The notes under the pieces: model-generated
What the model saw: the letters and a program-made list of their open reading frames with translations, nothing else
Database searches by the model: none
Told to the model about the DNA's origin: nothing
Shown: one piece after another, positions 1 to 27,790 of the stretch
Position numbering within the stretch: the first letter of the stretch is position 1
How the letters are laid out: each line of letters opens with the position of its first letter
IMG/VR virus record: IMGVR_UViG_3300036985_003224
Location: 1-27,790 of that record
Reading direction: 5' to 3' (one strand)
DNA length: 27,790 nucleotides
Source of the DNA: a virus
Program-made: the position numbers and the translations under genes

Positions 1-12
1 TGACGCCAACAC
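1..12. repeat. Left copy of 12-bp terminal direct repeat
   Basis: The sequence tgacgccaacac at the left end is identical to the last 12 bases of the window. An exact 12-base match at the two extreme ends is very unlikely by chance, so the molecule is either circular with a small assembly overlap or truly terminally redundant. Lambda has 12-nt cohesive ends and this phage has a lambda-type terminase, so a cos-related explanation is possible, but the sequence alone cannot separate it from an assembly overlap. Confidence 0.85.
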
Positions 13-31
13 CCCAGCGTATTTTCCCTCC

Positions 32-44
32 AAGGAGACTCCTT
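32..44. promoter_or_regulatory. Small dyad AAGGAG-A-CTCCTT in putative packaging region
   Basis: A perfect 6-bp inverted repeat around one central base lies in the noncoding stretch between the end of the radical SAM gene and, across the circular junction, the start of the small terminase gene. Cleavage sites of cos phages usually lie just before the small terminase gene and have imperfect dyad symmetry, so this is a candidate element of the packaging site. It could equally be a weak operator or chance. Confidence 0.3.
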
Positions 45-69
45 ATACCGCAATTATTTATAAAAGTTT

Positions 70-1482
70 TCAATCTGTAGCCCTCTGTTCTTCCCTTTGC
101 TCAGTCTCAATAAGCCTACTGGTTTGAATGGCCAACGGCTCACTTTTCGGGGCCGGTAACGCCTTTTGCATGCCCTCTATCTTGTGTTGTCCATCCCCAT
201 CCACCACAAAGCCGGCCATGCTAGCACCGGGATAGGCTGTCAGCGTACCCTGTTTGCTTAGTGTGTCTAGCGGCGTACCTTCAATCAGGGCTGTACCTGA
301 TAGCTGATGCGTCTGATGTAGGCCGGCTGCGTACAGTCGCTCGATCATGCGCAGCGTCTCATTAGACTGGGCTGGCGTCTCACCAGGTAAGCCCACTGTC
401 CAGGTAGTATGCACGTTTAGCCCTATGCTCTTGAGGTAAGGCAGCACTCGTTGCTCTACATCGCCAATGTCCAGCCGCTTATTAACGATCTTATCCACTA
501 CGTACTGACTGCCTGACTCCATGCCTAGCTTAACGCCTATGCAGCCTGATTCCTTCATGGCTAGCCAAGTACTTTCTTTAACAGTGTCAGCCCTGCACAT
601 AGCTGACCATGGCAGCCCAATGCGCTTCATTACAGCCGATATCGCTAGGGTATGCTTATCACCTAGATTAAACGTGTCGTCATCGATGTAAATGGACTGG
701 ATGCCTGGGTTGATCAGTAGTCTAGCCCTGATCATCTCCTCTACGTAATCGGCCGAGTAAAAACGTACGTTACGTTTACCTGTGCCGTCTGGATCGTTGT
801 TAGTCATTACGGCCGGCCATGCGCAAAATACGCAACGCCAGTAGCAACCGCGGTTAGTCCAGATCTGGAGATGCGGGGTAACTTGGCCAGATGGGCATGC
901 ATCCCAATAGGTCAGCGCATACGGCTCATCAAACATTGGAAATGGCTGAGCGTTCATCTCATCGCTGGTTAAAAAGTCGTGTGCAATCATGCCGCGTTCA
1001 CCGCCTTGTATCACGCGCACTACGCCCTTCTCATACTCACCTAGCACAGAAGTATGTCCAAGCGCCATTATCTCTGACCACTTAGCAACCGTAACAGTCC
1101 CGGCCACGATGATGTATGCGTCGGCGTAAGCATCCTTGATAAGCTTGAGGCAATGCTTGTCATGTTCCCATGATGGGGTAGCTGATTCAATTACTACATA
1201 GTCAGGCTTTAGCTCAGCTATGTATTCCAGCCATGTGCCGTAACTTTCGCGCCTAGCTATTGAATCGCGGAAGATTACCTGGCTGCCATCAATCTTTGCC
1301 TGAGCATACGCGGCCGCATATCCCATAAAGAATGGGTAAGGCTGATACTCAAGGTTGGCCGGCTGATCTGGCACCGAGTTGGTGCGCATCGTAAATGGCC
1401 AGCGTGAGCCAGCACGTATGCCGGCACGTATCTGGCCATCTTCTTGCGTCCACCAGGGCGGGTTGCTGAATAGGATTTTCAT
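70..1482 (-). CDS. B12-binding-type radical SAM protein
   Basis: 470 residues. The radical SAM cluster motif CxxxCxxC is clear as C213, C217 and C220, inside an NRGCYWRCVFC context. Downstream are further radical-SAM-like glycine motifs (GMESGS near 320, GLPGET near 364), giving the usual TIM-barrel layout. The first ~190 residues (opening MKILFSNPPWW) resemble the Rossmann-like cobalamin-binding domain that precedes many radical SAM enzymes, but no canonical DxHxxG motif is seen, so B12 binding is uncertain. The family cleaves S-adenosylmethionine through a [4Fe-4S] cluster to start radical methylations or rearrangements; the substrate here cannot be read. The ATG start has no Shine-Dalgarno site. 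On a circle this gene lies directly upstream of, and co-directional with, terS, so it is probably expressed with virion genes. It is an auxiliary gene rather than a core phage function. Confidence 0.88.
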   Translation of the reverse strand: MKILFSNPPWWTQEDGQIRAGIRAGSRWPFTMRTNSVPDQPANLEYQPYPFFMGYAAAYAQAKIDGSQVIFRDSIARRESYGTWLEYIAELKPDYVVIESATPSWEHDKHCLKLIKDAYADAYIIVAGTVTVAKWSEIMALGHTSVLGEYEKGVVRVIQGGERGMIAHDFLTSDEMNAQPFPMFDEPYALTYWDACPSGQVTPHLQIWTNRGCYWRCVFCAWPAVMTNNDPDGTGKRNVRFYSADYVEEMIRARLLINPGIQSIYIDDDTFNLGDKHTLAISAVMKRIGLPWSAMCRADTVKESTWLAMKESGCIGVKLGMESGSQYVVDKIVNKRLDIGDVEQRVLPYLKSIGLNVHTTWTVGLPGETPAQSNETLRMIERLYAAGLHQTHQLSGTALIEGTPLDTLSKQGTLTAYPGASMAGFVVDGDGQHKIEGMQKALPAPKSEPLAIQTSRLIETEQREEQRATD

Positions 1483-1515
1483 AAACGTTCTAGTACTGTG
1501 ATACCATTGCAGTGA

Positions 1516-1929
1516 TCATGCTGGTGGGGTTGGTTTGTGATGCACCTCAGCAGTTAAATGTCGTAATTCAATTACTGCTTTAGCCAATTCTGGAAAGTGT
1601 ATCTCTAGTGCCAGGGTAATCATCTCTAGCCGTTGTTGGTGACCTTGCTTTGACTTGCCCATGCTCTTACCAATCTCTTGGTAACTCTTGGTGATCTCAC
1701 TAAGATCCCCAGTCAGCATCGCGCACACTACCCAAAAAACCTCACCCTCTGGCTTAATCGATGCCAATGCATTTAGCTTACGGATAAAATGGGTTGTGCG
1801 TGGCTTAGAAGTAGCTTCGCTATAATCGATCAAGTGCCTAGCAATCTCCCCGGCTATCTTTGCCTCTTCTGATCTCTCCAGGTCATTGACTGGCTCAGTC
1901 TGGTGAGGACTGAGTTGGCTGTAGTGCAT
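1516..1929 (-). CDS. Hypothetical protein with HTH-like central segment
   Basis: 137 residues, no recognised family. Residues about 82-100 (around YQEIGKSMGKSKQGHQQR) look like a helix-turn-helix of the sigma-factor/phage-regulator kind: a YxEIG turn followed by a basic helix. The rest is mainly helical, with a hydrophobic VFWVVCAML stretch near 64-72. The start ATG overlaps the stop of the upstream gene as TAATG, which implies translational coupling. It is the second gene of the leftward transcript after the divergent region and could regulate it; this role is inferred only. Confidence 0.7.
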   Translation of the reverse strand: MHYSQLSPHQTEPVNDLERSEEAKIAGEIARHLIDYSEATSKPRTTHFIRKLNALASIKPEGEVFWVVCAMLTGDLSEITKSYQEIGKSMGKSKQGHQQRLEMITLALEIHFPELAKAVIELRHLTAEVHHKPTPPA

Positions 1930-2186
1930 TAATCAAGGCCGCGTAAAGGGTGCTTGAGCAGCGTATCAATCTCGGCCGGCAAGATAGCAGCAACGTCAAA
2001 CAACTCGCCTTGCTCGCCTGTATCTTCTGCCTTGATGTATAGCACCTCTGCAAACTGCTTTAGCTTGCGCAAGCGCTCGTCGTACTCGCTGATCCGTTGT
2101 TTCTTTGCGCTGTAAATGCAGCGGTAGGCATCATCTGCCCGGAGGCGATTAGCCCCGATCCATGCTTTAATTTCGTCGTTATCCAT
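1929..2186 (-). CDS. Hypothetical small protein, first gene of leftward unit
   Basis: 85 residues, predominantly helical and charged, with a KQRISEYDERLRKLKQFAEV segment that could form a short coiled coil. No family recognised. It begins at the edge of the divergent intergenic region and is coupled by a one-base TAATG overlap to the next gene. As the promoter-proximal gene of the leftward direction it may be the first made on that transcript. Confidence 0.7.
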   Translation of the reverse strand: MDNDEIKAWIGANRLRADDAYRCIYSAKKQRISEYDERLRKLKQFAEVLYIKAEDTGEQGELFDVAAILPAEIDTLLKHPLRGLD

Positions 2187-2190
2187 GTGT

Positions 2191-2228
2191 AAGCTTCTAA
2201 TGACTTTTGTAAGTCATTGGTCAAGCTT
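2191..2228. promoter_or_regulatory. Nested palindrome, candidate operator
   Basis: AAGCTT (2191-2196) and AAGCTT (2223-2228) flank a perfect 8-bp inverted repeat, AATGACTT (2199-2206) / AAGTCATT (2211-2218), with a 4-base TTGT centre. The nested symmetry just upstream of the first leftward gene is typical of an operator for a dimeric or tetrameric regulator. It lacks the T-tract of a terminator. Confidence 0.5.
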
Positions 2229-2257
2229 ATTACAAAAATGGGCTACGCATTGTAATA
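2228..2257. promoter_or_regulatory. Second inverted repeat, candidate operator
   Basis: TATTACAA (2228-2235) and TTGTAATA (2250-2257) form a perfect 8-bp inverted repeat with a 14-base spacer, abutting the previous palindrome. The spacing between dyad half-centres is about two helical turns, which suits a protein-binding site better than an RNA hairpin. The HTH proteins at 3628-3798 or 1516-1929 are possible ligands; this is inference. Confidence 0.45.
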
Positions 2258-2329
2258 TGCCAAGCTGAGCATATGTGGTATGTTTAACGCATCGAAGGCA
2301 ACAGCCCACCGAGAGAACCCCAAAATCAA

Positions 2330-2521
2330 ATGAAACATCGCGCTCTAACAATTGAAGAAAAGTTAAAACTGTTCAACGCTGGCAAAGCGTTTCCTTCCGC
2401 CCCAGTTAACGAGGCCGAAGAGGCTAGGGCTGATGCCGCCTACGCCGAATGCGAAGCTAGGTGGGATAATGAGTCCGAGCGCGGCAGCGAGATGTTAAAT
2501 GACGTTAGGGCTGATCGCTAA
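2330..2521 (+). CDS. Hypothetical small protein, first rightward gene
   Basis: 63 residues, strongly helical and acidic, rich in Glu and Ala (NEAEEARADAAYAE). No family recognised. It opens the rightward early transcript immediately right of the divergent region. Its TAA stop is followed one base later by the next ATG (TAAcATG), the first of several such junctions in this operon. It could be an anti-repressor or host-takeover peptide, but nothing in the sequence shows this. Confidence 0.65.
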   Translation: MKHRALTIEEKLKLFNAGKAFPSAPVNEAEEARADAAYAECEARWDNESERGSEMLNDVRADR

Positions 2522-2522
2522 C

Positions 2523-2741
2523 ATGAAAACATACTATACACTCGGTATGAAAACTACAGTGCGACCATACAAGGGTTTTGAAATTCACAGTTTCAATAAT
2601 AGGCAATTAGGTGACTCATGTTGCCGAGGCACGAGTTTTTCAGTTTATTCTTTGGGCGAACATATTTCGGCTGCCGAGTCTTTAGACACTCTGACAGAAG
2701 CCAAATCATGGGCTGATAATTTTTCAAATAAAAAGCATTAA
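2523..2741 (+). CDS. Hypothetical small protein
   Basis: 72 residues from the ATG at 2523. That start was chosen because it follows the upstream stop as TAAcATG, the pattern of the neighbouring genes; an in-frame ATG at 2499 would overlap the preceding gene and a third lies at 2547. The middle (TTVRPYKGFEIHSFNNRQL) alternates charged and aromatic residues as in a small beta-rich domain, and the end (LDTLTEAKSWADNF) is helical. Such YKGFEI...AKxWAD proteins are common among uncharacterised phage and plasmid small proteins; function unknown. Confidence 0.6.
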   Translation: MKTYYTLGMKTTVRPYKGFEIHSFNNRQLGDSCCRGTSFSVYSLGEHISAAESLDTLTEAKSWADNFSNKKH

Positions 2742-2742
2742 C

Positions 2743-2904
2743 ATGGACAACACCGATTATCAAGGCGACCTAAACAAAGCTCTTATTGATGCTTTTGATG
2801 CTTATCTCAAAGCAACGAAAGGCAGGGAAATGAATGACAAAGAAATCGCGGCTGTCTTACGGACGGCCAATGATTTGGTCTACGACTTGGACAAAAAAAG
2901 TTAA
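2743..2904 (+). CDS. Hypothetical 53-residue protein
   Basis: 53 residues (MDNTDYQGDLNKALIDAF... ending DLDKKS), acidic and helical. It fills exactly the gap between two neighbours, starts one base after the upstream TAA (TAAcATG) and ends in the same way before the next gene, which is strong contextual support. No family recognised. Confidence 0.65.
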   Translation: MDNTDYQGDLNKALIDAFDAYLKATKGREMNDKEIAAVLRTANDLVYDLDKKS

Positions 2905-2905
2905 C

Positions 2906-3145
2906 ATGACCTCAAAAGACTACGCCATTACGAATGCCATGCTCCGCTACGGTGGATCATTTGCCCATGCCATTGCCACGGCCGCCCAGGTTGCTGATGA
3001 CGATAATCTGGCTGCGCTCAAGGCAGCGCTGCCTAAGCTATGGAGTCACTACGAGATGATGTGCGCTATCAGCCCTGAGCAACGTCTAGCTGATGAGGCT
3101 ATCAAAATAAGCCTTGACGCTACTAAGCCTAATCACGATACCTAG
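2906..3145 (+). CDS. Conserved-type small phage protein
   Basis: 79 residues from the ATG at 2906, chosen because it follows the upstream stop as TAAcATG; an in-frame upstream ATG would run through the whole preceding gene. The segment DYAITNAMLRYGGSFAHAIA followed by DDDNLAALKAALPKLWSHY matches a small protein type seen in many phages, with a YGGSF motif and an amphipathic LKAALPxxWxxY helix. Function is unknown to me. It is the last gene before the intrinsic terminator at 3193-3236. Confidence 0.75.
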   Translation: MTSKDYAITNAMLRYGGSFAHAIATAAQVADDDNLAALKAALPKLWSHYEMMCAISPEQRLADEAIKISLDATKPNHDT

Positions 3146-3192
3146 CCCATCGACGCGTACTAAGCGTAAGACTCTCCCGGTGATAGCACCAT

Positions 3193-3236
3193 GAAAGCCC
3201 CTCACTATTAGTACTAGTCGGGGGCTTTCGCTTTTA
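3193..3236 (+). terminator. Intrinsic terminator after first early cluster
   Basis: A perfect 9-bp stem, GAAAGCCCC (3193-3201) and GGGGCTTTC (3221-3229), closes a 19-base loop and is followed by gcTTTT. It lies 48 bases after the stop of the last gene in the first rightward cluster and would end or attenuate that transcript. Confidence 0.75.
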
Positions 3237-3565
3237 GCCCTAGAACATACGAAAAGTAAGGGTTCCCCGCTGAGATCCAGCGCCCACATGCATGCTGCCG
3301 TTAGATACTGCTTTGATCTCATACATACGAAGTCAGTCTTACCCGCAGATGCGCCCGATAGCAGATCGATAACCTGTGTCCCCCAATGGGGGATTATAGG
3401 GGGCAACATGCATACGCGACAGCGTGCTATTACTGGCCAAGGTCAGTAACCGCGTTAACTGCTGTTACCGCTATCAGCCTGACGGCTGATGAATATAGGC
3501 TAGCAGGATAAACTTACCTTACCACTTCAGCATGCTGTTAACTAACTTTAAACGTACGTCTCCTA
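3237..3565. other. Noncoding region rich in hairpins
   Basis: About 330 bases hold no convincing gene. Visible structure: CCCCC-AAT-GGGGG followed by a second GGGGG run (3380-3403); GTAAC (3446-3450) and GTTAC (3464-3468) around a GTTAAC core; a perfect 7-bp hairpin ATCAGCC-TGAC-GGCTGAT (3473-3490); and the palindrome CAGCATGCTG (3528-3537). The octamer ACATGCAT recurs at 3286 and 3406. Such dense secondary structure in a phage intergenic region suggests a replication origin, a structured RNA or regulator binding sites. A 53-codon open frame at 3288-3449 exists but has no supporting features. Confidence 0.5.
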
Positions 3566-3621
3566 TATAATAAAAGAATAAGTAAGATACTGTTGACGCA
3601 AACTGCGTAGTATGCTTATCA
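3566..3621 (+). promoter_or_regulatory. Candidate promoter(s) for second early cluster
   Basis: A perfect TATAAT lies at 3566-3571, although its -35 is poor. A second possibility is TTGACG at 3593-3598 with TTATCA at 3616-3621 (17-base spacing), only a few bases from the HTH gene start at 3628. A promoter is needed here because the preceding cluster ends in an intrinsic terminator. Which hexamers are used cannot be decided from sequence. Confidence 0.45.
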
Positions 3622-3627
3622 CTCTAC

Positions 3628-3798
3628 ATGGACAAGAAAAAGATACGGCGCATGAGGCTGAAAATGCAACTTAGCCAGGAGCAGTTGGCTGGATTTCTTG
3701 GCGTGAGTGTGAGGACGCTGCAAGGCTGGGAGAATGGGCGGCGGCCTAACCCTGCTGCGGTCAGGTTGCTGATCTGGTTTGGGAAAACTTTAACATGA
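3628..3798 (+). CDS. Cro/C1-type HTH DNA-binding protein
   Basis: 56 residues. Residues about 13-52 form a five-helix Cro/C1 (XRE) domain: MQLSQEQLAGFLGVS then VRTLQGWENGRRPNPAAVRL, with the typical QxxLAxxLGVSxRTLQxWExGRRxP signature. It is reduced to the DNA-binding domain, with a basic N-terminus (MDKKKIRRMR) and no dimerisation or cleavage domain, so it resembles Cro or a small regulator rather than a full CI repressor. The TGA stop sits inside TTAACATGA. It probably acts on one of the palindromic regions nearby; the target is not shown by the sequence. Confidence 0.85.
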   Translation: MDKKKIRRMRLKMQLSQEQLAGFLGVSVRTLQGWENGRRPNPAAVRLLIWFGKTLT

Positions 3799-3813
3799 CA
3801 TGGAGGCCAACAA

Positions 3814-4152
3814 ATGAGTGACACACCACGAACGGATGCCTTGTTAAACAATAAAGAAGTTGTTGTTGACTGTGCGTTTTTAGACTTCGCACGCCAGCTA
3901 GAGCGCGAGCTTTTATCCGCGCAATGCAAAGCAAAAGATAGTATTAAAGATGCCACACCTCTTATGAATCGCATATGCGAATTAACTGACGAATCTGCCG
4001 AAAGGGATAAAGCGATGATGTTACTTTATGGCGAAATGGTTAAGTATAGAACAAAGAATTTTGCATTGATGGCATTGTCGAAAATTAACGACAACCAAGT
4101 GAATTCGTTTATCAGAATTGTAGAGGCTGCAGAACAGAGGAACAAGAAATGA
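3814..4152 (+). CDS. Small phage protein of the MSDTPRTDA type
   Basis: 112 residues. The opening MSDTPRTDA and the FARQLERELL helix (about 31-40) are the hallmarks of a widespread uncharacterised small phage protein. The remainder is helical (RICELTDESAERDKAMMLLY). Unlike most genes here it has a clear Shine-Dalgarno GGAGG (3802-3806) seven bases before ATG. Codon use is AT-rich compared with the head genes. It overlaps the next tiny ORF by ATGA. Function unknown. Confidence 0.8.
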   Translation: MSDTPRTDALLNNKEVVVDCAFLDFARQLERELLSAQCKAKDSIKDATPLMNRICELTDESAERDKAMMLLYGEMVKYRTKNFALMALSKINDNQVNSFIRIVEAAEQRNKK

Positions 4153-4226
4153 CCAACATTATTACGACAGCCAACCATTTTCGTGGCGTCACGAAATTGA
4201 TCATATTGTTGCACTCACCCAAATGA
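4149..4226 (+). CDS. Possible 25-residue micro-ORF
   Basis: A 25-residue frame (MTNIITTANHFRGVTKLIIL...) overlaps the preceding stop by ATGA and the following start by ATGA (4223-4226), so it links two genes in a perfect coupling chain. It is mostly hydrophobic and basic. It may be a leader for coupled translation rather than a functional peptide; composition alone cannot decide. Confidence 0.35.
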   Translation: MTNIITTANHFRGVTKLIILLHSPK

Positions 4227-4447
4227 TTCCATCAAATCCAATCCAGATTGCTGAAAATTTGTATTTCACTGCATTGCAGGAATGGTGGATTCGACCGATT
4301 GATTCTCCAGAAGAATTTAAATTTGCTGAAATGTGTTATAATAAACAATGGGAAGAATATGAAAAATCTTATTATTACGGAGCCAGGATTGATTTAACAT
4401 TGCCCAAAACTACCAACAACTACCCAGAAACAGGTATAACTTGTTAG
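4223..4447 (+). CDS. Hypothetical small protein, AT-rich
   Basis: 74 residues, rich in aromatic and acidic residues (LQEWWIRPIDSPEEFKFAEM, then QWEEYEKSYYYGARIDLTLP). No family recognised. The start overlaps the previous micro-ORF by ATGA. The same frame stays open upstream to 4124 and encodes a plausible-looking stretch but contains no usable start codon, so ATG 4223 is the only obvious start. AT-rich codon use, like its neighbours, suggests recent acquisition of this small-gene block. Confidence 0.6.
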   Translation: MIPSNPIQIAENLYFTALQEWWIRPIDSPEEFKFAEMCYNKQWEEYEKSYYYGARIDLTLPKTTNNYPETGITC

Positions 4448-4457
4448 TTATTCTAAC

Positions 4458-4511
4458 CCCGTCGAATTCAACGGGATTAAAAACAACTCAGGGCCCGGCT
4501 AGGCTGGGCTC
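4458..4511 (+). other. Paired RNA hairpins between small genes
   Basis: In the 150-base gap before the gene at 4598 there are two adjacent hairpins: CCCGT (4458-4462) / ACGGG (4471-4475) with an 8-base loop, and GGGCCCGGC (4491-4499) / GCTGGGCTC (4503-4511) closing a TAG loop with two G-U pairs. The second lacks a T-tract; the first is followed by attaaaa. They may protect RNA ends or mark a processing site. The rest of the gap shows no gene. Confidence 0.4.
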
Positions 4512-4597
4512 CGCAAATCATACTTGGAGAATAGCTGGCCGAATATCGACGAGGGTCTAATTGAAATTAAACTGCCATCTTGGTATGGCTTAAACAA

Positions 4598-4801
4598 ATG
4601 ATAAAAAAATACGATAACTTAAAAGACGCGCTTTATAAGATCGAGACGCAGAGGATTATATTAGATGTCCTCGCGCTTGAGAACAAAAGGATGCGTAATA
4701 TATTAATACACGCAGACTCAATCCTGAAAGAGATTGATGGGAAATTGCTGATAGAATTAAAAAGTGCAATTTTTGCTCAACTTAACCAAGGAGAAAAATG
4801 A
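4598..4801 (+). CDS. Hypothetical coiled-coil small protein
   Basis: 67 residues from ATG 4598; a TTG six codons upstream could also start it. It is almost wholly helical with heptad-like hydrophobics (YKIETQRIILDVLALENKRM, then ILIHADSILKEIDGKLLIEL), suggesting a short coiled coil that could mediate dimerisation. No family recognised. The stop overlaps the next start as ATGA. Confidence 0.65.
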   Translation: MIKKYDNLKDALYKIETQRIILDVLALENKRMRNILIHADSILKEIDGKLLIELKSAIFAQLNQGEK

Positions 4802-5094
4802 GCGCCACTCGATTTGATGGTTCAGATTATATTCATGAGCGCGATTGCGCTCGACTCTCCGATCAGTTATCTAGGGTCTACGATTGCATCCGATCTGGGG
4901 CATGGATGACTCTTGAAGAAATTGCTACTGCGTCGGAGGCTCCTGCACCAAGTGTTTCGGCACAACTGCGACATTTACGAAAGAAGCGATTCGGTGAGCA
5001 TATCATAGAAAAGCGTTATGAGGGAGACGGTCTTTATCGTTACAAATACGGTGGAATGGTAACACGAACAGAGAAACAACTTAGTTTAATTTAA
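4798..5094 (+). CDS. Winged-helix DNA-binding phage protein
   Basis: 98 residues. Residues about 37-62 (MTLEEIATASEAPAPSVSAQ then LRHLRKKRFG) form a helix-turn-helix, followed by a wing of EKRYEGDGLYRYKY. This arrangement, opening with a TRFDGSDY...RD segment, is a recurring small winged-helix protein in phage early regions, likely a transcription or replication regulator. It has a good Shine-Dalgarno AAGGAG (4788-4793) four bases before ATG and overlaps the upstream gene by ATGA. Confidence 0.8.
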   Translation: MSATRFDGSDYIHERDCARLSDQLSRVYDCIRSGAWMTLEEIATASEAPAPSVSAQLRHLRKKRFGEHIIEKRYEGDGLYRYKYGGMVTRTEKQLSLI

Positions 5095-5102
5095 TAACTC
5101 AA

Positions 5103-5165
5103 ATGAAACCTAAACGAAACAGAATCCAACAGCAGCAGGTCGATGCGGAAATCTACGCACCATGA
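5103..5165 (+). CDS. Possible 20-residue micro-ORF
   Basis: A 20-residue basic and Gln-rich frame (MKPKRNRIQQQQVDAEIYAP) starts eight bases after the upstream stop and overlaps the next gene by ATGA (5162-5165). Its size and the coupling pattern match the micro-ORF at 4149-4226. It may act only to couple translation. Confidence 0.35.
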   Translation: MKPKRNRIQQQQVDAEIYAP

Positions 5166-5344
5166 CTGACACCGAATCAGCGTTGCTCGATGCCCTGCGC
5201 CTGTCTTTGCGCGGTGATGAAAATGATAAGCACATTGCTGAAGCCGTGCTACAGCAGCATGAGATGAAGCAAGCCAGGGATAAGCGCAGCCAGGATGTGT
5301 TCCTGGTGTGCGCTGACATCGTGAAACCTACTAAGCTAATTTAA
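5162..5344 (+). CDS. Hypothetical small protein
   Basis: 60 residues, opening MTDTESALLDALRLSLRGDE, helical and charged, ending in a short hydrophobic VFLVCADIV segment. No family recognised. The ATG overlaps the preceding micro-ORF stop. The stop TAA lies within the first copy of a 14-bp direct repeat. Confidence 0.6.
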   Translation: MTDTESALLDALRLSLRGDENDKHIAEAVLQQHEMKQARDKRSQDVFLVCADIVKPTKLI

Positions 5345-5372
5345 CATACATAACAGCCAATTTAACATACAT
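5338..5372 (+). repeat. Tandem 14-bp direct repeat before basic peptide gene
   Basis: AATTTAACATACAT occurs at 5338-5351 and again at 5359-5372, separated by aacagcc, a 21-base period equal to two helical turns. The second copy runs into the ATG at 5371. It contains the TTTAACAT element found at several gene junctions in this operon and may be a duplicated translation-start or protein-binding element. Confidence 0.6.
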
Positions 5373-5487
5373 GAGCCGCCGCCGCACATATAAAATTAAC
5401 AAGTCTGGTGTGACCAAATCAAAAATTTGGGCTGCCCAGGCTGAGAAACGTAAACGCTATACTAAATTAAACATCCCAAGCCAATGA
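5371..5487 (+). CDS. Hypothetical 38-residue basic protein
   Basis: 38 residues, highly basic (starts MSRRRTYKINKSGVTKSKIW and contains AEKRKRY), net charge strongly positive, so nucleic-acid binding is plausible. It overlaps the ERF gene start by ATGA (5484-5487), implying coupled synthesis with the recombinase. No family recognised. Confidence 0.55.
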   Translation: MSRRRTYKINKSGVTKSKIWAAQAEKRKRYTKLNIPSQ

Positions 5488-6251
5488 GTCACTCCGCAGA
5501 AATTAACCACCTAGCAAAAGCCCTGGCTGCTGCTCAGTCTAGCCTGTCACCGGCTGCTAAAGATGCAGTAAATCCGCATTTCCGTAATCATTATGCCAGC
5601 TTAGGTAGCGTCTGGGACGCAGCACGCGAGGTACTTGGCGCCAATGGGCTAAGCGTAGTGCAGACCTATGCGCCTAATGATGGCAGCCGCTTAGATCTTG
5701 TAACCACCTTGCTCCATGAGTCTGGGCAATGGATCTCAGGCACGATCTCAATGGTGCCGGCTAAGGCAGATCCCCAGGGGATTGGCAGCGCTGCCACCTA
5801 TGCCCGGCGTTATAGCCTGGCATCGATCTTGGGCATTGTGGCTGATGAGGACGATGATGGCCAGAAAGCTAGCATGCCATCCCATGCGCCAGCCTATCAG
5901 GCACCGATTGCGACCGTTATGAAGCCATCTAAGCCTGTTTCCGTACCAAGTCAGCCTCAAGCAGCGCCTGCGGCCGCAAATGATGGCAGTTGGCGCTCGA
6001 TGGTAGTGCCTAAGTTTATCAAGAAGTATGCCGGCCAGACGCTCGGTGACATGCCACAACGTGATTTGGAGTGGTGGGCGGGTAACTATACGCCAAAAGA
6101 GTTCCGAGGCGTCATTGCCCAGGCTGATCTGGATCTGCGCAGTGCGTTAGACCAGGCAACTGGCCGTGCCTCAGCTAAGCCGGCTGCTGCGGCGCCAGAG
6201 CCTAAGCAGGCAGAGTTAACTGATGACACACCAGACGACGTACCTTTCTGA
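5484..6251 (+). CDS. erf: ERF-family single-strand annealing recombinase
   Basis: 255 residues. The N-terminal ~130 residues carry ERF hallmarks: LAKALAAAQSSL, then NPHFRNHYASLGSVWDAARE (30-49), ANGLSVVQTY (53-62), GSAATYARRYSLASILGIVA (101-120) and an acidic DEDDDG. ERF proteins bind single-stranded DNA and anneal complementary strands for phage recombination and genome circularisation. A Pro/Ala linker (about 131-165) leads to a small C-terminal domain (PKFIKKYAGQTLGDMPQRDL, EWWAGNY), then a second Ala/Pro linker and an acidic tail ending DTPDDVPF, which resembles SSB-type protein-interaction tips. It is coupled by ATGA to a basic peptide upstream and by TGATG to the next gene. The nuclease at 7481-7903 may work with it. 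Confidence 0.93.
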   Translation: MSHSAEINHLAKALAAAQSSLSPAAKDAVNPHFRNHYASLGSVWDAAREVLGANGLSVVQTYAPNDGSRLDLVTTLLHESGQWISGTISMVPAKADPQGIGSAATYARRYSLASILGIVADEDDDGQKASMPSHAPAYQAPIATVMKPSKPVSVPSQPQAAPAAANDGSWRSMVVPKFIKKYAGQTLGDMPQRDLEWWAGNYTPKEFRGVIAQADLDLRSALDQATGRASAKPAAAAPEPKQAELTDDTPDDVPF

Positions 6252-6460
6252 TGAACGAGCCGAATACAAGAAACGGTATATGCCAGGAGCGTACTGACCT
6301 CTACTGGGAAGGTCGGGAAAAGATTGAGGCAGCAGCACGCTTTTGGAATCATGGCCCCAGCCATCGCACCGTTGGCATGTGCGCAGAAGTGAGAGCAGCA
6401 GAAATCAAAGCAGTTAAGTTAAATCAAGCCAGTGACCTACCGAGAAAAGTTAATAGCTAA
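6251..6460 (+). CDS. Hypothetical small protein after ERF
   Basis: 69 residues, opening MNEPNTRNGICQERTDLYWE, with a GREKIEAAARFWNHGP segment; mixed charge and no recognised family. The start overlaps the ERF stop as TGATG and the end overlaps the GTG start of the next gene by 29 bases. Its position inside the recombination/replication cluster suggests an accessory role only. Confidence 0.6.
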   Translation: MNEPNTRNGICQERTDLYWEGREKIEAAARFWNHGPSHRTVGMCAEVRAAEIKAVKLNQASDLPRKVNS

Positions 6461-7043
6461 CTGCACGGCTAAAGCTAAGGAGCTTGGCCGCCGGCTGACC
6501 TCGATGGAGATTGTCGAGGCAGCTAGTGCGTTGCATGAGATGGCTAGCAAAGCACGACGCAAGTCGGAGATCGTGCCGGCTGCTGAAAGCATCTATGAGC
6601 TATACCCGCGCAAGGTTGGCAAAGAGGATGCGTTACTGGCGATAACTGGCGCTTTGCGTAAGCATGAGGCAGCCTATTTGCTGGATAAAACCAGCCAGTT
6701 TGCTGAGGCAGTAAGGTCGTGGCCATCGAGCTACCGTTACATGATGGACGGTGGAGATCGATGCCCTAACCCCGGCACATGGTATCGTCAAGGTAGGTTT
6801 GCTGATGATGTATCGACATGGCGCCGGCGTGGTGCGCACGCCCCAGCCCCGCATCAGAAAGTTTCACCGCCTGAGCCAATTGGCTGGCGTGATGCCTTCC
6901 CTGACTTTGTAGATCGTGATAAGCCTTGGCATGACCTTGATACTATTCAGCAGACCTTTCTCATAAACAATACGGCAACGGCTGCGCACTTTAGTGAGGC
7001 TATAGAGCAAGATAATGAGCAGACAAGACTACGCCAAGCATGA
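6432..7043 (+). CDS. Replication-protein-like phage protein
   Basis: 203 residues from a GTG start. The core IYELYPRKVGKEDALLAITG (about 54-73), a helical segment with FAEAVRSWP (90-98), and CPNPGTWYRQGRFADD (111-126) match the C-terminal part of phage replication-initiation or helicase-loader-like proteins, where a YPRKxGK motif precedes a PxPxTWxxxGRW motif. The N-terminal 40 residues are helical and charged. No helicase, primase or polymerase is visible, so the phage probably recruits host replication enzymes, perhaps through this protein. An internal ATG at codon 25 is an alternative start. The end overlaps the next gene by ATGA. Confidence 0.7.
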   Translation: MTYREKLIANCTAKAKELGRRLTSMEIVEAASALHEMASKARRKSEIVPAAESIYELYPRKVGKEDALLAITGALRKHEAAYLLDKTSQFAEAVRSWPSSYRYMMDGGDRCPNPGTWYRQGRFADDVSTWRRRGAHAPAPHQKVSPPEPIGWRDAFPDFVDRDKPWHDLDTIQQTFLINNTATAAHFSEAIEQDNEQTRLRQA

Positions 7044-7264
7044 CGGTTACACCCATTAAAGGTCAGCCTGGGCGCTACAATGTCAGTAGCGTAAGTTTCC
7101 CGCCGCAGTGCCATGTGGTTGATATCATTTACGAGTCATGCGGTTGCGTGTCCTGGACAACACGGCAAAGACGTTATCGAGAGCGCACCGGCCGGCAGTT
7201 TTATTGCAGGCACATGACCGCAGTTAAACAATACGAAGAATACCACCTAGCCGATGCGCCTTGA
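7040..7264 (+). CDS. SWIM-type zinc-finger protein
   Basis: 74 residues. C34-G-C36 and C56-R-H58 give the CxC...CxH ligand set of a SWIM zinc finger, with the basic stretch RQRRYRERTGRQF between them; N-terminal beta strands (GRYNVSSVSFPPQCHVVDI) precede it. SWIM domains bind DNA or protein and are known from recombination and repair factors. The setting between replication-like and nuclease genes fits a DNA-transaction role. Coupled upstream by ATGA; the next gene overlaps by 11 bases. Confidence 0.75.
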   Translation: MTVTPIKGQPGRYNVSSVSFPPQCHVVDIIYESCGCVSWTTRQRRYRERTGRQFYCRHMTAVKQYEEYHLADAP

Positions 7265-7481
7265 TCCTAAAAAGATAGTGGCTGACGCCATAGCTGCCGG
7301 GCTGATTCAGTATGGAGATCCAGCGCCTAAGCACAAACGCATCCCTAAGCCGGTTGTGTTTGCTAAGCCTAAGTTTTATATCCCACCCATAAAGCATCAG
7401 TACATTCACCCAGTCGAAGTGCCACCGCTTGAAATTGTAAAAGGTCGGCGTCGGCTGTTTACTACGGCACCAATTTACTAA
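7254..7481 (+). CDS. Hypothetical basic, proline-rich protein
   Basis: 75 residues, rich in Lys and Pro with a repetitive middle (KHKRIPKPVVFAKPKFYIPP) and a basic tail (KGRRRLF). The N-terminal PKKIVADAIAAGLIQYGDPA could be a short helix-turn unit. No family recognised. It is coupled to the nuclease gene by a TAATG overlap, so the two are probably made together. Confidence 0.65.
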   Translation: MRLDPKKIVADAIAAGLIQYGDPAPKHKRIPKPVVFAKPKFYIPPIKHQYIHPVEVPPLEIVKGRRRLFTTAPIY

Positions 7482-7903
7482 TGAGATTACAGCTAACAGA
7501 TTTGCCTAAGCACATGCAGGATCAGGTCAGCGCCCAACTGCATCCCGCGCCGGCTGCTGTATTGGCAGGAATAAAAGTATCAATTAAGCAAAAGCCTAGC
7601 GCTGATGAGTCTAAGCTTAACAAGTTGGAGTCAGCATGGCTGGCAGTTATCCGGGCTGATATCACGCTGGCTTGGGTTGGCGTGCATGCCATGACGTTTA
7701 AGATCGGTGATGATTGCCGGTACACGCCTGACTTCATGGCGCTTAACATCGATGGTGAGCTTATAGCCTACGAAACCAAAGGCTTCATGCGTGATGATGC
7801 CAAGGTAAAGCTGAAGGTGGCTGCCAGGATGTTTCCGTTTGTAGGCTTTGTCCTGGTTGAACGTAAGGCCGGCGCTTGGATCTGCACCGAGATCCAGCCT
7901 TAG
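7481..7903 (+). CDS. PD-(D/E)XK-type phage nuclease (DUF1064-like)
   Basis: 140 residues. The KLNKLESAWL helix (46-55), YTPDF with D84, and AYETKG with E98 and K100 reproduce the E...PD...ExK catalytic pattern of small phage PD-(D/E)XK nucleases related to DUF1064 and T7 endonuclease I. The 3' part (DDAKVKLKVAARMFP, FVLVERKAGAW) is the usual helix and closing strand. Such proteins are proposed to resolve branched DNA; the exact substrate is not shown here. It is the last early gene before the convergent terminator, and with ERF it would form a recombination pair. Confidence 0.82.
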   Translation: MRLQLTDLPKHMQDQVSAQLHPAPAAVLAGIKVSIKQKPSADESKLNKLESAWLAVIRADITLAWVGVHAMTFKIGDDCRYTPDFMALNIDGELIAYETKGFMRDDAKVKLKVAARMFPFVGFVLVERKAGAWICTEIQP

Positions 7904-7930
7904 CCTTTAGGCTTGCCATTGCCGGCCTAA

Positions 7931-7980
7931 TTTGCACATTGCAAACAATAGACCCTGGCACGCGGTAACTGAGTCCCGCG
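7931..7980. other. Small inverted repeats in convergent gap
   Basis: Between the last rightward gene and the terminator are TTTGCA-CAT-TGCAAA (7931-7945) and CGCGG (7961-7965) / CCGCG (7976-7980). They precede the main terminator hairpin and may be regulator sites or additional RNA stems. No gene or tRNA was recognised in 7904-8013. Confidence 0.3.
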
Positions 7981-8013
7981 AAACGCTACCGGCCGGCAGC
8001 AGCTAACTCTACT

Positions 8014-8040
8014 AGGCAGGGAGTTCATAGCTCCCTGCCT
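8014..8040 (+). terminator. Strong hairpin terminator between converging units
   Basis: AGGCAGGGAG (8014-8023) and CTCCCTGCCT (8031-8040) form a perfect 10-bp stem with a 7-base loop, followed by a moderately T-rich tacttatttatc. It lies between the ends of the rightward early genes (7903) and the leftward genes (8078) and would separate the two transcripts. The T-tract is interrupted; on the minus strand there is none, so activity in that direction is less certain. Confidence 0.75.
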
Positions 8041-8077
8041 TACTTATTTATCAAGGGTTGGATAAATGATGCATCTG

Positions 8078-8341
8078 TCAAGCACGCGACTTGATGCGAT
8101 ACCAGACTGCTTTAACTTTAATGTTTTTAGCATTTATTACGCTGCCAAAAAACATCTCAAGTTTTCCTTTTTGTTTTAATTCCTTAAGGATTTTTCCTGT
8201 TTTACATTCACCAAAGCCGTAAATCTTTTCTATTTCTTTATGCGTGTTCCAGCCAATGCCTGTCGGTCTTAATTCCTTAGTGGTAATCAAATCCTGCAAC
8301 TGCTCAAGCCACTTAGTATTGTTTGATTTCTGTTGCGACAT
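8078..8341 (-). CDS. Winged-helix-like DNA-binding protein
   Basis: 87 residues from ATG 8341 (MSQQKSNNTKWLEQLQDLIT...); an in-frame start further upstream would lie deep inside the metallophosphoesterase gene and was rejected. The layout WLEQLQ...RPTGIGWNTHKEIEKIYG, then KTGKILKELKQKGKLE, then VKAVWYRI is a helix-turn-helix followed by a beta wing, as in small phage winged-helix regulators. It overlaps the upstream gene by 29 bases and is the last gene of the leftward direction. Confidence 0.7.
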   Translation of the reverse strand: MSQQKSNNTKWLEQLQDLITTKELRPTGIGWNTHKEIEKIYGFGECKTGKILKELKQKGKLEMFFGSVINAKNIKVKAVWYRIKSRA

Positions 8342-9050
8342 GAAAAACTCCGTTGATGCGCCGTGCTTGAAATAGTTGATAGCTACCGTCCTCAAAAAGA
8401 AAACCGTAAGCCCAGCCCTGTGACCAGCGCAATTTGCCAGCCTTTTTGTTAACGTAATCCATATCCCGTATGCATAGGCAGCCAATACCTCTGGCTTCCT
8501 CTGGTTCAAGACTGGCAATGGCGCCTACCTCAATGGCGTGCGTGTGACCGAATAGACAATTACGGTACACGCGTGCATGTGCCTGGGCTGCATTTATGCC
8601 GGTAAAATAGCCATGCACTACCCTAAGTTTGCCAAGTTGTAGCACGCCCAGCGCTGCATCATACGGCAACATTTTGGCATGCCATCTTTTGACGTAGCCG
8701 TTAATTGATTTGATGCCGTCGTTCGCGTAATCTCGGATCAAGCCGGTAGCTGATCTTGAAAAATCATAAATGCGTTCATCGTGATTGCCGCGTAAAAAGT
8801 AATTTTCTTTGCCGCCGTTAAAAAATCTACTAGCAAAATCAATACCGCCCTCCCAGTCCTCAGCCATCGATGCTGCTTTTTCATCGTCTGACGCGCCCTT
8901 GCGCAAGTTACGGAAGTCCCAGAGATCCCCATTAATCACTTTAATATCTGGATTAAAATCTTTTGTAAACGCTAGCAGCATTGCGCAAGCATGCTCATCG
9001 CGCATATCGCCGTGTATGTCAGAGCAAACTATAAACTTTTTAGCTTTCAC
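8313..9050 (-). CDS. Calcineurin-like metallophosphoesterase
   Basis: 245 residues with all five metal-binding motifs: SDIHGD (D11, H13), NGDLWD (D42), RGNHDE (N89, H90), VHGYF (H146) and FGHTH (H169, H171). The family uses a di-metal centre to hydrolyse phosphomono- or diesters and includes nucleases, cyclic-nucleotide phosphodiesterases and protein phosphatases; the substrate cannot be assigned. The start is GTG at 9050, overlapping the upstream acidic micro-ORF by four bases. Its position at the far end of the leftward transcript, behind the lysis-like genes, marks it as an accessory gene. It lies in the block lacking the GCCGGC signature. Confidence 0.9.
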   Translation of the reverse strand: MKAKKFIVCSDIHGDMRDEHACAMLLAFTKDFNPDIKVINGDLWDFRNLRKGASDDEKAASMAEDWEGGIDFASRFFNGGKENYFLRGNHDERIYDFSRSATGLIRDYANDGIKSINGYVKRWHAKMLPYDAALGVLQLGKLRVVHGYFTGINAAQAHARVYRNCLFGHTHAIEVGAIASLEPEEARGIGCLCIRDMDYVNKKAGKLRWSQGWAYGFLFEDGSYQLFQARRINGVFHVATEIKQY

Positions 9051-9115
9051 ATTTGCATACGAATATCTTCCTCCTCGTCCTCGTCCTCGTCATCCTCATC
9101 GAATGGGCCACTCAT
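9047..9115 (-). CDS. Possible 22-residue acidic micro-ORF
   Basis: The frame MSGPFDEDDEDEDEEEDIRMQM starts five bases after the holin-like gene's stop and overlaps the metallophosphoesterase GTG. Twelve consecutive residues are Asp or Glu, encoded by a GAGGAC-type simple repeat (about 9069-9095) that could expand or contract. It may be a real acidic peptide or a coupling leader for the GTG gene. Confidence 0.35.
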   Translation of the reverse strand: MSGPFDEDDEDEDEEEDIRMQM

Positions 9116-9119
9116 GGTC

Positions 9120-9518
9120 TTATTTCTTACGGCTCATCCGATCACCGAACCACCACCCGATGCAGTTAAATGCAGCATAGTTGAGTTGGTCTGCGGTCGA
9201 GCTTTGCGCTTCCGTCGTCGAGTAAAAGTAAATCACCGTTGCGATTAGCACTAGCGTGATTGTGATGAATGGTCTGAATAGCGTAATCAGATTAGCAGCC
9301 CACGGTGAGACGTTAGCCGGGGGCGTTGCTGCTTGCTGGCTGGCCGTAAAAGCCTCCCAACGTGCTTTGTCGCTGCCGATCTGCGCCAGCACTTGCATCT
9401 CCTCCAACTTGCGCTTGTGATCCTGACCGGCCTTGAAGTTATCAAAGAAGCCATTGCCGATTCTAAGCAGCACGCCTAGCGCACCGCCTCCTAATGCACT
9501 GCCAAGTAAATCTAGCAT
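9120..9518 (-). CDS. Holin-like membrane protein (GTA_holin_3TM type)
   Basis: 132 residues from ATG 9518, chosen because it follows TTTAACTACC, like other starts here, rather than an upstream ATG inside the neighbouring gene. A glycine-rich hydrophobic N-terminus (LLGSALGGGALGVLLRIGNG) is followed by a charged helix (about 29-56), a strong membrane segment (FITITLVLIATVIYF, about 84-98) and a short hydrophobic end NCIGWWFGDRMSRKK. This layout and the terminal W-FGDR motif resemble the three-segment holins of gene transfer agents. Holins permeabilise the inner membrane to time lysis. It sits in a lysis-like cassette. Confidence 0.7.
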   Translation of the reverse strand: MLDLLGSALGGGALGVLLRIGNGFFDNFKAGQDHKRKLEEMQVLAQIGSDKARWEAFTASQQAATPPANVSPWAANLITLFRPFITITLVLIATVIYFYSTTEAQSSTADQLNYAAFNCIGWWFGDRMSRKK

Positions 9519-9523
9519 GGTAG

Positions 9524-10057
9524 TTAAATGCCAAAGATTGTCTGCTGCAATTTGCGGAAGCAGAAGTAAGGGAACCAAATAAATTTAGGCACGCGCTGAA
9601 CACGGTGGCGAGTGTTGCAGACGAATGGATAAGTCGCATCCCATAGCCTGATCGTGATCTTGCCGCCACTCGATGATGTGCAGTTTTTGATCGAGATGTT
9701 CTGCGTCGGTGGCCGTCCCGCATACCAGTAATTATCGTACTGCCCAAACTCTAGCAGACCATCAGCCAGGGAGTCTTGCAGTATCCATCCGTTGATCGAG
9801 CCTTTCACCGTCACGCTGCCGCGCACCTTGCAGTTGCTGAAAGTGTAATGCTCACCGCGCACACAATCAATCGCGTCCTCTTGCGAGCCGTCTGGAATAT
9901 CAAGGTCACACACGTTCAGCACGTTTACGTCTGAGCATTTGAAAAGATCGTCGTAATCCGAAGGAACAGCCGGGGCTTGCCAGTTGTCTGGCCCGATAAT
10001 GCGCCCGTCATATTCTGCGCCGTAGCTTTTCCAGTTTGTGTCCTTCGTGCCACTCAT
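9524..10057 (-). CDS. Beta-helix-like protein of unknown function
   Basis: 177 residues. After an N-terminal segment (WKSYGAEYDGRIIGPDNW) comes a ladder of short beta-strand turns: VNVLNVCDLDIPDG, YTFSNCKVRGSVTVKG, GWILQDSLADG, ISIKNCTSSSGGKITI, the repeating pattern of right-handed parallel beta-helices such as pectate-lyase-like phage proteins. The basic aromatic end (RVPKFIWFPYFCFRKL) is unusual. Such folds occur in polysaccharide-binding or -degrading tail proteins. It lies between two holin-like genes, where an endolysin would be expected, but no lysozyme or peptidase motif is visible. Confidence 0.5.
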   Translation of the reverse strand: MSGTKDTNWKSYGAEYDGRIIGPDNWQAPAVPSDYDDLFKCSDVNVLNVCDLDIPDGSQEDAIDCVRGEHYTFSNCKVRGSVTVKGSINGWILQDSLADGLLEFGQYDNYWYAGRPPTQNISIKNCTSSSGGKITIRLWDATYPFVCNTRHRVQRVPKFIWFPYFCFRKLQQTIFGI

Positions 10058-10062
10058 AGGTG

Positions 10063-10215
10063 CTAGTCGCCCTTCGGCTCGTCTTTAGGTTTGAGTGCCT
10101 CTGCGATCTGCTCCCCGCACTGCTTGATTAGTTGGTGCTGGTCTGCCGTCAGCAAAGCCATGCGTGCTGCGTTGTAGAGGTTATTGAGTGCCTGATCTAG
10201 TGTCATGTTGTTCAT
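10063..10215 (-). CDS. Hypothetical 50-residue protein
   Basis: 50 residues (MNNMTLDQALNNLYNAARMA... ending KPKDEPKGD), an amphipathic helical pair with a charged tail. Small MTLxQALxNLxxAAR proteins are common near phage lysis and tail genes, function unknown. The start lies in a TACAAC-ATG leader; a second ATG three codons in (10206) is possible. It fits exactly between its neighbours. Confidence 0.65.
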   Translation of the reverse strand: MNNMTLDQALNNLYNAARMALLTADQHQLIKQCGEQIAEALKPKDEPKGD

Positions 10216-10227
10216 GTTGTATTATTG

Positions 10228-10449
10228 TTAGCCATTACGTTTAATAAACCACGCGGTGATCGTTGAAACCACCGCCGCCAAAATTGCTACCTTCCCTTTA
10301 AGCTCGTTCTTAAAACTCTCCAGCATACTCACCCGCCCGTTGGTCTTGATGCACTGCGCCAGCACTTGCTCAAGCATCTTGTCCTGCGCGTCCATGCGCG
10401 TCAGGATGGCCGAGAGTTGTGCGTCAATGCTGAGAGGGTCGTAGCTCAT
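10228..10449 (-). CDS. XhlA-like small membrane protein
   Basis: 73 residues: a coiled-coil N-terminal part (SIDAQLSAILTRMDAQDKML, then a NGRVSMLESFKNELKG helix) and one C-terminal membrane segment (VAILAAVVSTITAWFI, about 54-69) ending in RNG. This N-coil/C-membrane layout is that of haemolysin XhlA-like lysis accessory proteins and some holins. The start overlaps the fibre stop by ATGA. A role in lysis with the holin-like protein at 9120-9518 is inferred. Confidence 0.6.
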   Translation of the reverse strand: MSYDPLSIDAQLSAILTRMDAQDKMLEQVLAQCIKTNGRVSMLESFKNELKGKVAILAAVVSTITAWFIKRNG

Positions 10450-13121
10450 TTGGCTTCTAGGGCGGCGAGGCGTTTGCGGAGGGATTGCAGCTCGGCGTCT
10501 TGCTGAAACAAATAAAGGTAGGCTTCCTCTACACTGGCAAGCAGCGCATCGCTACCAGAGAATATACCGTGTTCAGCGTTTTGTCCGAATCGCGGAAGGT
10601 GCAGCTTCTCCTTGGCGAACGCCTCAACCTCGGAGAGCGGTTTCAGCCCGTCGTATTCCTTCGCGCCGTCCTTGTCGGCGTATTTGACGATGGAGCCGGT
10701 GGCCCACTTCTCAAAAACGTAGTCGGGGTTGGTGTAGGCTGTGTTGTTTTTGTAAATGTCGGCAGCGAAATTAGCCGTTCCCGCACCACGAAAACCGCCA
10801 GTTGCCGCACCGACCAAGACTTCCGTGAATCCCCCAGATGATTTTGTCACACTTCCGATAGTGGTATTTTCAATTCCTGATGTCGCGCTCAACGCGCCAG
10901 TGACCGCGAGGCCAGTGGAGGAAAAGGTGCCGACAACTGCACCGTCTCCGTAAATAAACGTATCCTGCGACCCATACAAAAACGCTTGTCCCACTGCTAA
11001 AACACCCACTTGAGCAACGCCAGCCGTGTTAGCCAAATCAATAAACTTTGAGTTAACTGAAGCACCCGTATTGGCAATAAATGCCCCAGCTGAAGTTGCC
11101 GTGATTGCACCCGTCGCGCTAATCGTCGTCGCCGCCACCGTGCTAGGGGTGGTAGCCCCGATTGCTGTGGCGTTTATGCCGGTGGAGGTTATTTTTGCCA
11201 CTGCTACCGCACCATCGATAGAAAATTGGTAACCTCCGCTTAGGCTATTTGCAGCAAACACCATTGAATCTGCTGCTCCCGTAATATCGGTATATCCTGT
11301 GCTGGTGGCAAACACCTGAGCATTGCCTGCATCGGCAATAAGCAGCACCCTTGCTCGCGCAGCCGTGCCACTGCTTGCGTTGGTGCATGATAGGCTGGCT
11401 GAGTCATTGAGGTTCTGCGAGGTAGCAATGTGTCCAGTGAACGTCCCCGTCGTTCCGCTAATCGTCGTTGCCGCCACCGTGCTAGGTGTGGTCGCTCCCA
11501 CCGTGCCGTTGATGTTTATGCTAGCCGTCCCCGTAAGGTTCGTCACCGTGCCGCTGGCTGGCGTGCCGAGAATAGCTCCGTTGCCCAGCGTGGCAACACC
11601 TGTAACGCCGAGCGTGCTGCTGAATGTGCCTGTCGTGGCTGCTACGGATGAGGGTGTGGTGGCTCCCAGCGTGCCGTTTAGCGCACCTCCTGTGATGGTG
11701 GGGCTAGTGAGCGTCGGCGAAGTCGAGAATACTAAATTAGTGGACGTAGTTCCGGTAGCCCCACTCGCGGTATATCCCGTGATATTATTGAAAGATGCGA
11801 TCCCCGCGCTGGTAGCGTTCGTCCCGCCTAGTGCGACGGTGACTGGAGCCGTAAGCGAGAACACCGTGCCAGTAAGCGTCAGCCCAGTCGAAGCGGTGTA
11901 TGATCCTGCGCCGCTAAATTGCGACCAAGGTAATGCCGTCGTGCCTAGCGTGCCGCCAGCATTTGCGGTGCAGACCCAACCTGTATCAGCGTTTACCGTT
12001 CCGGTCTCGATAAACACAAAAGCCGAGGTCAGCTCGTCCCAAGTATCCGCGTCGGTCGTGCGAGTCCATGCCCCAGCAGCGCAAAGGTAAATACCGTTGT
12101 TCTGGCTGAGCGTTTGATTCTTAACTAGCACGCGATTGCCAGCGATCAGCACGATCCCATCAACCGTCTGCGTCCCGCTAAGCGTGATGTCAGCCGTGGT
12201 TGCCGCAACGCAACTTGCCTTTGCATCTAAGCCCTGCGCCACCGTATCGACATACAATTTATTGGCAATGTCTGTCGATGCGGTCGGCGTAGTCGTAATT
12301 GTCCCGGCCGTTGCGGTCAGATTTGCAATCGTGCCAAGCGAGGTCAGCGATGACGCGGTGACGCCTGATGCCAGCGTAGCTCCCGTGAGCGTGCTAGCCG
12401 GAGCGATTACCACCGCAGTCGTGATCGAGGTCGTCAGACCCTTAGCGTTGATCGTTACAACCGGGATAGCCGTTGATCCGCCTGAAGTCCCTGCGCTGGC
12501 TACGCTCGCGAGCGTTCCTGCCGCTGTTACGTTCCCGCTGCCATCGAAACTCGGTGAGGTGTAAGCGAGATCACCTGTGATCGCAATCGTGCGACCAGTT
12601 GCAAGGGCTGTTGCCGTGGCCGCGTTACCAGTTGTCGAGCCGGACGATCCGCTGACGTTGCCGGTTACGTTTCCTGTGAGTGCCGCTGAAACTGTTCCCG
12701 CGCTAAAATTGCCGGACGCATCGCGAGCAACGATTGCGGATGCGGTGTTTGCGTTAGTGGCGGTCGTAGCTGAATTGCTGACCTTCAGTGCGGTTGCGAT
12801 AGTGTCTAGCTTGGTGTCTACAATGGCCGCTGACGCGCTGATGTCGGCGTTGACGATGCTCGTCGCTAAATTGAGTTTTGAATATGCAATAGCGGCGCTA
12901 GAATTTACGTCGGCATTAACGATAACATTAGCAGCAATCGTGGTTGCCAGGCCAACACTAGTAACGTCCCCGGATAGGTTACTGTTTGTCTGAAATAGGG
13001 CTAGGGCGGCCGCTAAAGTAGTACGCCGTTCACCGCCTACAGATGTGGCAACGTAGCCAACTACGTTATCTGATAATGCTGGTGATGCCTGGCTAGTGAA
13101 TTGGCTAAAATTTACGCTCAT
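10446..13121 (-). CDS. Large repetitive tail fibre protein
   Basis: 891 residues, extremely rich in Ala, Thr, Ser, Gly and Val. Fibre-type repeats are visible: LTGNVTGNVSG, and three related units opening GATTPS(T/S)VAATT. Residues roughly 285-410 contain a distinct domain (IANKLYVDTVAQGLDA, GNRVLVKNQTLSQNNGIYLC, AWTRTTDADTWDELTSAFVF), a widespread phage fibre module. The last ~100 residues change character (YADKDGAKEYDGLKPLSEVE) and end in a coiled coil (QSLRKRLAALEAK), as in fibres with a C-terminal trimerisation or chaperone region. It would bind the host surface. The block is free of the GCCGGC signature of the head genes, suggesting exchange. ATGA overlap with the next gene. Confidence 0.88.
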   Translation of the reverse strand: MSVNFSQFTSQASPALSDNVVGYVATSVGGERRTTLAAALALFQTNSNLSGDVTSVGLATTIAANVIVNADVNSSAAIAYSKLNLATSIVNADISASAAIVDTKLDTIATALKVSNSATTATNANTASAIVARDASGNFSAGTVSAALTGNVTGNVSGSSGSTTGNAATATALATGRTIAITGDLAYTSPSFDGSGNVTAAGTLASVASAGTSGGSTAIPVVTINAKGLTTSITTAVVIAPASTLTGATLASGVTASSLTSLGTIANLTATAGTITTTPTASTDIANKLYVDTVAQGLDAKASCVAATTADITLSGTQTVDGIVLIAGNRVLVKNQTLSQNNGIYLCAAGAWTRTTDADTWDELTSAFVFIETGTVNADTGWVCTANAGGTLGTTALPWSQFSGAGSYTASTGLTLTGTVFSLTAPVTVALGGTNATSAGIASFNNITGYTASGATGTTSTNLVFSTSPTLTSPTITGGALNGTLGATTPSSVAATTGTFSSTLGVTGVATLGNGAILGTPASGTVTNLTGTASININGTVGATTPSTVAATTISGTTGTFTGHIATSQNLNDSASLSCTNASSGTAARARVLLIADAGNAQVFATSTGYTDITGAADSMVFAANSLSGGYQFSIDGAVAVAKITSTGINATAIGATTPSTVAATTISATGAITATSAGAFIANTGASVNSKFIDLANTAGVAQVGVLAVGQAFLYGSQDTFIYGDGAVVGTFSSTGLAVTGALSATSGIENTTIGSVTKSSGGFTEVLVGAATGGFRGAGTANFAADIYKNNTAYTNPDYVFEKWATGSIVKYADKDGAKEYDGLKPLSEVEAFAKEKLHLPRFGQNAEHGIFSGSDALLASVEEAYLYLFQQDAELQSLRKRLAALEAK
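11118..11499. repeat. Near-identical ~41-bp repeats inside fibre gene
   Basis: Bases about 11118-11158 and 11457-11499 are nearly identical (sharing GCCGCCACCGTGCTAGG), and a more diverged third copy lies near 11636-11670. They encode the GATTPSTVAATT unit. The closeness at DNA level, despite spacing of about 340 bases, points to recent duplication or recombination within the fibre gene, which can change fibre length. Confidence 0.6.
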
Positions 13122-13122
13122 T

Positions 13123-13308
13123 TTAAAGTAGTGCTAATTTTTGATTATCAAAAGTTATCATTGGGATTTCATTTACTAGAGTAATTATGTCTTGTCCGAA
13201 ATCATATATTGGGCATAAGCCATTAGTCTGCGGTCTAGCTAATTCAGCCAGAGCGCTTGATGGTCTGGCTACCTCAACAAGAGATGCGTCGAGGATCTGG
13301 CAGCTCAT
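13123..13308 (-). CDS. Hypothetical small tail-region protein
   Basis: 61 residues (MSCQILDASLVEVARPSSAL ... PMITFDNQKLALL), mixed hydrophobic, no recognised family. It sits exactly in the gap between two tail genes: its ATG is four bases past the upstream stop (TAAttttATG) and its stop overlaps the fibre leader. Position suggests a minor virion or assembly protein. Confidence 0.6.
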   Translation of the reverse strand: MSCQILDASLVEVARPSSALAELARPQTNGLCPIYDFGQDIITLVNEIPMITFDNQKLALL

Positions 13309-13312
13309 AAAA

Positions 13313-13678
13313 TTAACTGTTTTCGATTATAACCGGCACGCAAACCGCAGCCTGGCCACGATCAAGAGTATAGACGTTGCCCGAATTAGAGCGCATTTTT
13401 AACGCCCAGCTTAGCACGTTTGATTCAGCCAAGTTAGCGGTATAAGCTGAATTAAGCGTTACCGTAATGACGTTGCTGTTGGCGCCACTGATGGCGATTT
13501 GGCCGGTCGTAGTGCTGACGCTGATGTTAGCCTGGTTATCTGGCAGATCTTGCCCAGGAGTCTTTGCCATAAACCAAATTGTGGAACCGATTACGTTTTG
13601 CGATACGCCATCAATAGCTACTGCGCTTTGAAAAACGTAGGTATCGCCTTGTATGATATTTAGGTAGTCGCCGGCCAT
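13313..13678 (-). CDS. Baseplate/tail beta-rich protein
   Basis: 121 residues, mainly beta strands with an immunoglobulin-like feel: GDTYVFQSAVAIDGV, STIWFMAKTPGQD, TTTGQIAISGAN, ITVTLNSAYTANL, LSWALKMRSNSGNVYTLDRG. This resembles the BppU-type N-terminal domain that many siphoviruses use to attach receptor-binding proteins to the tail tip. Located between the distal tail protein and the fibre, consistent with such a connector role. The assignment is by pattern only. Confidence 0.55.
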   Translation of the reverse strand: MAGDYLNIIQGDTYVFQSAVAIDGVSQNVIGSTIWFMAKTPGQDLPDNQANISVSTTTGQIAISGANSNVITVTLNSAYTANLAESNVLSWALKMRSNSGNVYTLDRGQAAVCVPVIIENS

Positions 13679-13698
13679 GTGATTAGTCGCTAAGTCAA

Positions 13699-15015
13699 TT
13701 ATGGGGTTACGGTATCGATGGCATCTGCCATCTGCACCTCATCAATTTCTTGCATTAAAATAGGCCCACTCCATGCAGATAGATCGGATACCTCGATTGT
13801 GGCAAAGCCAGTCGGCACGGCTATGATCCTGCCAAGCCATGACGTTGGATCGGTGTAAATTGTTTGCGTTGGTATATCAGCAAAAGTCGTGATGCCAGGA
13901 GTGACACCAGGTAAGTAAAATTCCTGCGTGCGCTTTACGGTGCAGATCTTTGGGCCGTTAACGTAACATGCATTGGCGTCAGATGAAAAACCGCAAGTGT
14001 CAGCAGCAAAGTTGGCACCAGGTACAGTTGTCAGATCTACCGTAAATGAATTAGTAGATGACGTTAGAACTGCACCTTTAGCTACGATGTAGTTACCATT
14101 CCATAAAACCACTTTGTCACCTACAACGCCACCATGAGAATTTGCATTTATGGTACGATTAGATGCGGGTACATTGTAAGTATCCGTTGCTGATCTGCTT
14201 TGAGCTAAAGTTGTATCTGGTGCCTGAGTATTGTTAAGATACGATGTTGTTTGCCGTCTTTGCAGCGTGTAAGTTGAACCAGATCCGATAATTTCTACAG
14301 TAGCTACGGCACAGTTTATATCATAAAGCGTGCCTGAAATAACCGTGATGCTAACCGCAGTGCTTGATGCAACTACGGTAACATCAAATGCGCCAGAGTT
14401 CATGCTTGCTCGAATAGTTGCAGCAGAGGCATTTAAGGTAAAACTAAAACCACCAGCGCTACTACTTCCAGTTACTGCTGTGCCAGGCAAACTATCTGGC
14501 GTAAACGAAGCACTAGTTATCGGCACAGTGCCGCCACCAGTCCCGCTGATTGTTGTGCTATTACTTCTAGTGTCAGCCGCTATTGTAGAAATTGATTGGA
14601 TGCTTATACGCGAAGTAAAAACATGCGACGTAACGCCCTCATCAAATGTTGCTGCAAAGCTAGTACCGCTAAACACATTATCCATCACCGGCCGGTTATA
14701 GTAGCGAGTTGATGGCAAAATTTGGTCTATAGGAATAGTTGACCATTTACGGCTAAAATTATAAATAGCCCCAGTTGCTTGCGCTATGCTTTCATCAACA
14801 AGATACGCATTGGGATTTGCCGCAAATACAGCATCACCAGGGAAAGTGTTAAGCGCTGCTGCCGGCGTATAACTACCAGCCAACTGCGCGTAGTTAGTCT
14901 GGTACTGTTTAGTTGTAGTATCCTTAGTAGGATTATTGAGAAAAGGAAAACTAACAACGGTTGCGCCGTTTTGTTTGGCCGATGTAAATGTGCCGTCTGT
15001 GTATGGTATGCTCAT
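13699..15015 (-). CDS. Distal tail structural protein, family unknown
   Basis: 438 residues, beta-rich and Thr/Ser/Ala-rich. The N-terminal ~130 residues (opening MSIPYTDGTFTSAKQNGATV) may be one domain; a middle stretch (about 135-240) of short Ser/Thr/Val strands resembles an inserted Ig-like or repetitive domain; the C-terminal part contains KICTVKRTQEFYLPGVTP and DPTSWLGRIIAVPTGFATIE. It overlaps the tape measure gene by ATGA and lies directly after it, the usual place of distal tail or tip proteins. No catalytic motif seen. Confidence 0.6.
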   Translation of the reverse strand: MSIPYTDGTFTSAKQNGATVVSFPFLNNPTKDTTTKQYQTNYAQLAGSYTPAAALNTFPGDAVFAANPNAYLVDESIAQATGAIYNFSRKWSTIPIDQILPSTRYYNRPVMDNVFSGTSFAATFDEGVTSHVFTSRISIQSISTIAADTRSNSTTISGTGGGTVPITSASFTPDSLPGTAVTGSSSAGGFSFTLNASAATIRASMNSGAFDVTVVASSTAVSITVISGTLYDINCAVATVEIIGSGSTYTLQRRQTTSYLNNTQAPDTTLAQSRSATDTYNVPASNRTINANSHGGVVGDKVVLWNGNYIVAKGAVLTSSTNSFTVDLTTVPGANFAADTCGFSSDANACYVNGPKICTVKRTQEFYLPGVTPGITTFADIPTQTIYTDPTSWLGRIIAVPTGFATIEVSDLSAWSGPILMQEIDEVQMADAIDTVTP

Positions 15016-16283
15016 GGGCCGGTAGGTGCGTTACGTAATGGCACTGTTAAAATACCTCTACGAGTTAATACATCCTCAATATTTTTAAGCGTTTGATTGC
15101 TTTGCTCGGCCACAGTCTGACCCTTAACTATTTGCTGAAAGACTTGATCAAATGCTAATGGATCACCGCCAAAGCCTTGTCTGGCAGTTTGCTCACCACC
15201 ACGGCTAAAGTCTAAACGTATGCCAGATCTAAACACTAATTCTTTTTCAGCATTTACCGCTTCCAAAATTAATCTAGCTACCTCAAGACTTTGGCCAATA
15301 CCAACATTAGACGGATCAGTCTGCATTACCTGAGCCTTAGCTCTATTTCTACGAGCTACTTCTTTTAAAGCTGCATCAGATGCCTCACCAAATTCATCGC
15401 CACCGCGTATGCCGGCTATTGCGCCAGCTTGCTGTTTTAATTCTACCGTAATCTTTTTAGATACTTCTAATCTTTCTTGCTCAACTTTTTTGGTATTCTC
15501 CGCAATTGATTTGGTAATATCGTAAGCTTGATTCTGTAATTTTATAATTTCTAAATCATCTTCTGCAATATGCAGATTATCTTTTTTAAGATCGGCAATT
15601 GATTGGTTAACATCGTAAAGATCGCGCTGATCACTTAAAATCTTTTCATCAATAGATAGTAGCTCGTATTTATCTTTTCTTGTTTTTTCAGTAAGTTTTG
15701 CAGCAGCCTCGTTTACTTTTTCGTAAGCAGCATTTTCTTTGTCTACTCTTTTAACAAAATCATCATGCGCTTTATCATCTCTTTTCTTTTTTTCTTCGGT
15801 AGCTTTCTTTTCTAACTCGGTATGATTTAAGAGTTTTTCTTTTAATTCTCTTTCCATACGATCCGCATCCTTAGCTGACTGATCCCGCTGCGCTTCTTGC
15901 TCAGCCGTCACGCCGCGCATGCGGTTTATCAAGCTACCAATGCCCTCGCCTACTTGCGTAAAAAAGCCTAGTCCTGACACTGCAGTAGATTGTAATGCTT
16001 TTTTAACTGAATCCCAAGAGTCTGCATAACGAGCAACGCTAGCCGTAGCTGCATCTACTGGCTTACCCATTTTCTCAAGTTCATCACGCACCTCTTGGGC
16101 ATTATTTAAAACTGCTTTAAAGCCAGCAATTACGCCGGCTACGCCAATGGTGTTAACCAAAGACGCACCGCCAAATCCCTTTAAACTTTTCTTTGTATCC
16201 TCAATAGCGTTATTGGCTTTAGCCATGCCGGCAGTAAAGCCCTCGGTCGTAGCTTTTAGAATAAAATCAATTCCAATGCTCAT
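15012..16283 (-). CDS. Tape measure-like protein (short)
   Basis: 423 residues. N-terminal IDFILKATTEGFTAGMAKAN then KSLKGFGGASLVNTIG is typical of tape measure starts, followed by a hydrophobic stretch (about 44-57, IGVAGVIAGFKAVL), then a long Lys/Glu-rich helical coiled-coil region (roughly 135-300) and a mixed C-terminus. Tape measure proteins set tail length by about 1.5 angstroms per residue, which would give a tail near 60-65 nm, short for a siphovirus. ATGA overlaps on both sides tie it to the upstream tail gene and downstream distal protein. An assembly protein with similar coils is a weaker alternative. Confidence 0.7.
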   Translation of the reverse strand: MSIGIDFILKATTEGFTAGMAKANNAIEDTKKSLKGFGGASLVNTIGVAGVIAGFKAVLNNAQEVRDELEKMGKPVDAATASVARYADSWDSVKKALQSTAVSGLGFFTQVGEGIGSLINRMRGVTAEQEAQRDQSAKDADRMERELKEKLLNHTELEKKATEEKKKRDDKAHDDFVKRVDKENAAYEKVNEAAAKLTEKTRKDKYELLSIDEKILSDQRDLYDVNQSIADLKKDNLHIAEDDLEIIKLQNQAYDITKSIAENTKKVEQERLEVSKKITVELKQQAGAIAGIRGGDEFGEASDAALKEVARRNRAKAQVMQTDPSNVGIGQSLEVARLILEAVNAEKELVFRSGIRLDFSRGGEQTARQGFGGDPLAFDQVFQQIVKGQTVAEQSNQTLKNIEDVLTRRGILTVPLRNAPTGP

Positions 16284-16918
16284 AGCTTTACCTTTTCTAA
16301 ATGTGTAACGGCCATAGTGTCGCTGGGATTAGTCAACGCCACGCCAGTAATTCTATGCATTGCTACGCGCCAATGCTGCCAGATCCTGCGCAAAGGCATA
16401 TCCATAACCTGATCGTAGCTAAATGAGTGACCGGCCGATGCCAGGGCATCGATCAGCATGGCCGGGTATGCGACATAGCTGGCGCTCATAACTTCGTTAG
16501 ATCCAGTCGGTGCATCCATAAAATTCTCATCCTGCCATTCTTTTACCTCCATAATAATCTCATGCGCAGACCCTGATCCTAAAACTTTACGCATAAAACG
16601 ATGCTGCTTGTAGCCGTTTATAAATGTACGCCATAAACTAAATTTAGGTGACTTAGGCGCCTTAAACTTAGGTGAGCAAAAGTATAGCAACTGCACGGCA
16701 TGGGCTAACATCTCTTGCTCATCATCAAAACGGCATGGCACTACAAAGCCATTGCGTGCCATTTCCAGCCAGATCAGCCGGCGAAGTGATAGCGGGTAGA
16801 CCTCAACGCCGCAAACAATCTCTAAACCGTCTAGAAATGCCGTATCTCTTACACGTGCTTCCTTTCGGCATGCGTCAGCGTAACCGGGTATCGCTACAGT
16901 TTGTAAGGTGGCAGACAT
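16280..16918 (-). CDS. Putative tail assembly chaperone
   Basis: 212 residues, mostly helical, with LSLRRLIWLEMARNGFVVPC (about 43-62), FDDEQEMLAHAVQLLYFCSP (64-83) and a C-terminal LRRIWQHWRVAMHRITG. Position between the tail-tube-like gene and the tape measure gene is that of tail assembly chaperones. No slippery site producing a G/GT-type frameshift product was found, and the gene overlaps the tape measure start directly by ATGA. The assignment rests mainly on synteny. Confidence 0.5.
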   Translation of the reverse strand: MSATLQTVAIPGYADACRKEARVRDTAFLDGLEIVCGVEVYPLSLRRLIWLEMARNGFVVPCRFDDEQEMLAHAVQLLYFCSPKFKAPKSPKFSLWRTFINGYKQHRFMRKVLGSGSAHEIIMEVKEWQDENFMDAPTGSNEVMSASYVAYPAMLIDALASAGHSFSYDQVMDMPLRRIWQHWRVAMHRITGVALTNPSDTMAVTHLEKVKL

Positions 16919-16938
16919 GGGCCAAGAGGCGCCATGCC

Positions 16939-17307
16939 TTAGTTAACTTTAGCCTGAAAGCCGAGGGTAGAAACCCATGGCCCTTTAGGTGGCTTAACCG
17001 TGCTGACCGATTGGATAAAGCAAGTCGTCAGCGTGCCATCAATGTTGACGTTAGGAATAACGCCTAAAGTGCTATTGGCAGCAGCCGTGGTTGGTGAAGC
17101 CGTATTAATCGATGCATACTGAACCTCAGCGGTGCCAGTTACCTGGCTAGTTACAGATACCGCGCCAGAGTGTGCGCCATTCTCATCAGAGATCTGGACA
17201 GTTTCGCTGCCCTTGCTGGTGGTAAAGCTGTTGCACTTATAGGTCACCGAGTTGATCGTGAGTACTGGTGAGCCTGTAGGAAATGAGCCGTCGACGTAAG
17301 TAGCCAT
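16939..17307 (-). CDS. Putative major tail (tube) protein
   Basis: 122 residues, all-beta in appearance: MATYVDGSFPTGSPVLTINS, YKCNSFTTSKGSETVQISDE, VTSQVTGTAEVQYAS, WVSTLGFQAKVN. Small beta proteins immediately upstream of the assembly chaperone and tape measure genes are usually tail-tube subunits. It has a Cys pair (C25, C96). The leader contains a partial Shine-Dalgarno-like cctccc on the wrong strand only, so translation start signals are weak. High copy number would be expected if this call is right. Confidence 0.6.
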   Translation of the reverse strand: MATYVDGSFPTGSPVLTINSVTYKCNSFTTSKGSETVQISDENGAHSGAVSVTSQVTGTAEVQYASINTASPTTAAANSTLGVIPNVNIDGTLTTCFIQSVSTVKPPKGPWVSTLGFQAKVN

Positions 17308-17337
17308 AGTAAGGGAGGTTTGAAGTTAGTCCATGCG

Positions 17338-17868
17338 TCAACTTGCTGGGAAGGACGATGGTGGGATAAAGACTGAAAGTGCGTAAGTTAACTGGGTCTG
17401 GATCTCATCATTCTCAGCATCGATGCCTTGCATGCTGGCCATAGGGGTAACGTAAGCCGTCTGGTAATACGGGATCGTATTAGCGTTAAGGCTGGCAGTA
17501 ATCTCTAGCATTCCCTGGCGCACGGCGCCGCGGAGTAAGCCATGATTCTGGCTGCTGTTAGATCTGGCCGTAACTACATCAAGTTGCAGACCAAACTCGT
17601 AATAGCTGTAGTAGTTGCTGGCTACGTTAGCTACGGTGACCGGCGATTCTTGAAAGCTTGATCCAGACGCACCGAGCCCTGTTTGGCCAAGCTTAACTTG
17701 CAGCCTGGGCGTTACGGTAAACTCGGCCGCCGTCAAGTTGCTACGTGGCGTTACGACCTGGGCAAAGACTTGGCCGCCTACGTTGATATTGGTAAAGTAA
17801 TTTTGAACAGCATTTTCATACTGACTCTCAAAATCGTATAACGTGGCAATATTTGGTGCTGCGCTCAT
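17338..17868 (-). CDS. Tail completion/terminator-like protein
   Basis: 176 residues. Motifs include YDFESQYENAVQNYFTNINV near the N-terminus, TARSNSSQNHGLLRGAVRQG (about 101-120), LEITASLNANTIPYYQ and the C-terminal ENDEIQTQLTYALSVFIPPS. This pattern recurs in uncultured phages at the head-tail junction. Position between the gp10-like gene and the tail tube suits a tail terminator or neck protein. Start overlaps the upstream stop by ATGA. Confidence 0.5.
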   Translation of the reverse strand: MSAAPNIATLYDFESQYENAVQNYFTNINVGGQVFAQVVTPRSNLTAAEFTVTPRLQVKLGQTGLGASGSSFQESPVTVANVASNYYSYYEFGLQLDVVTARSNSSQNHGLLRGAVRQGMLEITASLNANTIPYYQTAYVTPMASMQGIDAENDEIQTQLTYALSVFIPPSSFPAS

Positions 17869-18656
17869 GCTGCTAATGGGGTTGCTGATTCTGCTTTAGC
17901 CTTAGCTAAATTCATCATCCGATTAAAATAAGTCTGCATATCTGCTGCGCGTGAAGTCACAGCATTCCTAAGAATGCGTTGCCCTTCGCCGCCGGCATTG
18001 TATTTAGCCCAGCCAGTATCATTTACTACGCGAACATACGGAGCAGCGTCCATGCGGCCATCAACGATTGAACCACGATTTAAACCATGTCTGCTCATCC
18101 AGTTTCCTGATACCGTACCTCCAAAAGAAATGATGCCCATGTTCCAGCCGGCACGCGCCCAGCCAACTCGCTTTTTAATTTGGCCGATATATGATCTTAC
18201 TTGTCGTGCTTCTGGCCCAAGTGTAACTACGCCAAGATTACCGTTTTTGCCACGCCGGCCACGCCCCTTGCTCATTCTGTTTTGAGTATGCCAGGCAGTA
18301 GAAAAACCAATGGCTTTTGTGTTCCTTAATTGATGTTCATTACCAAAACTCAAAGCAGCTTTATCCCAAGCAGGCCGGTTATCGGTGCGTATAATCTTTC
18401 TCAAGTTTTTATTATCAAAGGTGTTTTGGCTAATTGGCTTGTAGATTGTTGTTAAATCACGCGCTACAGCAGCTTGCCCTTGTCCAACACTCCTAGGAGG
18501 TGTAAAATCTTGGCAGCGCTGGCTAAGTAATCGAGTCTGTACGGTCAGCGTGCCGTAAGCTGGATCAATGATCCCATCTTTCACGCCCTGGCGCAGGCGT
18601 TGCATAGCAGCTTCAAATGCTACTGAGTTTACCGTTAAGGTGACTTCATCGCTCAT
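17865..18656 (-). CDS. HK97 gp10-like neck protein
   Basis: 263 residues, very basic in the middle (SKGRGRRGKNG, RSYIGQIKKRVGWARAGWN). The N-terminus VNSVAFEAAMQRLRQGVKDG and the TRLLSQRCQDFTPPRSVGQG segment are like HK97 gp10-type neck or tail-completion proteins, which begin with a helix that includes several Arg/Lys and then a TPPR element. Located between the connector and the tail terminator-like gene. ATGA overlaps at both ends. Larger than usual gp10 proteins (about 110-170 residues), so extra domains or a different function are possible. Confidence 0.5.
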   Translation of the reverse strand: MSDEVTLTVNSVAFEAAMQRLRQGVKDGIIDPAYGTLTVQTRLLSQRCQDFTPPRSVGQGQAAVARDLTTIYKPISQNTFDNKNLRKIIRTDNRPAWDKAALSFGNEHQLRNTKAIGFSTAWHTQNRMSKGRGRRGKNGNLGVVTLGPEARQVRSYIGQIKKRVGWARAGWNMGIISFGGTVSGNWMSRHGLNRGSIVDGRMDAAPYVRVVNDTGWAKYNAGGEGQRILRNAVTSRAADMQTYFNRMMNLAKAKAESATPLAA

Positions 18657-18979
18657 GTTAGCTTTTTGAGCGTAAGGGTAAATGCCGGCTCGGCTGCTGT
18701 ATTAATGCCATCGATCTTCTCGATCTGATAAGTTACTGATCCATAAGTTACCACGCCACGATCAGCCGGGGTAAGACCGGCCGCCGTCCATTGCGGTTTA
18801 GAAGTAACAAGCATCAGCCCGGTAATCTTCTTTGTAGAAAATTCACCAAACGCATACTCAATCTCAACTTGATTAAATACGCCGATTAACGATGTGCCGC
18901 TATATGTAAAAGACTCCCCGAAAACTTCAGTGTTTTCAGAAAAAGCCTGACCAAATGCAGCTACCTCGTTAAAGCCCAT
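18653..18979 (-). CDS. Head-tail joining-like protein
   Basis: 108 residues, beta-rich: GQAFSENTEVFGESFTYSG, then VEIEYAFGEFSTKKITGLML, then GVVTYGSVTYQIEKIDGI and AFTLTLKKLT. This is the look of lambda FII-type head-tail joining proteins. It follows the head module and precedes the gp10-like gene, as expected. Start ATG is just three bases after the glycosyltransferase stop region and its stop overlaps the next ATG by ATGA. Confidence 0.55.
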   Translation of the reverse strand: MGFNEVAAFGQAFSENTEVFGESFTYSGTSLIGVFNQVEIEYAFGEFSTKKITGLMLVTSKPQWTAAGLTPADRGVVTYGSVTYQIEKIDGINTAAEPAFTLTLKKLT

Positions 18980-18982
18980 ATC

Positions 18983-19864
18983 TTATGGCGTCTTGGCAAC
19001 TGGCTCAAAAGCTTCTGGTGGCCCTACTTTAACTACAAGTGACTTTGGCTTTTCTGCTGCTTGCTGGCGTTTAAGGATCTCGGCCGTCTCAAGAATGTCC
19101 TTGGCATTGCCAGGGTAAACAAAATTGCCGATGTGACCGCATTGCGTTTTGACGTTCATCCAGATCTTGCCGCCCATCTCGCGCCAGCGTTGGCAAAAAT
19201 ACCAGTCCTCTGACAAGAATCGTTTATAGCCAAGCGTGGGATCGGCGCGCACGCCCACCGTAAAGAAGTCGTACTTGATAGTACGTGGCAATTGCGTGTC
19301 ACCTTGATCAGTCTCAAACCTCATCTCATCGCTAAAGCGTTCAATCATCTTGGTGTAAACGTCACGATGGATCAGCATAAAACCGGTGCCGGCTTCGCGC
19401 ACTTCAACTTCACCATTAGCATCAGGCACGCAGCCTGGCATTGGATTAAACACGATCTTAGGCTTTAGCTGCTTAATCGGGTACGTGCCAGCGTATATGC
19501 CTGGGCCGCGCCTTAAAGCCATCTCGTACACGGTTGTAATGCCGTCTGGCTGAAAGATCAAATCAGTATCAATAAAAAGCATCCAGTCGTACTGGCGCTT
19601 AACCGGCTTGCCATCGATCACATCAGGATAACCTTGAATGAAATTGTAAGCCAGATTGTTCCGCGCTCGATTTACCAGGCTGTCACCTGGCATGAAGTCG
19701 ATAAAAGGTACTATGTTAATTGTGCCAAGAGCATGCAGCACGCATTGCATAAATGGCTGGTCGATCTTGCCGCCAAAGCAAGGCAGACACATTACGATGC
19801 GGGGATCTTTAACAATGGCCGTATTATCAGCCGTAGTAACGCTAGCGGTATTAGTTGTATCCAT
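18983..19864 (-). CDS. GT-A-like glycosyltransferase within the head module
   Basis: 293 residues from ATG 19864 (MDTTNTASV...), chosen over an ATG seven codons upstream that lies in the terminator. The Rossmann-like GT-A core is visible: PRIVMCLPCFGGKI, then DSLVNRARNNLAYNF, then the DxD metal/nucleotide-sugar motif in WMLFIDTDLIF (D99-T-D101), AGTYPIKQLKPKI, and a late SEDWYFCQRWREMGGKIWMN acceptor-side segment ending in H. Such enzymes move a sugar from a nucleotide donor to an acceptor. It is embedded between the major capsid and connector genes and would be made late, suggesting a virion or cell-surface acceptor; the acceptor is not shown. Confidence 0.82.
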   Translation of the reverse strand: MDTTNTASVTTADNTAIVKDPRIVMCLPCFGGKIDQPFMQCVLHALGTINIVPFIDFMPGDSLVNRARNNLAYNFIQGYPDVIDGKPVKRQYDWMLFIDTDLIFQPDGITTVYEMALRRGPGIYAGTYPIKQLKPKIVFNPMPGCVPDANGEVEVREAGTGFMLIHRDVYTKMIERFSDEMRFETDQGDTQLPRTIKYDFFTVGVRADPTLGYKRFLSEDWYFCQRWREMGGKIWMNVKTQCGHIGNFVYPGNAKDILETAEILKRQQAAEKPKSLVVKVGPPEAFEPVAKTP

Positions 19865-19883
19865 GTTGTTGTATGTTGTTAAC

Positions 19884-19913
19884 AAAAGAAAACCACCGAG
19901 GCAATTCGGTGGT
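19884..19913 (-). terminator. Intrinsic terminator after the major capsid gene
   Basis: On the minus strand, ACCACCGA and TCGGTGGT form a perfect 8-bp stem (19892-19899 / 19906-19913) with loop ATTGCC, followed by TTTCTTTT. It lies about 35 bases after the capsid stop and before the next gene, so it would partly end transcription and give a higher level of capsid message. The base of the stem overlaps a GTCTTAAGAC palindrome (19912-19921). The loop is complementary to that of the neighbouring hairpin. Confidence 0.8.
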
Positions 19914-19926
19914 CTTAAGACTGTCT

Positions 19927-19942
19927 AGCCTATTGCCAGGCT
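19927..19942 (-). other. Hairpin complementary to terminator loop (kissing-loop candidate)
   Basis: On the minus strand, AGCCT-GGCAAT-AGGCT forms a 5-bp stem with a 6-base loop, five bases after the capsid stop. Its loop GGCAAU is the exact reverse complement of the terminator loop AUUGCC, so the two adjacent hairpins could kiss through six pairs. The complementarity covers exactly the loops and no more. Confidence 0.6.
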
Positions 19943-19947
19943 TCTGA

Positions 19948-20832
19948 TTATTCAGCGACGTTCGTGATGCGGGTAAGGTTGCCGGAGTTACCAACAGCCG
20001 CGCCGTAGATAAAGCACCACTCGGTGACTTGCGATACGCCATTATAATAATCGCGGATCTGAACCGTCAAGCCGGTATCAGGATCGGTGACGTTAGAAAC
20101 TTCACCGTACCAGTTACGTGGCAGCGCAGGAGGACGAGCAGCGACGAGCAGCGCTTGAGGAGCAAACGCATAGGCCGCGAGGTTATTCGTGGTTGGGATC
20201 GTGCCATTCCACTCTTGGATCTGGTAACCATAGACATCAGGGAGACGGCCGGTTTGGATCGCTTGAGCAGAGCCGTAAGCATAAGCAGCTTGCACGGCGC
20301 TGTCTTTCTTAAGCGTAAGCGCATAAGTAGGAGGAGCAACAATCGTACGACGCCCCTGGGGAACCTTCAAGCCGTTCTGCGTGGAGCAGATACCAGCGAC
20401 GTTTGCAGCGCTAAAGTTAGCGGCCGCAAGGACGGTGTTGCTGGAATAGTTGGCAGGAGTAATCAGCGCTTGGCTGGTCGCCATTACGTTTTCAAACAAC
20501 GCAACGAGAGCAGGCTGCACAAACATCTCGGAAAGCTTAACGTCAGAGAAGGAAACCTCAGTGTCGGTAAAGCTGATCGGAATGCCGATATATTTATCAA
20601 GCGTAATGGTGCGAGCAACGGTGTTAGCCGAGATCAGCGTTTTAGTGCTGGAGAAATCGACGGCCGAGACTGCGTTAGGATAGCGCGTGGTTACGGCATT
20701 GCCGTAGGGAACTACTTCAGCGCTGAAATCAGTCCACATGGACATGAGGGGAAGCTTAGAAGTAAGGAGAGCGTCCAGGGTAAGCTGGGCGATACGTGTC
20801 ATAAAGACACCATTTAACGAATTAGTAGCCAT
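19948..20832 (-). CDS. Major capsid protein (P22-coat-like)
   Basis: 294 residues. The N-terminal ~35 residues are helical, followed by VVPYGNAVTTRYPNAVSAVD and TITLDKYIGIPISFTDTEVS with LSEMFVQPALVAL, the layout of P22-coat-type HK97-fold capsid proteins (axial strand, then FTDxE). Later segments include RRTIVAPPTYALTL, PDVYGYQIQEWNGT, YAFAPQALLVAARPP and TGLTVQIRDYYNGV. Position after protease/scaffold and before connectors fits. The leader is A/C-rich without Shine-Dalgarno (taactcactactATG). A terminator right behind it supports high expression. Confidence 0.85.
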   Translation of the reverse strand: MATNSLNGVFMTRIAQLTLDALLTSKLPLMSMWTDFSAEVVPYGNAVTTRYPNAVSAVDFSSTKTLISANTVARTITLDKYIGIPISFTDTEVSFSDVKLSEMFVQPALVALFENVMATSQALITPANYSSNTVLAAANFSAANVAGICSTQNGLKVPQGRRTIVAPPTYALTLKKDSAVQAAYAYGSAQAIQTGRLPDVYGYQIQEWNGTIPTTNNLAAYAFAPQALLVAARPPALPRNWYGEVSNVTDPDTGLTVQIRDYYNGVSQVTEWCFIYGAAVGNSGNLTRITNVAE

Positions 20833-20858
20833 AGTAGTGAGTTAGTTAAAGTTAAGGG

Positions 20859-21878
20859 TTACTTGCGGGATAAATACTTAGTCTTGAAGATCGCAGCAGC
20901 GGCCGCGTCAGTCTTAGACAGCTCAATAAATTGCGCCCACTTAGCGTGGTCACCCACCGCAGGGGCAGGCACGCCGGCATTAGTGTGCGATTGGAGCGCG
21001 ATCTCAAGAGCAGGAGCGCCAGCCTTACGCATGTCGTACTTGGCAGCCATTTCAGCCTCTTGCGTCTTGGCAGCAAGCAAAGCGTTTAAAGACTTCTCGC
21101 TTTCGGTAGCTACGCTAAGCTTAGCAATTGCATCGCTTAACTTGGCGCCGAGCGCCACGATCTCATCAGCGTGCTTAGCCTCTAAGGCAACGATGCTATC
21201 CTTGTGGGCTGTAGACAAAACGGTGATCTCGCCGTCTTTAGCGGATAGAGCAGCGGTGTGGACTGACAAAAGTACTGATTCGGGATTCATAATAATAGGT
21301 GGTGCGTCAACTTTAGCCTCGAAAAGACCAATGTTGGCAGCGGGTTGCTGTACAAAATCTAAAGACTTGATGCCAAGGATGCGCATAATTGGCAGCATGC
21401 CGGTAGCACCTTCTGGGCGCTCACCATCTGCCGGCATTTCGCTGCCATCGCCCATTACCCAATTGCGGATCTGCTGTAGGACTGGGCTAATGCCAAGCTT
21501 GTCGCTAAAATTCTGCGCCATCTCGATTAGCGTGGCGTATGCTTTAGGCTCACTATCAATAAAACTTTGGAGAAACTTAAAATTCTTGGCACGCACTTTC
21601 ATGCCATCACGATAGAAGCCAGAAAACATTCCGATTTCTTTGCCTAGCCGGTCAACTGGCCGGCCATTAGCATCGACTGCGCCGGCATGAGTTAGGTAAG
21701 CCGGGATGGTTTTACCCATCGAGAGCTTCATAAAATCGTTAATCGTTTCCTCATCGACCATGACGCCGTGCCCGTCAGCCTCGCCGGCCGTCAAAATTGA
21801 TACATCAGAAAAGCCATTGCGAGTGACCGCAGCAAATTGTATCTGCTGAAAGCAAATGTGATCAGGTTGTTGCGTCAT
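20859..21878 (-). CDS. Prohead protease fused to scaffold-like region
   Basis: 339 residues. The N-terminal ~190 residues look like a phage prohead protease: ADGHGVMVDEETINDF, IPAYLTHAGAV with H64, DRLGKEIGMFSGFYRDG (77-92) and a later SLDFVQQPAANIG. From about 215 to 300 the protein is an Ala/Lys/Glu-rich helix (KHADEIVALGAKLSDAIAKL), typical of a scaffold, and it ends in a compact basic tail. A protease-scaffold fusion directly upstream of the capsid gene is common. Cleavage sites are not predictable here. Overlaps the portal gene by ATGA. Confidence 0.78.
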   Translation of the reverse strand: MTQQPDHICFQQIQFAAVTRNGFSDVSILTAGEADGHGVMVDEETINDFMKLSMGKTIPAYLTHAGAVDANGRPVDRLGKEIGMFSGFYRDGMKVRAKNFKFLQSFIDSEPKAYATLIEMAQNFSDKLGISPVLQQIRNWVMGDGSEMPADGERPEGATGMLPIMRILGIKSLDFVQQPAANIGLFEAKVDAPPIIMNPESVLLSVHTAALSAKDGEITVLSTAHKDSIVALEAKHADEIVALGAKLSDAIAKLSVATESEKSLNALLAAKTQEAEMAAKYDMRKAGAPALEIALQSHTNAGVPAPAVGDHAKWAQFIELSKTDAAAAAIFKTKYLSRK

Positions 21879-23677
21879 TTAGTTAAAGTAGTTTGGTCAA
21901 CTGGTTGATCCTTAGTAATTGGGCCGCCTTGCGTTTCAATAGGACAAGCAGCTAAGTCTATAGCCGCAAGTTGTACTGGCTGCGCCTTGTTTACGTTTGT
22001 GCCACGTATAACCGTGTTAATACTTTCTTCAGAAAGCGTCGGAAAAGCCGTGAGAATTAAAGCTTTTGCTGCATCTGCAGTAATTAGACCTATAGAATAA
22101 TTAGTTAAAATTTCCAGAATTGCCGCGACTTGCGCACCGTTAAGCCCTTGCTCGGTTAATGTTTGCTGGGCATTTGAAGTTGCTATTTCATCGTTAGGCA
22201 AACTTGCAGGATCTTGAACTTCGTCATCTGCTTCTGATTGCCCTGGCATTTCTTTTTCTGCTTCTGGGCCATTGCCGTTAATCTCAGGCAGCATGCCTGC
22301 CTCACGTAGCATCTCATTTTCTTCAGCACGTTCTTTGATGTGCGTGGCCAAATCCTTACCTTCCTCAGCCAAAATATCGCCAAGGTTGGTAATGCCGGCC
22401 TGATAGTCTGCCAGATCCGCAGCCGCTTGCCGGCCATAGTCAGCCGTCATCCTAGCCGGCAGCGTAAAGCGCCAGGCATACCACTCATCGTTAGGCTCCA
22501 AGATACCTTCCTTAATAGCCTTTGCCACCGCATAGCCTACGCAGCGCCGAGCAACTGGCAGCAGTAGATCTTGCCTGTCCTCAACGGCACGCATGGCTTT
22601 AGCAATTAAGAGTCGCACATTGGCGCCACCAAGTTTGCTGGCATCCCAAGTTAGCTCGTATGGCCAGCCGGCGCCTACGCATGCATTGCGAATAAGCCGA
22701 TCCATAAACTCTGAAACGGCAATGCCTGGGCGATCATTCTTTAGACCTTCCAGCTTGCTGCCAGAATTTGAACGGAAGAAATGCGCGGTGCCGCCGGTGA
22801 AATCTTGGGTAGTGACAGACGGTAAAGAATTAGGCTGCGCGGTTACGCCGCGTGTCAGCAGATTCATGGGATCACCAGGATCAGGAGCGCCCTGCTCATT
22901 CCATTCAATCAAGCCAATGCTGGACATGATCTGGGCTGCCATTTTTTCGTAGCCCTGTACGGTGCGCAGATCCTTGAGATCCAGCAGCGCATGCATAAAC
23001 ACTGGAAAGCCGCGCACTTGATCTGGCCAACGTGGATCAAATACTTGGATCAAATCACGAGCGCTTAAAAAGTAATCAGCAGCAGCAATCTCGCCCAAGA
23101 TCTGATAGGCTACTGCGCGGCCAACATCGTTGGTCACTACGCCCTGTATCATTCTTAGCCCTTTATATGGCCCCTCACGCAAAATGCCATCTGGCACATT
23201 GCGCTGACCAATCATGTGCGCTGGCAGTAATTGAATTTGCGGCCAGCCATCTTTGGACTCGGTTAGAAAAATATAAATCTCACCGTCACGATCCGTACAA
23301 ACTGACATCAAGAAAAGATCAGTCTTAAAATCAAACATCGAGCCGCGAGCGTCGGCCATTGGATACCATTGTTCGCGCAGCCACTTTTCTGCCGTCTTAC
23401 CCCATTCACGATCTTGGCCGGTATAAATTGGATTCCATGCTCGGCCAATTGAGTACGTAGCTTTGTCATCAATAGCGCCGGTAACTGGGCCCAGATTGCA
23501 ATACAGCTTGCGCGAATCTGACAGCAGCGTCAGCCAGTCAGACTGGTTAACCTCTTTAGCAATCGTGTTAACCGTCGGCGCTTCGATAGGCCGGCGCAAT
23601 CGCATTTGATAATTGGCAGCGTCTACCAAGTAAGAAAGTCCGAGCCACTTGGCAGCCGTAGCCTGTAATTTATTCAT
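21875..23677 (-). CDS. Portal protein (lambda gpB-like)
   Basis: 600 residues. Lambda-family portal features: opening helix MNKLQATAAKWLGL, ARGSMFDFKTDLFLMSVCTD near 110-128, GEIYIFLTESKDGWPQIQLL, IQVFDPRWPDQVRGFPVFMH, then WDASKLGGANVRLLIAKAMR followed by an RQ helix (about 344-372), like the DYSxASxSxxR-type segment of lambda portals. The C-terminus is acidic and Gln/Glu-rich. Portals form the dodecameric entry ring for DNA packaging with the terminase. It overlaps the protease gene by ATGA and the upstream gene by TAATG. Confidence 0.9.
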   Translation of the reverse strand: MNKLQATAAKWLGLSYLVDAANYQMRLRRPIEAPTVNTIAKEVNQSDWLTLLSDSRKLYCNLGPVTGAIDDKATYSIGRAWNPIYTGQDREWGKTAEKWLREQWYPMADARGSMFDFKTDLFLMSVCTDRDGEIYIFLTESKDGWPQIQLLPAHMIGQRNVPDGILREGPYKGLRMIQGVVTNDVGRAVAYQILGEIAAADYFLSARDLIQVFDPRWPDQVRGFPVFMHALLDLKDLRTVQGYEKMAAQIMSSIGLIEWNEQGAPDPGDPMNLLTRGVTAQPNSLPSVTTQDFTGGTAHFFRSNSGSKLEGLKNDRPGIAVSEFMDRLIRNACVGAGWPYELTWDASKLGGANVRLLIAKAMRAVEDRQDLLLPVARRCVGYAVAKAIKEGILEPNDEWYAWRFTLPARMTADYGRQAAADLADYQAGITNLGDILAEEGKDLATHIKERAEENEMLREAGMLPEINGNGPEAEKEMPGQSEADDEVQDPASLPNDEIATSNAQQTLTEQGLNGAQVAAILEILTNYSIGLITADAAKALILTAFPTLSEESINTVIRGTNVNKAQPVQLAAIDLAACPIETQGGPITKDQPVDQTTLTK

Positions 23678-24012
23678 TAGCGTAAAAGTCCGTATGTGTT
23701 GCGCGGTACTCTAAGTAAGCCAGCCTCTAGTGATTGCAATGCCAACTCTGCCGCGTTCATAAAATCGGCAACTGTCGTACCAGTAGCAGCTTGAAACGTA
23801 ACAGACTTGCCGTTGACGCTAGTGCTAGTGATGACGCCACCTTGACCGCTGGCAGTTGTGAGCTTTGACGTTATCAAATCATCAAGGTAAGCCCTTGGGT
23901 TATTTGTTTTATTGGCCTGCCTGATCAGGATATTAGCTAGCTGGACAATCATACCAGCAAGCTTTTGGTCAATTACGCTGAAAACGGTGACCCCAGATAT
24001 TTCCAGAGCCAC
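23677..24012 (-). CDS. gpW-like head-completion candidate
   Basis: 111 residues from GTG 24012; the next in-frame ATG is at codon 21. It has an early helix (LAGMIVQLANILIRQANKTN), a linker with GGVITSTSVNGKSVTFQAA and a second helix (DFMNAAELALQSLEAGLLR). Lambda-type genomes carry gpW between the large terminase and portal, and this gene sits there, but sequence likeness to gpW is weak. Coupled to portal by TAATG. An imperfect hairpin lies just upstream. Confidence 0.45.
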   Translation of the reverse strand: MALEISGVTVFSVIDQKLAGMIVQLANILIRQANKTNNPRAYLDDLITSKLTTASGQGGVITSTSVNGKSVTFQAATGTTVADFMNAAELALQSLEAGLLRVPRNTYGLLR

Positions 24013-24017
24013 CGTTT

Positions 24018-24051
24018 ACAACATGGAGCAGCGACAAAGCCGCGCCGTTGT
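24018..24051 (-). other. Imperfect hairpin upstream of gpW-like gene
   Basis: In the 50-base gap between two leftward genes, ACAAC (24018-24022) pairs with GTTGT (24047-24051), with further G/C pairs inside and one bulge and mismatches. There is no T-tract, so it is not an intrinsic terminator. It lies six bases before the GTG start and could affect translation. Confidence 0.3.
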
Positions 24052-24062
24052 TGGTCGTTAGG

Positions 24063-24788
24063 TCAACTTCTCAAATGATGATGCCGATCAATGGCCGTTA
24101 TTTCTGGCATCCTCATCTCTCCGTTTTTACGTAACGTACTAAACTCAGCCAACAAATCAGCGCTGACGTAATTGCCGCCGGCTTCAAGTGAAGCCTTAAC
24201 CAAAGACTCTGGATGAAGTGGGCATCCATACTCGATTAAGTAAGGCAATTTTGTATAGGTGTTAAAGTAACTGCTAGCTGCGTATTTACCCATAATGGCG
24301 AACCTATCATTTATGCCGCCAAAGCGTCCCCACCAAGGTGTATATGCTACGAGCGCCGTGCCTTCTGTATAAAGCCCACCAGGCATTACAAAATTATGAA
24401 ACCAGAGATCTGGCCGGCAGCGTATGATTACATCAGCGGGATCATTAGCTGACTCGTATAAATGCCAGCCTTCACGCAATGACCAGAGCTGACCAATCAC
24501 CGCAGTTGGTGGCACTGAGATATGATACGGCTCATGCATGTAGAATTGCCCTGGCGTCCATGTAGTTGGACAGCCTGGGGGCATGACCATCTCAGGCTGA
24601 GTGACCGGCTTGATGATTACATGCTCATGCTTTTCGCGTAGTAGCTCCGCTTTGCTGGCATCCTCATCATCAGCCGGCGCCACGTAAAACTTAGCGTCTG
24701 GAAAATGTCGAAAAACTTGCCACTCCAGATTCTTGATGCAGCGCTCAAAACTGCGCATTTCCCCAGTTATAATTATGGCTGTACTCAT
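24063..24788 (-). CDS. Glycosyltransferase-like protein
   Basis: 241 residues. The N-terminus MSTAIIITGEMRSFERCIKN and KFYVAPADDEDASKAELL look like the nucleotide-binding half of a GT-A-like fold; VIIRCRPDLWFHN (about 121-133) and INDRFAIMGKYAASSYFNTY (around 158-177), then PLHPESLVKASL, match viral and bacterial glycosyltransferase-like proteins that use an RxRxDL...NDxF pattern. A clear DxD is not visible, so activity is inferred. Overlaps the methyltransferase gene by ATGA, so the pair is translated together, between terL and portal. Confidence 0.65.
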   Translation of the reverse strand: MSTAIIITGEMRSFERCIKNLEWQVFRHFPDAKFYVAPADDEDASKAELLREKHEHVIIKPVTQPEMVMPPGCPTTWTPGQFYMHEPYHISVPPTAVIGQLWSLREGWHLYESANDPADVIIRCRPDLWFHNFVMPGGLYTEGTALVAYTPWWGRFGGINDRFAIMGKYAASSYFNTYTKLPYLIEYGCPLHPESLVKASLEAGGNYVSADLLAEFSTLRKNGEMRMPEITAIDRHHHLRS

Positions 24789-25465
24789 TTGAGATCAGCA
24801 GCAGCACCGTACCAGATCATCTGGCCAAGCACGCTTGCGGTTTGAGGTTTGAAGCTGTCAGCAACTGCACGATCAACGCCCCACCATTCTTTGCCATCGT
24901 TGATAAAATCATCACCAGCTATCAGCGTACCCGGATGACATAGTTTGCGCACCGCCTCAATCTCGCGTTTCACCGTGTCGTAATCGTGGCTGGTATCGAT
25001 ATAGATAAAATCAAATTGCCCAGTCACGTTGGCCAAAAAGACTGCGCTGTCAGATTGTATTAATTTAACTTTATGTGGTTCCTGCGGGTTAATGTTATCA
25101 AGCGCTTTCTTAATATCTGGTGCATCACCAAAACCAGACTCAGCCCAAGTCTGACCTTTCTTTTCTGGCGCCCAATCGTCGCATGGCTGATCAGCGAAAC
25201 GATCAACGCCCACTACTTGCAACGCTCGGCCGGCGCAGACATCGAGCATAATAGTAATGTCACGCCCCATATATACGCCAAGTATCAAGACTGTCTTGAT
25301 CTCTGGCATAGCCTGAAAGACTGATTTAAAAAAGAGGTAGTGTATAACTCGCGACCAGCCTGGTACACGGCTAGCGATAGCGCCCCAGGGCGCAGCCATA
25401 AGTTGTAGTTTATCCTCTGACGAATTGGCATCAAGTGCCTGCGTTATTTTGTCGGTAATGTTCAT
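24785..25465 (-). CDS. Class I SAM-dependent methyltransferase
   Basis: 226 residues. SAM-binding motif I is VLILGVYMGRDITIM (about 59-73); the acidic end of strand 2 is VVGVDRF (84-90); motifs IV-V are FDFIYIDTSHDYDTVKREIE (151-170) followed by HPGTLIAGDDF (177-187), the pattern of the Methyltransf_24 family. Members methylate small molecules and sugars; the substrate here is unknown. Coupled by ATGA to the glycosyltransferase-like gene, which argues for a shared glycan substrate. No DNA-methylase motif such as DPPY or NPPY is seen. Confidence 0.82.
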   Translation of the reverse strand: MNITDKITQALDANSSEDKLQLMAAPWGAIASRVPGWSRVIHYLFFKSVFQAMPEIKTVLILGVYMGRDITIMLDVCAGRALQVVGVDRFADQPCDDWAPEKKGQTWAESGFGDAPDIKKALDNINPQEPHKVKLIQSDSAVFLANVTGQFDFIYIDTSHDYDTVKREIEAVRKLCHPGTLIAGDDFINDGKEWWGVDRAVADSFKPQTASVLGQMIWYGAAADLK

Positions 25466-25472
25466 GTTGTTT

Positions 25473-27272
25473 TTATTGCGGTAAAAGTGCTACCACCTCT
25501 GGCGCTTCTTGGCCAGCCTCGGGTGATGAAAGTATTGAAAGCATCATAGCTACCACAGTTTGCATAGCCTCCAGATCGTGAGCATGGTTAGCGTGCCGCC
25601 GTGTCCAGCGCCATTCGGGCCGGCCGGTGCGCTGATTCACACGTTGCTTTTTATGATCACCGCTAAGCTGGTTGGCGTACTCGCCGGCTACGTCGTCTGG
25701 AGTTTCCCAGATTGCGCCTCGGCCGCTACGCAAGTTGTAGAGCGCATCCTTGACTGGATCTGACGCCCAATGAAATAGCGGGATAAGTTTGCCGTTATGC
25801 AGAATCTTGGAAGCGTTAGACCAAAGCCGCTTAACTTTCTGGCCACGGATCTCGATTTGGAAGTAGTTGTCACCACTTCCTTTTAGCGCCGTCCAGCCGT
25901 ATCTGGCGCAATCAGTGTAAACACCCTCTGGAAAATAGCCGGCATCCTCAAAGCAAAGCTGTGACTCAACACCGTAAATTTCGCGCACTTCTTCGCACTG
26001 CTCTGGCGTGGTAACTCTGGAAAAGTAAAGCAGCCGGCTAGATCCATCTCGGCGCCATGCGCGTACGTTAATCCAGAAGTGATCACGCTGCCGGTCTATT
26101 ACGACAAAGCGCTTAGCCTCGTTATCAATTAATTCTTTAGGATTAAGTCGTGATAGCAAATAACCAGATCCCTTTAGCAAGATCACCTCAGTCAAATCTT
26201 CATCCTGCCACGGCAATGCTCGGCGCTGCCGAGTAAAATCCATCATCGCTTGTGGCACGCCCTGTTTTTGAGCTTTTCTAGCTTCAAGAAATTGTGCCAC
26301 GAGCGCCCCCATTTCACGAGCCACAAGCCCTTCCCATCTAAAACTCTCATTACTTTTTGCAGAATCTTGGCGTCCCGCAATGTAAGATCCTTCTGCATTC
26401 CATCTTGCCCGCGTCTTGGCCGTGTCGTCGTGATCGTAGCCGCACGCCGGGCAGCGCCACCGCGCCGTTTCGGCTGCTCTGCCAATGTTCCAAGTGCCGT
26501 CTTGTTTTCTAGCTGTTTCATCCCAGACAACGCATGCCAGCTTACTTGGATCAGTCAAGTTCCGACCGGCAAAGGCTAGTGGTGAAAGCTGACCGCAGCC
26601 AAAGCATTTGACTGACCAGACTTGCTGATTCCCGGCTTGCCAGGCTAAATCAAAATCATCGCCGGCAGTGCCGCCCTGGCTTTCGTTAATCACCTTGCTG
26701 TTACCGGCACGCTCAAAAGCTGAGACACGGCCGCGAGCATGCGCCAGCAAGCCTTGCTTCCATAGCCAGACCTCGCTGTTAAATTTCCAGCGCACGCTTA
26801 CCCGCTGCAAATTGTTTATGTTGGCGCCGTTCACGCTTAAGAAAAAAGGCCCAAAGTAAATGTCAGTCATGGTACGCATGTGCCGGTCAAACGGCATCAT
26901 TTCCCTAATATGCGTTATGCCCTTTAGCATATCCATGAAGCGCTGGTTGCAATGTTCACGCGCGTCCTCGTCGGTCTGCATTGTCCACATGATTGGCCCT
27001 GGCGAGTTGCATGCCGCCCAGGCTATGCCTACCTCAACCACCAAACTTTTGCCGGTCTGGATCGCCCCGCACCAGCTAGCCTCCCTGATCTGATCATTCT
27101 GGATGGCATCGAGTGGGCCGATTAAGTGCCTAGATGTGCTAACATCAAATCGCCCTGGCTGCGCATAACTAGTAGGCAGTACCAGATTATCATGCGCCCA
27201 GTCGTACATGCGCCGGCGGTCTGGCTTCTTCCAGCCGGCACGCCATGACGGAAAAGCTTCATCCTGTCTCAT
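25473..27272 (-). CDS. terL: Terminase large subunit, lambda gpA type
   Basis: 599 residues. The ATPase domain holds a Walker A-like GAIQTGKS (69-76), followed by the helicase-like block PIMWTMQTDEDAREHCNQRF (93-112). A zinc-binding knuckle is formed by CFGC (223-226) and CPAC (274-277), as in gpA. The nuclease part starts near VIDRQRDHFWINVRAW (391-406, D393 a likely metal ligand) and ends with HANHAHDLEAMQTV. It powers DNA translocation into proheads and cuts DNA at cos in this family. A GAGG five bases before ATG is a usable Shine-Dalgarno. Overlaps terS by ATGA. Confidence 0.93.
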   Translation of the reverse strand: MRQDEAFPSWRAGWKKPDRRRMYDWAHDNLVLPTSYAQPGRFDVSTSRHLIGPLDAIQNDQIREASWCGAIQTGKSLVVEVGIAWAACNSPGPIMWTMQTDEDAREHCNQRFMDMLKGITHIREMMPFDRHMRTMTDIYFGPFFLSVNGANINNLQRVSVRWKFNSEVWLWKQGLLAHARGRVSAFERAGNSKVINESQGGTAGDDFDLAWQAGNQQVWSVKCFGCGQLSPLAFAGRNLTDPSKLACVVWDETARKQDGTWNIGRAAETARWRCPACGYDHDDTAKTRARWNAEGSYIAGRQDSAKSNESFRWEGLVAREMGALVAQFLEARKAQKQGVPQAMMDFTRQRRALPWQDEDLTEVILLKGSGYLLSRLNPKELIDNEAKRFVVIDRQRDHFWINVRAWRRDGSSRLLYFSRVTTPEQCEEVREIYGVESQLCFEDAGYFPEGVYTDCARYGWTALKGSGDNYFQIEIRGQKVKRLWSNASKILHNGKLIPLFHWASDPVKDALYNLRSGRGAIWETPDDVAGEYANQLSGDHKKQRVNQRTGRPEWRWTRRHANHAHDLEAMQTVVAMMLSILSSPEAGQEAPEVVALLPQ

Positions 27273-27733
27273 GTTTCCTCAAACTGGTTAATTAGATCGG
27301 CCTGGGCATCTGCTATGGCGTCGGCCATCTCGCGCAAGATGGGCCGCATGGCTACCGCAGCCAGCCCATCAAGCTTAGGTGGCGCCTCAGTCTCAAGAAA
27401 TTGGTAAAGCATAGTACGCGACTGGGTGGCAATATGCAGCAGCAACTGGCTAACTTCGCTGCGCTCGATGGTGGTACGCTTGTCGCGTGCGTCCTTATTC
27501 TTTAGAATCTCAATCTCCCACTTGGTCTTTTCTTCTTTAAGCTGGCTGGCGCTGACCGTTACCCGGCTACCCTTGGCGCCGAGGTTATGGCTTTTGGAAT
27601 ATTCCTCCCATGCGGCCAGATCTCGGTCAGCCGGTGCGCCTGGCATGTTGCGCCAATTCACTATGGCTTGTCGGGTCACGCCAAGCTGGTTTGCTAGCTC
27701 CTGCCAAGTGAACTGCTTAACTTGTTCTGCCAT
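27269..27733 (-). CDS. terS: Terminase small subunit, Nu1-like
   Basis: 154 residues. An N-terminal helix-turn-helix, FTWQELANQLGVTRQAIVNW (8-27) then RNMPGAPADRDLAAWEEY, is the Nu1-like winged-helix DNA-recognition unit. It is followed by a coiled coil (KEEKTKWEIEILKNKDARDK, about 66-85) for assembly and a C-terminal helical part. It recognises the packaging site and recruits the large subunit. It overlaps terL by ATGA. The noncoding stretch just upstream, crossing the ends of the window, is the likely packaging site. Confidence 0.85.
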   Translation of the reverse strand: MAEQVKQFTWQELANQLGVTRQAIVNWRNMPGAPADRDLAAWEEYSKSHNLGAKGSRVTVSASQLKEEKTKWEIEILKNKDARDKRTTIERSEVSQLLLHIATQSRTMLYQFLETEAPPKLDGLAAVAMRPILREMADAIADAQADLINQFEET

Positions 27734-27743
27734 GGTGGTATAC

Positions 27744-27767
27744 CTTATTGAGATTGAGTCTCATAAG
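27744..27767. promoter_or_regulatory. Inverted repeat upstream of terS
   Basis: CTTATTGAGA (27744-27753) and TCTCATAAG (27759-27767) are inverted around TTGAG with a single bulged base; a GGTATACC palindrome (27737-27744) abuts it. The cluster of symmetric sites directly before the small terminase gene is where cosB/terS binding or a late-gene control element would lie. No Shine-Dalgarno precedes the terS ATG. Confidence 0.45.
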
Positions 27768-27778
27768 AAAATGATGGG

Positions 27779-27790
27779 TGACGCCAACAC
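27779..27790. repeat. Right copy of 12-bp terminal direct repeat
   Basis: Exact match to positions 1-12. If the two ends are joined and one copy collapsed, the noncoding gap between the radical SAM stop and the terS start is about 114 bases, and both genes run leftward in series. Confidence 0.85.

Follow-up and report, generated by a model that had tools for sequence, protein, structure and literature searches.

A putative kissing two-hairpin RNA element at the 3' end of a phage capsid message

In the virus record analysed here (the window, 27,790 bases in all), the gap between the capsid gene and the downstream glycosyltransferase gene would encode a cis-acting two-hairpin RNA. Since the two loops change in matched pairs in relatives, a cis kissing-loop element is well supported, and we consider it highly probable that an RNA kissing structure forms in cis between the two hairpins. 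The best explanation overall, to which we assign a probability of about 0.6, is a kissing two-hairpin element at the 3' end of the capsid mRNA that combines a leaky terminator with protection of the message.

The capsid-side genes of the window run leftward on the minus strand, in the order small and large terminase, portal, a 339-aa protein, capsid, a glycosyltransferase-like gene and more genes. The major capsid protein (MCP) gene (294 aa; 19948..20832, minus strand) matched PHROG 283, major head protein (E 3e-20). The glycosyltransferase-like gene (18983..19864, minus strand) matched PHROG 1574 (E 1e-24) and the phage glycosyltransferase family PHROG 34859 (E 2e-9), in agreement with a preliminary description that named a glycosyltransferase downstream of the capsid gene. 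No family match was obtained for the 339-aa protein before the capsid or for the tested genes beyond the glycosyltransferase. The gene between terminase and portal (24785-25465, minus strand) matched the phage DNA methyltransferase family PHROG 2675. Inspection by eye of the 24 nt before each minus-strand gene start of the window showed no recognisable Shine-Dalgarno motif in most cases. Among sequenced phages, Verrucomicrobia phage P8625 comes closest, with 32% identity in the capsid and 31.5% in the portal.

The 3' end of the capsid mRNA carries the element. On the minus strand, the capsid stop codon TAA (19950-19948) is followed after 5 nt (5-7 nt across the clade) by hairpin 1, AGCCU-GGCAAU-AGGCU (19927..19942; arms 19942-19938 and 19931-19927), which exposes loop 1, GGCAAU (GGCAAT in DNA; 19932..19937). 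A 13-nt linker (AGACAGUCUUAAG; 19914..19926) leads to hairpin 2, the terminator ACCACCGA-AUUGCC-UCGGUGGU (19892..19913; arms 19913-19906 and 19899-19892), whose loop 2, AUUGCC (ATTGCC in DNA; 19900..19905), is the proposed kissing partner of loop 1. The stem of hairpin 2 has 8 bp, or 11 with an A-U extension, and is followed by the interrupted U-tract UUUCUUUU (19884..19891); interrupted U-tracts are found in relatives too. A GC-rich hairpin directly before a U-rich tract, as expected of an intrinsic terminator, is thus present in the window as well as in relatives G001-G005, and in the window it is the strongest terminator-like minus-strand site within 15-27.8 kb. Both hairpins were predicted by RNAfold, and the 66-nt stretch had a z of -3.4. 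The program puts an extra G-U pair into loop 1 (G[GCAA]U), so that this loop may have 6 nt or be a GNRA tetraloop, and the latter could compete with the kiss. One RNA therefore holds two tandem hairpins with mutually complementary loops. The preliminary description had reported a post-capsid hairpin and a terminator with exactly reverse-complementary six-base loops, and complementarity that stops at the loop edges; both points were verified in the minus-strand sequence, the bases that flank the loops being U/U and A/A.

Six IMG/VR relatives were used. Capsid identity to the window is 98% for G001, 66-70% for G002, G003, G004 and G005, and 53% for the more distant G006; in all six, a relative of this glycosyltransferase comes next after the capsid gene. 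The gap in G001-G005 contains two hairpins, a linker of 12-14 nt and a U-tract, the linker sequence being conserved only with the closest relative. The loops are GGCAAU/AUUGCC in the window and G001, GGCAGU/ACUGCC in G005, and GGCUAGU/AUUAGCC in G003/G004, where both loops have gained one base, the added bases pair and another pair is G-U. The stems also differ among relatives with compensation: stem 1 is shifted in some rows of the alignment, yet 6 of the 15 consensus pairs are doubly changed. G002 keeps only four contiguous loop pairs (GGCG/CGCC) within an 11-nt, incompletely complementary loop 1; as it retains GGC...GCC and one G-C pair and has lost the rest, it is weakly supportive only. 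Loop complementarity is thus kept fully in G003/G004 and G005, and over four pairs in G002. When loops were re-paired across lineages of the clade, the top score was reached by the observed pairing alone (1/24); the clade comprises only four distinct sequences, so that the covariation rests on few independent changes. The proposal that the loops kiss between adjacent hairpins is upheld because both stems covary, as do the loops with each other: independent variation of loops on retained stems, the outcome that was to speak against it, was looked for in relatives, and the loops had changed together instead.

Outside this set, the P8625 capsid is the only relative among sequenced phages, and it comes with a single terminator. 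No capsid relative was detected in prophage or host genomes by two motif scans of 84,980 species genomes. A pattern search with the terminator alone matched clade members and unrelated sites.

From the stop codon to the terminator stem, a stretch of 62 nt, the window and G001 are 100% identical; identity falls to 64% in the 33 nt that follow and is 80-86% at third codon positions in the genes on either side. At the third-position rate, 62 identical bases would occur with a probability between about 1e-6 and 1e-4. As some coding stretches of like length are also identical, this conservation is a support and no proof. Geometry was estimated with a rough model that assumes stacking as in known kissing complexes and is not a structure prediction. 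In the stacked-helix model the linker must bridge a rod of 17-20 bp, about 48-55 Angstrom (ideal A-form estimate); linkers of 12-14 nt reach 78-90 Angstrom, enough for the modelled rod, and the linkers of G006 and of the phage L076 are longer.

The G006 gap (L006) was initially taken as a counter-example, since no kiss joins its hairpins 1 and 2; once shorter stems were allowed, hairpins 2 and 3 were found to pair through six Watson-Crick bases (CGUGCA/UGCACG), without a canonical terminator tail. There (L006 about 4925-4992; G006 7414-7481), a very stable hairpin 2 with an 11-bp stem kisses a weak hairpin 3, for which, just before the glycosyltransferase start codon, a translational role is possible. 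L076 has a capsid of another family (PHROG 212), a head protease, and behind the capsid gene a 137-aa protein annotated without function. Between this protein and a member of the same glycosyltransferase family as in the window, two 12-bp hairpins (L076 2899-2982) have loops that share seven Watson-Crick pairs (UGACUGG/CCAGUCA). The linker of L076 holds a small third hairpin. With G006 and L076 added to the re-pairing analysis, the observed pairing was again alone on top (1/720), a figure that is optimistic because both were found by scanning; for the same reason they carry less weight than the covariation in the clade.

Other gaps were scanned likewise. No kissing pair was present in the other capsid-to-glycosyltransferase gaps scanned (L080, L082, L084), nor in the post-capsid gaps of most MCP relatives that have no adjacent glycosyltransferase; the element is therefore not general. 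Loop matches in L018, L047 and L026 were left aside, being on the strand that does not carry the capsid gene, and those in L083 and L078 appear to fall inside coding sequence. Before the glycosyltransferase of L084 (about 2800-2860), GGGGG/CCCCC and CCCCC/GGGGG hairpins share one arm, and look mutually exclusive, attenuator-like.

We propose the following working for the element in the window. Locked together by the 6-7 bp loop-loop helix, the two hairpins would stack coaxially into a rod of about 19 bp with which the capsid message ends. Hairpin 2 would be a leaky intrinsic terminator: a large part of the late transcripts would stop there, behind the capsid gene, and those that read through would supply the downstream genes. 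The kiss would stabilise the released 3' end against 3'-5' exonucleases, shift terminator efficiency, or both. The glycosyltransferase ATG, at 19864, lies 27 nt past the terminator stem, and the distance from hairpin 2 to the next ORF is 18-39 nt in the clade. With the terminator so near the next start codon there is no room for a promoter, and the downstream genes most likely need read-through. Judged from position, a terminator or 3'-end role is somewhat favoured as the main job of the element, and either stabilisation of the capsid message or an excess of capsid over downstream products through tuned termination is plausible. We tentatively suggest a class of phage 3'-end elements, of multiple origins, in which, between the capsid and glycosyltransferase genes, the terminator or last hairpin before the next gene is kiss-locked to an upstream hairpin and sets the ratio of capsid to downstream mRNA; the separate origins proposed are the clade of the window, the G006 arrangement and the unrelated L076 phage.

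A possible, if doubtful, alternative is that the kiss has its main effect while the RNA is being transcribed: loop 1 would capture the terminator loop as it emerges from RNA polymerase, speed or hinder its closure, and thereby tune termination efficiency. The U-tail of hairpin 2 and the likely need for read-through agree with this, as does the start of hairpin 1 at 5-7 nt past the stop codon throughout the clade. At this distance hairpin 1 is within the footprint of the terminating ribosome, which would cover it, so that a coupling to translation is possible and translation may contribute to the tuning. The G006 kissing pair, which has no canonical terminator tail, argues against tuning as the main function.

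It appears rather unlikely that the structure instead serves the downstream gene, by shielding the glycosyltransferase start from ribosomes that leave the capsid gene or by gating initiation without a Shine-Dalgarno sequence. None was seen in the sequence upstream of the glycosyltransferase start in the window, and the second kissing hairpin ends near the ATG (18-39 nt in the clade; as read from the sequence, G006 has about 15 nt here and L076 has 7 nt). Moreover, among the gaps tested, strong intergenic kisses precede this glycosyltransferase family. A role of this kind leaves the U-tracts unexplained, and the kiss is absent in other phages of the same gene order.

It is very improbable that the loops are DNA half-sites, GGCAAT ... 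ATTGCC, for a dimeric DNA-binding protein. By reasoning, symmetric covariation would also be expected of an inverted repeat to which a dimer binds, and the re-pairing scores taken alone are compatible with it; nevertheless the repeats coincide exactly with the loops of two hairpins with covarying stems, and the distance between the repeats varies by 1-2 bp within the clade and reaches about 38-45 bp in G006 and L076.

The contribution of chance was estimated with scans. The first scan called for stems of at least 5 bp, full-loop complementarity and adjacent hairpins, on both strands; in the window it returned the pair described here as the sole one on the transcribed strand, with its mirror image on the opposite strand. 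Of 60 dinucleotide-shuffled versions of the window, 2 contained such a pair, a rate that alone would make for modest evidence. In shuffled post-capsid gaps, at least 6 Watson-Crick loop pairs were obtained in 0.33%, and the background was one pair with at least 6 Watson-Crick bases per 665 kb of other phage DNA. When the window and its relatives were scanned whole, loop pairs with six Watson-Crick bases occurred solely in the capsid-glycosyltransferase gap; the G003/G004 pair, which contains a G-U, came from the first (full-loop) scan and lies in that gap. The chance of 1 in 4096 given previously for two random 6-base loops understates the freedom of the search, and the relatives make the case independently of it. 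A common terminator preceded by a common hairpin, their loops complementary by coincidence, would agree with a single 6-nt match of the kind that shuffling can yield, but it is hardly credible in view of the matched loop changes in two other lineages and the kissing pairs that two other phages have in the equivalent gap.

Other candidates were rejected. A GNRA tetraloop as the reason for GGCAAU does not hold, as G[GCAA]U occurs only in the window and G001, the corresponding bases being GCAG in G005 and GCUAG in G003/G004. An antiterminator switch, with the loops pairing in place of the hairpins, does not hold either: the two hairpins dominate folding, and in the lineages that were checked complementarity does not extend past the loops. 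An inverted duplication of one hairpin is contradicted by the unrelated stems. Finally, a sigma-70-like match lies within the capsid gene (TTGACG-18-TATAAT, 20070-20041, minus strand; 11 of 12 bases), and a promoter there could have yielded a short RNA that ends at the element; promoter bases are changed in G001, G003 and G005, and the match is therefore probably a codon coincidence.

If the proposed function is correct, a tertiary contact between a terminator and its neighbouring hairpin would be a means for a phage to set gene dosage within one late operon or, alternatively, to protect its most needed message. Terminator predictors that consider single hairpins would overlook such elements. 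Being about 60 nt long, the element could yield a tunable terminator part.

The preliminary description knew of no phage element of this form, and none was found in the open-access literature on kissing loops, terminators and phages: a phage terminator locked to an upstream hairpin is without a described example there, and tandem kissing hairpins are known elsewhere. No Rfam family was matched at gathering score, sub-threshold matches being weak and to other families. The intrinsic terminator Tphi of T7, between gene 10 and the next gene, is likewise placed directly behind the major capsid gene and a short way ahead of the next late gene, and is also a U-tailed GC-rich hairpin; it differs in that a loop scan around Tphi found no kissing partner. 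In the TAR-TAR* and ColE1 RNAI-RNAII kissing complexes, all bases of 6- or 7-nt loops are paired. Those complexes form between two RNAs, whereas the hairpins described here belong to one RNA and are 12-14 nt apart in the clade. Kissing hairpins are also predicted in picornavirus 3'-UTRs, for example that of Senecavirus A (PMC9189406); they resemble the present case in that the kissing loops belong to a short 3' untranslated region of a virus, and differ in being unrelated, in the context of an RNA-virus genome and without a terminator. The guanidine-II (mini-ykkC) riboswitch consists of two adjacent hairpins with a flexible linker of 7-40 nt and a proposed intra-strand kissing interaction (PMC7544219), and the element described here likewise has two neighbouring hairpins, a flexible linker and a proposed intra-strand kiss. 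The curated Rfam covariance model of guanidine-II was not matched at gathering score, and membership was rejected. In guanidine-II, ligand-bound tetraloops promote translation of the controlled gene, whereas the element at the end of the capsid message follows its gene and has loops of 6-7 nt.
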